From: Treponema sp.
GTDB taxonomy: Bacteria; Spirochaetota; Spirochaetia; Treponematales; Treponemataceae
Direction of reading: 5' to 3'
DNA: 64,000 nucleotides
NCBI GenBank assembly: GCA_016287815.1
Contig: JAEEWW010000004.1
Location: 1 to 64,000 of the forward strand
Made by a program: the position numbers and the translations under genes. Below, one piece after another: positions 1 to 64,000 of the stretch (position 1 is its first letter; each line of letters begins with the position of its first letter). Under the pieces are notes generated by a model, which saw only the letters and a list, made by a program, of their open reading frames with translations, made no database searches and was not told the DNA's origin.

Positions 1-235
1 GGAGTGTACTATAAAGGAACTTGCAGAAGCGATTGCTTCTGTTGTATATGAAGATGTTGCTTCTACTGGACGTACATGCCGCATGGGATGGGATACGACA
101 AAGCCAAATGAAACACCTCGTAAGCTATGCGATGTTACACACCTTAATGAACTCGGCTGGAAGGCGAGGGCTTCTTTAAAGGAAGGTATTCGCATTGTTT
201 ATGACGATTTTTTACATGGAGATGTTCGAAAATAG
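1..235 (+). CDS. fcl: GDP-L-fucose synthase, C-terminal 77 residues (5' end outside window)
   Basis: The frame is open from base 2 to TAG at 233-235. The run WDTTKPNETPRKLCDV, then LGWKA and a closing EGIRIVYDDF, is the C-terminal substrate-binding part of GDP-4-keto-6-deoxymannose 3,5-epimerase/4-reductase. This NADPH-dependent cytoplasmic enzyme makes GDP-fucose for surface polysaccharide. The Rossmann fold and catalytic YxxxK lie outside the window, so the call rests on the tail; another nucleotide-sugar epimerase is less likely because this proline-arginine-lysine segment is typical of Fcl/WcaG. Confidence 0.8.
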   Translation, partial: ECTIKELAEAIASVVYEDVASTGRTCRMGWDTTKPNETPRKLCDVTHLNELGWKARASLKEGIRIVYDDFLHGDVRK

Positions 236-243
236 TTTTCTTA

Positions 244-272
244 TTGAATGCTTGGATTTTTTATAATATAAT
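244..272 (+). promoter_or_regulatory. Promoter of the FtsX-type permease, leaderless geometry
   Basis: TTGAAT (244-249), a 17-base spacer and TATAAT (267-272). The ATG at 280 follows only seven bases after the -10 box and no purine-rich ribosome site lies between, so transcription should start at or next to the start codon. Confidence 0.55.
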
Positions 273-279
273 CTAATTT

Positions 280-1707
280 ATGCTTCTCTATCTTGCTTTT
301 AAGAATATTATCTCGAAGAAAAGTTCCTTCGTTATAATTTTTTTTATTGCTTTTGCGGTTATGCTACTTGTAATTACAAATGCTGTTTTTGACAGCACTG
401 AACAAGGTGTTCAGGAGACTTTTGTTTCAAGTTTTACAGGAGACATTGTTATTCGCCCTGAATATAAGTCTCCTTTGTCGCTTTTTGGTGATGAGACTCC
501 GGTTACAGGCAGCCTTACAAAACTTCCGAATCTGATTCCATAGGATGAGATTTATACTTATCTTTCAAATCATCCTTCAGTTACAGATCTTGTTCCACAG
601 GTTTCAGGAATGGCTGTTTTGGAAAGCGATTCAGAAGATACAAAATGCTACATGTTTGGAGTTCCTGCTTCTAAGTACTTAGAGCTTATGACTTCAATTC
701 GTCTTATAGACGGCAAGGCCTGGGCTGATGGCGAAAAGGGAATCATGCTTTCAAGACCGTATGCAGAAAAAATGAAGGTTAATGTAGGGGATACCCTGCA
801 ATTTGAAATCAGCGAAGGATTTTCGTCTCGTATCCGTTCAGTAACTCTCAGCGCAATTTATGAATATTCTGTTGAAAATGCGGTTCTAGAAAAAATTGTT
901 CTTACAAATCCAGAAACGGTTCGCGCAATCATGGATATGTCTGATTTATCATCGGCGGATAAAATAGATATTTCCGATGACATGGAAAAAATGCTCTCAG
1001 ACTTTGATATTGATTCATTTTTTTCTGACGCAGAAGATATAAGCGAGGGGATTAAAACAGAAGAAATTGCTGTTTCGGATGCGGATGCTGCAGCTTTGGA
1101 GAATAGTTACACAAATTCATCATCATGGAATTTCTTGATTTGCCGGATTGATAATCCTAAAAAAGTTAAAAAACTTGTCAGATCATTAAATAGAGCTTTT
1201 AAAGAAAATGACTGGCCATGCGAAGCTGTAAACTGGCGTAGTTCTGCTGGAAACACTGCTTTTTATCTTTATATTCTTCGTCTTATACTCAATATCGGTA
1301 TTATTATAATTCTCGGTGCAGGTTTTATAGTTGTAAATAATACTCTTGTAATAAATGTTCTTGACCGTATCCGCGAAATCGGTACAATGCGGGCGATAGG
1401 AGCAAACAAACGCTACATCACGAAGGTATGCGCTTCTGAAACATTGATTATGGCTTTCATAGCTGGAATTTTAGGCTGTGTTTTCGGTGTAGTTGGTTCT
1501 TATGTTGTGTCAGCAATGCACATCACTTTTTCAATCTCTTTCATCATCCAGCTTTTTGGAGGAACGGTTCTGCATACTACAGTTTCTCTTCCTAATCTGC
1601 TTGGGGCTTTTTCACTTTCCATTTTCATTGGTCTTATTGCCTGGATTTATCCGCTTATCAATGCTATCAGGGTTAATCCCGTTGAGGCAATGCAGGGGGC
1701 AAAATAA
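280..1707 (+). pseudogene. FtsX/MacB-type ABC transporter permease interrupted by an in-frame TAG
   Basis: One continuous frame of 475 codons encodes an FtsX-family permease but is cut by TAG at 541-543. The N-terminal 87 residues carry the first membrane segment (about residues 17-33). The rest continues in the same frame with a periplasmic domain and three C-terminal membrane segments, including the family signature IREIGTMRAIGA. Codons 544-609 (DEIYTYLSNHPSV onward) are plainly coding, so this is a point nonsense change, probably CAG to TAG (Gln), and not a start-site error. A shorter product could start at ATG 610 but would lack the first membrane helix. It overlaps the next permease by one base (TAATG), so the pair would form a heterodimer. 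It could be a true pseudogene, a sequencing error or suppressed readthrough. Confidence 0.75.
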
Positions 1708-2993
1708 TGTATCAGACTATAATTGCGCTTCGCTCGCTTATTTATCGAAAAAAACAATATGTGAGTCTTTTTTTTGTCTGCATGGCAGGAGTTGCAATTT
1801 CCCTTGCCTCAATAGCGATAAGCAATGGAATGATAAAGTCACTCAATCAAAAGGCAAAAATATACTACGGTGGTGATATTGCGCTTATGTGCTCGGTAAA
1901 TGATGACGGACTTAATATCTATGATTATGATATGCATGTTGATGCAATAAAGTCTGTTCTTCCAAAAGATGCAATAGTCAGTCCTCGTATGGATTTTGAT
2001 GCCCGCTACTCATCTTTTTATTTTGAAGGAGTTCAGGCTCTTCAAAATGTTATTAAAGGTATTGATTTTAATACCGAAAAAGATTTAATTTCAAGTTTTA
2101 CCTTTGTAGACGGTGGAATTGATGGAATGGATGATTCTAACGGAGTACTCATTTCTTCTCCGATTGCAAAAATGCTCAATGTTCATGTGGGTGATGAAAT
2201 CACTTTTCAGTTGGAAACAGTTGATAATTATTTGAATACTGTGCAAGTGGAAGTAAAGGGAATCTTTCAAGATTCAAGTGTTTTTGGTATGTACACTTCT
2301 TATATGGACTTTGAATTTATCCGTGATACATACGGTCGTCCCAAAAATTATGCAAACCGGATCTGCGTTAACTTTCCTAACCGGACTGTTTCTGAAAAAG
2401 AACTTCATGATTATTATGATTCTCTCTCAAAAGTTCTTAATATGTTTCCTTGGGTTGATGATAAAAACGATTACATTGATGCAACAGATAACTTTAAGAT
2501 TGAGACATGGGGATTTATCCCCTTAAGTGCAAATCTAAATGATGTGGAAATTATGGAGCTGGCGATGGATGCGATTATTACGTTTATTGTCGCAATCCTT
2601 ACTCTGATAATCATCGCCGGAATAGGAAGTACTTACCGCGTCCTTATAATGAAACGCATTACTGAAATAGGAATTTACATGGCTGTAGGAATGAAAAAAC
2701 ACTCTATAATCAGCACGCTGCTTTTTGAGGCTCTGATTCTTCTTATTATTGGTTGTATAGGTGGAATTCTGCTTAATGCTGTTTTCTGTTCCGTTATTTC
2801 TCTTTTTGATTTTTCTTTTATTCCTTCATTTGATATGTTTCTCGAAAAAGGTAACCTTTGCCCGCGGATCGATGTTATTAAGAGTGTAATGGTTATCGTA
2901 GCAGTTATAGCCTTTACGGTTCTTGCAGTGTTGCATGCGACACTCAAGTCTATAAAAATCATGCCGGTTCAGGCCCTTGCAATAACTGAGTAG
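1707..2993 (+). CDS. FtsX/MacB-type ABC transporter permease
   Basis: A 428-residue inner-membrane protein with one N-terminal membrane helix (about residues 17-38), a large periplasmic MacB-like domain (about 40-275) and three C-terminal helices in an FtsX domain (about 285-425), with TEIGIYMAVGMKK matching the family's cytoplasmic coupling loop. Such permeases pair with a LolD/MacB ATPase to move lipoproteins or other substrates out of the inner membrane. It is translationally coupled to the interrupted permease upstream and followed by a LolA-like carrier, which argues for lipoprotein or envelope-component sorting. The substrate cannot be read from the sequence. Confidence 0.8.
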   Translation: MYQTIIALRSLIYRKKQYVSLFFVCMAGVAISLASIAISNGMIKSLNQKAKIYYGGDIALMCSVNDDGLNIYDYDMHVDAIKSVLPKDAIVSPRMDFDARYSSFYFEGVQALQNVIKGIDFNTEKDLISSFTFVDGGIDGMDDSNGVLISSPIAKMLNVHVGDEITFQLETVDNYLNTVQVEVKGIFQDSSVFGMYTSYMDFEFIRDTYGRPKNYANRICVNFPNRTVSEKELHDYYDSLSKVLNMFPWVDDKNDYIDATDNFKIETWGFIPLSANLNDVEIMELAMDAIITFIVAILTLIIIAGIGSTYRVLIMKRITEIGIYMAVGMKKHSIISTLLFEALILLIIGCIGGILLNAVFCSVISLFDFSFIPSFDMFLEKGNLCPRIDVIKSVMVIVAVIAFTVLAVLHATLKSIKIMPVQALAITE

Positions 2994-3022
2994 GCTGGGC
3001 TTTCACAAGAAGGAGGCGAACC

Positions 3023-3835
3023 ATGAAACTTACTATGTATTTTAAAAAGATTCTTACAAGTGTTTTTATTTTCTCATCATTTTGTCTTTCTGCAAATGCA
3101 ATTTCTTTATCTGATGCAAAGACGCTGCTTCAGAAAACAGAGAATTCAACTGCATTCTATGAGACTGATTTCAAGGCGGATTACGAAGTTGTTCAGCAAA
3201 AGCCGGGCGAGGGCAGAAGAGTTACAAATGCCACAATTTACCGTCGTGATAAATCCCTAAAATGGACTATTCTTATTAAGGCTCCACTCAAGGATAAAGG
3301 TAAGGGCTATTTACAGACCGATAATAGCATCTGGTTCTATGATCCTGCTGATAAACGATTCACATTCACAAGTTCAAAAGACAAATTTCAGGGCACCAAC
3401 GCAAATACATCAGATTTTGCACCTCAACTTTATGCAAAGAATTATGATATCGAATCTGCTGAAGATGTCAAACTTGGCAAACTTGAATGTGTACTTTTTA
3501 CGCTCAAGGCAAAAGCAAAGAATGTAGATTATCCGACTGTTAAATTATGGGTAACAAAGGATGACGGACTTACCCGTATGAAGGAAGATTATTCTCTTTC
3601 AGGCCAGAAGCTGAGGACAACAATCATTCCTTCTTACCAGAAAATCAACGGAGCGGGCGGAAAGCTCTATTGGATTCCTGTAAATATGAGAATTCAGGAC
3701 AATCTTAAGGGTAAAAAAATCAGCGGTAAACTGGAATATGAAACTACTCTTATTTCAATTTCAAATGCTGCTCTTGTAAAACAAGACGATACTATATATA
3801 CTAAGCCATATCTTGAACTTATGGCTGGCAATTAA
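3023..3835 (+). CDS. LolA-like periplasmic outer-membrane lipoprotein-sorting protein
   Basis: This 270-residue protein has a signal peptide (MKLTMYFKK, hydrophobic core, cleavage after SANA near residue 26) and a body rich in beta strands such as LKWTILIKAPLKDKGKGYLQ. It ends in a domain resembling the COG2834/DUF4292 outer-membrane lipoprotein-sorting family. LolA-like carriers ferry lipoproteins across the periplasm. Start chosen from the strong AAGGAGG at about 3011-3017. It lies 29 bases after the second permease and 3 bases before the next gene, so it is in the same operon. Role is inferred from fold and neighbours. Confidence 0.7.
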   Translation: MKLTMYFKKILTSVFIFSSFCLSANAISLSDAKTLLQKTENSTAFYETDFKADYEVVQQKPGEGRRVTNATIYRRDKSLKWTILIKAPLKDKGKGYLQTDNSIWFYDPADKRFTFTSSKDKFQGTNANTSDFAPQLYAKNYDIESAEDVKLGKLECVLFTLKAKAKNVDYPTVKLWVTKDDGLTRMKEDYSLSGQKLRTTIIPSYQKINGAGGKLYWIPVNMRIQDNLKGKKISGKLEYETTLISISNAALVKQDDTIYTKPYLELMAGN

Positions 3836-3838
3836 AAC

Positions 3839-5155
3839 GTGTTTTCACCCTTCAAATATTTCTTTATTTTAGTATTTATTTCACTTGTGCTTTCTTCTTC
3901 TGCGGTTTTTGCTCAGGAAGAGAGCACAGGTGATGATTATTCTGAGTTTTTTGAAAATGCAGGTGATATCGATGAACCTGTAATAACTGGAGAACCAAAT
4001 CCGGCAACAAATTATGCTGTTTCTCTTGGTTCTCTTCAATTTCCAATTGAGGTTTCAGGAAAGATGACTTCCGAGCTGGGACTTGCCTATGTCCGGAAGG
4101 ATACGGAAGAAGATGTTACCGGCTATTTTGATTTTAAAAATTACATTTATTTTACTACACGTCCTGATAAATATCTTGCCCTTAAGGGAACTATAAAATC
4201 AAGCCTTCCAGCTGATAGTGATGATGAACTTGATAATCAGTCAAATTATTTCTATGTCTATGAAATCTATTTTGATTATCTTATGTTTGACCGTATATAT
4301 GTGACGGCAGGTAAAAAAAAGACTGTATGGGGAAATATCCGCCTATTTTCTGACACAAAGGAGTATGAAGGGGATGAAGATGCGTTGTGTACAAATATTC
4401 TTTATGACTCCCTTGACCATATGTCCGGTATCATAAAAATCCCTGTAAGCAATCATACTTTTACAGGGCTTGCAATGTACCGTGGAGGAACAGGAAATGA
4501 TTCACCTGGAACAAAGGATATGTCTTTTGCTGGAAGTGCTGAATTCATTTTCTTTAACACTTCGATTAATTTTATCGGAAGACGATTCCCTATTAAAGAT
4601 AGTGAAATTGTACTACAAAAGCCTGAACTTCATAAAAACTCGATACTTGGCCTTGAACTTAAACGAACGATTTTTGGGTTTGATATTTATGGACAGGGAC
4701 TTGGAAAGCTTTCAGAAAATGAAGACGCATCTCTCAGAAAAGTATTCAAATCAAAGTTTGACGATTTGACGGCCTTTGAGAAAATTATTTCAACCGGCGG
4801 AGTTTACCGGATGTGGACTGGCAAAACTCCTTATTTTGGATTTAATTTTGAATTTCAAAATATTTATACCCCTGAACCAGAAGAAGATAAAAAGTTTTTT
4901 GTAAATCGCTTTGCAAGCTACATGGGAATTGCGAAGCTTGGACCAAATAAAGATATCAGCATTGGTGTTCAGTGGAATAATAATATTACCGAAAAGACTG
5001 GCTTTGTAAAGCCGGGTATTAACTTTTCAAAAGTTCTTCCTCACTGTGACTGGCGTTTTGGCGCAAAATATGAATACGGCTACGATGAACTGGTCAAAGG
5101 TTATTCAACAAAGCTTACTCTGGGAACATATATCACGATTTCAATGGATTACTAA
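3839..5155 (+). CDS. Predicted outer-membrane beta-barrel protein of the export locus
   Basis: This 438-residue protein begins at a GTG three bases after the LolA-like gene. It has a signal peptide (hydrophobic residues 7-24, cleavage near VFAQ), an acidic linker and then many short alternating strands with tyrosine and phenylalanine, ending in the aromatic TISMDY typical of outer-membrane barrels. I do not recognise a named family. In spirochaete loci with FtsX permeases and a COG2834 protein, such a barrel is a plausible outer-membrane partner or substrate. The TAA stop at 5153-5155 nearly touches the convergent ATPase gene. Confidence 0.55.
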   Translation: MFSPFKYFFILVFISLVLSSSAVFAQEESTGDDYSEFFENAGDIDEPVITGEPNPATNYAVSLGSLQFPIEVSGKMTSELGLAYVRKDTEEDVTGYFDFKNYIYFTTRPDKYLALKGTIKSSLPADSDDELDNQSNYFYVYEIYFDYLMFDRIYVTAGKKKTVWGNIRLFSDTKEYEGDEDALCTNILYDSLDHMSGIIKIPVSNHTFTGLAMYRGGTGNDSPGTKDMSFAGSAEFIFFNTSINFIGRRFPIKDSEIVLQKPELHKNSILGLELKRTIFGFDIYGQGLGKLSENEDASLRKVFKSKFDDLTAFEKIISTGGVYRMWTGKTPYFGFNFEFQNIYTPEPEEDKKFFVNRFASYMGIAKLGPNKDISIGVQWNNNITEKTGFVKPGINFSKVLPHCDWRFGAKYEYGYDELVKGYSTKLTLGTYITISMDY

Positions 5156-5156
5156 G

Positions 5157-5885
5157 TTATTCGTTTTGAATTTTACCGTCTCTGATTTTTATGACGTGAT
5201 CTGAGAGGGCAACGATTTTAGGATCGTGAGTTGAGAATACAAAGGTTGTCTTTAATTCCTTATTGAGCTTTTTCATCAAATCAAGAATTTGGTCACCGTT
5301 TTTAGAGTCAAGGTTTGCTGTCGGCTCATCAGCAAGAATAATAGGAGCTTTGGTAACAAGTGCGCGGGCAATTGCAACGCGTTGACGTTGCCCACCGGAA
5401 AGTTCTGAAGGCTTGTGATTTTTCCAATCGGAGAGGCCCACTGTCTCAAGAAGAAATGCTACCCAATCCCTTTTTTCGTTTGCAGAAAGTGTAGCGTTTG
5501 CAACGGATTTTCCAAGCGAAAGAGGAAATTCTACATTTTCCCATACATTTAGAACGGGTATTAAATTAAAGGTCTGAAATATAAATCCTAAATGAGCCCG
5601 GCGAAGCTCAGTGAGCTTTGAGTCGATTTTGAATGGCACTTTTTTTGATTTTTCGAGATCGATTCCCTTGTAAACATCAGTTCCTTCAAGGATAATTGAA
5701 CCTGAATTCGGCAGGTCTATAAGACCAATCATATTGAGAAGTGTAGACTTACCAGATCCGGAAGGACCAGAAAGAGCTGCAAATTCGCCTTCTTCGATTT
5801 TAAAGGAGGCATTGTCTACCGCTTTAACCTGTACCTTATCCATCTGATAGACTTTGCTAACATTTTTAAGTTCGATTACTGCCAT
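5157..5885 (-). CDS. LolD/MacB-type ABC transporter ATP-binding protein
   Basis: This 242-residue ABC ATPase has Walker A GPSGSGKST (about residues 39-47), Q-loop FIFQTFNLIPVL, signature LSGGQRQRVAIARAL, Walker B ILADEPTANLD and the H-loop STHDP. The NLIPVLNVWENVEFPL stretch is characteristic of the LolD/MacB/FtsE group, which serves FtsX-type permeases, so it almost certainly powers the two permeases on the other strand. It is convergent with the barrel gene, with one base between them. Initiation looks leaderless: the -10 box is nine bases before ATG and no ribosome site is visible. Confidence 0.88.
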   Translation of the reverse strand: MAVIELKNVSKVYQMDKVQVKAVDNASFKIEEGEFAALSGPSGSGKSTLLNMIGLIDLPNSGSIILEGTDVYKGIDLEKSKKVPFKIDSKLTELRRAHLGFIFQTFNLIPVLNVWENVEFPLSLGKSVANATLSANEKRDWVAFLLETVGLSDWKNHKPSELSGGQRQRVAIARALVTKAPIILADEPTANLDSKNGDQILDLMKKLNKELKTTFVFSTHDPKIVALSDHVIKIRDGKIQNE

Positions 5886-5894
5886 ATCGGATTA

Positions 5895-5923
5895 ATTATA
5901 CACTTTTTTTTTATTTGCGACAA
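5895..5923 (-). promoter_or_regulatory. Promoter of the LolD-like ATPase, leaderless geometry
   Basis: On the minus strand: TTGTCG, 17-base spacer, TATAAT. Nine bases separate the -10 box from ATG at 5885, without a Shine-Dalgarno sequence. Confidence 0.5.
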
Positions 5924-5949
5924 TGTTATTTTTTATTATTATAAATGCA

Positions 5950-5979
5950 TTGTACTTTTCTTCCAAAACACACTAATAT
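5950..5979 (+). promoter_or_regulatory. Promoter of the RluA-family gene, leaderless geometry
   Basis: TTGTAC (5950-5955), an 18-base spacer and TAATAT (5974-5979), then six bases (TACCCT) and ATG at 5986. No ribosome site fits in the gap. Confidence 0.4.
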
Positions 5980-5985
5980 TACCCT

Positions 5986-6867
5986 ATGACACAAAGCATA
6001 CGGTACAAGATGGCTCATAAAAAGGATTTTGGAAAAGAGAAAATAGAAATCCTTTATGAAGATTCCTATCTTATGATTGTATTAAAGCCTTCTGGCATTC
6101 TGTCTGCGCCGTATCCTGGAAGCAGGGCAAAGACTGTTCTTGATATTGTTGAACTTATAATGCGGAAAAAAGGCTCTTATTCTAAAAACCACAAACCATT
6201 GATTGTTCACAGGCTTGACCGCGATACTTCCGGGGTTATGATGCTTGCAATGACAGAAGCCGCTCAGAAAAAGATAATGGAAAACTGGCATCAAATGGTC
6301 ACTGAACGCCTTTACCGTGCGGTTGCGGAAAATCCGCGATATGGTCATTGTGAACCGTTGCTAGAAAGCGGCATAATTGATTCTCCACTGGCATATAATT
6401 CCCACAATATCGGATTTGTTCCTGAAGAATCTTCAAAGCCTCGTACTTCTGCGTTAAAGATTAAACGCCGTTCGATAAAAGCCGAAAAGGACGGAATTTT
6501 AAGTCGCAGAGGAAATAGAGAAACTTCAATTTACGAGCGAAATCTTGAAATAAAAAACGGAAAGGCTGTTTTTAAGACAATAAGTGCTCTGACTCATTAT
6601 AAAGTAATTGCACGTGGTAAAAACCACACTTTGTTTGAATTAAGCCTTGATACCGGGCGAAAAAATCAGATTCGTGCACACTTGGCAAGTAAAGGCTATC
6701 CTTTAGCCGGAGATGAAAATTACCGGGCTAAAACAGACCCGTTCGGACGGCTTGCATTACACGCACGTACTTTGGAATTTGACCATCCTTTTACAGGTGA
6801 ACATTTAAAATTTGAAGTTCCTGAGCCTGATGAATGGCTTGAATATGTACAAAAGCGAAGTATATAA
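5986..6867 (+). CDS. RluA-family RNA pseudouridine synthase
   Basis: A 293-residue enzyme that isomerises uridine to pseudouridine in rRNA or tRNA. The catalytic block is IVHRLDRDTSGVMMLA (about residues 72-87) with the active-site aspartate in HRLDRDTSG. The second conserved block, ELSLDTGRKNQIRAHLASKGYPLAGD, is near the C terminus. No N-terminal S4 domain is present, since the protein begins directly with EILYEDSYLMIVLKPSG. A segment of about 50 residues in the middle (SALKIKRRSIKAEKDGIL onward) is longer than in typical RluA members. The exact target base cannot be assigned. Confidence 0.85.
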   Translation: MTQSIRYKMAHKKDFGKEKIEILYEDSYLMIVLKPSGILSAPYPGSRAKTVLDIVELIMRKKGSYSKNHKPLIVHRLDRDTSGVMMLAMTEAAQKKIMENWHQMVTERLYRAVAENPRYGHCEPLLESGIIDSPLAYNSHNIGFVPEESSKPRTSALKIKRRSIKAEKDGILSRRGNRETSIYERNLEIKNGKAVFKTISALTHYKVIARGKNHTLFELSLDTGRKNQIRAHLASKGYPLAGDENYRAKTDPFGRLALHARTLEFDHPFTGEHLKFEVPEPDEWLEYVQKRSI

Positions 6868-6872
6868 TTATT

Positions 6873-6901
6873 TTGCTTTATGCAGTAAAATGTTGTATAA
6901 T
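6873..6901 (+). promoter_or_regulatory. Sigma70-type promoter of the barrel-like gene
   Basis: TTGCTT (6873-6878), a 17-base spacer and TATAAT (6896-6901). The transcript would have a leader of about 50 bases with a strong AGGGGGAG ribosome site just before ATG 6958. Confidence 0.6.
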
Positions 6902-6957
6902 TAAGTATAATTTAAAAATGTATTCTGCTTTTATGCGGAAATCTATAGGGGGAGTTT

Positions 6958-8130
6958 ATGATAAACTTAAAAGGATTATTATGTCTGGCAGTTGCAGGTG
7001 TTGCTGCTGCAGGTCTTTTTGCAGAAACAATTACACTTCATTGGGGTAGTAATAGTTATACATTTCAGACAGAGACACCTTCTGCAGCAAATACAGTTCA
7101 GGTTCCGGCTGAAGTTTTTAAACTTATCCAGCAGAATCAGGCTCAAATTGAAGCAGCCTTGCAGAATTACAGCGTAACTACCACGGAGATTAATAATGCT
7201 GCTCCGAAAATCAAAGAAGCATATGCTAAACTTCAATCTGAGTATGGTTTTGAAACAGATGCTCCTATTACAACAGTAACAAACGGTCTTAACGGCTTTT
7301 GTAATGATCTTTGTGACAGCCTGCCGAACTCTCAGACTCAGCAGAATGTTTGGGCTGAGGCATGGATTGGAAAACTTTTTCCGTTTCCGCATTTAGGCTT
7401 TGGTATAAACGCCGGTGTTTCCAAAATGGAAATTACTGCCTTAAAAGATGCGGCAAAAGCTCTTTCTATTGACGTAAAAGATTTGAAAGACAGTTATGTA
7501 CTTCCAACTGTAACCGCCGATGTACGCTTAGGCGGTATTGTGTTCCCGTTTGATGTTGGCCTTACGGCAATGTCAATCGATACTTCAAAAATCGGTTCTA
7601 TGGAATCTGCCATGGATCCTGTAAGTTTTGATTTCTTTACAGTTGGCGGTGATGTTCGTTATGCAATTATGCAGGGTGGCGGCATAAGACCAAAAGTTTC
7701 TGTAGGCGGCGGTTTTTATTATACTGACGGTTCTGTAAATGTAAACGATGATGATGCAAAGGCAAGCTTGAATTTTAATTCAACAACGATTTTTGCTTCT
7801 GCGCAGGCTTCTGTAAAACTTATCTGCCTTGTCCCTTTTGCAGGTGCTCGTGTATTGTTCTCTAAATCAAAGGTAGACTGGAATGTTGATGCAAAATGGG
7901 ACAGAATCTTTACAGGCGAAAGTCCAGAGATTGCAGATGTTGCAAAGTGGGGAATTATGCCGTCTAAATTCGCAGGTTCCGGAGAGTCCGACTTTTTTGA
8001 AGATATAAAACCGCAGATTTTCGGGGGTGTAGGAATTGACCTTCTGATTCTTAATGTTACTGCAAGTTTAAGCTACGATATTGCAGGTAAAATTCCAAGC
8101 GGTGCAGTAAGTTTAAGGCTTGCACTGTAA
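6958..8130 (+). CDS. Secreted, probably outer-membrane beta-barrel protein of unknown function
   Basis: This 390-residue protein has a signal peptide (MINLKGLLCLAVAGVAAAGLFA, cleavage before ETITL) and about 100 residues of helical character. It then has strand-rich segments with glycine and serine (VSVGGGFYYTDGSVNV, FGGVGIDLLILNVTASLSYDIAG), ending in VSLRLAL with a hydrophobic last residue as in many barrels. No named family is recognised. It stands alone with its own promoter, strong ribosome site and a perfect terminator, which suggests an abundant surface protein. Confidence 0.6.
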   Translation: MINLKGLLCLAVAGVAAAGLFAETITLHWGSNSYTFQTETPSAANTVQVPAEVFKLIQQNQAQIEAALQNYSVTTTEINNAAPKIKEAYAKLQSEYGFETDAPITTVTNGLNGFCNDLCDSLPNSQTQQNVWAEAWIGKLFPFPHLGFGINAGVSKMEITALKDAAKALSIDVKDLKDSYVLPTVTADVRLGGIVFPFDVGLTAMSIDTSKIGSMESAMDPVSFDFFTVGGDVRYAIMQGGGIRPKVSVGGGFYYTDGSVNVNDDDAKASLNFNSTTIFASAQASVKLICLVPFAGARVLFSKSKVDWNVDAKWDRIFTGESPEIADVAKWGIMPSKFAGSGESDFFEDIKPQIFGGVGIDLLILNVTASLSYDIAGKIPSGAVSLRLAL

Positions 8131-8148
8131 AATACTTGTAAAAATAAG

Positions 8149-8195
8149 AGGCAGACGGATTTTGAAAATCGTTTCAAAATCCGTCTGCCTTTTTT
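8149..8195 (+). terminator. Rho-independent terminator after the barrel-like gene
   Basis: A perfect 19-bp stem (AGGCAGACGGATTTTGAAA with its complement) closed by loop ATCG and followed by six T. It lies 19 bases after the stop codon. Confidence 0.9.
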
Positions 8196-8223
8196 CTGCT
8201 CTGACTTTGTTACAAAATTACTA

Positions 8224-10095
8224 TCAGCTGAATCTGAACTCTGAAATACCGTCTATTACTTTTTCAAGACTTGCCTTTGTATTTGCAGTTGATTCTGTTG
8301 TAACAGAAATTGCCTGTGAAATATGCAGTGAATAATCCTGAATCTGATTCATGTTGTCATTTACTGCCTGAGTAATATCCTGAAGGTTTTTCATTTCATT
8401 TACAATTTCTGTTCCGCCTGCCATCATGTTATTAGAGCCCTGCTTAACAGAGGTTGTAGAATCTGTAATGCGGTGGATTGCTTCAAGTACCTGCTGGTTT
8501 CCGGCTGTCTGCTCTTCCATCGCGGAAGAAATTACAGATTCCTGCTGTTTAACTGATTGAGCCAGTTCGTAAATATTAACGAATGTATTCTGAACTTTCT
8601 TAATGTCTTCACTAATCTGTGTAATTGATTCAGAAAGCGTCTTTAAGTAAGTTCCGATTGATTTACTCTGTGTTCCAGACTGTTCTGCAAGCTTACGGAT
8701 TTCATCGGCAACAACAGCAAAGCCTTTTCCGCTTTCTCCTGCGTGTGCAGATTCAATTGCCGCATTCATTGCAAGAAGGTTTGTCTGGCTTGAAATGCTC
8801 TGAATAACGTTTGCAGCTTCAAGAATCGTTTCTGATTCCTGATGGATTGAATCAGCTTTTGTAACTGTTTCAGAAATCTGATTCTTTCCGGTTTCTGCCG
8901 CATGAGCAAGATTATTTACAGCCAGACTGTTCTTTTCAAGAATCGTTGTAACGCTGTTAATATTTGCAACCATTTCTTCAACAGCTGCGGAAGATTTTTC
9001 TACGTTAAGAGCCTGTTCTTCTATTTCCTTATTTAAAACCTGAATGCTTTCAAGAATTGTCTTTGAAGAATTGTTTGAAGATGTTACACCATCAACCTGT
9101 TCTTTCATCTTTCCCTGAATGTTGGAAATTGAATTTGTAATGTTTGAAATATTGTTCTTTGTAAGATCCATATTTTCAGCAAGTTCTTCAGAAAGCCGTG
9201 CAGTAGTAACTGTAGAATCATTTATTTCCATAAGAATCTGCTTTGTAGAATCGCACAAAAGGTTCATGTCCTGAATGATTACACCAAGTTCACTTCTGTT
9301 TTTAGGTCGTTCGTGACCTATTGAATAGTCTTTTGAAACAAGTGAAGCTGCTATTTTACTGATTGATGTAACGCAGTCTTTTACGTCTGAAACAAGGCAC
9401 AGTTCAATTACAAAGAAGTATGCAAGTGCGTAAATTGAATACGGTACTGCAATTTTTGCAACATGTCCGACACCTCCTTCAAGGTTTGCAGGAACCGTTA
9501 TAATTGCAAGGAAGAATCCTATTACACCAAGAACGGCAAAAAGAACTGTGAGAAGGTTTCGTTCTGTAATGTTCATTGTAATTTCATCATCCTGGAATGG
9601 AATTTCAATAATTGCAACTTCAAAAAGTCTTATGTTAATTACATAAAAAAGAAGGGCAAAATCAAAAACCGCAGAAAGTGAAAAAAGCATAATTGGTAGC
9701 AGAGGATTTGTATTCTGGAAGTTTGCAAATACAACCTTGCCTGATTTTACAAGCATGGTAACAATAAGCCCCTGTACAAAACCTGAAACAATAGGTCCTG
9801 CAATGTTTACCTTTGCATGGATATGAAGGGCTTTGCCGGTTGCGTGAGCATCTTTTTTACCGCTGCGGTAGTCATAAACAATGTTCTTTAGCCTTATGTT
9901 TGATAAAACAGAACAACCGAATATAAACAAAAAGAATAAAATACTAATCGGCGAAGCTAAAACTCTTGTGTATTCTTTTATTGTAAAAATTCGAGTTGCA
10001 GCTCCCATAAAAGGATAGGCTACAAGCGGTGAAACATATATGGCTGATAGGGTTATATAAACAAGCCATGGTAGTTTTTTTGCAGTTTTTTCCAT
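8224..10095 (-). CDS. Methyl-accepting chemotaxis protein with a multi-pass membrane input domain
   Basis: A 623-residue chemoreceptor. The C-terminal half is a coiled-coil signalling domain with the conserved tip [20 protein letters not shown] followed by [18 protein letters not shown], which binds CheA and CheW. The N-terminal third does not have the usual two helices around a periplasmic sensor. About six hydrophobic segments can be seen (roughly residues 9-30, 47-70, 93-112, 131-155, 184-205 and 216-238). No HAMP domain is obvious. The signal may therefore be sensed within the membrane. A ribosome site (AGGGAG) precedes ATG 10095. Confidence 0.88.
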
Positions 10096-10251
10096 AAAAA
10101 ATTGTGCTCCCTGATTTTATGATGAAGATTAAAATCTCCATCTTTAATTTTATCTTAATATCTACTATACGTCAAATTATCCATATTAACTCTTTATAAA
10201 ATTATGGTTTACAGAATAAAGAATCTGCTGTCGTCTTTTTTCATTATTCTG

Positions 10252-11652
10252 TTAAAACTGAATTGTGCCGTCTGCCAGTAAATCCAGAAAAATCATGCCG
10301 ATTTCCGGGTCAAATTTCTTGCCAAGATTGCCGTAAATTTCTTTTTTAATTTCTTCAGGAGACATTTTTGTTTTGTAAGAGCGTCTGCTGTTCATCGCAT
10401 CAAAAGAGTCTGCAATACAGATTATTCGTCCTACCAGAGGAATTTCGTTTCCTCTAAGCCCTCGCGGATAGCCTTTACCGTCCCAGCGTTCATGGTGATA
10501 AACGGCTCCGTCAATTATATTTGGAATTGAAGTAAACTGATTTAAGATTTCAGCCCCTTTTACTGCATGGGTTTTCATTATCTTGAATTCTTCTTCTGAT
10601 AGATTTCCCGGTTTACTTAAAATTGAATCCGGGATGTAAATCTTTCCGCAGTCGTGCATTAAGGCGATGTAATAGATATTTTCACATTCTTCTTCACTTT
10701 TACCCATTGCCTCGGCAATTTTTACAGAATATTCTGCAACGCGAACAGAATGGTCTTTGGTAATAGAATCTTTTGCATCGATAAATTTAATAAACGCGAG
10801 CATTGACTGCTGTATAATCTGATTGTCATGGTGCCGCTGCTCTTTACTGCGTTTTTCTATTAAAGCTGTTCTGTAGCTTTTATAATAGGCGAACACAGCC
10901 GTTAAAATCCAGATTGCACATAACAAAACTATTATTATAAATGAGTTTTGATTTCTTATGTTAGATTTTAACCTGTAGGTAAAAAGCGCCTGATTAAAAA
11001 CAGGAACATCAAGCGGTTTTTTTGTTTTTTCATCAACTTTTGTATAGATTATGAAACCAAATGTTTTTGAGGATTCTTCCCCATAATTCGGGGCATAAAA
11101 AAAGTCTTCAAATTCTGTAATGCTCGGGTGATATATTATTGTATCTCCGGCTGAAAGAGGAATCAGGATATCTGAGCCCGAAACCAAATGATCCAGAATA
11201 ACGGTATCAGCTTCGCGTGTAAATTTTCTTAAATCTATGGTCTGTTTGGAAAGAATACTATTTTGTATCTGATGAATTTCAAGCGAACCGCACCATGCGT
11301 TGTTTATATACATTGAATTTCTGATAGGAATTGAAAGGGTCCAGTCAGAAACTCCGTAATTTGTCCGGTTTGTAATAACAATGTCGTAGGTAATGCCTGC
11401 GTACTGTTCTGAATAGATTTTTCCGTCTTTATCCTTAAAGTCAACCTGCTTTATCCATGTATCAGCAGGACCGCCGCGAGGGCAGATTTTAAGACCTATA
11501 TCATTTTCTGTCTGACCGAATGAGGCATTAGAATAAGTTGTACTTCTGCTTCGAGTGTTAAAATGTGATACAGAAGAAATCAGAAGAGAAACTGCCAGAA
11601 TGAGAATGAGCAGACTGAGTGAAAACACCGGGATAATAATATTTCTTTTCAT
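10252..11652 (-). CDS. HD-GYP domain protein with periplasmic CBM2-like region (putative cyclic-di-GMP phosphodiesterase)
   Basis: A 466-residue protein starting at ATG 11652. A longer in-frame start at 11730 is rejected because an extended -10 promoter lies inside that extension. A membrane helix (about residues 7-27) leads to a periplasmic region of about 200 residues with the pattern ITNRTNYGVSDWTLSIPI...NAWCG, resembling a family 2 cellulose-binding module. A second helix (about 238-258) precedes the HD-GYP domain, with HDCGK and HHERWDGKGYP (about residue 386). HD-GYP enzymes degrade cyclic-di-GMP; the module hints at control by polysaccharide contact. The CBM2 match is by eye. Confidence 0.85.
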   Translation of the reverse strand: MKRNIIIPVFSLSLLILILAVSLLISSVSHFNTRSRSTTYSNASFGQTENDIGLKICPRGGPADTWIKQVDFKDKDGKIYSEQYAGITYDIVITNRTNYGVSDWTLSIPIRNSMYINNAWCGSLEIHQIQNSILSKQTIDLRKFTREADTVILDHLVSGSDILIPLSAGDTIIYHPSITEFEDFFYAPNYGEESSKTFGFIIYTKVDEKTKKPLDVPVFNQALFTYRLKSNIRNQNSFIIIVLLCAIWILTAVFAYYKSYRTALIEKRSKEQRHHDNQIIQQSMLAFIKFIDAKDSITKDHSVRVAEYSVKIAEAMGKSEEECENIYYIALMHDCGKIYIPDSILSKPGNLSEEEFKIMKTHAVKGAEILNQFTSIPNIIDGAVYHHERWDGKGYPRGLRGNEIPLVGRIICIADSFDAMNSRRSYKTKMSPEEIKKEIYGNLGKKFDPEIGMIFLDLLADGTIQF

Positions 11653-11677
11653 ATAGTTACCGTACTTTTTATATACT

Positions 11678-11708
11678 TTAATTATAACACGTTTTTTTAC
11701 TTTTGAAA
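11678..11708 (-). promoter_or_regulatory. Extended -10 promoter of the HD-GYP gene
   Basis: On the minus strand TGTTATAAT (extended -10, TATAAT at 11681-11686) with a weak -35, TTTCAA, 16 bases upstream. It predicts a leader of about 22 bases before ATG 11652. Confidence 0.4.
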
Positions 11709-11824
11709 GCCCATACAGCAAACATGACAAAAGATACTACTATCAATTATGAAAATAAAATGCTAATATATGGCAGATTTATAAAGGCCCGGGGTTTTGC
11801 CTTGAGCTTTAATATGGAGAGATT

Positions 11825-12685
11825 ATGAAAAAGATTATCAGCGGAAAGGTTCGTGAAGTTTATGACCTTGAAGACGGCAGAATGGTAATTGTTACCACAG
11901 ACAGAATTTCAGCTTTTGATGTAATTCTTCCTACGATGATTACTGATAAAGGTAAAGTTCTTAATGCGTTGTCAAACTTCTGGTTTGAATACACAAAAGA
12001 TATCGTAAAAAATCATATGATTTCTTCAGATTTAAAAGATATGCCGTCTGATTTTCAGAAACCGGAATATGAAGGAAGAACGATTCTGGTTAAAAAATTA
12101 AAGATGATTCCTTATGAAGTTATCGTACGCGGTTATATGTTCGGCTCAATGTACGAAGCCTATAAAAAAGGTGAAGAATTCCTTGGTCATAAATTTGATA
12201 AAGAATACAAGCAGGCTGAAAAACTTGACTGCCCGATTGTAACACCTTCTACAAAAGCCGCAGAAGGCCATGATATAAATGTAACGATTGATTACATGAA
12301 AGAAGATTTGGATAAAAAATATCCGGGTAAGGATTTAGGTTCAAAGATTGAAAAAACTGCCCTTGCTATTTATAAAAAATGCTATGAGCATGCGTTAAAA
12401 AACGGCATTATCATTGCAGATACAAAATTTGAATTTGGGCTTGATGAAGAAGGAAACCTTGTTTTAGGCGATGAAGTTCTTACGCCTGATTCAAGCCGTT
12501 TCTGGAATGCCAAAGAATATAAGGTTGGAACAAGCCCTGCAAGCTATGATAAACAGTTTGTTCGTGACTGGCTTAAGGCAAATAATCTTGCAGGCGATGC
12601 TTCTATAAAAAGCGTTCCGGAAGATGTTGTAGCAAAAACTTCAGAAATCTACCGTGAATGCCAGAGACTTATCTGTCATAACTAG
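11825..12685 (+). CDS. purC: Phosphoribosylaminoimidazole-succinocarboxamide (SAICAR) synthase
   Basis: This 286-residue enzyme joins CAIR and aspartate with ATP in purine synthesis. It starts with SGKVREVYDLEDGRMVIVTTDRISAFDVILP, the PurC nucleotide-binding start, followed by LVKKLKMIPYEVIVRGYMFGS and ADTKFEFGLDEEGNLVLGDEVLTPDSSRFW; each stretch is nearly identical to family consensus. The C-terminal part of about 290-residue PurC forms is present. A GGAGAG site precedes ATG 11825. It stands alone without other pur genes nearby. Confidence 0.96.
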   Translation: MKKIISGKVREVYDLEDGRMVIVTTDRISAFDVILPTMITDKGKVLNALSNFWFEYTKDIVKNHMISSDLKDMPSDFQKPEYEGRTILVKKLKMIPYEVIVRGYMFGSMYEAYKKGEEFLGHKFDKEYKQAEKLDCPIVTPSTKAAEGHDINVTIDYMKEDLDKKYPGKDLGSKIEKTALAIYKKCYEHALKNGIIIADTKFEFGLDEEGNLVLGDEVLTPDSSRFWNAKEYKVGTSPASYDKQFVRDWLKANNLAGDASIKSVPEDVVAKTSEIYRECQRLICHN

Positions 12686-12697
12686 TTTTTTGCGATA

Positions 12698-12733
12698 AAA
12701 AAAGCGCGGACGGCGAATGCCGTCCGCGCTTTT
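12698..12733. terminator. Bidirectional terminator between purC and the convergent chemoreceptor gene
   Basis: A perfect 14-bp stem AAAGCGCGGACGGC with loop GAAT, flanked by A-rich and T-rich tails on the two sides, so it can serve both convergent genes. Confidence 0.85.
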
Positions 12734-12751
12734 AAATTATTCTAAACTGAC

Positions 12752-14902
12752 TTAAACGGTAAATAAGTCTATCTGAGTTCCAATTTGCAGAATGGAATTA
12801 TTAATCTGTTCTGTAATCTCACCAAGTGACGATTCATTCTTTTCAATTTGCATTGCTTTATCTGCAATTGTAAGAACGCTGTCTTGTATCTGACCTGTAG
12901 CATTCTGCAGGTTTTTAACTTCTTCCAGAATTGCCTGATTTCCTGCGGCCATTTCTTTAGAAGCATTCTTTACTTCTGCCGTGCTGTCGTTCATTTCGTG
13001 TAATGAATCACCAATCTGCTGTGAACCTGTCTGCTGTTCGCTCATGGCTTCTTTTATCTGCTGAACAAGTTTATCTGTTTCCTGAATCTGAGTAGATACA
13101 CTAAGGAATATTTCGCTTGATTCTGCAGAAGATGCAACTACTTCGCTGATAGATTCTTTTATTTTATTCAGCTGTTCACCGATTGTCTTAGACTGACTTG
13201 TAGAAGTTTCAGAAAGCTTTCTGATTTCATCGGCAACAACAGAAAAACCTTTTCCCGCTTCACCTGCGTGTGCAGCTTCTATTGCGGCATTCATTGCAAG
13301 AAGGTTAGTCTGAGATGCAATGTTTGCAATAGCTGTATTTGCATCCTGGAGCATTTCTGACTGGCTTTCTATCAACTGAATGCGTTCATTTACGTCTTTC
13401 TGCTTTGCAGAACCGCTTTGAGCCCTTGCTTCCAGTGCTTTGAAAGACGTTGCCATTTTATCCATGGACTGATTTACAGAAGTAATATTTCCGAGCATCT
13501 GTTCTACAGCAGCAGATGCCTGTGTAACTCCCGCAGATTGAGTTTCAATCATTTTTTCAAGTGATGAAATGTTTGATGCTATCTCGTTTACAGCTCCTGC
13601 CGTTTCATTTACACCGGCACTCTGTAATTTGAATTGACCTGCGATATTTGAAATATTTATAAGGATCTGCTTTATTGAAGCGGAAGTTTCTTTTGTAGTT
13701 GCGTTTAAATTCTCTCCGGCCGCATGTAAAACTGTTTCTGTCTGTTTAATATTTGAAACAATTCCCTGAAGTTTTTCTGTAAACTGGTTAAAGCCGTCTA
13801 CAACACCGCCAACTTCGTCTTTGCTTTTGGAAACAATTCTTTTTGTAAGGTCTGCATTTCCTGTTGCAACTTCCTTAATAGCTTTTCGTACAGTACGAAG
13901 AGGCCTTATAGCCTGAGCAATTGCAAGACCAACGATAAATACAGAAAGAACAGTGATGATTGCAACACATATTAAAATCATGGCCTTCATCATATTAAGC
14001 TGAGATAAAAAGTCTTTCAGCGGAACTTCATTTGCTACAACCCATTTCGTACCGGAAATGCGCTCAAAGGCAATCATATACCGCTGTCCGTTTTTCCTAT
14101 AAGTTACATATCCCTGATCTTTTGTCTTTATGAGGTTAACGGCTGCTTCATATTCTTTTTGCCCGCTTTGTTCTGCAACAGTAAAGATATTTTCTGTTGT
14201 ATATTCTTCAAGTTTTGATTCTTTTAATAGATATTTTTCTGACGCTACAAGAATTCCAGGGGAGTGAAGTTCAGAATATGCTTCATTAGCTCCGCCTTTT
14301 CCGTCCTGCATGGAAATAATAAATGCTGAGCGGTTATTGCCGGCTACATGTTCAGTTGTAAGCTGGCTCATTTTAAGTCCGTCTACTACACAGAAAATTA
14401 CGTTTATAATATTGTTTGATTTATCAAAAACTGGTACGGAATAAAAAATTGCAGGAGAGTTTGTAACTTTATTTACAAACGGATCTGTCATAAAGCGTTT
14501 ACCTGTTTTTTTAGGCGCCGAAAAATAATTTCGTTCTGCAAATGAAATCAACTTTGCGCCGTTATTAATATAGGCATTTCCTTTACTGTCCAGAATACAT
14601 ACATCGATATAATCTTTGTCGATACTGAGGGCTGCATAAATTGTATGGGTTTTATCAAGTAAATCAATTTCAGGATTTTTTATATCCGGCAAAGCTGCCA
14701 GGGTTTCAAGCATTTTAAATTCTTTTTCGTTAGAAGCCTTTATTGCATCTGCTGTTGCATGTACAGATTCTACAAGGGCTTTTGCCATTTCTTTTTCAAG
14801 TCCCTGATTAGCACTTTGTATTGCAATAAAGGTTATTGAAGCGAACGAAACTAGCATTACGACACAAACAATTATACTGATTTTGGCTCTTAAGCTTTTC
14901 AT
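12752..14902 (-). CDS. Methyl-accepting chemotaxis protein with periplasmic dCache-type sensor
   Basis: This 716-residue receptor has the classic layout: helix 1 (about residues 8-29), a periplasmic region of about 270 residues with Cache-like features ([32 protein letters not shown]), helix 2 (about 305-330), HAMP (about 331-385) and a signalling domain with tip [19 protein letters not shown] and [16 protein letters not shown]. dCache domains usually bind amino acids or other small ligands. A ribosome site AAGGAG lies just before ATG 14902, immediately preceded by a perfect palindrome that may be an operator. Confidence 0.93.
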
Positions 14903-14918
14903 AGAATACGCTCCTTGC

Positions 14919-14930
14919 GTTAACGTTAAC
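14919..14930. promoter_or_regulatory. Perfect 12-bp palindrome, putative operator for the chemoreceptor gene
   Basis: GTTAACGTTAAC sits just upstream of the ribosome site of the dCache receptor. It is downstream of a possible minus-strand promoter (TTGATA, 17 bases, TAAACT). A site here would block transcription if bound by a LacI-type or similar repressor. The regulator is unknown. Confidence 0.35.
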
Positions 14931-15002
14931 CCACGTCATTTTTAGTTTAAATTACTTTTTTTTATTTATCAAGGAAAATATCTAAAAGAACAGATTATTA
15001 AA

Positions 15003-15053
15003 TACAAAAAAAAATAAAGAGAATCCCTAAAATCGATTTTTTAGAGATTCTCT
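15003..15053 (-). terminator. Terminator of the sugar ABC transporter operon
   Basis: Stem AGAGAATC with complement GATTCTCT (15018-15025 and 15046-15053) plus an inner CTAAAA pairing. On the minus strand it is followed by TTTATTTTTTTTT. It lies 20 bases after the permease stop. Confidence 0.8.
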
Positions 15054-15072
15054 GAAAATACACTTAAAAGTG

Positions 15073-16254
15073 CTAGCGTGATTTTTTGCGCTTTGAAACT
15101 ACGTCAAAAATTACAGCTGCAAGAAGTACAAGACCTTTTACTGCGCGCTGCCAGTTCATGTCAATACCAAGAATTGACATACCGTTGTTCAAAACACCCA
15201 TGAAAACAGCTCCTACTACAGCACCTGCTACGGTTCCTGTTCCGCCATATGCCGAAGCACCGCCGATAAAGCAGGAAGCGATGGCATCCATTTCGTAGCT
15301 CTGACCTGCAACCGGGTTTGCAGCATTAAAGCGTGCAACGCAGACAAGTGCTGCAACGGCAGCAAGGAAGCCCATGTTTGTATATGCAAAGAACATTACG
15401 TTGTTTGTGTTAACGCCTGAAAGCTGTGCAGCCTTTGCGTTACCACCGATTGCATAAAGGTAGCGGCCAGGAACTGTATTCTGTGTAAAGTAAGAATAAG
15501 CTCCTACAATTACAGCAAGCAGAATCAAAACAACAGGAATACCGCGGTCATTTGCAAGGAACTGACCTACAATAAGGATTACTGCGCAAAGTACAATAAG
15601 CTTTGTGATGAAAGAACTTACAGGTTCTACTGTATAACCGGCTTTTGCCTTTTTAACGCGGCTTGCAATTTCTGCAATTATATAGATTACACAGCAAATG
15701 ATGGCAACTGCCATTGTAAGTACAAAAATTGCTGATTTTTCAGGTGTTCCGCTTGGAAGGTAACTTGCAAACAGTTTTAAGTATTTTTCCGGGAACGGAG
15801 AAATTGTAAGACCATCAAGGATGATTGTTGCAACACCACGCCACAAAAGCATACCCGCAAGGGTAGTGATGAACGGCGGAATGTGTACATAGGCAATAAA
15901 GAATCCGTGGAAAGCACCGATTGCAATACCTGTTAAAAGACAAACCGGAATTGCAACTGTGTTCGGTAAGCCCAGGCGGACAACAAGTACACCTGCTAAA
16001 GCACCTACAAGTGCTACTACAGAACCAACTGACAAATCGATATTGCCGCCGGTAAGAATACACAGAAGCATACCTGCTGCAAGAATTACAACATATGCGT
16101 TCTGGTTTATTATGTTAGTAATATTAGCCGGCGCAAACAGAGAACCGTGATCTGTTGCAACGATTAAAACCTGGAACAACAGCATTACACCAAGAAGAAC
16201 AAAAACCATTGTATTGTTCTTTAATGTCTTTTTAATATTAAGCGTATTTCCCAT
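15073..16254 (-). CDS. mmsB: Monosaccharide ABC transporter permease (MmsB/GguB type)
   Basis: This inner-membrane permease of 393 residues has about ten hydrophobic segments and the family hallmark GGNIDLSVGSVVALVGALAG. It also has the conserved C-terminal block ASCFIGGASAYGGTGTVAGA. It belongs to the BPD_transp_2 group (XylH, RbsC, MglC, GguB) and its length fits the long MmsB/GguB form. The second of two adjacent ATG codons (16254) is preferred because GGAG lies six bases before it. It is the last gene of the chvE-mmsA-mmsB operon. Confidence 0.9.
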   Translation of the reverse strand: MGNTLNIKKTLKNNTMVFVLLGVMLLFQVLIVATDHGSLFAPANITNIINQNAYVVILAAGMLLCILTGGNIDLSVGSVVALVGALAGVLVVRLGLPNTVAIPVCLLTGIAIGAFHGFFIAYVHIPPFITTLAGMLLWRGVATIILDGLTISPFPEKYLKLFASYLPSGTPEKSAIFVLTMAVAIICCVIYIIAEIASRVKKAKAGYTVEPVSSFITKLIVLCAVILIVGQFLANDRGIPVVLILLAVIVGAYSYFTQNTVPGRYLYAIGGNAKAAQLSGVNTNNVMFFAYTNMGFLAAVAALVCVARFNAANPVAGQSYEMDAIASCFIGGASAYGGTGTVAGAVVGAVFMGVLNNGMSILGIDMNWQRAVKGLVLLAAVIFDVVSKRKKSR

Positions 16255-16283
16255 CATTATCTCCTATAAAACTCCGAGTCAGC

Positions 16284-17828
16284 TTATTTTGCGGCTGCGG
16301 ATTTTCCTGAATTGATTATTTCAGCCATGATTTTTTCCTGCGTTGCTTCTTTTCCGTCCATTTCAGCAACCATGCGTCCTTCATTCATTACATAAATGCG
16401 GTCGCACATACCAAGAAGCTCAGGCATTTCTGAAGAAATCATAATAACTGATTTTCCTTCTGAAACCATTTTATTGATGATGCAGTAGATTTCGTATTTT
16501 GCACCTACGTCAATACCACGTGTCGGTTCATCAAGAATAAGAATATCAGGTTCTGCAAACAGCCATTTTCCAAGAAGAACTTTCTGCATGTTTCCGCCGG
16601 AAAGGTTTCCAACATCTTCTTCAACAGAAGAACACTTGGTATGCATTTCTGCAGACATTTCTTTAGAAACTTTGCGTTCTTCATCAAAGTTGATTATATA
16701 GTGCTTTGAAATTTTTTCCGGGCTTGCAGAAGTTGTGTTCCGGCTGATTGATTCAGTAAGGATAAGTCCGTTGCCTTTTCTGTCTTCCGTTACATATGCA
16801 ATTTTATGTTTGATTGCAGATTTTATAGTAGGGAAGGTAACTTCCTTGCCATTTAAGTAGATGTGACCGTGAATGTTTGTTCCGTATGCACGACCGAACA
16901 GACTCATGGCAAGTTCTGTGCGTCCGGCACCCATAAGGCCTGAAATTCCAAGAACTTCGCCTTTACGCAGGTTAAAGCTTACATTGTCACATACTTTAAT
17001 TCCCTCAAATACAGGGTGATCTACGTTCCAGTCCTTAACTTCAAAGCAGATTTCACCAATATGAGGTTCGCGTTTAGGGAATCGGTCTGTAAGACTTCTT
17101 CCTACCATTGCGGAAATAATTGTATCTTCTGAAAAATTGTCTTTTTTCTTATCAAGGGTTGTAATTGAACAACCGTCGCGGATAACGGTAATTTTATCTG
17201 CAACATAAGAAATTTCATTTAATTTATGTGAAATAATAATGGATGTCATTCCCTGTTTTTTAAATTCAAGGAGTAAATCCAAAAGCTGTTTTGCTTCGGT
17301 ATCATTTAAAGATGCAGTTGGTTCATCCAATATTAAAAGTTTTACGTGTTTACCAAGCGCTTTTGCAATTTCAACAAGCTGCTGTTTTCCAACACCAATG
17401 TCTTTGATTAAAGTTTTTGATGATTCGTTAAGACCGACCATTTTTAAAAGTTCATCGGCCTTATCAAAAGTTTCTGCCCAGTTGATTTTAGCTTTTGAAC
17501 CACGTTCATTTCCAAGGAACATGTTTTCGCCGATCGTCAGTAAAGGAACAAGCGCTAATTCCTGATGAATAATTACAATACCTTTTTCTTCACTGTCTCT
17601 GATTGTTTGAAACTTACAAATATTACCATCGTAGATAATGTCACCGTCATATGTTCCGTACGGATAAATTCCACTCAAAACATTCATTAAAGTTGATTTT
17701 CCGGCACCGTTTTCACCGCAAATTGCGTGAATTTCACCTTCTTCAACTACAAGGTTTACATTATCAAGAGCCTTAACACCCGGAAAGATTTTGGTAATAT
17801 TTTTCATTTCCAATAATGTATTTGCCAT
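16284..17828 (-). CDS. mmsA: Monosaccharide ABC transporter ATP-binding protein, tandem ATPase (MmsA/GguA/XylG type)
   Basis: A 514-residue protein with two ABC domains in tandem. The first has Walker A GENGAGKST, signature variant IGVGKQQLVEIAKAL and Walker B LLILDEPTASL. The second has the degenerate Walker A GLMGAGRTEL, signature LSGGNMQKVLLGKWL and ILDEPTRGIDVG. This asymmetric pair is typical of sugar importers of the XylG/MglA/RbsA group. It lies 29 bases upstream of the permease. A hairpin-T terminator between chvE and this gene probably makes its expression lower than that of the binding protein. Confidence 0.92.
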   Translation of the reverse strand: MANTLLEMKNITKIFPGVKALDNVNLVVEEGEIHAICGENGAGKSTLMNVLSGIYPYGTYDGDIIYDGNICKFQTIRDSEEKGIVIIHQELALVPLLTIGENMFLGNERGSKAKINWAETFDKADELLKMVGLNESSKTLIKDIGVGKQQLVEIAKALGKHVKLLILDEPTASLNDTEAKQLLDLLLEFKKQGMTSIIISHKLNEISYVADKITVIRDGCSITTLDKKKDNFSEDTIISAMVGRSLTDRFPKREPHIGEICFEVKDWNVDHPVFEGIKVCDNVSFNLRKGEVLGISGLMGAGRTELAMSLFGRAYGTNIHGHIYLNGKEVTFPTIKSAIKHKIAYVTEDRKGNGLILTESISRNTTSASPEKISKHYIINFDEERKVSKEMSAEMHTKCSSVEEDVGNLSGGNMQKVLLGKWLFAEPDILILDEPTRGIDVGAKYEIYCIINKMVSEGKSVIMISSEMPELLGMCDRIYVMNEGRMVAEMDGKEATQEKIMAEIINSGKSAAAK

Positions 17829-17854
17829 GGGACCCCATCCTTTCTTTTCAAACT

Positions 17855-17890
17855 GAAAAAAGGCAAAACGGACATGAGCCCGTTTTGCCT
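17855..17890 (-). terminator. Intra-operon attenuator between chvE and mmsA
   Basis: AGGCAAAACGG (17861-17871) pairs with CCGTTTTGCCT (17880-17890), followed on the minus strand by six T. Partial termination here would give more binding protein than ATPase and permease, as is common in such operons. Confidence 0.75.
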
Positions 17891-17910
17891 GTAATCACTT
17901 ATTAGCTTAA

Positions 17911-18987
17911 CTATTTAAGTTCTGATTCTTTGTAGTATCCAGAATCGATAAGAAGTGATTTGTAGTTGTCCTTTGTTCCGAATACTGGTTCACAAAGGTA
18001 TGAAGGGATAACTCCTGTTCCGTTATCATATGTTTTTGTATCGTTTACAGGTGGGTTAGCTCCCTTACAAAGAGCGTCAACCATTTCTACAACTTTTGCA
18101 GCAAGAGTACGTGTATCTTTGAAGATAGACATAGCCTGTGTTCCTGCAATCATGTTCTTTACAGATGTGATATCACAGTCCTGACCTGTTACTACAGGGA
18201 AGTTAGCAGCTGTGTATCCTGCACCTTTAAGAGCGTTTGTTACACCCTGTGCTGTAGAGTCGTTAGAGCAGTATACAGCATCAAGTTTTGTTCCTTTTGG
18301 ACCATATTTGTTTGATGTAACAAGGTTTTCCATACGTTTCTGAGCTTCTTCTGTTGACCAGTTCAATGTAGCAGCCTGTGCTTTAGCTGTCTGTCCGGAA
18401 GGACATACGATAACACCACTGTCAAGATATGGTTTTAAGATGTCCATTGCACCACCAAAGAAGAAGTTGATGTTGTTGTCGCCCGGGTCACCTGTGAAGA
18501 ATTCCATGTTTACAGGATTTGATTTAGAGCGTGATTTAAGTCCTAATGCTTCTACAAGGTAGTTACCCTGAATTGTTCCTACTTTGTAGTTATCAAATGT
18601 AGCATAGTAAGAAACTGCATCTGTGTTCATGATAAGGCGGTCATAAGCGATAACTTTAATGCCTTTGCTTTTTGCTGAGTCAAGACAGTTCTTAAGAGAG
18701 AAACCATCAATAGCAGCAATAACGAGAACTTTGCAGTTTCCTGTAATCATATTCTCAATGTGTGAAACCTGTGTTGGAATATCATTACCAGCGTACTGCA
18801 GGTCAACTTTGTAACCAGCTTTTTCAAGCTGTTCCTTCATGTTGGCACCGTCCTGATTCCAGCGCTGAAGGTCTTTAGTTGGCATTGAAACGCCTACTTT
18901 TACAGAACTGCCGGAATCTTTGTTTCCACCGGCAAATACTGAAGCTGCAAGTAAAGCAGCCATTACAATAGAAACGATTTTTTTCAT
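17911..18987 (-). CDS. chvE: Periplasmic multiple-monosaccharide-binding protein (ChvE type)
   Basis: This 358-residue protein has a signal peptide (MKKIVSIVMAALLAASVFAG) with no lipobox cysteine, so it is probably free in the periplasm. The mature part begins VKVGVSMPTKDLQRWNQDG and carries IAYDRLIMNTDAVSYYATFDN and GQDCDITSVKNMIAGTQ, closely resembling ChvE/XylF. It delivers xylose, glucose, galactose or arabinose-type sugars to the permease. AGGAGG precedes ATG 18987. The leader contains a 17-bp palindrome and a GC-rich inverted repeat. Confidence 0.92.
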   Translation of the reverse strand: MKKIVSIVMAALLAASVFAGGNKDSGSSVKVGVSMPTKDLQRWNQDGANMKEQLEKAGYKVDLQYAGNDIPTQVSHIENMITGNCKVLVIAAIDGFSLKNCLDSAKSKGIKVIAYDRLIMNTDAVSYYATFDNYKVGTIQGNYLVEALGLKSRSKSNPVNMEFFTGDPGDNNINFFFGGAMDILKPYLDSGVIVCPSGQTAKAQAATLNWSTEEAQKRMENLVTSNKYGPKGTKLDAVYCSNDSTAQGVTNALKGAGYTAANFPVVTGQDCDITSVKNMIAGTQAMSIFKDTRTLAAKVVEMVDALCKGANPPVNDTKTYDNGTGVIPSYLCEPVFGTKDNYKSLLIDSGYYKESELK

Positions 18988-19035
18988 AAAAATCCTCCTT
19001 TTTTTACCGCACGGTTGCGGTCGTGCTTGGTATTT

Positions 19036-19052
19036 ACTGAGATTTTCTCAGT
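19036..19052. promoter_or_regulatory. Perfect palindrome in the chvE leader, putative operator or RNA hairpin
   Basis: ACTGAGATTTTCTCAGT lies about 50 bases before the chvE start, just after a TATACT that could be the minus-strand -10 box. A second inverted repeat (GCACG...CGTGC) follows toward the gene. Both are candidates for binding by the adjacent AraC-type regulator or for mRNA stabilisation. Confidence 0.35.
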
Positions 19053-19209
19053 ATCTGAATTGAGTATAAAAGGCTTTTTTTGTTTTGTTTTCTGGATTTT
19101 CTATAAAAAATTGCTAAATTAAGCAAATAACGGGTAAAAAATTGTCATTTCCAATTTCTTATCTAGAAAAAATTGTTGTCAAAAAATTTCTAATACCTCT
19201 AACAGGAGA

Positions 19210-19290
19210 AAAACAGGCCGTCCTTAAAAAAATCTGGCGCTGGAATGACAATCTTGTAAAGATTCCCGTGTCAGAGCACGGGAATGACAG
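19210..19290. repeat. REP-like palindromic intergenic element
   Basis: ATTCCCGTG (19262-19270) pairs with CACGGGAAT (19277-19285). The word GGAATGACA occurs twice (19232-19240 and 19281-19289) and AATCTTGTAAAGATT is a further small palindrome. Read on the minus strand it resembles the widespread TGTCATTCCCGTGCT-type intergenic palindrome known from many genomes. It lies in the 339-base gap between the second binding-protein gene and chvE and has no good T-run. Confidence 0.4.
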
Positions 19291-19326
19291 TTTTTATTAA
19301 AGTTCGACGTTTGAGCTGATTATTTA

Positions 19327-20427
19327 CTAACGGAAGATTTCATCTTTTGTATGAAAGCCTGATTTTATAATGACTTCTTCAATATTATCCTTTGTTACAG
19401 CCTGCGGATTTAGCCATACAACTGGAATATTTGCGTATCCGTTATTTATAGTCTGATTTTCAGGAACAAGCTCCTTTATGCTTTTTCCTTTTGCAAGTTC
19501 AACTGCGTAAAGTCCGGCTTCTTCTGCAAGTTTTGTAATCGGTTTATAAACGGTAACAAGCTGTTTTCCTGCAATGATGTTCTGGCAGCCAGCAATATCT
19601 GCATCCTGCCCGGAAATGCTTATGTCTTTTCCGGGACAAATTTCAGAAACTGCCTGAATTACACTGTTCGCAACTGCATCGTTTCCGCAGATTACCGCAT
19701 CCGGAATGTTTTTCTGTAATAAAAGTCTTGCCATTTCGTTGTAAGATAAATCATAATTCCAGCCGTCCGTAAAGAATGTATGTGTAATTTTTACACCTGT
19801 ATCGTCTATTATTTTAGAAACTCCATTACGGATTAAAGTCATGTTGTAATCTGTTTTTGGACCGTAAATGCAGAACCATTTTCCATCAGGCTTTTTTTTG
19901 TAAAGTTCCTGTGCCATAATTTCGCCGACTTTTTCACTGTCAATCGTCATGTATAAACTTATGTCTGAATTTAAAATCAGGCGGTCGTACGCAATAACAG
20001 GAATTCCGTGAGAACGGGCAAGTTTGATTGTTTCTGTTAAAGAATCAGCTTCTTTTGCAACGATTATTATAACCTTTACTTTTTTATTTATAAGATACTG
20101 AATCTGTTTGTTCTGTTCTTCTGTATTGTTGCCTGCGTTTTGAACTACAACCTCCGCGCCGTTTGCTTTTACAGTGTTCATAAAAATATCGCAGTCGCGC
20201 CGCCATCTTTCTATTGCAAGCGTATCTATAGAAAAACCTACGGTCATTTTTGAAGATGGAGTTTTATCTGAAGCGTTTTCATCAGCTGTTTTATTTTTCT
20301 TGCAGCCTGTAAAAGTTGATGCTACTAAAAGAACTGAGGCAAATAAGGCTATTATGGCAGCGGCAGGATTTTTTGCGATTTTTATATAATTTGCTGATTT
20401 TAATGAATCCGTTTTTACTTTTTCCAT
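19327..20427 (-). CDS. Second sugar-binding protein, predicted lipoprotein (XylF/ChvE-like)
   Basis: This 366-residue protein has a long N-terminal region, a hydrophobic stretch and a lipobox (STFTG then Cys, about residue 42), so it is probably anchored by lipid. The body resembles ChvE/XylF: MTVGFSIDTLAIERWRRDCDIF, IAYDRLILNSDISLYMTIDSEKVG and SGQDADIAGCQNIIAGKQ. AGGAGA precedes ATG 20427. It lies downstream of the kinase and regulator genes on the same strand, so it may be a second receptor for the same transporter or part of the sensing system. Confidence 0.85.
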   Translation of the reverse strand: MEKVKTDSLKSANYIKIAKNPAAAIIALFASVLLVASTFTGCKKNKTADENASDKTPSSKMTVGFSIDTLAIERWRRDCDIFMNTVKANGAEVVVQNAGNNTEEQNKQIQYLINKKVKVIIIVAKEADSLTETIKLARSHGIPVIAYDRLILNSDISLYMTIDSEKVGEIMAQELYKKKPDGKWFCIYGPKTDYNMTLIRNGVSKIIDDTGVKITHTFFTDGWNYDLSYNEMARLLLQKNIPDAVICGNDAVANSVIQAVSEICPGKDISISGQDADIAGCQNIIAGKQLVTVYKPITKLAEEAGLYAVELAKGKSIKELVPENQTINNGYANIPVVWLNPQAVTKDNIEEVIIKSGFHTKDEIFR

Positions 20428-20512
20428 GGCACGTCTCCTGTCTTATTTTTTTATCAACTTTTTACGTGGCAGGCTTTTTATGCCGAGTGCCCCGTAGTGT
20501 TTTTTTTCTGTA

Positions 20513-22081
20513 TTAATCACCAATCGGCAGAGAGTTTCTGTATTCGGTTGGCGTTATGCCGAATTTATTCTTGAATAATTTACTGAAGTAGTTCTGGTCG
20601 TTATAGCCGACAGCCGCAGTAATTTCCTTTATTATTAAAGATTTATCCTGAAGAAGATTCTTTGCTTTTTTGAGCCTTAAATCCGTCAGGTAAGAAATAA
20701 AATTTTCGCCTTTTTCTTTTTTGAATAATTTACTTAAATAAAATGAACTTACGTTCAGCTGGCTTGCAGCACTTTCAAGTGTAATTTCTTCTGAAATATG
20801 ATTTTCAAGATATTCGCATGCCTGCGAAATAATAGGATTCTGGTTGTTTTTGCTAAGGCTTGAAGCAAGAGTAACGCATTCCATGCAGCTTTTAAGAACA
20901 AACTGTTCCAGTTCATAAGTAGTGTCTGTTTTAGAAAGAGTTGTAAAGGCCTGCTCAAAGGTAGAATCTTTGTAATTGTTGTCCATTTCTAAGATTGCGT
21001 TGCGCAGGTTTACGATGAATTCAAAAATAGCGTTTTTAATTTTATCAAGATTATTCTGATAAAATTCAAAAAGAGTAGTGCAGTACCTTGAAACTAACTG
21101 TCTTACGCTGCCTGCATCGCCTAAGCGGATTCTGTTTAAAAGTTTTTTTGAACATTCTTTTATTTCTTCATGCGTTGCAGGTCTTGTTTCAATTTCACTG
21201 TAAAAACTGATTCCTCTGGATTGCGAAATTGTGTTAAGTGCAGAAATTGCATCGTTATAGGCTGAAAAAGTTTTATTTATGTCGCTTTCTATTTTACTTA
21301 CGCCAATTTTTATGCCATATCGGATGTTTGTAGACAGAAGCGTAAAAATTGTGTTCATTAAACTTTTTACGGATTCGTAGCTGTTTTTCTCGTCTGTCTT
21401 AAATGGAACGAATACGCCGATTCTGTTTGCCATAAAAGACCCGATTATGCACCTTGCTTTTGAAGTTAAAATATCGCGGATTTTCATGTAGACATTGTAT
21501 TTATTGTCCTGGTCAATCTGAAAAACTTCAATGCAGCACATGAACCATGTTGTGTTTTCTATCTCAAAATATTTAAGGTAGGTTGAAAAATCAACGTTTT
21601 TGCTGCTGTTAAAAATGCAAGAATATATAAAATCACTTTCTACCATTGAAGAAACAATATTGAGTTTTTTATGCATTTCTATGCTTTGCGAAAGTTTGCC
21701 GCGCTGCCGGTCTACAAGTCCAAAAGAATCTTTTACTGTCTGTAGAATCAGGTTTCTGTTTACCGGTTTAGTTAAATATTTGTACGCTCCAAGATTTATT
21801 GCTTCCTGAGCATACTGGAACTGGTCATAGGCACTTAAAATGATGATTATAAGATTCGGGTTTAACTGCTTCATAAGTTTTATGGTTTCAAGTCCGTTCA
21901 TACCCGGCATGTGAATGTCCATAAAAACGATATCAATCTTTTTTGTTTCCGTAATTTCCAGGGCTTCAGGACCGGAAAGCGCAGAAAAAATTTGAATTTC
22001 ATCCTGAAAGTTTTTGTTTAGAATAAAAGTGAGAGAATCTATAACTATTTTTTCGTCATCTGTTAAAAGGATATTATACAT
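20513..22081 (-). CDS. AraC-type response regulator (YesN family)
   Basis: This 522-residue regulator has an N-terminal receiver domain (phospho-acceptor Asp55 in IVFMDIHMPGMNG, Lys in YLTKPVN) and a linker of about 280 residues. The C-terminal AraC helix-turn-helix pair reads FYLSKLFKKEKGENFISYL and then YFSKLFKNKFGITPTEYR. YesN-type regulators activate sugar-transport operons when phosphorylated by YesM-type kinases. Its start overlaps the kinase stop by eight bases. The chvE-mmsA-mmsB operon is the obvious target. Confidence 0.92.
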   Translation of the reverse strand: MYNILLTDDEKIVIDSLTFILNKNFQDEIQIFSALSGPEALEITETKKIDIVFMDIHMPGMNGLETIKLMKQLNPNLIIIILSAYDQFQYAQEAINLGAYKYLTKPVNRNLILQTVKDSFGLVDRQRGKLSQSIEMHKKLNIVSSMVESDFIYSCIFNSSKNVDFSTYLKYFEIENTTWFMCCIEVFQIDQDNKYNVYMKIRDILTSKARCIIGSFMANRIGVFVPFKTDEKNSYESVKSLMNTIFTLLSTNIRYGIKIGVSKIESDINKTFSAYNDAISALNTISQSRGISFYSEIETRPATHEEIKECSKKLLNRIRLGDAGSVRQLVSRYCTTLFEFYQNNLDKIKNAIFEFIVNLRNAILEMDNNYKDSTFEQAFTTLSKTDTTYELEQFVLKSCMECVTLASSLSKNNQNPIISQACEYLENHISEEITLESAASQLNVSSFYLSKLFKKEKGENFISYLTDLRLKKAKNLLQDKSLIIKEITAAVGYNDQNYFSKLFKNKFGITPTEYRNSLPIGD

Positions 22082-23633
22082 TTGGAATTGTTATAAGGAA
22101 TTCTGTTCCTTTTCCCTCCGGATTTTCTTTTATCTGCAATATATCGTTTTGTTTATAATAAAGTTTTAATCTTGAAATTACATTCAGAAGACCAGTTGAA
22201 TGGTGTTCTTTTTCTTCATCCTTCATTTCACTGATGACAGTTCCGGCACCGGCTTCGCTTGCCGCAAGTATTTTCTGCTTTACAACAGGAGAAAAGCCGC
22301 AGCCGTTATCTGCAATAGAAATAACAATGTTTTCTGTATTTTCTGCGGCGTTTTCCTTCAGAGAATCTGCATGTTCTGCACGGCATTTTTCTACACGAAT
22401 CTTTATTATTCCGCCTTTTACCATGTCTTTAAGTCCGTGTTTAATGCAGTTTTCAACAAGCGGCTGCAAAATCATATTTGGAACCTTTGTTTCAAGCAAA
22501 TCTTCCTGTATATTTTTTTCAAAGGTAAAACGGTCGCCGAAACGTGTATTCATAATATAAATATAGTTATCAAGCATACCAAGTTCTTCGCGGATTGTTG
22601 CGCTGCGGTCGGTATGCTGATTATAGCGGAAAAAATCTGCAACCTGTTCCAGAAAGTAACAGGTTTTATCTGCGCCTTCAATCATTGCAAGCTGGGCACC
22701 TGTGTTCAGCGTATTAAAAAGAAAATGAGGTTTTATCTGATTTTGCAGTGCCTTAAGGCGCGCATCACTGTAAAGCGCCTGCATTTCAATTTCTTTTTCC
22801 CTGAGTTCATTTTCTTTTAATGCCTTTTCCCAGATTGTATCAATGTATTCGCGGATACTTATAATCATGCTGTTAAAGGCGCGGCAGATGTTCCCGATTT
22901 CATTCTGCGAGGTATTTGAAAAAAGCGGAACATTAAAATCGCGTTCTGCAAGTTTATGTGCAACCGCAGATATAGAAGAAAGCGGCTTTACAATCTGCGT
23001 AATCTGTATTGAAAGCAGGATAAAGCCGAAAACAAGAATTACAAACATCAGTAATACTGAAATTTGCAAAAGCCGCGCCATAAAATCCTTTGTCTGCGCA
23101 TAGCGCGCAGCATTTGTCTGAAAGTAAAGCATGTTAAGGCTTGAAATTTCGGCACTCAAAAACGTGTAGCATTGCAGGCACTTATCAAAATAATATTTTG
23201 TGTCCTTGTAATTATTTGCACGTCTTGCATCTATTGCTTTGTCACCGTACCAGAAAAAAGAAGAAGAAAGCTTTCTTATTACAAACTGCTTCTGGTAAAG
23301 CGGAATTACAGAAGATTTTTCGTTAAAATTCTGTGATTGAGTCTGTGCTGCAAGTTCATAGTTATAATACTTATCTATACTTTCAAAAGTTCTGTACTGA
23401 ATATAGGATTCAAGGGCGGCTTCCGTTTCTTCAATCAATGTCATAAATCTGTCTAAATCAGCATTCGATTTATAAGAATTTCCGGAAAGTTCCATTGAGC
23501 TTGTTATAAGTTTTGTAGTAACGGAAATAGTAAAAGCCGTTAACAGCATGGAAAGCAGGATTGAAATCATAATCTGGTTACGGATTGAGATGCGGTTTTT
23601 GAATTCACGGAATTTATCTCTGATTTTTATCAT
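22074..23633 (-). CDS. YesM/LytS-type membrane histidine kinase
   Basis: A 519-residue kinase with helix 1 (about residues 18-45), a periplasmic segment of about 130 residues, helix 2 (about 190-210), HAMP and a His_kinase domain with the phospho-acceptor His303 in IKPHFLFNTLN. It ends in an HATPase with NCIKHGLKDM and ISIADNGCGFS. It overlaps the upstream sensor gene by four bases (ATGA) and the downstream regulator by eight, so the three are co-translated. It probably receives the sugar signal from the anchored binding protein. Confidence 0.92.
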   Translation of the reverse strand: MIKIRDKFREFKNRISIRNQIMISILLSMLLTAFTISVTTKLITSSMELSGNSYKSNADLDRFMTLIEETEAALESYIQYRTFESIDKYYNYELAAQTQSQNFNEKSSVIPLYQKQFVIRKLSSSFFWYGDKAIDARRANNYKDTKYYFDKCLQCYTFLSAEISSLNMLYFQTNAARYAQTKDFMARLLQISVLLMFVILVFGFILLSIQITQIVKPLSSISAVAHKLAERDFNVPLFSNTSQNEIGNICRAFNSMIISIREYIDTIWEKALKENELREKEIEMQALYSDARLKALQNQIKPHFLFNTLNTGAQLAMIEGADKTCYFLEQVADFFRYNQHTDRSATIREELGMLDNYIYIMNTRFGDRFTFEKNIQEDLLETKVPNMILQPLVENCIKHGLKDMVKGGIIKIRVEKCRAEHADSLKENAAENTENIVISIADNGCGFSPVVKQKILAASEAGAGTVISEMKDEEKEHHSTGLLNVISRLKLYYKQNDILQIKENPEGKGTEFLITIPNV

Positions 23634-24619
23634 TTCTGCTCTCTTTTGCTTACTTCAACATCTGCAATAACGTAACTGTTGGCATAACCTGTATTTTTAT
23701 ATTCGAATAATTCATTTATGGCTTTTTTGCCTATTTCTTCCGGTGTAATTGAAATAAGTTTTGTTATGATTCCTTTTTCAAAATAGTGCTTTGAATTTTC
23801 TCCGTCTCCAAAGCCTATAATCTTTATTTTTCCTGCCTGATTTAAATCCGTTATGGTCTGGGCCGCAAGGACGGAATTTGATTCTGAAAGCGAAATAACA
23901 AGTTTAAGGTTTGCGGTTGAAGCGATTTCCTGCCTTATATTGTCTTCTATGTACGAAGTAGGGCTTTGCTGTACAGATAGAGTAAGTATATTTATATCTT
24001 CAAGCTTTTGGCTCAGGCTGTTTGTAAGGACATTCATAAGCATGCTGTAATTCGGATAGTTTGTAGAATTATTGTTTAGAACAATTATGTTGCCTTCTTT
24101 TACATCCATCTCAAGAATTTCTGAAACAAAGGTGTTGCCCAGTTCAGAATAGTTTATTCCTATAAAAGAAAGCTGATGCAGGTTCGGGTCGTAGGTTCCT
24201 GTCGTAATAAGAGGAATAGGATTTCCGTTTTTGTAGCGCGGAATTTCTGTAATTGTATCCGTGTCATCAACAAAGGCTATAATTCCATCCGGTTCAAGGT
24301 AGGAAGCATAATCTAAAAGTGACTGCAAAAAAACATGTTCTGCCTGGGAATCCGGTACGTAAAGCTGTACGGCACCGTTGTAAATACGGGCGGTTCTTGA
24401 AGCTCCTTCATATATTTTACTTATAAAAGAATAGTTTTTGCTTGTTCCCGTAACAAAAATATGGTATTCCATTGCGCCTTGCTGTGTCTGGTTTTTCTTT
24501 TCAAAAGAAGAACTTTGGATCAAAGCCTGGAGCAAAAAAATTACCGAAAAAGAAATTACTACAAGAATCAGTATTACGAAAAATATTAAATACGGTGTTT
24601 TGTGCTTTGGATTATCCAT
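23630..24619 (-). CDS. Membrane-anchored periplasmic sugar-binding sensor protein
   Basis: A 329-residue protein with an uncleaved N-terminal helix (about residues 9-31) and a periplasmic-binding-protein fold of the LacI/RbsB type (YHIFVTGTSKNYSFISKIYEGA, DGIIAFVDDT, INELFEYKNTGYANSYVIADV). Its position directly upstream of a YesM kinase and YesN regulator matches the XylFII-LytS-YesN three-component xylose-sensing systems known in Clostridium, where the binding protein docks on the kinase. The sugar here is not known. Confidence 0.8.
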   Translation of the reverse strand: MDNPKHKTPYLIFFVILILVVISFSVIFLLQALIQSSSFEKKNQTQQGAMEYHIFVTGTSKNYSFISKIYEGASRTARIYNGAVQLYVPDSQAEHVFLQSLLDYASYLEPDGIIAFVDDTDTITEIPRYKNGNPIPLITTGTYDPNLHQLSFIGINYSELGNTFVSEILEMDVKEGNIIVLNNNSTNYPNYSMLMNVLTNSLSQKLEDINILTLSVQQSPTSYIEDNIRQEIASTANLKLVISLSESNSVLAAQTITDLNQAGKIKIIGFGDGENSKHYFEKGIITKLISITPEEIGKKAINELFEYKNTGYANSYVIADVEVSKREQK

Positions 24620-24631
24620 TTTGACCTGAAT

Positions 24632-24660
24632 ATTATAACATGGATTTCCGGGGCTTGCAA
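24632..24660 (-). promoter_or_regulatory. Promoter of the sugar-sensing operon, near-leaderless
   Basis: On the minus strand TTGCAA, 17-base spacer and TATAAT with an extended TG. ATG 24619 lies 12 bases after the -10 box, so the predicted leader is about five bases, with at most a fragment of a ribosome site (AGG). Confidence 0.55.
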
Positions 24661-24689
24661 AATATTGTTTATTATAGTAACAAGTAATT

Positions 24690-25253
24690 ATGAACTACAA
24701 AATTAAAAATGGTAAAGAACTTCGTATTGCAATTTCTGGAAAATCTGGCTGCGGTAATACAACCGTAAGTACATTGCTTTCTAATAAACTTGGCGTTCAG
24801 CTGATAAACTATACTTTTCGTCAGCTGGCAGCCGAAAAGGGCTTAACTTTAGCTCAGGTTATAGAAAACGCCAAAACAGATGATTCTTATGATATCGCGG
24901 TGGATACAAAACAGGTAGAGCTTGCAAAAAAACAGTCATGTGTTTTAGGTTCCCGTCTTGCAATCTGGATGTTAAAAGAAGCAGATTTAAAAGTTTATCT
25001 TTATGCCTCTGATGATGTAAGGGCAAAACGGATTTTAAATCGGGAAGGCGGCGATATTGAAGAAATAAAAAGTTTTACTTCAATGCGCGACAGTCAGGAT
25101 ACTCAGCGTTATAAAAAACTATATAAAATAGACAACGATGATTATGCTTTTGCAGATATGATAATTGATACTGCAAAATACAATCCTGAACAGATTGCTG
25201 ATTTAATTTTAACGGAATTGGCATGCCGTGGATTTGTAGAAAAATCGAATTGA
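24690..25253 (+). CDS. Cytidylate kinase-like P-loop protein
   Basis: A 187-residue protein with P-loop GKSGCGNTT (about residues 17-25) and the layout of the cytidylate kinase-like family (AAA_26; Cmk2): RQLAAEKGL, then ARILNREGGD-like RAKRILNREGGDIEE and YADMIIDTA near the end. It may phosphorylate CMP or dCMP, but members of this family are often of uncertain substrate. No ribosome site is visible; a TATAGT lies 11 bases before the ATG. Divergent from the sensing operon and closed by a strong terminator. Confidence 0.7.
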   Translation: MNYKIKNGKELRIAISGKSGCGNTTVSTLLSNKLGVQLINYTFRQLAAEKGLTLAQVIENAKTDDSYDIAVDTKQVELAKKQSCVLGSRLAIWMLKEADLKVYLYASDDVRAKRILNREGGDIEEIKSFTSMRDSQDTQRYKKLYKIDNDDYAFADMIIDTAKYNPEQIADLILTELACRGFVEKSN

Positions 25254-25256
25254 TTT

Positions 25257-25297
25257 AAAAAGAACACGCCGAGGCTTTGCCGCGGCGTGTTCTTTTT
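25257..25297. terminator. Bidirectional terminator between the kinase-like gene and leuD
   Basis: AAAAAGAACACGCCG pairs perfectly with CGGCGTGTTCTTTTT across an 11-base loop; the A and T runs suit both convergent genes. Confidence 0.9.
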
Positions 25298-25308
25298 AAT
25301 ATAAATCC

Positions 25309-25842
25309 CTAGTATTTTTTATCTGCGTAGCCGACCCATCCGTCATTTTCGATCAAGGCTTTTTCAAAATCCCCAATCTTGAACGGGTAGCTTTTTGAAA
25401 GACTTCCTGCAATCAATTTTACCTTTGCAGTTCCGTCATCATTAAAGACAATCTTACATTCAGTATCTTTTTCTGCAAAAGTTCTGAACATGTCTTCTAT
25501 GGATTTTTTATCCAGTTCTATTGCAAGCATTCCGCAGTTATACATATTCTGGCGGAAGATGCGTGCAAAATTAACGGCAACAACAGCATAAATTCCATTA
25601 ACTTCTAAGGCCCATGGAGCATGTTCTCTGGATGAACCGCAGCCAAAATTTTCCCGGGTTATAATAACTTTTTTCCCGATAATGTCTGTTTTAGGATTAA
25701 AACCTTCAAGTTTTAAATCTTCCAATAAATATGGCTTTAAAGCTTCTTTTGTGTTTTCTGTCAGATATTTTGCAGGAATAATTTCATCTGTGTTAATATC
25801 TGCGCGATCCAAAAAAAGAACGTTTCCACCAAATTGTTTCAT
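25309..25842 (-). CDS. leuD: 3-isopropylmalate dehydratase small subunit
   Basis: A 177-residue swivel-domain subunit. DINTDEIIPAKYL at the start and the catalytic-loop segment NFGCGSSREHAPWAL identify LeuD of the short, archaeal/LeuD2 type. With LeuC it interconverts 2- and 3-isopropylmalate in leucine synthesis. It follows leuC by 15 bases. No leuA or leuB is present nearby, and homoaconitase subunits look alike, so the substrate is assigned from frequency. Confidence 0.9.
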   Translation of the reverse strand: MKQFGGNVLFLDRADINTDEIIPAKYLTENTKEALKPYLLEDLKLEGFNPKTDIIGKKVIITRENFGCGSSREHAPWALEVNGIYAVVAVNFARIFRQNMYNCGMLAIELDKKSIEDMFRTFAEKDTECKIVFNDDGTAKVKLIAGSLSKSYPFKIGDFEKALIENDGWVGYADKKY

Positions 25843-25857
25843 CTGCTTCTCCTGGTG

Positions 25858-27144
25858 TTAGATGTTATATAATGGGGAGTTAGTAATTTTTCCTGCAATA
25901 GCAGTTGCCGCTGCCGTAGCAGGGCTCATCAAATGTACCATTCCTCCTTTTCCCATTCTACCATTAAAATTGCGGTTTGTGGTAGATGCACAAACTTCGC
26001 CTTCGGCTAAAACTCCGTTGCTCATTCCAAGGCATGCACCGCAGGTCGGGTTTGTAACACAGAATCCTGCATCCATGAATATTGAAATAATTCCTTCGTC
26101 CAATGCCATTTTATAAATTTTTGGCGTTGCAGGACTTACTATTCCGCGTACGCCTTCTGCAAGATGCTTTCCTTTAAGAATTTTTGCAGCAACCCTTAAA
26201 TCAGAAATGCGTCCGTTTGTACAACTGCCGATATATACCTGATTTACTTTTGTTCCTTCCATTTCACGTACTGTTTTTATCTGGTCAGGTTTGTAGCCAA
26301 AAGTTGCAATAGGTTCAAGTTTTGATAAATCAAAGTCATAAACCTTTTCATATTTTGCATCAGGATCAGAAACCCATTTTGAATAATCCTTTAAGGCTTC
26401 CTCTTTATTACTATAATCATTTTTTATAAATTCCCAAAGATATTCAACGGTTGTCATGTCTGGAGCACAAATTCCAGATGTTGCACCGGCTTCAACTGCC
26501 ATGTTGCACAATGTCATGCGTTCTTCCATAGAAAAACCGTCTATTACAGAGCCTGAAAATTCCATTACGCAGTTTGTAGCACCGTTTACACCAATCTGCC
26601 CGATAATGTAAAGAATTACGTCTTTTGCAAAAACACCTTCTGGAAGTTTTCCGTTAAGGTTGAATTTAATGGATTTTGGTTCGCGGAAAGTACATACGCC
26701 TTTTAAAATTCCTACTTCAAGGTCTGTTGTGCCAACACCTGCGGCAAATGCTCCAAAAGCACCGTGTGTACAGGTATGGCTGTCGCCCATAATTACGGTA
26801 AAGCCAGGATGTACAAATCCTTTTTCCGGGAAAATTGCATGGCAAACGCCGTTACAGCCGATGTCAAAAAAATCTTTTATATTATTGCGTTTAACCCAGT
26901 CACGAAGAATTTTTCCCTGTGTTGCAGTTTTACTGTCTTTTGCAGGCGTTACGTGGTCAATTACGGCTTTAATTTTAGTTGAATCAAAAACGCGGTCTTT
27001 ATTGCGGGATACTAAATCATTTATGGCAATAGGTGTTGTAATTTCGTGGCAGAAAACGCGGTCAAGTTTTAGAACATAAGTACCTTCAAAAGGTTTATCT
27101 ACAAGGTGTGTTTCAAAAATCTTTTCAGCAATTGTCTTTCCCAT
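25858..27144 (-). CDS. leuC: 3-isopropylmalate dehydratase large subunit
   Basis: A 428-residue aconitase-fold enzyme with the 4Fe-4S ligands in YIGSCTNGRISD and NPTCGACLGMSNG, and GDSHTCTHGAFGAFA near the front. The start is ATG 27144. A TTG at 27156 is in frame, but its GGAG is the ribosome site for the ATG, six bases away. The protein is of the LeuC/HacA subgroup that pairs with a separate small subunit, encoded next. Confidence 0.93.
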   Translation of the reverse strand: MGKTIAEKIFETHLVDKPFEGTYVLKLDRVFCHEITTPIAINDLVSRNKDRVFDSTKIKAVIDHVTPAKDSKTATQGKILRDWVKRNNIKDFFDIGCNGVCHAIFPEKGFVHPGFTVIMGDSHTCTHGAFGAFAAGVGTTDLEVGILKGVCTFREPKSIKFNLNGKLPEGVFAKDVILYIIGQIGVNGATNCVMEFSGSVIDGFSMEERMTLCNMAVEAGATSGICAPDMTTVEYLWEFIKNDYSNKEEALKDYSKWVSDPDAKYEKVYDFDLSKLEPIATFGYKPDQIKTVREMEGTKVNQVYIGSCTNGRISDLRVAAKILKGKHLAEGVRGIVSPATPKIYKMALDEGIISIFMDAGFCVTNPTCGACLGMSNGVLAEGEVCASTTNRNFNGRMGKGGMVHLMSPATAAATAIAGKITNSPLYNI

Positions 27145-27224
27145 AATCTTCTCCAATAAATATGCCTTGCGGCAGAATAAACTTTAATTATATTAAAGAA
27201 TATTAAATATTTATTTAGAACTTG

Positions 27225-27307
27225 TCAACACTGATTTTCCGGTCGCGGTCGCTGCCCAGCGCCGCCGGCATACACGTGCAAACCTAAGCATCAACACTGA
27301 TTTTCCG
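27225..27307. repeat. 17-bp direct repeat of the rlmN 3' end flanking a GC-rich 49-bp segment
   Basis: TCAACACTGATTTTCCG occurs at 27225-27241 and again at 27291-27307, where it encodes the last codons and stop of rlmN on the minus strand. The 49 bases between are much richer in GC (CGCGGTCGC, CAGCGCCGCCGGC) than the surroundings. This is the pattern expected from an insertion or a slipped duplication at the gene end. Confidence 0.6.
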
Positions 27308-28349
27308 CAGAGTTATTCGGGCGCGGTTTAGAAATGCCTAACTGTCCGCATGCACCACCGATTTTTCTTCCTCTTCTGGTTCGTAACGTAACATTAAGAC
27401 CATTTTTTTCAAGGATAGAAACAAAGTGTCTGCATTCTTCTGTTCCGGGGGTTTTAAATGGCAAATCGCCTATAGGATTCCATGGAATAAGGTTTATATT
27501 AACGTCAATTCCTTTTGCAAAACTAACCATGTTTTTTGCACTTTCGTCGCCGGTATTAACTCCACTCATAAGGGCGGCTTCAAGCGTTACGCGGCGGCCT
27601 GTTTTTGTTGCATAATAATCTATTGCTTTTCTAAGCTCATCCAGCGGATATTTTTTTTCAACCGGCATAAGTTTTTGGCGCAGGGCAGGGTCCGCAGTTG
27701 TTAAAGACACGGCAAGACGCATTAAAGGTCCGTTATCTGCAAGATCGTAAATGCCTTTAACAACCCCGGAAGTTGAAAGCGTAATTCTTCTTGCAGAAAG
27801 TGCCCTGCCGTCTTTATGCGTAAGAATTTTTACAGCCTTTCTGATTGATTCAAGATTAAGCATAGGTTCCCCCATGCCCATAAAAACTATGTTAGAAAGT
27901 GTACCGGCTTCTTTTTCCAGATATAAAAACTGTTCAACTATTTCTGAAGGCAAAAGATTTCGCGAAAAGCCCATTTCTCCTGTCCGGCAGAATGCGCAGC
28001 CCATTGCGCAGCCAACCTGACAGGAAACGCATGCTGTTTTTCTGCCTTCCTTATCTGTAAGCAAAACAGTTTCTACGGCAAGACCATCCTGCAGTGTAAG
28101 CTGCAATTTAATAGTTCCGTCTGGATCTTTTAATACCTTAGAAACTTTTGATGAGCGGATTTTTGCTTTTGTTTCAAGCTGGTTACGGAGTTCAAGGCTT
28201 ATATTTGTCATTTCCGCAAATGAAGTAACACCCGTACTTACCCATTTAAAAATCTGTTTTCCACGAAAAGCAGGTGATACCGCAAATTTTTCACAAATTT
28301 CTTCGGGTAAGAGGCCTGCCAATGAATCTTCTAATAGTGTTTCAGCCAT
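27291..28349 (-). CDS. rlmN: 23S rRNA (adenine2503-C2)/tRNA (adenine37-C2) methyltransferase
   Basis: A radical-SAM methyltransferase of about 352 residues. It has the CxxxCxxC cluster motif in CAMGCAFCRTGEMGF, the GGEP-like VFMGMGEPMLN and LIPWNPIGDLPF. The catalytic cysteines are in VSCQVGC and RKIGGACGQLG. It methylates A2503 of 23S rRNA and often A37 of some tRNAs. I prefer ATG 28349. A TTG at 28385 would extend it by 12 residues and overlap the upstream TPR gene; neither has a clear ribosome site. Confidence 0.93.
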   Translation of the reverse strand: MAETLLEDSLAGLLPEEICEKFAVSPAFRGKQIFKWVSTGVTSFAEMTNISLELRNQLETKAKIRSSKVSKVLKDPDGTIKLQLTLQDGLAVETVLLTDKEGRKTACVSCQVGCAMGCAFCRTGEMGFSRNLLPSEIVEQFLYLEKEAGTLSNIVFMGMGEPMLNLESIRKAVKILTHKDGRALSARRITLSTSGVVKGIYDLADNGPLMRLAVSLTTADPALRQKLMPVEKKYPLDELRKAIDYYATKTGRRVTLEAALMSGVNTGDESAKNMVSFAKGIDVNINLIPWNPIGDLPFKTPGTEECRHFVSILEKNGLNVTLRTRRGRKIGGACGQLGISKPRPNNSAENQC

Positions 28350-28368
28350 TTGCGCAATAATATGACTG

Positions 28369-29526
28369 TTACTGCAATTTTTCAAGCATTTCGTTTACAA
28401 GAGGATTATGCAGACCGCATGCCTGGAATTCTTTTAATGCTTCAATAGCTTCCTTTTTTCTGCCAAGTTTTATATAGCAGTCAGCTAAATCAATATACGG
28501 TCTGAAATTCTTTGTATCGTTACGGATAAGGCTCTTAAGGCGTTCAGCGGCTTCTTCGTATTTGCCTTCTCCCTTACAGATAAGTGCAAGACCAAGGGCA
28601 GCATAAATATCAAAATCAATATCCATTGCCTTGTTATAATATTCTTCAGCCCTGCGGTAATCTCCTGTATTGCGGTAAGCATCACCTGCGCGGGTAAGAA
28701 TTACCTTGTTATCCGGATCAAGTTCAAGGATTTTATTCCAGTATTCAATTGAACGGAACTGCTGGTTCATACCGCGGTAACAGTCGGCAAGACCGAACAG
28801 TGCATAAAAATTCTTCGGATCAAGCTTTAATGCACGTTCAAAAAAGTAAACGCCCTGTTCAAAAGTCTTTAACTTTCTGTGGCAGTTTCCTATTGAAGTT
28901 AAAACGCGGATATCAACAGATTTTTCATTGATATTGAACATTTTTGTCCAATAATAAAGCGCATCGCGATATTCCTTAAAGTCGTAGTGCAAATGACCAA
29001 GACCGATAAGCGCATATGCATTATTGCTTTCCATATCAAGAACTTTAAGGTAAAGCTGCTTTGATTTCTTAAAATCACGGGTTTTGCGGTAAGCATCTGC
29101 TACGCGGGTAAGAACCGTAATGTTTCTGTCATCGTGAACCAGATACTGTTCCCAAATTTCTATAGCCTTGTGATACTGATTCAATGCCTTGTAACAGTCT
29201 GCAAGACCAAAAAGTGCATAATTATTTCCCGGATGGCATGAAAGACACTGAGAATAATAATTGATTGCTTCCCTAAAATGATTCTGCTTGCGTTCTGTAT
29301 CTCCAAGACCAACCAGTGCGTAGTTATTGTTATTTTCAAGTTCCAGAATTCTAGAAAAAGCCTCTTTAGCTTCAAGTAAACGGTTTTCTTTTACCAGCTG
29401 ATAGCCTTTTTTTGACAATTCTGAAATTTCTGCCATTTTCGGATCAGTTTCCTGTTTTTCTTCAGGAACCTGAACTGATAAATCGTCTGCCGGTAAACCA
29501 TCGTCTAATAAAGGTGTTTCTTCCAT
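28369..29526 (-). CDS. TPR-repeat protein
   Basis: A 385-residue protein made almost wholly of about nine tetratricopeptide repeats, with the spacing of W/Y-G-A-Y/F-A-P positions seen in NNYALVGLGDTERKQNHFREAI and repeated as NFYALFGLADCYRGMNQQFRSI. The first 35 residues are acidic and unstructured. No signal peptide, so it is cytoplasmic or peripheral and likely a scaffold. AAGGAG precedes ATG 29526. It is transcribed with rlmN. The repeats resemble treponemal TPR proteins of unknown partner. Confidence 0.85.
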   Translation of the reverse strand: MEETPLLDDGLPADDLSVQVPEEKQETDPKMAEISELSKKGYQLVKENRLLEAKEAFSRILELENNNNYALVGLGDTERKQNHFREAINYYSQCLSCHPGNNYALFGLADCYKALNQYHKAIEIWEQYLVHDDRNITVLTRVADAYRKTRDFKKSKQLYLKVLDMESNNAYALIGLGHLHYDFKEYRDALYYWTKMFNINEKSVDIRVLTSIGNCHRKLKTFEQGVYFFERALKLDPKNFYALFGLADCYRGMNQQFRSIEYWNKILELDPDNKVILTRAGDAYRNTGDYRRAEEYYNKAMDIDFDIYAALGLALICKGEGKYEEAAERLKSLIRNDTKNFRPYIDLADCYIKLGRKKEAIEALKEFQACGLHNPLVNEMLEKLQ

Positions 29527-29576
29527 TTTTAACTCCTTAAATAACTTTCTTCAATTATAATTTTTATTGTAACACA

Positions 29577-29915
29577 TTAATTTTCCAATAACAAAGAAAT
29601 CGTAGAAGCTATTTTTTCAACAATCTGTTCTTTTTTCTTTTCGTTGTGGGCAAGAATAAAAAGTTTAAGCGCATCTATACTTTTATTTTTTTCAAGATAA
29701 ATGTTGCCGACCCTTGTAAGACCGTCAGAATAACCTGTAGTAATAAAAATTCGTTTTGCTTCTTCGACCTTACCATTGTTAAGCAGGGTGTTACCTTTAC
29801 GATTCAATAAAACCTTCTGCTCGGAAGTTAATCCCTGAACAGGTGTATCAGTAACTTTTATAAAAGCACCTGAAGGTGAAAGAGAATTAATCTTATTTTT
29901 TAAATCAGGTTTCAT
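29577..29915 (-). CDS. Small helical (TPR-like) hypothetical protein
   Basis: A 112-residue soluble protein. The part after residue 28 (LTSEQKVLLNRKGNTLLNNGKVEEAKRIF, then GNIYLEKNKSIDALKLFILA) reads as two degenerate TPR-like helix pairs. A ribosome site AGGAAAGG precedes ATG 29915. It lies 50 bases upstream of the TPR gene on the same strand, so the two may work together. No function can be named. Confidence 0.7.
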   Translation of the reverse strand: MKPDLKNKINSLSPSGAFIKVTDTPVQGLTSEQKVLLNRKGNTLLNNGKVEEAKRIFITTGYSDGLTRVGNIYLEKNKSIDALKLFILAHNEKKKEQIVEKIASTISLLLEN

Positions 29916-30002
29916 GGCCTTTCCTGAAAAGAACTTTCTTTTATGATATCACATGCAGTTTATCTGTCAAGAATAGAGAAATTAAATATTTTTAATTTTC
30001 GG

Positions 30003-30099
30003 GCGCCTGCCGCATTTTTTTTACTGCGGCACCGCGCTCTTACTGCAAGTCCTCGTCCGCCTGCGCGGACTGCGGTCTTTCCGTAGCGATCGCTGGCGC
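30003..30099. repeat. GC-rich structured intergenic element with terminal inverted repeats
   Basis: A segment of about 97 bp much richer in GC than its surroundings lies just after the rsmD stop. It begins GCGCCTGC and ends with the complement of GCGCCAGC, a 7/8 terminal inverted repeat. Inside are two hairpins: TGCCGCA/TGCGGCA (30008-30031) and GTCCGC/GCGGAC (about 30055-30070). It may act as terminator for rsmD, but composition and structure suggest a small mobile REP- or MITE-like element. Confidence 0.45.
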
Positions 30100-30102
30100 T
30101 TA

Positions 30103-30657
30103 TTATACAGTTCCTTCTGCGTATCGGTAAAAATCTACGATGGAACGGCCGTAAATCCTCTGGTCAAATCTTACTAAATTACCTATTTCATCAGGCATTT
30201 TGTGCTCTTCCGGCCTGTGGACCATTATTATACCTTCAGGATTTAAAAGCATACGTTTGCCTGCTTCTTTTACAAGTTCTTCATGAAACTTATAAGGAAA
30301 AGGCGGGTCAAAAAATATGTAATCAAATTTATCCTTGCAGCGTTTAATAAAAAGTTCAACCGCCATAAAGTGGCAGTGAATTTTTACGCCCATTGATTTT
30401 TCTGTAACAGAAACATTGTCTAAAACAGTCTTAATTTTAAGTTTGTCTTTTTCGCAAAGGTCAACTTTTTTTGCCCCTCTTGAAACAGCTTCTATTGCAA
30501 TCGTTCCGGAACCGGAAAAAAGATCAAGCCAGGATTTTCCGCTTAAATCCCCAAGAATTGCAAAAACAGATTCCCGCATTCTGTCCATGGCAGGGCGAAT
30601 AACGCCGTCAGGACATTTTATAACGCGACCTTTAAGTTCTCCGCCTGTAATTCTCAT
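30103..30657 (-). CDS. rsmD: 16S rRNA (guanine966-N2)-methyltransferase
   Basis: A 184-residue SAM-dependent methyltransferase. It opens MRITGGELKGRVIKCPDG, has the SAM site LDLFSGSGTIAIEAVSRGA and the catalytic motif IFFDPPFPYKF. It modifies G966 of 16S rRNA during small-subunit assembly. Its start overlaps the ankyrin gene's stop by four bases (ATGA), so it is translated from that transcript. Confidence 0.92.
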   Translation of the reverse strand: MRITGGELKGRVIKCPDGVIRPAMDRMRESVFAILGDLSGKSWLDLFSGSGTIAIEAVSRGAKKVDLCEKDKLKIKTVLDNVSVTEKSMGVKIHCHFMAVELFIKRCKDKFDYIFFDPPFPYKFHEELVKEAGKRMLLNPEGIIMVHRPEEHKMPDEIGNLVRFDQRIYGRSIVDFYRYAEGTV

Positions 30658-32051
30658 TGTTTAGCTCCGTTTGTATTAAGAGCCCAGTAAATGCTGTCAT
30701 GCTTAAGCCTTTTATTTTCAGAAGCATAATCAAAGGCGGTTTTACCTTCTTTTGAGCGGATATTTATTTCTGCACCGTTTTTAATCAAAAATTCAATTAC
30801 GCGGCTGTTGTTTGTGTTTTTTGCGGCAAACATAAGCGGTGTCATTCCCGAAAAATAAAATTGATTTAAAGGCATCTGAAGCTTCATAAATTCTTCAAGA
30901 ACTTCAGGAGTTTTTCCTGAGTTTATGGAAGTTATAAAGGCACTTCTTACGTCTGTTTCTGAAGGCAGCCTGTCTTTTAAAAGCATTGCAAAAACACCGG
31001 GGTTTTCATTATAGCGTGCTGCAATCTGAAGTGTAGAAATCCCGAGCTTGTTTGCATGGCGAAGATCTGCTCCCTTATCCTTAAAAATACGCAAAGGTAA
31101 GTCAGTTCCGCCGTAGCGCACGCTGAACATTGCTGCCGTCCAGCCGTCGTTGTCGCTTAAATTAACATTTGCGCCAGCCTGAATAAGCTGATGAATAAGG
31201 ATTATATTGTTTTCTGCGGCAGCCTTCATTAAAGAAGTTCGTCCCTGTGCATCAACAATATTTATGTCCTTTGTAGAAAAAGCGGTGTTTTCTACGATCG
31301 GTTCTTCTTCTTCAAAAAGAATCTGATTGTCGTTTTCATCAAAAAGATAAATCGGCTGATATTTCAGAGGTACTTCATCGGCTATAGTTTCTTCTGTCTG
31401 GTCAAATGCTGCAGCCGTTTCTTCAAGGCTTGATTCAAGTTCTTCTTTTGCTTTTTGTTCTGCTTCTTTCCGTACTTGTTCTGCAAGTTTTATTTCTTCT
31501 TCTGCTTTAGCGATTTGAGCGGCATTTTCTTCTTCTTTTATTTTTGTATATTCATATTTTGTCTGCCGTTCCAGAAGCGAAATTATTTCCGGGCGGTTCT
31601 GCGCATAGTCAAAAGCTGTAAAACCATTTTTATCCTTTTTGAGCGCAAGGCTTTTTTTCTGCCATGCAAAGGAACTTTCTGCATTGAGCATAAGGTCTAC
31701 AATTTCTTCGCTGGAATTCTTACATGCATACATAAATGGAATTTCATCGTTTAAGTTTTTGTGTGCCGGTGAAACTCCATATTTTAAAAGCATTGAAACG
31801 GTTTCTTTTGAACAGTTATTTCTTAGGGCTGTAAACAAAAGGTTATCTTTTGTAACTGGATTTTCATAGTTTACAAGGTCTATGTTTTTCTTTAGGGCTG
31901 ATTTTATTGAATCCGGATTATCAGAAAGGACAATCTGTTCAATGTCGGTTTCTTTTTTGCCGCCTGCAGTAAGAATAAAAGACGGAATTATACATAAAAG
32001 TGAAGTAATCAGCAGAATTTTGTAATTTCTTGTAAACGGAAAATTTTTCAT
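30654..32051 (-). CDS. Exported ankyrin-repeat protein
   Basis: This protein of 465 residues has an N-terminal hydrophobic segment (about residues 11-30, ILLITSLLCIIPSFILTAGG) that is a signal peptide or anchor. Two ankyrin blocks follow (about residues 60-160 and 270-460, for example GRTSLMKAAAENNIILIHQLIQ and GMTPLMFAAKNTNNSRVIEFLI), joined by a glutamate/lysine-rich coiled coil (about 175-225). Start taken at ATG 32051 because a good promoter ends seven bases before it; the upstream in-frame start would lie inside that promoter. Partner unknown. Confidence 0.8.
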   Translation of the reverse strand: MKNFPFTRNYKILLITSLLCIIPSFILTAGGKKETDIEQIVLSDNPDSIKSALKKNIDLVNYENPVTKDNLLFTALRNNCSKETVSMLLKYGVSPAHKNLNDEIPFMYACKNSSEEIVDLMLNAESSFAWQKKSLALKKDKNGFTAFDYAQNRPEIISLLERQTKYEYTKIKEEENAAQIAKAEEEIKLAEQVRKEAEQKAKEELESSLEETAAAFDQTEETIADEVPLKYQPIYLFDENDNQILFEEEEPIVENTAFSTKDINIVDAQGRTSLMKAAAENNIILIHQLIQAGANVNLSDNDGWTAAMFSVRYGGTDLPLRIFKDKGADLRHANKLGISTLQIAARYNENPGVFAMLLKDRLPSETDVRSAFITSINSGKTPEVLEEFMKLQMPLNQFYFSGMTPLMFAAKNTNNSRVIEFLIKNGAEINIRSKEGKTAFDYASENKRLKHDSIYWALNTNGAKQ

Positions 32052-32058
32052 AATCAAT

Positions 32059-32086
32059 ATTATAATGCATGAACGCTTCAGGTCAA
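32059..32086 (-). promoter_or_regulatory. Promoter of the ankyrin-repeat gene, leaderless geometry
   Basis: On the minus strand TTGACC, 16-base spacer, TATAAT, then seven bases and ATG 32051. No ribosome site is present, so the mRNA should begin at the start codon. Confidence 0.6.
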
Positions 32087-32138
32087 TAATCATTATTGCT
32101 GCCTTTTCAGAATGCCTTTTTTACGAATAATAAACTCA

Positions 32139-32186
32139 TAATGCTTTGCATTAAATCATTGTAAAGCCAAAAAAAGTTGTTAGAAT
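32139..32186 (+). promoter_or_regulatory. Putative promoter and palindrome upstream of the chemotaxis cluster
   Basis: A perfect palindrome TAATGCTTTGCATTA (32139-32153) is followed by TTGTAA (32159-32164), 16 bases and TAGAAT (32181-32186). A further inverted repeat, ATGCATC...GCAATGCAT, lies at 32233-32261. No sigma28-type (TAAA/GCCGATAA) site was found. The assignment is tentative. Confidence 0.3.
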
Positions 32187-32296
32187 TCTACCTTAGATAA
32201 ATTTGGATGGTTAATTTAGATGACAGGGCTGTATGCATCAAAAAAAAGTTTTGCAATGCATTTTAAACTGTTATTTTTCATAATGTGGGAGAACTG

Positions 32297-32764
32297 ATGA
32301 GTAACGAGTTTTTAACATTCACAATCGAAGAAGTTCAATACGCTATACCTGTTTCAAAGGTTATTGAAGTTTTGGAATACACAACAGTTATAAAAATTCC
32401 GTGCTCGGCAGACTACATTGAAGGAATTATTAAATCCCGCGGACAGGGCATTTCTGTCGTCAATTTAAGAAAGAAATTCGGACTAAAACCAAAAGAAATC
32501 GATAAAAATACAAAAATCATAGTTCTTGAAATTCAAAATGAAAACGGAACTATAAATTTTGGCGCAATAACGGATGATGTTCAGGAGGTTGTAGAGTTAA
32601 ATATTGAATGCATGGAAAAAACACCGGAACTTGGAAACAGTGTTGCAAAAAGATTTGTCAGCGGAATTGCTAGAAAAGAAGAAGGTTTTATCATAATACT
32701 TGATGTAGATAAAATCTTTTCTCCTGATGAAGCAGAAATGCTTGCAGAAAAAACGCAGGAATAA
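32297..32764 (+). CDS. cheW: Chemotaxis coupling protein CheW (first copy)
   Basis: A 155-residue CheW, opening MSNEFLTFTIEEVQYAIPVSKVIEVLEYT and containing IKSRGQGISVVNLRKKFGL and EEGFIIILDVDKIFS. CheW links chemoreceptors to the CheA kinase. ATG 32297 is preferred to GTG 32285 because GGGAGA lies five bases before it. It heads a six-gene chemotaxis cluster and is a clear paralogue of the last gene in it. Confidence 0.92.
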   Translation: MSNEFLTFTIEEVQYAIPVSKVIEVLEYTTVIKIPCSADYIEGIIKSRGQGISVVNLRKKFGLKPKEIDKNTKIIVLEIQNENGTINFGAITDDVQEVVELNIECMEKTPELGNSVAKRFVSGIARKEEGFIIILDVDKIFSPDEAEMLAEKTQE

Positions 32765-32765
32765 A

Positions 32766-33353
32766 GTGAACAGGTATTATGATTCACATTTTGACCGGCA
32801 GATAATAACTATTTTTCCAGGAGAATTTTATTCTAACGATGGAAAAGAAATTATCTCTACCGTTTTGGGTTCCTGCATAGCAACCGTTTTTTACGATACA
32901 AAGCTTAAGATGGGCGGAATGAATCATTTTATGCTTGCGAATTGTAAAGAATACGAAAGCCGCAGTCCTGATACATATGGTCGCTTTGGAATGTACGCAA
33001 TGGAATTGCTATTAAACGATTTATATAAAAAAGGATGCGATAAAAAGAATCTTGTTGCCAAGGTTTTTGGAGGAAGTAATGTTCTTAATCTTGGAACTAA
33101 AGAAGGAAATTCCAAAATAGGCGACATTAATTCCCGCTTTGCCTTTACTTATTTAGAAGACGAAGGAATTCCTGTGGTTTCTTCCAATGTAGGAGGGCTT
33201 TTGCCAAGAAAAATATATTTTGACGGCAGTACATCAAAAGTCTGGCTTAAGCATATAAAAACTGATTATGAAGTTCTTCAAAAAGTTGAACTTGATTATC
33301 TTGATAAACTTCATCAGCAGGAAAATAAAGTTGGTGAAGTGCACTTGTTTTAA
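32766..33353 (+). CDS. cheD: Chemoreceptor glutamine deamidase CheD
   Basis: A 195-residue enzyme starting at GTG 32766, one base after the cheW stop, with AGGA six bases upstream. The catalytic Cys is in STVLGSCIATVFYD, the His in GGMNHFML, and AKVFGGSNVLN carries the conserved Thr/Ser region. CheD deamidates receptor glutamines so they can be methylated, and in some species interacts with CheC. The longer in-frame ATG start inside cheW is rejected. Confidence 0.9.
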   Translation: MNRYYDSHFDRQIITIFPGEFYSNDGKEIISTVLGSCIATVFYDTKLKMGGMNHFMLANCKEYESRSPDTYGRFGMYAMELLLNDLYKKGCDKKNLVAKVFGGSNVLNLGTKEGNSKIGDINSRFAFTYLEDEGIPVVSSNVGGLLPRKIYFDGSTSKVWLKHIKTDYEVLQKVELDYLDKLHQQENKVGEVHLF

Positions 33354-33389
33354 AAAGGGCTTTGGGGTTTGTAAAGGCTGTTTAGCTGT

Positions 33390-34238
33390 ATGAAAAAGGT
33401 TTTTGCTCCATATCAACATACGCTTTCTCTGACAGATTTTAAGCGTCTGGCAAGTTATATCGAAAAGAATGTAGGTATAAAAATGCCTGAGCAGAAAATC
33501 CTTATGATGCAGGCACGCCTTGCTTCAAGACTGAACGCCCTTAATATGACAAGTTTTTCAGATTATGTAGATTATGTTCTTTCAGGGCAGCATAGCGAAG
33601 AAGTTCTGCACATGATAGACGTTATGACCACGAATCTGACGCATTTTTTCCGTGAACCTACGCATTTTGAATTTTTATCCCAGCATGTACTTCCTGAATT
33701 TTTAAGCAATAACCGCAAAAGCATAAAACTGTGGTCAGCAGGCTGTTCTTCCGGTCAGGAACCATATACGCTTGCCATAGTTATAAAAGAGTTTTTACGG
33801 AAAAATAAAGTACAGATGTTTGATTTTTCAATACTTGCAAGTGATATTTCAACCAGAGTTTTAGACAAGGCCGAAAAAGCTGTATATCCTGCAGAGAATA
33901 TATCAAAAGTTCCTCTTGGAATAAAAAAGAATTATTTCCTTAAAAGCAAAAATTCAGACAAGCCTCTTGTCCGGATAAAACCGGAAATCCGAAGAATCGT
34001 TTCATTTAAAAGAATAAATTTTATAGATGCAGATTATGGCTTAAACGAAACTTTCCAGATTATCTTTTGCAGGAATGTTTTAATCTATTTTGATAAAGAC
34101 GTTCAAAAGAAAGTTTTGCAGAAATTCATGGAATTTCTTGAACCCGGCGGATATTTGTTTCTGGGGCATTCAGAAACAATTATGAATATGGACCTTCCGT
34201 TAAAAACCGTATCGCCTACAGTTTTTCAGAAAATATAA
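33390..34238 (+). CDS. cheR: Chemoreceptor methyltransferase CheR
   Basis: A 282-residue SAM-dependent protein-glutamate methyltransferase. It has the N-terminal helical domain ([22 protein letters not shown]), [18 protein letters not shown], the SAM motif [17 protein letters not shown] and [12 protein letters not shown]. It methylates the chemoreceptors for adaptation and is opposed by CheB encoded 14 bases later. No C-terminal receptor-tethering or TPR domain. Confidence 0.95.
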
Positions 34239-34252
34239 AAGAGGAAGTTCGT

Positions 34253-35332
34253 ATGAAAATTAAAGTTTTAATTATCGATGATTCAGCTGTAGTAAGGCAG
34301 ACTTTAACAGAAATCCTTTCATCTGATCCTGAGATTGAAGTTATGGGAACTGCAAGTGACCCTATTTTTGCAGCCCGTAAAATTCAGAACGACAGGCCGG
34401 ATGTTATTACGCTTGATGTTGAAATGCCAAGAATGGACGGACTTACTTTTTTAAAACGAATAAACAGTCTCGAACAGCCGATTCCTGTTGTAATCTGTTC
34501 TTCAAAAATAGAAAAAGGCAGCCAGAATGAAATGAAAGCCATTGAATATGGTGCTGCAGAATTAATATTAAAGCCTCAGCTTGGAACAAGAACTTTCTTA
34601 AATGAATCAAAAATTCAGATTTGTGATGCAATAAAAGCCGCTTACTGCGCAAGACATAAAATAAAAAAAATCAACTGGAAAGAACCTCTGGCAGAACCAA
34701 AACTTGATGCAGATGTAATGCTTAAAAAAGCTGCAATGCAAAGCGCGCTGGAAACTACAGAAAAAATTGTTGTTGTCGGTGCAAGTACCGGTGGAACAGA
34801 AGCCTTAAGGGTTTTCCTTGAAATGCTTCCTGTAAATTCTCCGGGAATGGTAATAGTTCAGCATATGCCGGAGCATTTTACAAAATCTTTTTCTGAGCGG
34901 CTTGATAAACTTTGCAAGGTAAATGTTAAAGAAGCACAGGATGGCGATAGCGTTGTGCGGGGCCGTGTTCTTATAGCCCCGGGCAATAAACATACGCTTT
35001 TAAAGCGCAGCGGTGCAAGGTACTTTGTTGAAGTAAAGGACGGTCCTTTGGTTTCAAGGCACAGGCCTTCTGTTGATGTTTTATTCAGGTCAACGGCAAG
35101 TTTTGCAGGTAAAAATGCCGTAGGCGTAATAATGACCGGCATGGGAGATGACGGCTCTGAAGGCATGAAAGAAATGCATGATGCAGGTGCCTGGACAATT
35201 GCTCAGGACGAAAAAACCTGCATTGTTTACGGAATGCCATGCGAAGCTGTAAAGAAGGGCGGTGTAGAAGAAATCCTGCCTCTGGAAGATATTGCCGGTG
35301 CTGTTCTAAAAGCCGTAGGACAGAAATTGTAA
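34253..35332 (+). CDS. cheB: Chemoreceptor methylesterase/deamidase CheB
   Basis: A 359-residue two-domain enzyme. The receiver domain has Asp55 in [13 protein letters not shown]. The methylesterase domain has the catalytic Ser in [12 protein letters not shown], the His in [10 protein letters not shown] and the Asp in [11 protein letters not shown]. Phosphorylation by CheA activates it to remove receptor methyl groups. A GAGGAAG site precedes ATG 34253. Confidence 0.95.
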
Positions 35333-35439
35333 ACGTCATTTTTTGGTTTTGAGATTTTTTGTCATGTCTTTTAAGAAAACCACGTTATAATTTCTACTAT
35401 GGCATTGAATTGAGAATGGAAAATTGAGGGGGTAAAAAA

Positions 35440-35805
35440 ATGAGTGCAAAAATTTTAGCAGTTGATGATTCAGTTTCCATACGAAAAAGCATTACTTTCA
35501 TCTTAGGACAGGAAGGTTATGATGTAACCGAGGCAACTGACGGTGTAGACGGACTTAATAAAGCTAATGCAGATAAATATGGCCTTGTAATAACAGATAT
35601 TAACATGCCGAATATGGACGGAATTCAGTTTACAAAAGAATTAAGGCAGAATCCTAAGTATAAGTTTACCCCGATTATTGTTCTTACAACCGAAAATCAG
35701 GATTCTAAAATGCAGGAAGGAAAAGCTGCTGGGGCTACAGGCTGGATAGTAAAACCATTTTCTTCTGATAAGCTTCTTGCAGTTGTAAAGAAAATTATAG
35801 GCTGA
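35440..35805 (+). CDS. cheY: Chemotaxis response regulator CheY
   Basis: A stand-alone receiver of 121 residues with Asp53 in LVITDINMPNMDG, the acidic pair at residues 9-10 (VDDS), Thr in VLTTENQD and Lys in WIVKPFSS. It fits CheY, which carries the signal to the flagellar switch. It lies 107 bases after cheB behind a leader containing TTATAATTT and the AT-rich GAGAATGGA motif seen before other genes here, so it may have its own promoter. Confidence 0.88.
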   Translation: MSAKILAVDDSVSIRKSITFILGQEGYDVTEATDGVDGLNKANADKYGLVITDINMPNMDGIQFTKELRQNPKYKFTPIIVLTTENQDSKMQEGKAAGATGWIVKPFSSDKLLAVVKKIIG

Positions 35806-35853
35806 TAAAGGCGTGTTTCTGCACAGGTACCTGCGCTCAGTTTTGGAGGCTTT

Positions 35854-36336
35854 ATGAACAGGCAATTTTTAACTTTTACCCTTAATAATAGTCTGTATGC
35901 TGTTGAAGTTACTAAGGTTCAGGAAGTTTTAAATTATGTAGAACCTGTAAAGCTGCCGTGTACTTCTTCTTTTGTTGAAGGCATAATCAATTCCCGCGGA
36001 GAAGGAATTTCTGCAATAAACTTGCGCAAGCGTCTTGGCATGGAAAAAAGCGAAGTTACAAAAAACACCCGCATAATTGTTTTGGAAATAAGCCATCCTA
36101 AAAAAGAAAACGACGAAAGCGAAAATATACAGATTTTTGGTGCTGTTGCCGACAGCGTAGAAGAAGTAATAGAGCTTGATGAAAGTCTAATAGACCCGGC
36201 TCCAAAATTCGGCAACAGCATACCGGAAGAATATATAAGCGGCATTGGCAAAAAAGACGATGGTTTTATTATTATCCTTAATGTGGATAAGATATTCACC
36301 GAAAAGATGATGCAGGGTATTGCCGCTATTGCTTAA
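35854..36336 (+). CDS. cheW: Chemotaxis coupling protein CheW (second copy)
   Basis: A 160-residue CheW paralogue of the first gene in the cluster: NSLYAVEVTKVQEVLNYVEPVKLPC and INSRGEGISAINLRKRLGM match it closely, but it has a KKENDESEN insertion near residue 85. Two CheW proteins in one cluster may couple different receptor sets to the kinase encoded elsewhere. GGAGG precedes ATG 35854. Confidence 0.92.
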   Translation: MNRQFLTFTLNNSLYAVEVTKVQEVLNYVEPVKLPCTSSFVEGIINSRGEGISAINLRKRLGMEKSEVTKNTRIIVLEISHPKKENDESENIQIFGAVADSVEEVIELDESLIDPAPKFGNSIPEEYISGIGKKDDGFIIILNVDKIFTEKMMQGIAAIA

Positions 36337-36339
36337 AAC

Positions 36340-36363
36340 CTGCTGCGGTAAACACCGCAGCAG
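36340..36363. terminator. Hairpin between the chemotaxis cluster and the peroxidase gene
   Basis: CTGCTGCGGT and ACCGCAGCAG form a perfect 10-bp stem with loop AAAC. Minus-strand transcripts leave it into GTTTTAA, so it best serves the peroxidase gene; it may also stop the chemotaxis operon. Confidence 0.6.
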
Positions 36364-36385
36364 CCGAATCCTTTACAGTCCGTTT

Positions 36386-36925
36386 TTACAGAAGCTTTTC
36401 AATTTTATCTGCAATTTCTTTTGGCTCAGAAGTAGATTCAAAGCGTTCAATAACATTGCCTTCGCGGTCTACCAGGAATTTTGTAAAATTCCATTTGATG
36501 TTTGAATTGTTTTTAAAATCCGGATCGATTTTACCGACATGAGCGTTCATGAATACGGCTTTAAGTCCTGTAAATCCAGCAAAAGTTTTTTCTTTCTTTA
36601 AGAAAGTGTAAAGCGGACTTTCATTTTCACCGTTAACTTCGATTTTTTTGAAGTTGTCAAAGCTTGTGTGGTATTTCATCTGGCAGAATTCGTGAATTTC
36701 TTCATCATCGCCTGGTGCCTGATGTCCGAACTGGTCGCACGGGAAATCAAGGATTTCAAGACCTTTTTCATGGTACTTTTTGTAAAGTTCTTCAAGGCCT
36801 TCGTACTGAGGAGTAAAACCGCAGCCTGTTGCTGTGTTTACAATTAATAAAACTTTGCCTTTGAATGTCTGCATTGAAACATCATTGCCTTTTCTGTCTT
36901 TTACGGTGAAATCGTAAATACTCAT
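36386..36925 (-). CDS. Glutathione peroxidase family thiol peroxidase
   Basis: A 179-residue thioredoxin-fold peroxidase. The peroxidatic Cys35 lies in VNTATGCGFTPQYEGLEELY, with FPCDQFG (Gln and a second Cys) and IKWNFTKFLVDREG (Trp, Asn) completing the usual tetrad. It reduces hydroperoxides, in bacteria usually with thioredoxin. Cys replaces selenocysteine of the animal enzymes. It stands alone with an AGGAGG ribosome site. Confidence 0.93.
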   Translation of the reverse strand: MSIYDFTVKDRKGNDVSMQTFKGKVLLIVNTATGCGFTPQYEGLEELYKKYHEKGLEILDFPCDQFGHQAPGDDEEIHEFCQMKYHTSFDNFKKIEVNGENESPLYTFLKKEKTFAGFTGLKAVFMNAHVGKIDPDFKNNSNIKWNFTKFLVDREGNVIERFESTSEPKEIADKIEKLL

Positions 36926-37025
36926 AAAAAATCCTCCTGCGCGTCAATATAAAAAATTGTATCGTGCGTTTATTTTGATGCAAGAAATATTGTGCACAAT
37001 CTGTTAGTATAAAATATAATCAATG

Positions 37026-37069
37026 TTATTCGGGAAGGCAAGAAAAATAATTACGGGGCAACCGAATAA
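37026..37069. repeat. Inverted repeat upstream of the rpsF promoter
   Basis: TTATTCGG (37026-37033) and CCGAATAA (37062-37069) form an 8-bp inverted repeat 28 bases apart, just upstream of the -35 box of rpsF. The words TTACGGGGC and TTACGGTGC also repeat. It could be an activator or repressor site. Confidence 0.3.
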
Positions 37070-37079
37070 GTTACGGTGC

Positions 37080-37108
37080 TTGACTGAAAAGCAGGAAATA
37101 TATAATAT
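37080..37108 (+). promoter_or_regulatory. Promoter of the rpsF-ssb-rpsR-rplI operon
   Basis: TTGACT (37080-37085) followed by TAATAT at 37103-37108 (17-base spacer), overlapped by TATAAT at 37101-37106. The transcript has a leader of about 50 bases. Confidence 0.5.
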
Positions 37109-37124
37109 AGCTAAATCCCCCCTT

Positions 37125-37144
37125 GAGGCTACGCATGTAGCTTC
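37125..37144 (+). promoter_or_regulatory. Leader hairpin before rpsF, possible S6/S18 autoregulatory site
   Basis: GAGGCTAC pairs with GTAGCTTC (one G-T pair) across loop GCAT in the rpsF leader, 22 bases before ATG. S6-S18 complexes bind a leader hairpin in many bacteria and repress this operon; position fits, but the known consensus bulge is not evident. Confidence 0.35.
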
Positions 37145-37166
37145 CATACGTCCATAAGGAGTTAAC

Positions 37167-37460
37167 ATGAGAAAGTATGAACTTATGGCTATTTTCCCTG
37201 TAGATGAGGAAAAGGCTAAAACTGGAACTGAATTGCTTAAAGCTGACCTTGTGCAGTTCGGTGCTGAAATCGAAAAAGAAGAACCATTCGGTGACCGTGA
37301 ATTAACTTACGAAATTAAGAAACAGAATCGTGGTCGCTACGTACTGTTTACAATCAACGTAAATCCTGGAAAACTTGAAGAAATCGACGGCAAATTCCAC
37401 CTTAACAGCAATTTGCTCCGTTATCTTTTTGTAAAACTTGACGAAAAAAAAGCTCAGTAA
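37167..37460 (+). CDS. rpsF: 30S ribosomal protein S6
   Basis: A 97-residue protein opening MRKYELMAIFPVDEEKAKTG, with GDRELTYEIKKQNRGRYVLF and a C-terminal LRYLFVKLDE, all S6 features. AAGGAG precedes the ATG. First gene of the conserved S6 block. Confidence 0.96.
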   Translation: MRKYELMAIFPVDEEKAKTGTELLKADLVQFGAEIEKEEPFGDRELTYEIKKQNRGRYVLFTINVNPGKLEEIDGKFHLNSNLLRYLFVKLDEKKAQ

Positions 37461-37491
37461 TTAATTACAATCCATCTAGGAGGCACACAAA

Positions 37492-37959
37492 ATGACAGAT
37501 ATGAATCATGTAACACTTATTGGCAGACTTACAAGAGATGTAGGAGCTGATGAACGTTCATTTGCATATCTACCTAGCGGACAGGCTCGTGCAAACGTAA
37601 GTATTGCCGTAAACCGCAGCCGCAAAAATGGTGACCAGTGGGTGGATGAAGTTAGTTATTTTGATGTTACCATTTGGGGAAAACAGGCAGAAAGCCTGAA
37701 ACCGTACCTTACAAAGGGTAAGCAGATTGCTATTGAAGGTTATCTGCGTCAGGATCGTTGGGAAAAAGACGGACAGAAACAGAGCAGGGTAACTATTACT
37801 GCTACAAATGTCCAGCTTCTTGGAGGAAAATCGGAAGGCAGTCAACAAACTGGGGGATATGTTTCGAAATTCCAGCCTAAACAGAATTCTGAACCTGACA
37901 TGGATTCCGCTCCGTTTGGCGGAGATTCAGGTGCGTTCCCGGAAGATATTCCTTTTTAA
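37492..37959 (+). CDS. ssb: Single-stranded DNA-binding protein
   Basis: A 155-residue protein with an OB fold: MNHVTLIGRLTRDVG at the start, VSIAVNRSRKNGDQWVDEVSYFDVTIWGKQAE in the core. The tail is a glutamine/serine-rich linker ending in the acidic DIPF tip that binds replication proteins. AGGAGG precedes ATG 37492. It sits between rpsF and rpsR as in many bacteria. Confidence 0.96.
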   Translation: MTDMNHVTLIGRLTRDVGADERSFAYLPSGQARANVSIAVNRSRKNGDQWVDEVSYFDVTIWGKQAESLKPYLTKGKQIAIEGYLRQDRWEKDGQKQSRVTITATNVQLLGGKSEGSQQTGGYVSKFQPKQNSEPDMDSAPFGGDSGAFPEDIPF

Positions 37960-38047
37960 TTGAATATCAAGAGGTGTTCGATAAATCACTTTATCTTATA
38001 AACTTATAAAGTTGATTTTTAATGCCAGATTTTTTTAGGAGATTATT

Positions 38048-38377
38048 ATGTCTGACGAAAAACAGAATGTAGCTATGGAAGACGTTGTAAAAGACGAAAT
38101 GAATACAGAAGTTGCACAGGATACAGGTCGTGAAAACGAAGGTCGTGCACACGGAAAAGGTGGAAAAGCTTATTTCCACAAGAAAGTATGCCGCTTCTGC
38201 GCAAACAAAATCAAGATTGACTACAAGGATGCTGACAGCCTCCGCCGTTATACAACAGAACGTGGTAAGATTCTTCCACGCCGTATTACAGGCACATGTG
38301 CTAAGCACCAGAGAGAACTTGCAACAGCAATCAAACGTGCACGTATTGTAGCTTTGCTTCCATTCGTAGCTGACTAA
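38048..38377 (+). CDS. rpsR: 30S ribosomal protein S18 with acidic N-terminal extension
   Basis: A 109-residue protein. The S18 core begins at about residue 40 ([15 protein letters not shown]) and contains [28 protein letters not shown] and [22 protein letters not shown]. Two CxxC-like cysteines remain (CRFC), with a third in GTC. The first 38 residues are acidic and not needed in short S18 forms. RBS AGGAG precedes ATG 38048. Confidence 0.95.
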
Positions 38378-38482
38378 TTATTTTAGCTTAATAAGCCTGG
38401 CTGAAAAGCCAAATTCAAAAAGGGCAGAGCGATCCAACTCCTGGTGACGCGGCCTTACTAAATAACAAGAGGAGCTTGTAAA

Positions 38483-39046
38483 ATGAAAGTTATTCTTAAC
38501 AAAGATGTTAAGCACCTTGGTGAAGAAGGTGATGTAAAGATGGTAGCAGACGGCTATGCCCGCAACTACCTTTTGCCACGTATTCTTGCTGTACCTTATA
38601 ATGAAGTTACAGTAGCAATGTTTGAAAGCCGCAAGGCAGAAATTGAAGCTCGTAAGGAACAGAAACGTAAGGATTCTGCAAGCCTTAAAGAAAAGCTTGA
38701 ACAGGTTAAACTTGAAGCAGTTATGCCTGCAGCAAAGAACGGAAAACTTTATGGTGCTGTTTCTTCTTTGACAGTTGCAGAACTTTTTGCAAAACTTGGT
38801 TTTGAAATTGAACGCAAACGCATTGAAATCCCAGGTGTTGCAATCAAATCAACAGGTAAATATCACGTTGTTGTAAAACTTTATGAAGCTCAGACAGCAA
38901 CAGTAGAACTTGTTGTAAAAGCACAGGAAGAAGCACCTGCTGAAACTTCTGACAAAAAAGCAAAAGCTAAAAAAGAAGAAGTAAAAGCTGAAACAGAAGC
39001 TAAGGCTGAAGAACCAGCTGCAGAAACTGAAGAAAAATCTGAATAA
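38483..39046 (+). CDS. rplI: 50S ribosomal protein L9 with charged C-terminal tail
   Basis: A 187-residue protein. MKVILNKDVKHLGEEGDVKMVADGYARNYLLPR is the L9 N domain, then the long helix (about 40-75) and the C domain ending near residue 148. The remaining 39 residues are a low-complexity Lys/Glu/Ala tail, longer than typical L9 (about 150 residues). AGGAGC precedes ATG 38483. Confidence 0.95.
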   Translation: MKVILNKDVKHLGEEGDVKMVADGYARNYLLPRILAVPYNEVTVAMFESRKAEIEARKEQKRKDSASLKEKLEQVKLEAVMPAAKNGKLYGAVSSLTVAELFAKLGFEIERKRIEIPGVAIKSTGKYHVVVKLYEAQTATVELVVKAQEEAPAETSDKKAKAKKEEVKAETEAKAEEPAAETEEKSE

Positions 39047-39060
39047 TTTTTTAGATTCTG

Positions 39061-39069
39061 TGCTATAAT
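39061..39069 (+). promoter_or_regulatory. Extended -10 promoter inside the rplI-dnaB gap
   Basis: TGCTATAAT (39061-39069) without a good -35 box. A transcript from here would meet the terminator at 39096-39133 after about 30 bases, so it could yield a very short RNA or an attenuated dnaB transcript. Confidence 0.3.
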
Positions 39070-39095
39070 ACATCTGTTATAGGCACGCTTCGCTT

Positions 39096-39133
39096 AAAAC
39101 CAGCCTGCTGAAAACGCAGTGCTGGTTTTTTTT
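39096..39133 (+). terminator. Terminator between rplI and dnaB
   Basis: AAAACCAGC pairs with GCTGGTTTT, with an inner CTGC/GCAG pairing, followed by a run of T. It separates the ribosomal-protein genes from dnaB, which is reached by readthrough or by its own promoter. Confidence 0.85.
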
Positions 39134-39173
39134 CGCACCAAAATGCTACTTATAGAAAAAAGGATATTTGCAA

Positions 39174-40508
39174 ATGGATACATTGCTTAAAGATAAAGTT
39201 CCGCCTCATAATCTGGAAGCCGAGCAGGCAACTTTAGGAGCACTTCTTCTGGACTGGTCTGCATTTCCTGATGTTGCAGTGCTGCTGAAAGCTGATAATT
39301 TTTATTCAAACCAGAATAAGATTATCTATAAAGCAATGCTTTCAATGTCTAATCAGAATATTCAGGGGGATACTCTTACCCTGATAAATGAACTTAATAA
39401 AAATGGAAATCTTGAGCAGGCTGGTGGAACAGCTTATATTGCAAGCCTTACGGATACAGTTCCAACCAGTGCAAATATTTCTTACTATGCGAATGTTGTC
39501 CTTGACTGTTCGGTAAGACGCGAACTTATAAGAATTTCGCAGGAATTAAAGGCAGATTCTTTTGATATTACCAAAGAAAGCCGGAACATCCTTGAAAATG
39601 CCGAAAAAAATATATTTAACATAACTGAAAGAAATCAAACATCTTCCATACATGAAATGCAGGATGTTGTAAGCAATACAATTACCTTAATAGAAAAAAG
39701 AATAAATAATAGAAGCGGCTATACGGGAATCCCTTCAGGCTTTAACAAACTTGATACAATGACTTCCGGTTTTCAGAATCAGGAACTTGTAATTATTGGT
39801 GCCCGCCCTTCAATGGGAAAAACTGCCCTTGCACTTTCTATGATTCAGTTCATTGCAGTTGAACAAAAAATCCCTTGCGGCTTTTTTTCTTTGGAAATGT
39901 CCGATGCCCAGATTGGTCAGCGTCTTTTATCTCAGGTTTCACGCGTTACTGGTCATAAAATCCGTACAGGCTTTTTAACGCTGCAGGATTTGCAGAAAAT
40001 TCAGGATGCGGCAGGTCTTTGCTATGATTCTCCGCTTTACATAGTTGATACGCCAAATATGCAGCTTCTGGATTTGCGCGCAATGGCACGTCGTATGAAA
40101 ATGCAGCATGATGTAAAGATTATTTTTATTGACTATATCGGTTTAATTTCTACAGAAAATCCTAACGCTCCGGTTTATGAGCAGGTTTCTGAAATTTCAA
40201 AATCTCTAAAGGCTTTAGCCCGCGAACTTAATATTCCTGTTGTTGTTCTTTGTCAGCTTGCGCGCGATGCAGAAGGAAACGAACCTAACCTTGCACAGCT
40301 ACGCGGTTCAGGTTCTATTGAACAGGATGCTGATATGGTAATGTTTATTCACCGCGAAAGAAAGAAAAGCAGTGATGAAGAAGCTCCACAGGTTCTTGAT
40401 GCAAAACTGATTGTTGCAAAACAGAGAAACGGTCCTATTGGTGATGTTGACTTATTGTTCCTGCCTGCAATTACTAGGTTTGAAAACGTTGCAAAAGAAG
40501 ATTCTTAA
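39174..40508 (+). CDS. dnaB: Replicative DNA helicase DnaB
   Basis: A 444-residue hexameric helicase with an N-terminal primase-binding domain (PPHNLEAEQATLGALLLD), a linker and a RecA-like motor with Walker A GARPSMGKTALALSM, Walker B IIFIDYIGLIS and the arginine-finger block RGSGSIEQDADMVMFIHRE. Start at ATG 39174; an in-frame TTG six bases earlier is too close to AGGA to be used. No intein. Confidence 0.96.
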   Translation: MDTLLKDKVPPHNLEAEQATLGALLLDWSAFPDVAVLLKADNFYSNQNKIIYKAMLSMSNQNIQGDTLTLINELNKNGNLEQAGGTAYIASLTDTVPTSANISYYANVVLDCSVRRELIRISQELKADSFDITKESRNILENAEKNIFNITERNQTSSIHEMQDVVSNTITLIEKRINNRSGYTGIPSGFNKLDTMTSGFQNQELVIIGARPSMGKTALALSMIQFIAVEQKIPCGFFSLEMSDAQIGQRLLSQVSRVTGHKIRTGFLTLQDLQKIQDAAGLCYDSPLYIVDTPNMQLLDLRAMARRMKMQHDVKIIFIDYIGLISTENPNAPVYEQVSEISKSLKALARELNIPVVVLCQLARDAEGNEPNLAQLRGSGSIEQDADMVMFIHRERKKSSDEEAPQVLDAKLIVAKQRNGPIGDVDLLFLPAITRFENVAKEDS

Positions 40509-40545
40509 GTTTTTTAGTCAGGTATTTTTAAGACGGGTATAAGGC

Positions 40546-40592
40546 AAAAAAAAAGAGCTGCCTGACAAGTTTTAAATAGGCAGCCCTTTTTT
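40546..40592. terminator. Bidirectional terminator between dnaB and the TRL-like gene
   Basis: A-rich tract, GCTGCCT, a 14-base loop, AGGCAGC and a T-rich tract. It serves both convergent genes. Confidence 0.75.
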
Positions 40593-40602
40593 ATTATACA
40601 GG

Positions 40603-40878
40603 TTATTCACCTGTTACGATTGTTTTTCTAAGAACAACTATACCAAGATAAGATTTTACTTCCTGGTCAACTGTTGCAATCTTAGTAATATTTCCATTTT
40701 CTGCTGCCTTAGCCATACTTGCATCACCCCAAAGGATAATACCTAATACAGTGCCGCCCTTTGAAGTACCTGATTTTTCAGTAACTTCTGAAGTACCTGC
40801 TGAAACTGGAACTACTGTTGTACATGAAGCAAACAGAATTGAAACTGCGATTGCAATTGCTGCAAAAACTTTTTTCAT
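40603..40878 (-). CDS. TRL-like family lipoprotein
   Basis: A 91-residue protein with a lipoprotein signal (MKKVFAAIAIAVSILFASC, Cys19) and the TRL-domain pattern GTVLGIILWGDASMAKAAENGNITKIATVDQEVKSYLGIV. TRL-like proteins are small envelope lipoproteins of unknown role, often found in operons or repeats near tRNA-like or stress genes. Here it stands alone with GGAGGAG before ATG 40878. Confidence 0.75.
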   Translation of the reverse strand: MKKVFAAIAIAVSILFASCTTVVPVSAGTSEVTEKSGTSKGGTVLGIILWGDASMAKAAENGNITKIATVDQEVKSYLGIVVLRKTIVTGE

Positions 40879-40973
40879 AGGGGAATCTCCTCCAAAAAAC
40901 TTTATAATATTATTAGTTTTTTGCTGTTGTTAGCATAAAAACGTCATAAATTATAATAATAAATGAACTAAAT

Positions 40974-42317
40974 TCAACCATCCTGTAAAGGAAGTTCTTT
41001 AAAATATCTTATAGAAAAATATAACGCAGGAATTACAGAAAGCACAAAAGATAAGGGCTGTGCTTCCTGCAGTCCGCTTAATCCACGATATTTTGTAAGA
41101 ATCAAAAGACAGGGAATTAAAAGAAGTCCGCTTCTCATAAGGCTTACTACAGAAGCTGCAATTTTTTTGCCTGTACTTTGTGTAACCATCTCTGTAACCA
41201 TACAGAACGGTAAAAATAAAATTGCAAAGCAATGAAGCCTTAAAGTTCTTGTTGCAATTAAAATAACTTTTTCATCATCCCGGAAAAGCCTTATAAGCTC
41301 AGGTGCAAAATAGGCTACGATTATTCCGGCAAACAGCATAAGGCTCATGCTCAAGGTAAGTGTAAAGCTGTAGCCTTTGCGTACGCGGGAAAACTTTTTT
41401 GCACCGTAGTTAAAGCCAGCAACCGGCTGAAATCCCTGCCCAACACCAAGGGACATTGCAAAGATAAAAAAGAAAACACGCGAAACAATACTCATTGCAG
41501 CAACGCCTGCGTCCCCGTAAATTCTTGCCTGGCTGTTTATAAGGATTGTGGCAACGCTGTTCATTCCCTGCCTGAATAAACTTGGAAGTCCTATCGTAAT
41601 AATATCAGCTAAAAGTTTTGAATGAAGATTGATTTTTTTTATGGAAATTACGCATTGGGTTTTGCCGCGCACAAACATGGAAATCAAAATTGAAAAGCTT
41701 ATCAGCTGAGAAACCGCGGTACTTAAACCTGCACCTGTGATGCCCATTTTAAAATGAATCATAAGGATAGCGTCGCCGGCAATATTAAGGATGGCGCCGG
41801 TAATTAAGCCTATCATACCAAGGGCAGCTTTACCTTCGTAGCGCAGGATATTGTTTAAAGTAAAACTTGTTACCATAAACGGCGCCGTCAGCAAAATGAA
41901 TGTTATATATTTTTTTGCATAGGGCGCAATTGTTTTTGTACTGCCTAAAAAGAAAACGATATTATCCAGGTTGCAGAAAGAAATTATGGCCGTAACGATT
42001 GCAAGAAAGAAAGCCGTAAAAAATGCCGTACTTGCAGTAATGCTAGCTCGTTCTGTATCCTGTGCGCCAAGCGAGCGCGAAATTATGCTGCCGGAACCGT
42101 TTCCGAACAAAAAGCCGATCGCCTGCAGAATTGCCATAAAGCCAAAAACTATGCCTACAGCGCCGCTTGCGCTGTTGCCTAAAGTGCCGACAAAGGCTGT
42201 ATCTGCAAGGTTGTAAAAGTTTGTTACAAGCATGCTTAGAGTTGTAGGAATGCTCAGGCTTATTATTAAAGAACTGACAGGTGTTTTTGTCATTTTGTCA
42301 AACTGATTCTGCTGCAT
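40974..42317 (-). CDS. MATE family multidrug/cation efflux transporter
   Basis: A 447-residue membrane protein with twelve hydrophobic segments and the MATE pattern: TPVSSLIISLSIPTTLSMLVTNFYNLADTAFVG at the start and GVGQGFQPVAGFNYGAKKFSRV in the second half. It exports drugs or metabolites in exchange for Na+ or H+. GAGGAAAT precedes ATG 42317. A hairpin (ATGCGG/CCGCAT) lies just upstream of the ribosome site. Divergent from the MocR regulator, which may control it. Confidence 0.93.
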   Translation of the reverse strand: MQQNQFDKMTKTPVSSLIISLSIPTTLSMLVTNFYNLADTAFVGTLGNSASGAVGIVFGFMAILQAIGFLFGNGSGSIISRSLGAQDTERASITASTAFFTAFFLAIVTAIISFCNLDNIVFFLGSTKTIAPYAKKYITFILLTAPFMVTSFTLNNILRYEGKAALGMIGLITGAILNIAGDAILMIHFKMGITGAGLSTAVSQLISFSILISMFVRGKTQCVISIKKINLHSKLLADIITIGLPSLFRQGMNSVATILINSQARIYGDAGVAAMSIVSRVFFFIFAMSLGVGQGFQPVAGFNYGAKKFSRVRKGYSFTLTLSMSLMLFAGIIVAYFAPELIRLFRDDEKVILIATRTLRLHCFAILFLPFCMVTEMVTQSTGKKIAASVVSLMRSGLLLIPCLLILTKYRGLSGLQEAQPLSFVLSVIPALYFSIRYFKELPLQDG

Positions 42318-42407
42318 ATTTCCTCATGCGGTAAAAAATGCCGCATACAATATTTTATTTTACAATATAATATCGTAATCCCTTTTTATATTTTACGCCA
42401 TAGTACA

Positions 42408-42492
42408 TATAGCCTTGCTTTTGTTTCCGCACATGCAGTTTTATTGAATAACTCATTGTGTTTTTCAAATTGTATGCGCTTTCACAAAATCA
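42408..42492 (+). repeat. 85-bp direct repeat, copy 1 (MATE/MocR intergenic region)
   Basis: Starts TATAGCCTTGCTTTTGTTTC and ends near TATGCGCTTTCACAAAATC. It recurs at 42566 with few changes. MocR-type regulators are known to bind direct repeats, so the two copies may be operators for the divergent genes, although 85 bp is long for that. Confidence 0.65.
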
Positions 42493-42565
42493 ATTCTATC
42501 CGGCATGCTTACCTCGCGTGTTGGTTTGAAAGGATACCATTTTATTCAGACCGGTAAGAATGCCG

Positions 42566-42652
42566 TATAGCCTTGCTTTTGTTCCGCACATACAGATTTT
42601 ATGGAATAAAACATTTTTTTTTCAAATTGTATGCGCTTACACAAAAGTAATC
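42566..42652 (+). repeat. 85-bp direct repeat, copy 2 (MATE/MocR intergenic region)
   Basis: Starts TATAGCCTTGCTTTTGTTCC and ends near TATGCGCTTACACAAAAG; the start-to-start distance to copy 1 is 158 bases. A related inverted segment follows at about 42668-42687 (complement reads CAATTTTGCATATTCACACA), just upstream of the TATAAT of the MocR gene. Confidence 0.65.
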
Positions 42653-42719
42653 TTGATGAACTGGTATTGTGTGAATATGCAAAATTGTATTATTCTATAA
42701 TATCAGATTAGGTAAAACT

Positions 42720-44309
42720 ATGATTACAATTGATTTTAGCAGCCGCGGAACAACGGGCTTATGCGATTTTTTAATTTCTTCAATAAAAGAAATGATTATT
42801 TCAGGAAAAATTAAATCTAACGAAAAACTGCCGAGTAAACGTGCGCTTGCCGAGCATCTTGGCGTAAGCGTGATCACCGTGCAAAACGCCTATGCCCAGC
42901 TGATTTGTGAAGGTTACATTTATTCGATTGAAAAAAAAGGATTTTATGCCACGGAACTAAATTTTCTGCCGCTAAATCATTCTGGAATTTCTTCTAAACT
43001 GAAGGCGCGGCCGCAGGCCGCGCCGGACAGTGTGTCTTTTATGGCATCGGAAAAAAATAAAGCAGAATCAGGCACTCAAGATTTTTCTGAAAAACCTTTT
43101 CTTAACGGTACGAAAGAATTATTTGTTGATTTTACAAGCAATTCAACTTCCGCAGATAAATTTCCTTTTTCTTTATGGGCACGCATAATGCGCGAAGTTT
43201 TAAACCGAAAAGATGAAAAGCTTTTAAGCCGCAGTTCAATTAAAGGTGTTTATGAACTTCGAAAAGCAATTGCAAAACATTTAAACGATTTTCGCGGTAT
43301 GAACATAAATCCTGAACAAATCATAATAGGGGCGGGGACGGAATCGCTTTATTCACTTCTTGTGCAGTTTTTAGGAAGAAACAACATCTACGCTGTAGAA
43401 AATCCCGGCTATCACAAGGTATTGGAAGTTTTTCACCTTAACGGTACTGAATGTATTCCTTTAAAAATGGATTCTTCCGGGATCAGTATGGAACATCTAA
43501 TAGAATCAAACGCAAATATCGTTCATGTTTCGCCGGCGCATCATTTTCCAACTGGAATAATAATGCCTGTTAAACGGCGCTCAGAGCTTCTTTCATGGGC
43601 TGAAGGCGGAAAAAACCGTTTTATTATAGAAGATGACTACGACAGTGAATTCCGCTTTAACGGGAAACCGCTTGCAACCTTGCAAAGTTCTGACAGCAAT
43701 TCAAAAGTAATTTATATGAACACTTTTTCAAAAACGCTGTCGCCTTCGTTTCGTATAAGTTACATGGTTTTACCCGAAAATCTTGTAAGCGGATTTGAAA
43801 AAAAACTCGGCTTTTATTCGTGTCAGGTTAGTTCTTTTGAACAGTTCACCCTGGCAAAGTTTATTGAAGAAGGTCATTATGAAAAACATATAAACAAAAT
43901 GAAAAACTTCTATCGCGGAATAAGAAATGATTTTATAAATGCACTAAAAAAATCAAAACTTTCTTCAATATCTGAAATTGAAGAAGAAGATTCAGGCCTT
44001 CATTTTATTCTTAATATAAAATCAGCTTTTTCACCGGAAGAATTAAAAAAACGGCTTTTGCAAAAAGGAATAAATATTGCCTTGTTAAATGATTATTATT
44101 ACGGAAGCACCAGAAAAACAATTTATGCAAACGCTACTGAAAAAACGGCTGGAGCAGGTAACACCGCTTTGGTCAGTTCTGAATTTGAGTGCGCAGCCAT
44201 AGAAAAAACAGATTCTGCCCACGCGGCCTTTGTCGTAAATTATTCAGCCTTAAAAAAAGAAAAAATTGAAAAAGCAATTGAATTGATCTATGAAGCCGCC
44301 GTTAAATAA
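42720..44309 (+). CDS. MocR-family regulator (GntR helix-turn-helix fused to aminotransferase)
   Basis: This 529-residue protein starts with a GntR-type winged helix (about residues 8-75, KLPSKRALAEHLGVSVITVQNAYAQLICEGYIYS). The rest is a class I aminotransferase fold with the PLP-binding Lys338 in NTFSKTLSPSFRISYM and EDDYDSEFRF before it. MocR proteins sense PLP or an amino compound and regulate neighbouring genes, so the divergent MATE gene is the likely target. The linker contains a GC-rich palindrome (43004-43024) coding for KARPQAAPD. A near-C-terminal segment (ATEKTAGAGNTALVSSE) appears to be an insert. Confidence 0.92.
   Translation: MITIDFSSRGTTGLCDFLISSIKEMIISGKIKSNEKLPSKRALAEHLGVSVITVQNAYAQLICEGYIYSIEKKGFYATELNFLPLNHSGISSKLKARPQAAPDSVSFMASEKNKAESGTQDFSEKPFLNGTKELFVDFTSNSTSADKFPFSLWARIMREVLNRKDEKLLSRSSIKGVYELRKAIAKHLNDFRGMNINPEQIIIGAGTESLYSLLVQFLGRNNIYAVENPGYHKVLEVFHLNGTECIPLKMDSSGISMEHLIESNANIVHVSPAHHFPTGIIMPVKRRSELLSWAEGGKNRFIIEDDYDSEFRFNGKPLATLQSSDSNSKVIYMNTFSKTLSPSFRISYMVLPENLVSGFEKKLGFYSCQVSSFEQFTLAKFIEEGHYEKHINKMKNFYRGIRNDFINALKKSKLSSISEIEEEDSGLHFILNIKSAFSPEELKKRLLQKGINIALLNDYYYGSTRKTIYANATEKTAGAGNTALVSSEFECAAIEKTDSAHAAFVVNYSALKKEKIEKAIELIYEAAVK
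43004..43024. repeat. GC-rich 21-bp palindrome inside the MocR coding sequence
   Basis: GGCGCGGCC, GCA, GGCCGCGCC: a perfect hairpin of pure GC in an otherwise AT-rich gene, in the linker between the DNA-binding and aminotransferase domains. It reads in frame and may be an in-gene palindromic element. Confidence 0.6.
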
Positions 44310-44526
44310 CATCGAGCATTTCGCGCAGAAAGTGGTTTTCGATTTTTGCATTTAGAAGCAGCTCTTTTATTGAATAATATTTTACACCTTCGTACAAAAG
44401 TCCAAAATCTATATAATCTCTGCCGGAACTGTCTTTCCCGAAGGTAAGGTTATAGCTTTTGCCGTTATATTTGAACTCATACGGAGTTTTTGTATCAATC
44501 AGCATCTGAAAATCATTTTTTGTCAT
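44302..44526 (-). CDS. Small hypothetical protein
   Basis: A 74-residue protein opening MTKNDFQMLIDTKTPYEF, with short strands (KYNGKSYNLTFGKDSSGRDYIDFG) then a helix. No family recognised and no signal peptide. AGGTG lies before ATG 44526 and the coding pattern looks real. Its last eight bases overlap the convergent MocR gene. Confidence 0.55.
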   Translation of the reverse strand: MTKNDFQMLIDTKTPYEFKYNGKSYNLTFGKDSSGRDYIDFGLLYEGVKYYSIKELLLNAKIENHFLREMLDVI

Positions 44527-44589
44527 AGCACACCTGCGGATAATCTTACATAAACAATTCTAAACTGACAAGATAATAAAAATCCCTAC

Positions 44590-44875
44590 TGCAATAAAAG
44601 ACTTCATTCATTGCAATGAAAGACTTCATACATAGCAATAAATGATTTCGTACATTGCAATAAATGATTTCGTACATTGCAATGAAAGACTTCGTACATT
44701 GCAATAAATGATTTCGTACATTGCAATGAAAGACTTCATATATTGCAATGAAAATAAAATTTTATTGCAACAACTGTACACATTTATTGCTACAAAAGCA
44801 TACATTTATTGCCACAAATGCGCACGTTTGTTACTGCAAATTTATTTTTATGTTGCAATCAATTTCTATCTGAAC
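44590..44875. repeat. Array with 22-bp periodicity (13 periods), with an inverted half
   Basis: Seven good forward units (44590-44743) with core GCAATAAATGATTTCGTACA or GCAATGAAAGACTTCGTACA, then a palindromic hinge (44744-44765). Three more units in the opposite orientation follow, sharing CATTTATTGC (the complement of GCAATAAATG) and kept in the same 22-base phase, then degenerate copies up to 44875. It fills most of the gap before hsdR. Another partial copy lies at 57421-57449, on the far side of the island. Confidence 0.8.
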
Positions 44876-44936
44876 TTTGCACGAAGCTTAAAAAGAGGTT
44901 TTGCATGAATATTCAAACACTTTTTTAGTTATACTA

Positions 44937-44945
44937 TGCTATAAT
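44937..44945 (+). promoter_or_regulatory. Extended -10 promoter of hsdR
   Basis: TGCTATAAT with no good -35 box, 21 bases before ATG 44967; AAGGA provides the ribosome site. The same element precedes the abi gene at 51293-51301. Confidence 0.45.
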
Positions 44946-44966
44946 GGTAAAAAAGGACTGAAATAA

Positions 44967-47900
44967 ATGGCTTCATCTTTCGACTATTTTGAAAAAGAAT
45001 TTCCCGCATTTGCAAAACTTGGTAAATTAGCAGAATCCTATTGTGAGTCAGATCCGAATGGTGCTTTATATAAACTCCGAAAAATTGGTGAAACCATTAC
45101 AGCGCTTATTTATCAGTATGATAATATTGTCTGCCCAACGGGAAATGTAAATGATGTAAGTCAGGTTACAAGAATCAATACGCTTCAAGATTACGGTATA
45201 ATAAATTCATTGCTTGCAAAATCCTTTACTCGTCTTAGGAAAATAGGAAACGAAGCAGTTCATGAAGACTTGGATTCTTCAATTTTAGTTAGAGAACTTC
45301 TTCCAATTGCATACAGCCTTTGTTTATGGTTCGCTGGAACTTATGGTACGAACAAAAATCCTGAATATAAAGAATATGTAACTCCCGAAAAACTAAATGC
45401 AGTTGCAAAAAAGAAATTCATCGTTAGAATAAAGAAGCCATCCGATTTTACTCCTCAAGAAAAACAGGACGATGAATCAGAAAATCAACTTATAGAACAG
45501 GCAACTGTAGCTGCAGCACAAGTTCCAAAAATCCTGATATCTGAGCGCAAAAATCGTTCCTATAAAGCCAACCGTGCGCGTCCTCTTACAGAAGCAGAAA
45601 CCCGTGAACTTATTGATGATCAGCTTCGTAAGGTTGGCTGGGAATGTAATACAAATATTCTTAATCAGAAACTACACGGCACAAAACCTCAGAAAGGCCA
45701 TAACATGGCCATTGCAGAATGGCAGACAGATTCAAAAATATACAATCACGGCTATGCAGATTATGCTCTTTTTATTGGAGAAAAACTTGTTGGACTAATC
45801 GAAGCAAAAGCTGAACACAAAGACATTCCTTGTGTAATAGACGGGCAGTGCAAAGAATATGCAAGCCTTATAAAAGATTCAGATCAGGATTATGTACAGG
45901 GAAAGTGGGGTGCAAACGGAGAATACAAAGTTCCTTTTGCCTTTGCAACAAACGGTCGTCCATATCTTAAGCAGCTGGAAACAAAATCCGGCATCTGGTT
46001 CATAAATTTTACAAAACCAACAGAAGCTCCAAAAGCATTACAGGGCTGGATGAGCCCAATTGGTATTGAAGAACTTCTTGAACGTAATTCTGAAATATTC
46101 AAACAAGAATATGAAAAGCTTGATGATGAAGAATTCTTGCGAAACAAAGATGGCTTGAGTCTTCGTGATTATCAGATAGAAGCAATTCACGCAGTTGATA
46201 AAGCCCTGGAAGAAGGCCGAAAGAATATCCTTCTTGCCATGGCAACAGGAACCGGAAAGACCCGAACATTTCTTGCGTTGATTTACCGCTTCTTAAAGAG
46301 TAAACGTTTTAAGCGAATCCTGCTTCTGGTAGACCGCAATTCTCTTGGAAAGCAGGCATTCGATGTATTTAGCGAAGTAAAACTCGATCAGCTTCAGCCT
46401 CTTACAGACATATACAATATAAAAAATCTAGATGAAAAGATAATTGATAAAGAAACAAAACTCCAGATTTCTACTGTTCAGGGAATGGTTCAGCGCATCT
46501 TGTACAACGATGGCGACCGAATGCCTGCTGTAACTGATTTTGATTTAGTGATTATTGATGAAGCTCACCGCGGTTATATTCTCGATAAAGAAATGGCAGA
46601 TGAAGAATTATTCTTCCGTGACCAGCTGGATTATCAAAGTAAGTACCGCAATATTATTGAATACTTTGATGCAGTTAGAATCGGTTTTACAGCCACACCT
46701 GCATTACAGACAACTCAGATATTTGGCGAACCAGTTTATACCTATTCATACCGCCGCGCGGTTTACGAAGGTTATCTTTGCGACCATGATGTTCCTTATA
46801 TTATTTCTACAGATAAAACTCGTAACGGAATTCACTTTGAAGCAGGAACTCTTGTAGATAAATACGACCCGAATAATAAGACTGTTGTAAAAGCCGAAGT
46901 AGAGCCTGATGAGGTTGATTACGATGTAGAAAAGTTCAACAGAGATATCATAACACGCCCATTCAATGAAGCAGTTTTTTCTGAGCTTTTTGAAAACGGG
47001 TATCTTACTCTGGATGCCCCAGAAACGCACGGTAAAACTTTGATATTTGCAGTGAACGATGAACACGCAGATATGATTGTTGACATCATCAAAAAGATTT
47101 GTGAAAAGAACGAACTTCCTGAGCAAGCTGTGATGAAAATTACAGGAAGCGCAGGCGGTGGAAATCAAAAGAAAATTGAAGACCTTATAAAACAGTTTAA
47201 GAATGAAACCTTTCCAAGTGTTGTAGTAACTGTAGACTTGCTTACTACTGGAATAGATGTTCCTTCAATTTCAAATCTTGTTTTTATGAGATGTATTAAG
47301 TCACGCATTTTGTTTGAACAAATGCTGGGACGTGCTACACGACGCTGTCCTGAAATCAATAAGACTCATTTTAATATTTATGACCCGGCCGGAGTTTATG
47401 ACCATATCAAAGATAAAATTGATATGCAGCCGGTAGTTCAACAACCAAAGATTAAAATGACAGAGCTTATTGATGCAATGGCTTCTATCCCCGACACGGA
47501 AGCAAGAATAATTCAATATCAAATTGAACAGCTTCTGGCAAAAGTAAATCGCAAAAAGAATAATCTTACTCCAGAAGCAATTTCAAATTTCAAAATACTC
47601 ACAAAAGAACCGAGCATAGAATCCTATCTCAAAAAGATAGAAGAGTTAAATCCAATCGAGGCTAAAAAGCAGATTATCGCAGAAAGAAAAGTATTCGAAC
47701 TTCTGGAAAATGATAAAGCCGAGTTGCGCAAAATAATCATAGATAACAGGCCAGATTCAGATGTTCAGATAAGCCGCGGATACGGCAAGCACAATCTGCA
47801 GCAGCCGGAAGATTACATCGAAGAATTTACAAATTATATAAAAGAAAACCGTAACAAAATTGAAGCATTAAAAATTGTCTGCACACGGCCTTCAGCTCTT

Positions 47901-48311
47901 ACCCGTGAAGCCTTAAAAAATCTTGCTGTTATTCTTGCAAATGAAGGTTATGATTTAACAAGCCTTAACACTGCATGGAACAAGGTAACTAACGCTGACC
48001 TTGCTGTAGATATAATCAGCATAATCAGAACCTGCGCAAATGGTTCTCCTGTGCAGAGCCACGAAGAAAGAATTAAAAAGGCCATCACAAAACTCAAGGC
48101 AAATCATAATTTTGGCCCGGTTGAACTTGGCTGGCTTAATGTAATAGAAGCAAATCTTTTGCAGGAAAATATACTTGAAGAATCAGTCTTTGATAATGAA
48201 GTTATTTTCCGTAATAAAGGCGGCTTTAAGCGCATAGATAAAGATTTTAAGTTCCAGCTCCGTGCATTGATTGCTGAATTGAATAAATACCTGTATGAAG
48301 ATGTTGCGTGA
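44967..48311 (+). CDS. hsdR: Type I restriction enzyme, R subunit
   Basis: An 1114-residue translocase-nuclease. It starts with a DUF4145-like domain (about residues 1-130), then the HsdR nuclease with D265, E279 and K281 in the PD-ExK pattern (ADYALFIGEKLVGLIEAK). The helicase core has Walker A MATGTGKT (425-432) and DEAH (531-534) with TATPAL and the C-terminal helicase block LLTTGIDVPSISNL. It ends in an EcoEI-type C-terminal domain. It cuts unmethylated DNA with HsdM and HsdS encoded downstream. First gene of the island. Confidence 0.94.
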   Translation: MASSFDYFEKEFPAFAKLGKLAESYCESDPNGALYKLRKIGETITALIYQYDNIVCPTGNVNDVSQVTRINTLQDYGIINSLLAKSFTRLRKIGNEAVHEDLDSSILVRELLPIAYSLCLWFAGTYGTNKNPEYKEYVTPEKLNAVAKKKFIVRIKKPSDFTPQEKQDDESENQLIEQATVAAAQVPKILISERKNRSYKANRARPLTEAETRELIDDQLRKVGWECNTNILNQKLHGTKPQKGHNMAIAEWQTDSKIYNHGYADYALFIGEKLVGLIEAKAEHKDIPCVIDGQCKEYASLIKDSDQDYVQGKWGANGEYKVPFAFATNGRPYLKQLETKSGIWFINFTKPTEAPKALQGWMSPIGIEELLERNSEIFKQEYEKLDDEEFLRNKDGLSLRDYQIEAIHAVDKALEEGRKNILLAMATGTGKTRTFLALIYRFLKSKRFKRILLLVDRNSLGKQAFDVFSEVKLDQLQPLTDIYNIKNLDEKIIDKETKLQISTVQGMVQRILYNDGDRMPAVTDFDLVIIDEAHRGYILDKEMADEELFFRDQLDYQSKYRNIIEYFDAVRIGFTATPALQTTQIFGEPVYTYSYRRAVYEGYLCDHDVPYIISTDKTRNGIHFEAGTLVDKYDPNNKTVVKAEVEPDEVDYDVEKFNRDIITRPFNEAVFSELFENGYLTLDAPETHGKTLIFAVNDEHADMIVDIIKKICEKNELPEQAVMKITGSAGGGNQKKIEDLIKQFKNETFPSVVVTVDLLTTGIDVPSISNLVFMRCIKSRILFEQMLGRATRRCPEINKTHFNIYDPAGVYDHIKDKIDMQPVVQQPKIKMTELIDAMASIPDTEARIIQYQIEQLLAKVNRKKNNLTPEAISNFKILTKEPSIESYLKKIEELNPIEAKKQIIAERKVFELLENDKAELRKIIIDNRPDSDVQISRGYGKHNLQQPEDYIEEFTNYIKENRNKIEALKIVCTRPSALTREALKNLAVILANEGYDLTSLNTAWNKVTNADLAVDIISIIRTCANGSPVQSHEERIKKAITKLKANHNFGPVELGWLNVIEANLLQENILEESVFDNEVIFRNKGGFKRIDKDFKFQLRALIAELNKYLYEDVA

Positions 48312-48383
48312 TAATTACTAATGAATAATTGATAATTGAGAGTGAATATTATTCGGACGTGCGTGAAGTTTTAAATAGAATAA

Positions 48384-48417
48384 AACAAGTTTTTGGAATT
48401 AATTCCAAAAACTTGTT
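48384..48417. terminator. Perfect 34-bp palindrome after hsdR (possible terminator or operator)
   Basis: AACAAGTTTTTGGAATT and its complement form a 17+17 perfect palindrome centred on AATTAATT, between hsdR and the DUF4143 gene. It overlaps the edge of the -35 box of the next promoter at 48416. No long T-run follows, so a regulatory or structural role is as likely as termination. Confidence 0.5.
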
Positions 48418-48444
48418 GATTTTGCATACTTTTGGGATTATTAT
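48416..48444 (+). promoter_or_regulatory. Promoter of the DUF4143 ATPase gene, leaderless geometry
   Basis: TTGATT (48416-48421), 17 bases and TATTAT (48439-48444), then six bases and ATG 48451, without a ribosome site. Confidence 0.45.
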
Positions 48445-48450
48445 TTAGCA

Positions 48451-49674
48451 ATGGAATCTTTACTGACAATAGATAACAAAAGAATTTTTCGTACTGAATA
48501 TCTTGAACGTCTCAGAAATTTAAAGCATAAAAAGCTCATAAAAATTGTTACAGGAATCAGGCGTTGTGGAAAGTCTACAGTACTTGAAATGTTCCGTGAT
48601 GAGCTCCTTTCTGATGGCGTAGATAAAGAACAGATTATTTTCATAAACTTCGAAGACTACGAAAACAAAGTGCTTCGTAATCCAGATTCACTTTATGAGT
48701 ACATCAAAAGCCATCTTACAAAAAAAATGAATTATATCTTTCTTGATGAAATTCAACGAGTAGAAAACTTTCCGGAAGTTGTAGACAGCCTTTATATAAA
48801 AGACAATGTGGATTTGTATCTTACCGGTTCCAATTCTTCTTTGCTTTCAAGTGAGATTGCAACTCTTATAAGCGGCCGTTATGTAGAAATAAAAATGCTT
48901 CCGTTTTCTTTTAATGAATTTGTTACTGCAACTAATCAAAATAAAAATCTCTCTGCGGCATACAGACAATATATAGAAACAAGTTCATTTCCATACGTTC
49001 TTGAGCTTTTGGAAACACCCCAGGAAATAAATGCTTACCTTGAAGGAATCTATAGCACAATCCTGGTAAAAGACATTATCGACAGAAAGAAAATTGCAGA
49101 TACTCTTGTATTAAAAAGTGTAACTCAGTTTTTATTTGATAATATTGGATCGGAGCTTTCATCAAAAAAAATTGCAGACACGCTTACTTCCGGCGGAAGA
49201 AAATCAGATTCCAAAACAATAGAAAAATATGTTAGTTCTCTTGAAGAAAGTTTTATTGTTTATCGTGCTGGGCGTTACAACATCAAGGGAAAAGAATATC
49301 TTAAGAGCCTTGAAAAATATTATGTCGCAGATATAGGTCTCCGTAATTTTATGCTCGGAAAAAAAGCGATGGACGTAGGTCATGTTCTCGAAAATATAAT
49401 TTATCTTGAGCTTATCCGCCGCGGGTATTCAGTTTATGTTGGAAAAATCGATGATATGGAAATTGATTTTGTAGCCCAGAACGATAAGGGAAATACTTAT
49501 ATTCAGGTTTCTGCATCCGTAAGGGATGAAAACACCCTTCAGCGCGAACTTCGTCCTCTTAAAGCTGTAAAAGACAATTATCCAAAATTACTTCTAACAC
49601 TTGATGATGATCCGGATGGCGACTATGAAGGAATAATCCGGAAAAACGCTTTAGACTGGTTAATGAGTAATTGA
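48451..49674 (+). CDS. AAA_14/DUF4143 family ATPase
   Basis: A 407-residue protein with Walker A GIRRCGKST (about residues 35-43) and Walker B YIFLDEIQRVENF in an AAA_14 domain, followed by a DUF4143 domain (ADIGLRNFMLGKK, IDFVAQNDKGNTYIQVSAS; the last part resembles a degenerate nuclease-like fold). Such proteins are common, often outside operons, and their role is unclear. Its place between hsdR and hsdM, with its own leaderless promoter, suggests an independently acquired gene or an accessory to the R-M system. Confidence 0.85.
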   Translation: MESLLTIDNKRIFRTEYLERLRNLKHKKLIKIVTGIRRCGKSTVLEMFRDELLSDGVDKEQIIFINFEDYENKVLRNPDSLYEYIKSHLTKKMNYIFLDEIQRVENFPEVVDSLYIKDNVDLYLTGSNSSLLSSEIATLISGRYVEIKMLPFSFNEFVTATNQNKNLSAAYRQYIETSSFPYVLELLETPQEINAYLEGIYSTILVKDIIDRKKIADTLVLKSVTQFLFDNIGSELSSKKIADTLTSGGRKSDSKTIEKYVSSLEESFIVYRAGRYNIKGKEYLKSLEKYYVADIGLRNFMLGKKAMDVGHVLENIIYLELIRRGYSVYVGKIDDMEIDFVAQNDKGNTYIQVSASVRDENTLQRELRPLKAVKDNYPKLLLTLDDDPDGDYEGIIRKNALDWLMSN

Positions 49675-49706
49675 TAATTTGCAAATTAAGAATGGAGAAT
49701 TAAAAA

Positions 49707-51122
49707 ATGACCACACAAGAAATCGTAAGCAAACTTTGGAACCTGTGCAATGTACTTCGCGACGATGGAATTACATATCAAAATTATTTAAACGAACTCA
49801 CATATATTCTGTTCTTAAAAATGTGCTCAGAGATTCCCGGGGCAGAAGAACAGATACCTGAAAAATATCGCTGGGCAAAGCTTGTAAAAAAGGACGGAAT
49901 CGCACTCAAAGATTTTTACAAAGAACTCCTTGACCACCTTGGAACAAAAACAAGCGGTCGTGTACTTGAGATTTATGCCGGTAGTCAGACTTCAATCGAC
50001 GAGCCAAAGAATCTTGAAAAAATCATAAAATCAATAGATGCGCTAGACTGGTTTAGCGCAAAAGACGAAGGACTGGGCGACCTTTACGAAGGCCTGCTTG
50101 AAAAAAACGCCACAGAAAAAAAGAGCGGAGCAGGGCAGTATTTTACGCCGCGAGTTTTAATCGATGTAATGACAGAGCTTGTAAAACCTCAGCTTGGCGA
50201 AAAATGTAACGACCCGGCCTGTGGAACTTTTGGCTTTATGATTAGCGCCCACAAATATGTGCTGGACCACAACGACAACCTCATTCACTGTACAAGCGAG
50301 CAGCAGGAGTTTGAAGACAGCCAGGCCTTTACCGGAACAGAACTTGTTCACGACACACATCGCCTTGCACTTATGAACGCCTATCTTCACGACATAAATG
50401 GAAAAATCACACTGGGCGACACCTTAAGTTCAATCGGAATGGAAATGAAAGGCTACGATGTAGTTCTTACAAATCCTCCGTTTGGTACTAAAAAAGGCGG
50501 TGAGCGCGCCCTTCGCACAGACCTTACTTACACCACAAGCAACAAACAGCTCAACTTTTTGCAGCACATCTACCGCTCATTAAAAGCAGACGGAAAAGCC
50601 AGAGCCGCAGTAGTTCTCCCGGATAACGTTCTTTTTGCAGACGGCGACGGCGAAAAAATCCGCGTAGACTTAATGAACAAATGCAATCTGCACACAGTCC
50701 TCCGCCTGCCAACCGGAATCTTTTATGCCCAGGGCGTAAAAACAAACGTCCTCTTTTTTACCCGCGGCAAAACAGACGAAAACAACACAAAAGAAGTCTG
50801 GTTCTACGACCTTCGTACCAATATGCCAAGCTTCGGCAAAACAAATCCTCTCAAAAAAGAACACTTTGCCGACTTCATCAAAGCCTACACCGCTGAAGAT
50901 AGAGCTTCTGTAAAAGACGAACGCTGGAACTGTTTTACCCGCGATCAGATTTCCGCCAAAGGAAACAGCCTTGACCTTGGCCTTATCCGCGACGAAAGCA
51001 TCCTGGACTACGAAGACCTCCCCGACCCAATCGAAAGCGCCCAGGACTGCATAGACCAGCTTGAAATGGCCGCAGACCTCATCAAAGAAGTTGTCCGCGA
51101 ACTTCAGAAGACGGAGAAATGA
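49707..51122 (+). CDS. hsdM: Type I restriction-modification DNA methyltransferase, M subunit
   Basis: A 471-residue N6-adenine methyltransferase with an N-terminal helical domain (TTQEIVSKLWNLCNVLRDDGITYQNYLNELTYILFLK), GQYFTPRVLIDVM, the catalytic NPPF (residues 256-259) and SAM motif I DPACGTFGFM (169-178). The usual CGTGG or CGTAG is CGTFG here. A GGAG site precedes ATG 49707. With HsdS it methylates the recognition sequence. The 3' half of the gene is distinctly richer in GC than hsdR. Confidence 0.94.
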   Translation: MTTQEIVSKLWNLCNVLRDDGITYQNYLNELTYILFLKMCSEIPGAEEQIPEKYRWAKLVKKDGIALKDFYKELLDHLGTKTSGRVLEIYAGSQTSIDEPKNLEKIIKSIDALDWFSAKDEGLGDLYEGLLEKNATEKKSGAGQYFTPRVLIDVMTELVKPQLGEKCNDPACGTFGFMISAHKYVLDHNDNLIHCTSEQQEFEDSQAFTGTELVHDTHRLALMNAYLHDINGKITLGDTLSSIGMEMKGYDVVLTNPPFGTKKGGERALRTDLTYTTSNKQLNFLQHIYRSLKADGKARAAVVLPDNVLFADGDGEKIRVDLMNKCNLHTVLRLPTGIFYAQGVKTNVLFFTRGKTDENNTKEVWFYDLRTNMPSFGKTNPLKKEHFADFIKAYTAEDRASVKDERWNCFTRDQISAKGNSLDLGLIRDESILDYEDLPDPIESAQDCIDQLEMAADLIKEVVRELQKTEK

Positions 51123-51292
51123 TATTTTTAGCTACTATACTCGCAAAAATTAAGAAAAAACTTGATTTTAGCGACTGTAACTGATAAAGGATAGATTTAA
51201 TTTGTAGTAACGGCGTTTAAAAAAAAGACTGCCACGATCCCTGGCACTGCAAAGCAGGAGAAAGGATTACGTGGCTTACATTTTACAATATA

Positions 51293-51301
51293 TGCTATAA
51301 T
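51293..51301 (+). promoter_or_regulatory. Extended -10 promoter of the abi gene
   Basis: TGCTATAAT, identical to that before hsdR, 20 bases before ATG 51322, followed by GAGGGTAAA and AAGGA. It gives the gene its own transcription within the R-M locus. Confidence 0.45.
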
Positions 51302-51321
51302 GAGGGTAAAGTCAAGGATAG

Positions 51322-51996
51322 ATGATGGACAAGAATACTTTTGAAAGCTTAAAAAAGTCAATCTCAGAAGAAAGGCTTGCTGTATACCGTGCAGACGGCG
51401 TTGATGATACGACAGCAATTGCAAGATATATTTATAATATTGCCCTCTGTAAAAGCCTCTATCCGCTCATTAATATTTTCGAGGTTACGCTTCGGAACAG
51501 CATCGACAAGGCTCTGGAAAAATATTTTAACCAACCGGACTGGAATAATGTAATTCAACTAAATCAGACAGAATTAATGATGATAAATGATGCTATGCTC
51601 AAAATAAAACGTCAGGGCAAAAAATACAGTCACGGCCGGCTCATAGCAGAGCTTACACTTGGATTTTGGGTAGCTCTTATGGGAAGAAAATACAACAATC
51701 AGGGATTTCAGTTTGCTGTTATTAAAAACTGCCTGCACGGATGTCCTACAAATCAAAAAAGTTCTGGCGCTATTCAAAAGAACCTTTCCGAAATCAGATT
51801 TTTAAGAAACAGAATTGCACATCACGAACGCATTTCTCACTGGAAAGACTTGAAGCAAAAGCATGATTTGATTCTGGATTTTATCAAATGGCTGAATCCA
51901 GACATGTACACCATAGCCTCTGAAAAAGACACTTTTAATTACATTTATACAGATGGCGTAAAACCGTTTGTCGCTTTTGTGAATGATAAATTATAG
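51322..51996 (+). CDS. Abi_2 family abortive-infection protein (HEPN RNase-like)
   Basis: A 224-residue protein of the Abi_2 (AbiD/AbiF-like) group. The HEPN ribonuclease motif R-x4-H is present as R162 NRIA H167 (FLRNRIAHHERISHW), after LINIFEVTLRNSIDKAL and LIAELTLGFWVALM. These proteins cause growth arrest or death on phage infection, in some cases by RNA cleavage. Start at the first of two adjacent ATG codons, with AAGGA upstream. Nested between hsdM and hsdS with its own promoter, as cargo genes often are in type I loci. Confidence 0.88.
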   Translation: MMDKNTFESLKKSISEERLAVYRADGVDDTTAIARYIYNIALCKSLYPLINIFEVTLRNSIDKALEKYFNQPDWNNVIQLNQTELMMINDAMLKIKRQGKKYSHGRLIAELTLGFWVALMGRKYNNQGFQFAVIKNCLHGCPTNQKSSGAIQKNLSEIRFLRNRIAHHERISHWKDLKQKHDLILDFIKWLNPDMYTIASEKDTFNYIYTDGVKPFVAFVNDKL

Positions 51997-52048
51997 ACAA
52001 TTGTATGGTAACGAAAAATGATTAATTGAAAATGGAGAACAAAATATA

Positions 52049-53308
52049 ATGGCAAAGAAAGCTGAGATAGAACAGACAGTAATAGAAGCACCATATGAAC
52101 TGCCGGAAGGTTGGAAGTGGTGTCGGTTGGGGGAAGTTGCTGATTGGGGATCTGGAGGAACTCCATCAAGAAAAAATCCTGAATATTATAATGGTTCGAT
52201 TCCATGGATAAAAACAGGTGAACTTAATGAATCTTATATTTTTGATTCCGAAGAAAAAATTTCGGAAGAAGCTATAAATCATTCAAGTGCGAAATTATTT
52301 CCAAAAGAAACTGTAGTTTTGGCTATGTATGGTGCAACAATAGGAAAAACCGCCATATTTGGGATAGATGCTTCAACAAACCAGGCATGTGCTTGTGCAA
52401 TTTGTCATAAAGATTTAGATAATCATTATTTATTCAATTTTCTAAAATCTAAAAAAGATTATTTCATTTATAATGCAAAAGGTGGAGCACAGCCAAATAT
52501 TTCACAAGAAATAATAAAAGATACCGTTATTCCTCTTCCTCCAACACTCGCCGAACAACAGCGTATCGTAAACCGCATAGAATCCATGTTCACAAAACTG
52601 GATGAGGCAAAAGAAAAAGGCCAAAACGTAGTCGACAGCTTCGAAACCCGCAAAGCCTCAATTTTGCACAAAGCCTTCACCGGCGAACTCACCGCCAACT
52701 GGCGCAAAGAAAACGGAGTTGCTGATGAGAGTTGGGAAGAAAAGACGATCGGGGAATGTTTTACCCATACAACAGGGAAGGCTCTTAAAAAAGATAATCA
52801 GAACGGAACACCTCGTGAATATATCACAACTTCAAATCTGTATTGGGATAGATTCGATTTTTCTGAAATTCGCACAATGTATTTTACAGATGATGAACTT
52901 GAAAAATGTACGGCTAAAAAAGGTGATTTGCTTCTTTGCAATGGTGGTGATGTTGGTCGGGCTGCTATTTGGAACTTTGATTATGATATTTGCTTGCAAA
53001 ATCATGTTTCAAAATTGCGAAATAAAGGAAATGTTGAAACAAGATTTTTTCTTTATTATTTCATGCTTTCTAAGATAAAAGGAAATGTAAACGGCAAGGG
53101 TATTGGCATTTCTTCGCTTTCTGCAAAGGATTTACTTGCTATGTCAATCAATCTTCCCACCATTCCCGAACAACAAGAAATTGTCCGCATCCTCGACTCC
53201 GTATTAGAAAAAGAATCCCGTGCCAAAGAAGCCGCCCAAACCGTCCTAGACCAAATCGCCTTGCTAAAAAAAACAATATTGGCTAGGGCGTTTAGAGGAG
53301 AGTTGTAA
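52049..53308 (+). CDS. hsdS: Type I restriction-modification specificity subunit
   Basis: A 419-residue protein with two target-recognition domains (about residues 14-150 and 225-350) and two conserved helical spacers (LPPTLAEQQRIVNRIESMFTKLD and LPTIPEQQEIVRILDSVLEKE, each ending in ILHKAFTGEL or ILARAFRGEL). The two domains each recognise half of a split DNA site. Composition changes sharply: spacers are GC-rich and recognition domains AT-rich, as expected from domain exchange. GGAG lies before ATG 52049. Confidence 0.93.
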   Translation: MAKKAEIEQTVIEAPYELPEGWKWCRLGEVADWGSGGTPSRKNPEYYNGSIPWIKTGELNESYIFDSEEKISEEAINHSSAKLFPKETVVLAMYGATIGKTAIFGIDASTNQACACAICHKDLDNHYLFNFLKSKKDYFIYNAKGGAQPNISQEIIKDTVIPLPPTLAEQQRIVNRIESMFTKLDEAKEKGQNVVDSFETRKASILHKAFTGELTANWRKENGVADESWEEKTIGECFTHTTGKALKKDNQNGTPREYITTSNLYWDRFDFSEIRTMYFTDDELEKCTAKKGDLLLCNGGDVGRAAIWNFDYDICLQNHVSKLRNKGNVETRFFLYYFMLSKIKGNVNGKGIGISSLSAKDLLAMSINLPTIPEQQEIVRILDSVLEKESRAKEAAQTVLDQIALLKKTILARAFRGEL

Positions 53309-53326
53309 AAAATCAAGAGACTTTCT

Positions 53327-56300
53327 ATGAAAAAATCAAAAAAGAAAAAACAGAAAACACAATTAAGAAGCCTCTCTGAAATTGATGTATCTAGAACTGG
53401 TGGACGAAATGCTCTTTTAGGCTATAACTATCAGCGGTTATATTCTTGTTTTTTGTTTTTAACTGAACTCAACAACAATAATAAAATTCGATGTGAAGGA
53501 ATTGAAGATATTGATATATTAGATTTAGTTTCTAAGACTAGTACATATATTCAAATAAAATTTTCAAAAGAACGTCAAACTGCGAGTTTTATGGACGGAA
53601 TTCTAAAAAACTTTCTAGAAGTTTTCTTTGTAAAACCAAAATGCTCTTTTAAGCTTGTTTATGATTTTACAGTTGCTGATGGGAATTTGAAAAAACTTTT
53701 TGAAAATAATCTTGATGAGACATCTAAAGAATTCTGGCTTATAAAATTAAATAATATTTGTATTGAAAATCAGTGGAAAACTACAGAGAGTTCTTTAGAA
53801 CAGTTTTTAACTTTACTTAAATTTGAAAATTATCCACAAGATAAGTTGGAACAATTAATTACGAAAGAATTAATAAAACGATGTAATCTTAATACGTCTA
53901 TACAGAATTTATATATAAATGCACTTAATTTTTTCTGTTTAACGGCAATGAAAAATAGATATACAGTAACTTTCAAAAGTCTTTCAGATTTGTTTGTTTC
54001 TATTCAAAATGATATTGAAAAAGGATTACATAATCCAGCTCTTTGTTATTTTTCTCAAATTTCTTTTAAAATTGATTCTTCTACAACAAGACAAATAGAT
54101 TATTATGAAGGGAAAAAAGCCGTTTTATCTGATATTTTATATGAACTTCCTGTTAGAAGAACAGAGTGTGAGAAAGAAATTGAAGACTCAATAGATAAAA
54201 ATACTATTACAGTAATAAAGGCATCTAGTGGGCAAGGGAAAACAACACTTGCATGGCAAGTTTGCTATAATCTAAGAAACGATTTTTCATGTTACCAACT
54301 ATCAAAATGTGATGAGCAAGATGATATATATTATATAACAGATTTTATAAAAACAAGAATTTCACTTGGAAACAAGATTCTATTATTGTTAGATAATTTA
54401 AATGTACGATTGAAATTATGGAATGAACTTGTTCAGCGATTGGAACAAGAGGTCTCAATAAATTATAAAGTTTTAGTGACTACTCGTGAAGATGATTGGT
54501 ATTCATTTTCAGGAGAACTTTATAATGTAAAATCATTAAATGTTGTTAGTATACTGCTCAATGAACATTCAGCGGAACAGATTTTTTATAAATTACAGAA
54601 AAATAATATGATTCATTCTTCTGTTAAAGATTGGCATGGTGCATGGGAGCAAATTCAAAATAGAAAACTATTGATAGAATACATATACCTTCTTACTCAT
54701 GGACAAATGCTTGCAGATCGTATTGGCGAACAAATAAAAAAAATGGGAAATAGTGCTAATGGTAAACTTGTTTGCGAAATGCTTAGATACATTTACTTTG
54801 CAGATGTTTGTGGCATCCAACTGCAAACGAATAAGTTGCTATCAAATATCCGAAATGAAAGCACATCAGATTTATCAGAAGTATTAAAATCACTTGATAA
54901 GGAGTTTTTAATCAAAATAGATACTGCAGATGGAAAAAAATATATAGATGGATTGCATCCTGTACGTTCTCAACATATTATTGAAAGGCTTCATGAATTT
55001 ATTTCAATAGATGAAACGGTTCTACAAGTTATAAAAATCGCGGATAAAGAGTCTCTTAATATATTATCATCTTTTTTGCCTTTGTATATTGGAGACAAAG
55101 AATTGTTCTATAAGCGCTTGGTAGATATTCTTGATAATGATTGTCTATCTTATAATTCAGTTTTTGAGGGAGTCTTTTCTGGAACCGCTATCAACTATTA
55201 TAGAAAACATAAAGATTTATTTGATGAAGCAAATCAGCATTATGGTCTAGAATTGTTTTGCGTATCAACTAATCCTTTTATATCAGGCAACAATTTTATT
55301 GATCATCTTTGTTCTATACAAAAAAATGAAAATTTAGAAGCATTAAAAATTTTATGTCAAAAGCCCGAAAAACTTGATATAGAAAAAACAGACATTTATA
55401 TTTTTTCTAGAGAAACTTACAGGAAACTCCATAATGTTTCATTGATTGAAGATATTGATTCTTTTATAAAAATTGCAGAACATCTATTTTTTATAGATAA
55501 AGAATTTATTCTGGCAGATAAACTCGATTTAAAACAGGAATGGAATAATAGAGAGCATTTATCATTGACAACAGTTGAATTACTTTTTTATATTTCATTT
55601 CTTGAAACTCCAACTGTATATTATTCTGTTACTAATTTATATAAGAAAGAAATTTTCTCATACATAAAAGAAAAAACAAATTCTTTGAAATTATATGAAA
55701 ATGATAAAAATATATATGTAGAATATATTGTTTGTGAAACGAATCTGGAAACTATAAATGATGAAAGTGTAAATCGATTAAAAACTATTGCTAGGATATT
55801 ACCAATTTATGAACATTATTGTTCCAATGTATGTAAACCAAAAATCACTTTGTTTTCAGCATATGAACTTCCAAATTTAGGAGTAAAAGCAATTCCATTG
55901 GATACATTTTCAAAGATATTCAAATCAGATTATGTTTCGTTATGGGATAAATCTATTTTATCGAATTATGAAGCAGCAAGTGTTTATGAATGGTTAAGAT
56001 TTTGGATTAATACAAGACAAACTATTATTACGAATTTACAAAATTGTTATAAACTGCTTTGTTATAGGTTGAAGTGCGAATCAGGTAATAGTTTTATTAA
56101 CAATATTTTATCAACAAGATTAGAAATAAATAACAATTTAGGAATGTCTTTTTATTTTCCACATTCCAAAAGACCTTTTGAAAAGACTATTGATATTGCT
56201 GAGAATTTTGATAAAAAGGCAAGAAATTATTTTTCTAGTATAAATAATTTTATAAATCAGTTTTCAGATTTGCTCTGTCATAAAGAAAATCAAAAATTAG

Positions 56301-57202
56301 CATTCTTAAATCTTTGTAATTCATGTAATAATCTAAGTTCAATGCAGGAATGGTTTGTAAAGTTTTGTGATGTACAAAAAATCTTTATTAATGAAAATGC
56401 AGAATTATGTAAAGATGAGATAAATATTTTGAAAAAAATAAGAGATGTTGCAGAATTCTATCTCGAACAAAAGCCTTCAGAATATTTTAGCACCACATCC
56501 GTTTTATCATATCATGACAAAAAAGAAATAAAATTCCTTAAACAAATTGAAGAATGTTTATTTTCTCTCAAAGCGAATTTTTCTGTAGTTTTTCCAAATT
56601 CTTTTATAAATGATGGAGTTTTGAAAATATATCCATTAGTTGTAAATGAATTTGATTTTAATGATGAAGAAAGGATGAATTTGTTTACAATCTGTTTATC
56701 TTCCCTTGCATCACAGATAGAATCACAAATTTCTTTTGTGCAAATTGCTTTTATTAATAATGATGGTGTTATAACATTTGGACTTTCATTTTCATTTGAA
56801 TGCATTCAAAAATTAAGCAAGATACTAAATGGTAAAGAGGTCGCAAACATTGAAAGGCCGCCTTTCCCTCTTTCACCTGACAGTTTTGACAATCAATTTA
56901 TATCATGTTTTGATATTCAACTTAAAATACAAGAAAAAAAAGATGAATCTTTACCTTTTGTAAAAATTCTTTCTAAACTATGGGAGTATTCAAAATACAG
57001 AGAAAATCTAAAAGGGGACAGTGATATAAAATATTTACAGTCAAAACTTACAAATCTAATAACTGATATAAATTTTTTATCTACTGATTTGGAGAATTCA
57101 CAAATACAAATTGTACAAGATTTATGTGATAAAGTTTATAGTGGCATGATTTTTGATGACAGTAAATATAATGAATATTTTGAGAAGTATTATGATATAT
57201 AA
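53327..57202 (+). CDS. Cap4/DUF4297-like nuclease fused to a STAND-type NTPase (putative antiphage defence protein)
   Basis: A 1291-residue protein. After a lysine-rich start, residues 30-80 read ALLGYNYQRLYSCFLFL, CEGIEDIDIL (E57, E60, D61, D63) and YIQIKFS (Q76, K78). This is the pattern of the Cap4 dsDNA-endonuclease family (DUF4297), which has a PD-(D/E)xK-like core. A P-loop NTPase follows: ASSGQGKTT (299-307), Walker B ILLLLDNL with D356, and VLVTTRED, in STAND/NACHT style. Residues about 550-1291 are helical with no repeats I can name and could be the sensor. Nuclease-STAND-sensor is the layout of Avs-type phage sensors. The gene is much more AT-rich than its neighbours and lies 18 bases after hsdS. 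Exact family and trigger are not known. Confidence 0.7.
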   Translation: MKKSKKKKQKTQLRSLSEIDVSRTGGRNALLGYNYQRLYSCFLFLTELNNNNKIRCEGIEDIDILDLVSKTSTYIQIKFSKERQTASFMDGILKNFLEVFFVKPKCSFKLVYDFTVADGNLKKLFENNLDETSKEFWLIKLNNICIENQWKTTESSLEQFLTLLKFENYPQDKLEQLITKELIKRCNLNTSIQNLYINALNFFCLTAMKNRYTVTFKSLSDLFVSIQNDIEKGLHNPALCYFSQISFKIDSSTTRQIDYYEGKKAVLSDILYELPVRRTECEKEIEDSIDKNTITVIKASSGQGKTTLAWQVCYNLRNDFSCYQLSKCDEQDDIYYITDFIKTRISLGNKILLLLDNLNVRLKLWNELVQRLEQEVSINYKVLVTTREDDWYSFSGELYNVKSLNVVSILLNEHSAEQIFYKLQKNNMIHSSVKDWHGAWEQIQNRKLLIEYIYLLTHGQMLADRIGEQIKKMGNSANGKLVCEMLRYIYFADVCGIQLQTNKLLSNIRNESTSDLSEVLKSLDKEFLIKIDTADGKKYIDGLHPVRSQHIIERLHEFISIDETVLQVIKIADKESLNILSSFLPLYIGDKELFYKRLVDILDNDCLSYNSVFEGVFSGTAINYYRKHKDLFDEANQHYGLELFCVSTNPFISGNNFIDHLCSIQKNENLEALKILCQKPEKLDIEKTDIYIFSRETYRKLHNVSLIEDIDSFIKIAEHLFFIDKEFILADKLDLKQEWNNREHLSLTTVELLFYISFLETPTVYYSVTNLYKKEIFSYIKEKTNSLKLYENDKNIYVEYIVCETNLETINDESVNRLKTIARILPIYEHYCSNVCKPKITLFSAYELPNLGVKAIPLDTFSKIFKSDYVSLWDKSILSNYEAASVYEWLRFWINTRQTIITNLQNCYKLLCYRLKCESGNSFINNILSTRLEINNNLGMSFYFPHSKRPFEKTIDIAENFDKKARNYFSSINNFINQFSDLLCHKENQKLAFLNLCNSCNNLSSMQEWFVKFCDVQKIFINENAELCKDEINILKKIRDVAEFYLEQKPSEYFSTTSVLSYHDKKEIKFLKQIEECLFSLKANFSVVFPNSFINDGVLKIYPLVVNEFDFNDEERMNLFTICLSSLASQIESQISFVQIAFINNDGVITFGLSFSFECIQKLSKILNGKEVANIERPPFPLSPDSFDNQFISCFDIQLKIQEKKDESLPFVKILSKLWEYSKYRENLKGDSDIKYLQSKLTNLITDINFLSTDLENSQIQIVQDLCDKVYSGMIFDDSKYNEYFEKYYDI

Positions 57203-57301
57203 AAACTTTTTTGTTCTTATTAAATTTTTTATGATAGAGGAGAAATGTATTTCGGTTAATGATACTAAAAAAAAGCAAGTAATATTAATCCAGGAATAAA
57301 T

Positions 57302-57466
57302 GTGAAATTATTTCCTTATTGTTTTTTGATAAACTGGAGAAAATGGGCTATTTCCGAAAAATACAGCGTACACGACTATACAGTCGAACAAATCTTAAAC
57401 TTCATCAAATCATATGAGATTGCACTAAATGATTTCATACATTGCAATGCTCAAGCTCCTATATGA
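57302..57466 (+). pseudogene. Remnant of a DUF262 (GmrSD-type) gene, 54 codons
   Basis: From GTG 57302 (AGGA upstream) the frame reads a short lead, then EKYSVHDYTVEQILNFIKSYEIA. This matches the start of DUF262/GmrS proteins, which normally continues IPEIQRPFVW. Here it changes to LNDFIHCNA exactly at the 22-bp repeat copy (57421) and stops at 57466. It is probably the 5' end of a lost GmrSD-type restriction gene, cut when the repeat was inserted or recombined. The first 20 codons may be out of frame with the original start. Confidence 0.5.
57421..57449 (+). repeat. Outlying copy of the 22-bp island repeat
   Basis: TGCACTAAATGATTTCATAC followed by ATTGCAATG: one full unit plus the start of the next, 12.7 kb from the main array and on the other side of the restriction/defence genes. 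Confidence 0.7.
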
Positions 57467-57513
57467 AATTATTTTTTTTAATCTGCAATATAATTTATTA
57501 TCAGGAGCAACGA

Positions 57514-57756
57514 ATGGGTATAAAACTGATTGCAGAAATTATCGGCGGGTTTGCGGCATTGTTTAGAGTTACGTCTTTGTTTTCAAAATCACCGGATAGA
57601 ATAAAACTTTTGGTTACAGTCGGAAACTTTTTGTTTATGGTGCAGGGGATAATTAATAAAAGTCCGTCTTTGTTTATAAGCAATTTTGCCTGTTTGCTGG
57701 CTTATCTGATTCAGTACATTAACGGAAAGCGGAAGATGGAATCTTCCGCCGTTTAA
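57514..57756 (+). CDS. Small YgjV-like inner-membrane protein
   Basis: An 80-residue protein with three hydrophobic segments (about residues 5-18, 29-47 and 55-70). The layout GGFAALFRVTSLFSKSPDRIKLLVTVGNFLFMVQGIINKSPSLFISN resembles the YgjV family of unknown function. ATG 57514 is supported by AGGAG six bases upstream; a longer frame from 57442 begins in the repeat copy and is rejected. Confidence 0.6.
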   Translation: MGIKLIAEIIGGFAALFRVTSLFSKSPDRIKLLVTVGNFLFMVQGIINKSPSLFISNFACLLAYLIQYINGKRKMESSAV

Positions 57757-57767
57757 GCATTTGGCTG

Positions 57768-58142
57768 CTACTTTACGACAGCAACTGCTTCAATTTCTAC
57801 AAGTGCGCCTTTAGGAAGGGCTGCAACTTCAAAACAGCTGCGGGCAGGTTTTGAAACAAAGTATTTTTCGTATACTGCGTTGAATGCTGCAAAATCTGCA
57901 ATGTTGGCTAAAAAACATGTTGTTTTTACAACATTGGAAAAATCTGTTCCTGCTGCCTTTAAAATTTCTCCAAGATTTTTTATTGCCTGTTCAGCCTGAG
58001 CTTCTATGGAAGAACCTTCAAGTGCACCTGTTGCAGGGTTAAGCGGAATCTGGCCTGAAGTATATAAAAATCCATTTGCAAGAATAGCCTGCGAATAAGG
58101 TCCTATTGCCGCAGGGGCTGTTTTTGTTTCAATTGTTTTCAT
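57768..58142 (-). CDS. ridA: RidA family 2-iminobutanoate/2-iminopropanoate deaminase
   Basis: A 124-residue protein with the whole RidA signature: [49 protein letters not shown] and [23 protein letters not shown] with the substrate-binding Arg. It clears reactive enamine/imine products of PLP enzymes such as threonine dehydratase. GAGGAAA precedes ATG 58142. Confidence 0.94.
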
Positions 58143-58199
58143 TTTGTTTTCCTCACACTATATTGTATTGATTATTTTAAAATCTTAAAATCTGCTTAT

Positions 58200-58601
58200 T
58201 TACATAAAACAAAAAGTCTGATTATCAATCTGCTCCATACCAAGACTTTTCCAAAAAACTTCGGCATTGGCGTTTTTTGCATCCAGAAAAACTTTTTTAG
58301 CTCCGGTTTCAATCATGAGCCGTTCCATGGCATAGGTACCTATTCCAAGTCCCCGGAAATTTTTATTTACTTCAAAAAGCTTAATTGAAAGAGTATCACC
58401 TATGAGCTGATAAACACAAACCGCTTTTAGAAAGTCGGTTGATGGAGTGTAATCAAAAACCATGTACGAGCACCCTTGTAAAATATAAGAAAATTCTCCG
58501 TTTCTGGCATAAGATTTCAAAAGCGGAAAATTATCCCATCCTTCAAGCATCATGTATGATTCAAAAATATCACAATCAAGAATTCGGTAGTTAAGATTCA
58601 T
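58200..58601 (-). CDS. GNAT family N-acetyltransferase
   Basis: A 133-residue protein with the acetyl-CoA motif NKNFRGLGIGTYAMERLM and AEVFWKSLGM near the end. The substrate is unknown; these short forms often modify small amines or ribosomal protein termini. ATG 58601 lies eight bases after a minus-strand TATAAT and has no ribosome site. Confidence 0.8.
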   Translation of the reverse strand: MNLNYRILDCDIFESYMMLEGWDNFPLLKSYARNGEFSYILQGCSYMVFDYTPSTDFLKAVCVYQLIGDTLSIKLFEVNKNFRGLGIGTYAMERLMIETGAKKVFLDAKNANAEVFWKSLGMEQIDNQTFCFM

Positions 58602-58609
58602 CAGAACTG

Positions 58610-58638
58610 ATTATAACATGGGTTTCACGAATTTAGAA
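58610..58638 (-). promoter_or_regulatory. Promoter of the GNAT gene, leaderless geometry
   Basis: Minus strand: TTCTAA, 17 bases, extended TGTTATAAT, then eight bases and ATG 58601. Confidence 0.45.
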
Positions 58639-58659
58639 GAAATATAGTTCTTTTTAAGG

Positions 58660-58856
58660 ACAACCGCATTATAACGATTTTTTACATACAATTTTGTGTA
58701 CTATCACGAAAACCAGCGACACATGCCACAAGAGAACCGGTGCCATTTGTTTGCAAGTATTCTATATCTTAATCTATTCCGGTTCTATTGTGCATGGTCA
58801 CTGTCTTTCGTTTCCGTACCCAAAATTCTTGTAATATCCGGTTATAATGCGTTTGT
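58660..58856. repeat. Long imperfect palindrome (about 80-bp arms, 38-base loop)
   Basis: The left arm 58660-58740 begins ACAACCGCATTATAAC and ends GAGAACCGG. The complement of the right arm (58779-58856) begins ACAAACGCATTATAAC and ends TAGAACCGG. I estimate about 80% pairing with small gaps along the whole length. Each arm carries TTATAATGCG pointing outward. It occupies the gap between the GNAT gene and the transporter and may be a MITE-like element or a structured RNA. Confidence 0.65.
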
Positions 58857-58882
58857 ATTGGTTTAAAGTGCTTTCTCCCCCC

Positions 58883-58911
58883 TTGCATTAAGGCTTCATT
58901 TTCTCTATATT
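58883..58911 (+). promoter_or_regulatory. Promoter of the queuosine-precursor transporter
   Basis: TTGCAT (58883-58888), a 17-base spacer and TATATT (58906-58911). Transcription would begin at about 58918, just before the riboswitch-like structure. Confidence 0.6.
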
Positions 58912-58924
58912 ATTGAAACTCCAC

Positions 58925-58977
58925 AGGCAGTTCGCAGTCCTTCCTGCCTTCAGTATCGGCTGTAAAACAAAACCAGG
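58925..58977 (+). promoter_or_regulatory. Putative preQ1-I riboswitch, variant with an extra hairpin
   Basis: P1 is AGGCAG (58925-58930) with CTGCCT (58944-58949). The loop TTCGCAGTCCTTC contains TCGCAGT, identical to the preQ1-I loop of the Thermoanaerobacter tengcongensis aptamer. The tail AAAACAAAACCAGG matches its A-rich tail, and loop CCT (58939-58941) can pair with AGG (58975-58977) as pseudoknot P2. A hairpin CAGT/GCTG (58951-58962) is inserted between P1 and the tail. The downstream gene transports the same metabolite family. Confidence 0.6.
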
Positions 58978-59005
58978 TCAATTCTATTTTTTTGAGGTCA
59001 TTTAA

Positions 59006-59698
59006 ATGAATGAACTTTTTCTCATTATCACACTTTTTGTGTCATTTGGCGGAACTCTGCTTTTCCTCAAGGTGTTCGGTAAAGGCGGACTTTTTGCCTG
59101 GATTGGTATCTGTACAGTACTTGCAAACATTGAAGTAACAATTCTTGTACACGCCTTTGGAATGGATCAGACATTGGGAAACACGCTTTTTGCAGCAACC
59201 TTCCTTGCTACTGATATTTTAAGCGAACTTTACGGCAAAAAAGATGCAACAAAAGGAGTTCTTGCAGGAATATTAACAAGTTTAAGCTTTATTCTGCTTT
59301 CGTTTATGTGGGTACGTTATAATCCTGCCGAAGGAGACTGGGCAAGTGAATTTGTAACAGGGCTTTTTTCTAACACACCACGTATGCTTCTTTCAAGTTT
59401 GATTGCTTATGTAATTTCAGAATTTGTTGATGTTTCCCTTTACCACGCCTGGTGGAATCTTACAGAAAAGAAAACCGGAAGTCACACAAAAATGCTGTGG
59501 TTCCGTAACAATTTTTCTACTCTGATTTCTCAGTTTGTAAACATTGTACTTTTTAACTTTGGAGCTTTCCTTGGAATCTACAGCTTTAATGAATTGATTT
59601 CAATTACAGCTTCCTGCTATGTAATTTACATTGCAACAAGTCTGCTTGATACACCGTTTATTTATCTTGCACGCAAAATCAAGGTAAAGGAAGAGTAG
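59006..59698 (+). CDS. yhhQ: Queuosine precursor transporter (YhhQ family)
   Basis: A 230-residue membrane protein with six or seven hydrophobic segments. The family pattern is clear: TVLANIEVTILVHAFGMDQTLGNTLFAATFLATDILSELYGKKDA, SSLIAYVISEFVDVSLYHAWW and FRNNFSTLISQFVNIVLF. It imports preQ0/preQ1 for tRNA queuosine. GAGG lies nine bases before ATG 59006. The preQ1-like element upstream probably controls it. Confidence 0.92.
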   Translation: MNELFLIITLFVSFGGTLLFLKVFGKGGLFAWIGICTVLANIEVTILVHAFGMDQTLGNTLFAATFLATDILSELYGKKDATKGVLAGILTSLSFILLSFMWVRYNPAEGDWASEFVTGLFSNTPRMLLSSLIAYVISEFVDVSLYHAWWNLTEKKTGSHTKMLWFRNNFSTLISQFVNIVLFNFGAFLGIYSFNELISITASCYVIYIATSLLDTPFIYLARKIKVKEE

Positions 59699-59718
59699 GT
59701 ATAATTTTTTTTATTCCG

Positions 59719-59753
59719 GGTGTGTCAGAAGCTGAAGACGCACCTGCGTTTTT
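59719..59753 (+). terminator. Terminator of the queuosine-precursor transporter gene
   Basis: GGTGTGTC (59719-59726) pairs with GACGCACC (59737-59744, one G-T pair), followed after four bases by TTTTT. Its tail abuts the stop of the convergent isomerase-like gene at 59754. Confidence 0.65.
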
Positions 59754-60599
59754 CTATCCGTTTATAATCGACTTGAAATATTCAAGGCTCTTTTCTTTTT
59801 CAGGAACGCCTTCAAATACAAAAATCGGGTCTGCAATTTTTGCACGAATCTTCCGAATCATTTTATCCCAGCCCATAATTCCTTTGCCTAAGGCAACTTC
59901 AACAAGTTTTCCGTTTATTACAGAAAAATCCTTTATATGAAAGCATGCGATTTTTTCGTCTAAAAGTTCCAGTGCTTCATCTAAAATTTCAAAGCGCTGT
60001 TCATAGTTTCCTATATAAAGATAGTTGAATATATCAACTGTTGAAAAAACATGTCCGCCACCGATTTCTGCAACGTTAAGTTCGTCCAATAGTCGTTTCA
60101 TCTGTTTAGGACAGTAAATGCAGTGATGCCAGGCTCCTTCTATTGAAGCATAAGAGCCTGCTTCTTTTGCGGCCTTTGCAATCGGGGTAAAAACTTTTTT
60201 TACTTCCTGAAAAGCTTCTTCGGTCTGATTTTTAGGATTATATGTCCACGGCTCATCATTATAAGAGCCAGTTTCGCTTGCAACAAATTTTGCTCCAAGA
60301 AGCGAAGCTTTTTTAAGATGATCAATAAACTTTGCCTGTCCGGCATTAACCTTGGTTTTGTCACTGTGTACGGGATTAAAATATGCTCCCAAAACCGGGA
60401 TTTTTACGTTGTTTTTTTCAAAGCCTTCGCGGATTTCTTTGCAGACATCTTCTGTAAGCGTGTCCGGGTTTCCGTTCTGATTTTTAATGGCTTTTGCAAT
60501 TGCAAGCTGAACGCCTGTAAAGCCAAGTTCATTTATCGCTTTGCCTAATTCATCTGCGGAAGCAAGGCCTACATCATGCGGTCTGATACAAATTGTCAT
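59754..60599 (-). CDS. Sugar phosphate isomerase/epimerase (xylose isomerase-like TIM barrel)
   Basis: A 281-residue AP-endonuclease-2 TIM barrel protein: MTICIRPHDVGLASADELGKAINELGFTGVQLA, then ASIEGAWHHCIYCPKQMKRLLDEL, VFSTVDIFNYLYIGNY, CFHIKDFSVINGKLVEVALGKG and FVFEGVPE. These carry the metal-binding Glu/His/Asp positions of the family. The substrate is not known. It follows sufU by three bases, so it is in the suf transcript, although the functional link is unclear. Confidence 0.8.
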   Translation of the reverse strand: MTICIRPHDVGLASADELGKAINELGFTGVQLAIAKAIKNQNGNPDTLTEDVCKEIREGFEKNNVKIPVLGAYFNPVHSDKTKVNAGQAKFIDHLKKASLLGAKFVASETGSYNDEPWTYNPKNQTEEAFQEVKKVFTPIAKAAKEAGSYASIEGAWHHCIYCPKQMKRLLDELNVAEIGGGHVFSTVDIFNYLYIGNYEQRFEILDEALELLDEKIACFHIKDFSVINGKLVEVALGKGIMGWDKMIRKIRAKIADPIFVFEGVPEKEKSLEYFKSIING

Positions 60600-60602
60600 G
60601 AT

Positions 60603-61085
60603 TTATTTTTCCTGTTTGGCAGGACAGCAGCTGTTGCAGCTTCCTGTGCATTTACTTGATGCATTGCATTCAAACATTTCTTTCATTGTACGCCAGCCAA
60701 GCATTGCACATTTTACGCGCGCAGGCATTTTGGAAATGTCTTTTAATGCCGCAGCTTCCTGCAATTCTTCAAGTTCTTCATCTGTTACAGAATCTTTTAT
60801 CATGCGGTTAAAAATATCGATATAATGTTCTGCTTCTTCTTTTGTTTTTCCTATAACTAAATCCAGCATCATGTCTACCGATGCCTGTGAAATAGCACAG
60901 CCTGTTCCTGTAAATGAACCGTCAGTAATTACATCACCGTCAAATTTTAAGTTAAGCGTAATGTTGTCACCGCAGCTTGGGTTTACGCCATGCAAAGAAA
61001 AAGTTGCACCTTCCATTTCTGTTTTATGAGCAGGATTTAAATTGTGTTCGTTAAGTATTTCCCGGTAAAGTTCTTTAGTTTCCAT
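60603..61085 (-). CDS. sufU: SufU-type iron-sulfur/sulfur-relay scaffold protein
   Basis: A 160-residue SufU with the three zinc-binding cysteines in VNPSCGDNITL, FTGTGCAISQASVDM and RVKCAMLGWRTM. In SUF systems of this kind it receives sulfur from SufS by zinc-ligand exchange. The last 21 residues are an unusual cysteine-rich tail (CNASSKCTGSCNSCC) that may bind metal. AAGGA before ATG 61085; it starts three bases after the sufS stop. Confidence 0.9.
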   Translation of the reverse strand: METKELYREILNEHNLNPAHKTEMEGATFSLHGVNPSCGDNITLNLKFDGDVITDGSFTGTGCAISQASVDMMLDLVIGKTKEEAEHYIDIFNRMIKDSVTDEELEELQEAAALKDISKMPARVKCAMLGWRTMKEMFECNASSKCTGSCNSCCPAKQEK

Positions 61086-61088
61086 GTC

Positions 61089-62315
61089 TTAATCCTTGTA
61101 TCCCATCCATTTACGTACGTTCTTTATCTTTTCAAGGAAAACGGCAACTTCGTCTTCTGTATTATAAAAATAAAGGCTTGCGCGTGCGCTCGAATTAATT
61201 CCAAGATATTCACCCAACGGCTGCGCACAGTGGTGACCTGCGCGGATTGCTATTTTTTCAGAGTCCAGAACGCTTGCAATGTCATGCGGATGAACTCCGT
61301 CAATCGTAAAAGTAACGATTCCGCAGTGTTTATTTCCATCAGGATTTCCAATAATGTTAACATGCGGAACATTTTTTAAGCCTTCAATCAGCATGCATGC
61401 AAGGCGATTGTCGTGTTCTGCAATGTTTTCAAGCCTTATGTCAGATAAATAACGGATTGCAGCAGCAAGACCAACCGCGTCGGCGGCATTTACTGTTCCT
61501 GCTTCAAATTTATGCGGAAGTTCTGCAAATGTTGCATCCTGTCTTGTAACGTATTCAATCATTTCGCCGCCGCGCATAAACGGCTGCATTTTTGAAAGAA
61601 TTTCTTTTTTGCCGTATAAGGCACCGATTCCCATCGGCGCGCACATTTTGTGTCCACTTAAGGCAAAAAAATCAGCATCTAAATCCTGAACGTCAACTTT
61701 CATGTGTGGAGCAGATTGCGCGCCGTCAACAACCATAACGGCTCCGTTAGCATGGGCAATTTTTGCAATTTCCTTTATCGGGTGTGTAATTCCTAAAACA
61801 TTGCTTACCTGACCTGTTGCAACAATCTTTGTCTTTTTGCCGACTTTTGCCTTAACTTCGTCAAGTGAAAGAACGCCGGTTTCTTTGTCACATTCCATGT
61901 AAACAAGCTTTGCATTTTTTGCCTTGCAGACCATCTGCCACGGAAGAATGTTACTGTGGTGTTCTGTAATGCAGACTGCAATTTCATCGCCTGCATTTAC
62001 GTTTTCCATTGCATACGAATAGGCAATAAGGTTTATGCTTTCTGTTGTGTTTCGGGTAAAAATGATTTCGCAGTCTTCTTTTGCATTTATAAATTCTGCA
62101 CAGGCGTGGCGGGCGTTTTCATATTCATCAGTTGCACGTACGCTTAAATCGTAAAGACCGCGCAGCGGATTTGCATTATTTTTTTTATAATAATCATCAA
62201 CGGCTTCTATAACCTGATCAGGTTTTTGAGAAGTTGCCGCACTGTCAAAATAAATCAATCCCTCATTTTCTTTTGCACTGAAAATAGGGAAGTCTTTTCT
62301 GTAAATGTTTTCCAT
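61089..62315 (-). CDS. sufS: Cysteine desulfurase SufS
   Basis: A 408-residue PLP enzyme of the SufS group: GLIYFDSAATSQKP, ITEHHSNILPWQ, VVDGAQSAPHMKVDVQDLDADFFALSGHKMCAP with the PLP Lys, and HHCAQPL with the catalytic Cys near the end. It extracts sulfur from cysteine for Fe-S clusters, with SufU as partner. Start at ATG 62315; a TTG at 62354 is less likely. No sufBCD in this window. Confidence 0.94.
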   Translation of the reverse strand: MENIYRKDFPIFSAKENEGLIYFDSAATSQKPDQVIEAVDDYYKKNNANPLRGLYDLSVRATDEYENARHACAEFINAKEDCEIIFTRNTTESINLIAYSYAMENVNAGDEIAVCITEHHSNILPWQMVCKAKNAKLVYMECDKETGVLSLDEVKAKVGKKTKIVATGQVSNVLGITHPIKEIAKIAHANGAVMVVDGAQSAPHMKVDVQDLDADFFALSGHKMCAPMGIGALYGKKEILSKMQPFMRGGEMIEYVTRQDATFAELPHKFEAGTVNAADAVGLAAAIRYLSDIRLENIAEHDNRLACMLIEGLKNVPHVNIIGNPDGNKHCGIVTFTIDGVHPHDIASVLDSEKIAIRAGHHCAQPLGEYLGINSSARASLYFYNTEDEVAVFLEKIKNVRKWMGYKD

Positions 62316-62417
62316 CGTCCGTATAAAGATACTTTTTTTCGTGCAAAAATTCAATCTGTCTTATTGATAGGTTTATAGAATTTATAACCTGTACCGGTTA
62401 ATGATTATTCCATACGT

Positions 62418-62446
62418 TTGACTAAATCTTTAATTTACTGTATAGT
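62418..62446 (+). promoter_or_regulatory. Promoter of the rpsP-khpA-rimM-trmD operon
   Basis: TTGACT (62418-62423), exactly 17 bases, and TATAGT (62441-62446), about 80 bases before the rpsP start. Confidence 0.6.
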
Positions 62447-62527
62447 TTCGACTTACACTGTAATGTGTATTATTATGTACTTTAGGACTTGACGCCGTTC
62501 CGTTCGAGTTCTTTGGAGGTAACCAAG

Positions 62528-62764
62528 TTGGTAAAAATCAGACTCAAGAAGTTTGGTACACAGAAAAGACCTTACTACCGTGTTGTTGTTCAGGATTCTG
62601 CAAAACCTCGTGATGGTGTTTGCGTAGAAGAATTGGGAACATACCGCCCGGTTGAAAAGGAAAATCAGGTTGCAATTGACGTAGAGCGTGCAAAATACTG
62701 GCTCAGCGTTGGTGCACAGCCTACTGCCATTGTTTCAAAATTACTCAAGAAAGTATCAAAGTAA
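62528..62764 (+). CDS. rpsP: 30S ribosomal protein S16
   Basis: A 78-residue protein starting at TTG 62528 (then VKIRLKKFGTQKRPYYRVVVQD, the S16 start). GGAGGT is seven bases upstream; an in-frame ATG at 62489 lies upstream of that site and is rejected. LGTYRP and AKYWLSVGAQPTAIVSKLL complete the match. First gene of the conserved trmD operon. Confidence 0.95.
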   Translation: MVKIRLKKFGTQKRPYYRVVVQDSAKPRDGVCVEELGTYRPVEKENQVAIDVERAKYWLSVGAQPTAIVSKLLKKVSK

Positions 62765-62780
62765 GTTTCGGGAGCGCTAG

Positions 62781-63014
62781 ATGGAAAAAGACCTGATTGA
62801 ATATATCGCAAAATCATTGGTCGATGATCCCGGTGCTGTTTCAGTAACTGAAACCGAAGGTGACAGAGGAACTGTTTTGCAGTTGAAAGTTGCTGACGGT
62901 GATATTGGAAAAGTAATAGGTAAGTACGGCAGAATTGCGAAAGCTTTACGCACTGTTTTAAGTGCATCAGCTGTAAAAGACGGAAGGCGCTATAGCCTTG
63001 AAATCTTGGACTAG
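62781..63014 (+). CDS. khpA: KH-domain RNA-binding protein KhpA
   Basis: A 77-residue single KH domain protein: MEKDLIEYIAKSLVDDPGAVSV, then VADGDIGKVIGKYGRIAKALRTVLSA with the GxxG loop as GKYG. It is the YlqC/KhpA RNA chaperone found between rpsP and rimM in many bacteria. GGGAGCG precedes ATG 62781. Confidence 0.93.
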   Translation: MEKDLIEYIAKSLVDDPGAVSVTETEGDRGTVLQLKVADGDIGKVIGKYGRIAKALRTVLSASAVKDGRRYSLEILD

Positions 63015-63023
63015 GATGCGGTT

Positions 63024-63614
63024 GTGCTTGAGCAGATGATTGTTGGTTTCGTCCGTGGTTCACATGGACTTACGGGGGAATTTAAAGTAGAAAGTGCTTC
63101 TGGCGAATATGAGCATATTGAAGCTCTGAAAGAAGTTACTTTGAGGCACAATAGTGACCAGAAGAAGTGCAGGGTAGAATCTGCTGAAGCTGGTAACGGT
63201 ACCTTGTATATGAAACTTGCGGAAATTAATTCGGTCGAAGAAGTACGTAAGTACAACGGCTGGGAAATTGTAGTTCCGCGCAAATATGCCGCTCCTTTGA
63301 AAGAAGGTGAATGGTATATAGAAGATCTTAAACAGTGTTCTCTTATTTATTATGGAGAGAACAAAGACGGATTGGCAGAAGGATCTGCACCTGCTGAAAT
63401 AGTGGGAACAGTCACAGACGTATTGGAAGGCGGAGGTGGTTACTTGTTGGAAGTTTCTCTCTCCGAGAACTGCAATATTCTTGCGGATAACATCAAATAC
63501 GATGCTTCTGGAAATGTCAGAAGTGTTTTTATCCCGTTCAGAAATCAGTATCTGGGTAAAATTGATGTTGAAAAACAAGAAATTGTGTTGATGCACCTCT
63601 GGATTCTGGAGTAA
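63024..63614 (+). CDS. rimM: Ribosome maturation factor RimM
   Basis: A 196-residue protein with the N-terminal RimM barrel (MIVGFVRGSHGLTGEFKVES) and a PRC-barrel C-terminal part (GTVTDVLEGGGGYLLEVS, FIPFRNQYLGKIDVEKQEIVL). It assists 30S head assembly. GTG 63024 with AGGA seven bases before is preferred; ATG 63036 is an alternative. Confidence 0.93.
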   Translation: MLEQMIVGFVRGSHGLTGEFKVESASGEYEHIEALKEVTLRHNSDQKKCRVESAEAGNGTLYMKLAEINSVEEVRKYNGWEIVVPRKYAAPLKEGEWYIEDLKQCSLIYYGENKDGLAEGSAPAEIVGTVTDVLEGGGGYLLEVSLSENCNILADNIKYDASGNVRSVFIPFRNQYLGKIDVEKQEIVLMHLWILE

Positions 63615-63618
63615 GTCC

Positions 63619-64000
63619 ATGAAATTTACTGTGCTGACCTTATTTCCTGAGATTCTGCGCGCCTATTTTGAAACCTCAATCATGGCGAAAGCGGTTGAAA
63701 AGGGAATTATTGCCTACGATCTGGTGAATATCAGGGATTTTGCCTTTGATAAGCACCGAACATGTGATGACAGTCCGTATGGTGGTGGCGCCGGCCAGCT
63801 TATGATGCCGGAACCTATAGGCTGTGCTCTTGACAGCGTAAAGGCTTTGAAAAAACACGTTATTTATGTAACGCCTGGTGGAAAGCCTTTTACACAGAAA
63901 AAAGCACAGGAACTTAGTCGGAAAGACGAACTTGTAATTATCTGCGGAAGATACGAAGGTATTGACCAGAGAATTATAGATTCCTATGTTGACGATGAAA
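63619..64000 (+). CDS. trmD: tRNA (guanine37-N1)-methyltransferase, N-terminal part (cut by window edge)
   Basis: The first 127 codons of TrmD: MKFTVLTLFPEIL, IRDFAFDKHRTCDDSPYGGGAGQLMMPEPI and ICGRYEGIDQRIIDSYVDDE, which lead into the SAM trefoil knot. It makes m1G37 in tRNA and prevents frameshifts. It begins four bases after the rimM stop. Confidence 0.95.
   Translation, partial: MKFTVLTLFPEILRAYFETSIMAKAVEKGIIAYDLVNIRDFAFDKHRTCDDSPYGGGAGQLMMPEPIGCALDSVKALKKHVIYVTPGGKPFTQKKAQELSRKDELVIICGRYEGIDQRIIDSYVDDE

Follow-up and report, generated by a model that had tools for sequence, protein, structure and literature searches.

A Cap4-STAND protein with an unrecognized C-terminal part, a probable Avs-like anti-phage nuclease, occupies an exchangeable slot in a Treponema type I restriction-modification operon

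Proteins of the Avs (AVAST) systems unite an effector, a STAND core, and a sensor in a single chain, and Avs1-4 have nuclease effectors (PMC12931631). They are activated by protein binding and oligomerization (PMC12198126, PMC12931631), and in Avs3, the nuclease domains are paired by the STAND part (PMC12198126). Avs3 (AVAST type 3, PDB 8dgc) places a Cap4-like nuclease ahead of its STAND core in a solved chain of 2028 residues, Avs2 (NCBIfam NF041813, 1317 model positions) is another Avs protein with a nuclease effector, and Avs5 (EfAvs5, PDB 9jap) joins a SIR2 effector to an nSTAND3 core. In the HerA-DUF4297 and LmuA systems, the ATPase is a separate partner of the nuclease. PrrC and RloC, found in or near type I restriction-modification (R-M) loci, are also nuclease-ATPase proteins, but their substrate is tRNA and neither is a STAND protein; PrrC acts as a back-up to restriction. 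The PrrC gene inside a type I locus (PMC12707154, PMC3874168) and Avast type II near hsdM/hsdS in Staphylococcus aureus (PMC12829572) are precedents for the locus described here.

We have analyzed a gene for a 1291-residue protein in a 64,000-nucleotide stretch of Treponema sp. DNA (contig JAEEWW010000004.1, positions 1 to 64,000; hereafter the window), where it lies directly behind hsdS of a type I R-M operon (Table 1). The order effector-STAND-sensor in one protein is found here too, with the role of sensor putatively given to the C-terminal part. Taking the domain assignments, the family, and the neighborhood together, we think that this Cap4-STAND protein is probably a single-protein, Avs-like DNA nuclease system activated by infection and directed against phage.

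Table 1. Features of the Cap4-STAND gene and the surrounding hsd operon (positions in the window)
Feature	Position	Strand	Basis
hsdR	44967..48311	+	PF04851, PF08463
AAA_14/DUF4143 cargo gene, hsdR-hsdM slot	48451..49674	+	PF13173, PF13635; PADLOC PDC-S01, E 2e-156
hsdM	49707..51122	+	PF02384, PF12161
Abi_2/AbiD-like cargo gene, hsdM-hsdS slot	51322..51996	+	Abi_2 (Pfam), PD-T4-5 (PADLOC)
hsdS	52049..53308	+	PF01420; directly 5' of the Cap4-STAND gene
Cap4-STAND-sensor gene, 1291 aa	53327..57202	+	Intact ORF, full-length relatives
Cap4/DUF4297 nuclease domain, residues 25-206	53399..53944	+	PF14130, HerA-DUF fold match, invariant residues
STAND nucleotide-binding domain (nSTAND_NTPase5), residues 258-395	54098..54511	+	PF25199; EfAvs5 and Avs4 structural matches
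P-loop ASSGQGKTT, residues 299-307	54221..54247	+	Sequence; G302, G304, K305 invariant (12 members)
Helical and winged-helix STAND part, residues 396-556, with GLHPVRS motif 542-548	54512..54994	+	H544, R547, EfAvs5 match
C-terminal part, residues 557-1291, proposed sensor	54995..57199	+	No profile or PDB match; less conserved; weak model
GmrSD (DUF262) gene-start remnant, downstream edge of cargo slot	57349..57426	+	DNA identity

The preliminary description of this gene had read a Cap4 nuclease and a STAND NTPase from short motifs (E57, E60-D61, D63, Q76-I-K78, ASSGQGKTT at 299-307, D356, and TTRED), all of which are present as placed, and profile searches now bear out both domains. Scanning the N-terminal 248 residues alone gives a match to PF14130 (Cap4_nuclease) of 29.9 bits (E 8e-7; cut-off 26.2) over residues 25-206, giving residues 1-100 the nuclease match whose absence the preliminary description had named as counting against its reading. 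A Pfam scan of the entire protein missed this domain, and its detection in the isolated N-terminal domain identifies that miss as a limit of the scan; a whole-genome PF14130 search scores the protein at 28.4 bits and finds no second Cap4 protein in the genome. Of nine further relatives scanned, seven also list PF14130 (five of these at E < 0.001). When 12 full-length members, drawn from several phyla, are aligned, every one of them has E57, G58, D61, Q76, and K78, even where identity in the nuclease domain drops to 13%; this is how a conserved PD-(D/E)xK active site would look, and from these residues the Cap4 domain is predicted to cleave DNA.

The nucleotide-binding domain matches PF25199 over residues 258-393 in the Pfam scan (E 1.3e-11, 45 bits over a cut-off of 34). 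In the same 12 members, G302, G304, K305, R387, H544, and R547 are invariant and S548 nearly so, while the Walker B residue D356 is not conserved in a remote subclade as aligned. The motif GLHPVRS, which would close the winged-helix part, resembles the histidine motif known from other STAND proteins. An AlphaFold model of residues 1-565 (pLDDT 72.5, from a four-sequence alignment; the active-site loop 58-70 is poorly modelled) has EfAvs5 and Avs4 as its best Foldseek matches, with the EfAvs5 STAND core on top. In VIA-align comparisons, the closest solved folds for residues 27-234 are the nucleases of HerA-DUF4297 (Z 16.4, 189 aligned, 2.9 A) and LmuA (Z 13.8, 200 aligned, 4.1 A); Cap4 itself scores Z 13.4 (183 aligned, 3.8 A). 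The EfAvs5 STAND core aligns up to model residue 565 (Z 16.0, 305 aligned, 8.7 A), and Avs3 aligns over both nuclease and STAND core (model residues 23-547; Z 13.9, 365 aligned) at an rmsd of 17.7 A, indicating that the domains are differently arranged in the model. Since AAA+ proteins also score Z 12.6-14 against this N-terminal model, the STAND match reflects a general fold, and what is common to Avs3 is the order of nuclease and STAND core.

The C-terminal part, described at first as long and free of recognizable motifs, has stayed so: no model of Pfam, NCBIfam, or PADLOC matches its ~735 residues, a profile built from six sequences finds nothing among PDB chains at E 10, and a PDB sequence search with the entire protein gives nothing useful. 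Its weak model (pLDDT 64.9) is largely helical, apart from an alpha/beta stretch around residues 1085-1170; searches by fold return nothing at E 0.001 and no Z above 7.0, a result that at a pLDDT of ~65 is no evidence of a new fold, and a model of this quality bears no convincing relation to Avs sensors. The claim that the sensor is unlike the TPR type holds insofar as no TPR or Sel1 profile of Pfam matches at E 1, while a positive difference is more than a model of pLDDT 65 can carry. Identity to the three closest full-length relatives is 49-59% in the NTPase and 40-42% in the nuclease but drops to 30-32% in this part, as expected if the N-terminal half were effector and switch and the C-terminal part a sensor. 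Comparison with an 83% identical fragment from another species of the genus gives a dN/dS of ~0.22 over 489 codons; as judged from these sequences, the C-terminal part is under purifying selection. We infer that it acts as the sensor. When the order was searched with only the C-terminal part, no fusion to another effector turned up, so no domain swap is seen.

How does this protein relate to the named systems? The preliminary description regarded the fusion as possibly new, a reading we give up because a Cap4-like nuclease is already joined to a STAND core in Avs3, and the family itself spans several phyla. The Cap4-STAND protein differs from Avs3 in being shorter and in a sensor without detectable relation to that of Avs3, with no match to an Avs profile. 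It resembles Avs2 in length and Avs5 in having a STAND core, but its effector and core are Cap4 and nSTAND_NTPase5; from HerA-DUF4297 and LmuA, it differs in that the STAND switch is fused to the nuclease. The Avs2 model NF041813 has no match in the genome at E 0.001 and none to this protein at E 1, and at E 1 none of the curated Avs models of PADLOC and NCBIfam matches it; a close match of the C-terminal part to a known Avs family, which would have spoken against the preliminary description, is thus not seen. The protein likely works like an Avs protein, whereas membership in a named Avs type is not supported because no Avs model matches. What is new is the lineage of the sensor and its recurring linkage to R-M genes; the Cap4-STAND fusion is already known. 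We rejected CBASS membership, as the protein has no SAVED domain and no cyclase is encoded among the neighbors scanned (42720-58601), and likewise a mad8 identity (PADLOC, E 2e-3), a match limited to the P-loop region.

The locus was first described as the end of a type I R-M locus, which is correct in that the Cap4-STAND gene is co-directional with hsdS and begins 18 bp after its stop codon, but needs qualifying, as the AAA_14/DUF4143 and Abi_2 genes lie between the hsd genes. The latter matches PADLOC PD-T4-5 at E 9e-17 and Pfam Abi_2 slightly under the cut-off. No terminator-like site was found in the 18-bp gap, and the Cap4-STAND gene is probably co-transcribed with hsdS. The operon has three slots with exchangeable cargo, and the Cap4-STAND gene occupies one of them. 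The same hsd locus is present in four genomes of the genus (HsdR identity 73-93%), and the slot behind hsdS there holds, instead of the Cap4-STAND gene, an ORC-CDC6-like ATPase (L046), an AAA_15 gene (L047), an NB-ARC/NACHT protein (L048), or two reverse-transcriptase genes (L049). The hsdR-hsdM and hsdM-hsdS gaps vary as well, with SLFN_AlbA, AAA_14, a weak Saf_2TM match, and LPD3. A GmrSD gene or its start remnant follows the cargo in the window and in three of the four relatives (the fourth contig ends too early), and at the DNA level the remnant in the window shares 86-98% identity with the starts of GmrSD genes, or with such remnants, downstream of other hsd loci. Where HsdR identity within the genus falls below 50%, the hsd loci are mostly without cargo slots.

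The composition of the gene, 26.6% GC against 38.5% in its flanks, confirms that it is AT-rich compared with its neighbors, and together with the differing content of the slot in relatives, supports acquisition, as suggested earlier, and a recent one. AT-richness as a trait of the family was rejected, since GC content is 33-35% in relatives and, much as in its host, 55.7% in the Hymenobacter member. A lone 22-bp repeat downstream of the gene suggests a candidate inserted island.

The family is rare, occurring in 3 of 394 genomes of the order (the window's genome included), and our literature search found no description of it by name. Full-length relatives are found in the same genus (L010, 39% identity), in a Lachnospiraceae MAG (L007, ~37%), on two prophage-like contigs (L014, 37%; L015, 29%), on a Hymenobacter plasmid (L002, 25%), and twice more within the phylum (L077, L078), with remote members in plasmid or phage records (L003-L006). 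Among viral contigs, a single-protein scan found no relative; alignment queries found two loci, and separate scans by halves gave only the same two. The neighborhoods are those of defense genes: L010 directly follows LmuA/MC3/LmuB-type genes, with a type ISP enzyme 4.8 kb before it, L002 adjoins MmeI, L007 adjoins N6-MTase fragments, L015 adjoins Shedu and DUF3732 genes, and two members lie next to other type I systems, L014 380 bp before hsdM and L078 99 bp from hsdS after hsdR-hsdM-hsdS, followed by genes that read by eye as DUF262/GmrSD-like. Two relatives, L050 and L051, have RidA flanks; these lack synteny to the window and were set aside. Members of the family probably became linked to type I R-M on more than one occasion, because hsdM of the window, L014, and L078 are only 27-30% identical to one another and a FastTree built on the N-terminal half does not group the three Cap4-STAND proteins (the node uniting the window protein with L010 has a support of 0.70).

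Such repeated linkage, together with the co-directional position 18 bp behind hsdS, the two further members beside type I genes, and the precedent of PrrC, is what one would expect if the protein monitored the adjacent type I enzyme instead of sensing a phage structural protein, and were set free or activated once HsdRMS is inactivated by an anti-restriction factor of the phage, as with PrrC and EcoprrI. We consider this unlikely: the family has no constant R-M partner (neighbors are type I, type ISP, MmeI, or no R-M genes), unrelated genes fill the same slot in close relatives, and defense genes cluster anyway, which accounts for the adjacency without coupling and means that the type I linkage is no proof of it. 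Were it true, the protein would be a guardian of R-M on an NLR-like plan, one of several unrelated abortive modules (among them other STAND-like ATPases and paired reverse transcriptases) that trade places in the same slot.

The association of the family with DNA-cutting systems invites another reading, in which the C-terminal part would respond to DNA ends, restriction products, or nucleic acid instead of a phage protein and the nuclease would extend the damage. One family member matches the LmuA model (E 1e-10), and LmuA-type nucleases act with DNA-sensing SMC-like partners. Pfam and PDB sequence searches detected no DNA-binding domain in the C-terminal part, and we find this reading rather improbable. 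Least probable of all is a role outside phage defense, as a cell-death switch on mobile islands that is stress-linked or directed at plasmids or competitors, for although several relatives on plasmids and prophage-like contigs may act on rival elements, the family is repeatedly co-located with known anti-phage genes.

Our preferred reading remains an Avs-like nuclease triggered by infection. Beyond domain identity, the mechanism is drawn from Avs, HerA-DUF4297, and STAND proteins, and by this analogy we would ascribe to the protein nuclease activity, oligomerization, a trigger of phage origin, cell death, and phage defense. At rest, the STAND core would keep the protein inactive with a bound nucleotide. 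Upon infection, a phage product may bind the variable C-terminal part, whereupon the STAND core would swap its nucleotide and oligomerize, pairing the N-terminal PD-(D/E)xK domains (D61, Q76, K78). The paired Cap4 domains would then cut DNA and halt the infection, with the cell itself probably lost. The gene, an exchangeable cargo of the slot after hsdS, would serve as a second line once restriction fails.

Avs proteins recognize conserved phage proteins through their large sensor domains, and the new sensor lineage may point to a candidate new target. The slot behind hsdS shows restriction operons collecting second-line defenses.

The hsd locus of the genus is laid out as hsdR-x-hsdM-y-hsdS-z, in which x, y and z are three exchangeable cargo slots, as seen in the window (44967-57202) and in the same locus of four other genomes (L046-L049). 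Of these five genomes, the window has the Cap4-STAND gene in slot z; in the other four, the slot is filled by two RVT_1 genes, by an AAA_15 gene, or by a gene for either an ORC-CDC6-like ATPase or an NB-ARC protein. The two RVT_1 genes (L049, 4757-7865) are neighbouring reverse-transcriptase genes of 406 and 631 aa that lie right after hsdS, and the pair is possibly a two-RT defence system.

The island in the window is accompanied by 22-bp repeats and a truncated flank gene (table below). The genome yielded only one other repeat array, at 4208-4864 of contig C122, where it adjoins an EcoRII-type R-M island with Vsr.

Features flanking the hsd island of the window
Feature	Position	Location	Remark
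Tandem array of 22-bp repeats	44590-44774	upstream of hsdR	unit TTGCAATRAAWGAYTTCRTACA
Single copy of 22-bp repeat	57420-57449	immediately past GmrSD remnant	TTGCAATRAAWGAYTTCRTACA
YgjV-like membrane protein gene, fragment	57442-57756	between island and ridA	profile positions 70-153 only

Relatives of the Cap4-STAND protein occur in other settings. In the same genus, L010 (114-17912) is a single stretch of dense defence island in which Cap4-STAND is accompanied by a type ISP enzyme, RhuM, ABC-3C/Lamassu-like genes and two SLFN_AlbA genes. In an uncultured phage record (L006, 1882-8412), AAA_21/AAA_15 and HNH genes precede the gene for a shorter form, a Cap4-nSTAND3 protein of 1110 aa. In a different genus of the same phylum (L077), a 154-aa gene (8236-8700) ends 4 bp upstream of the Cap4-STAND gene; its product, HEPN-like as judged by eye, is possibly a partner.
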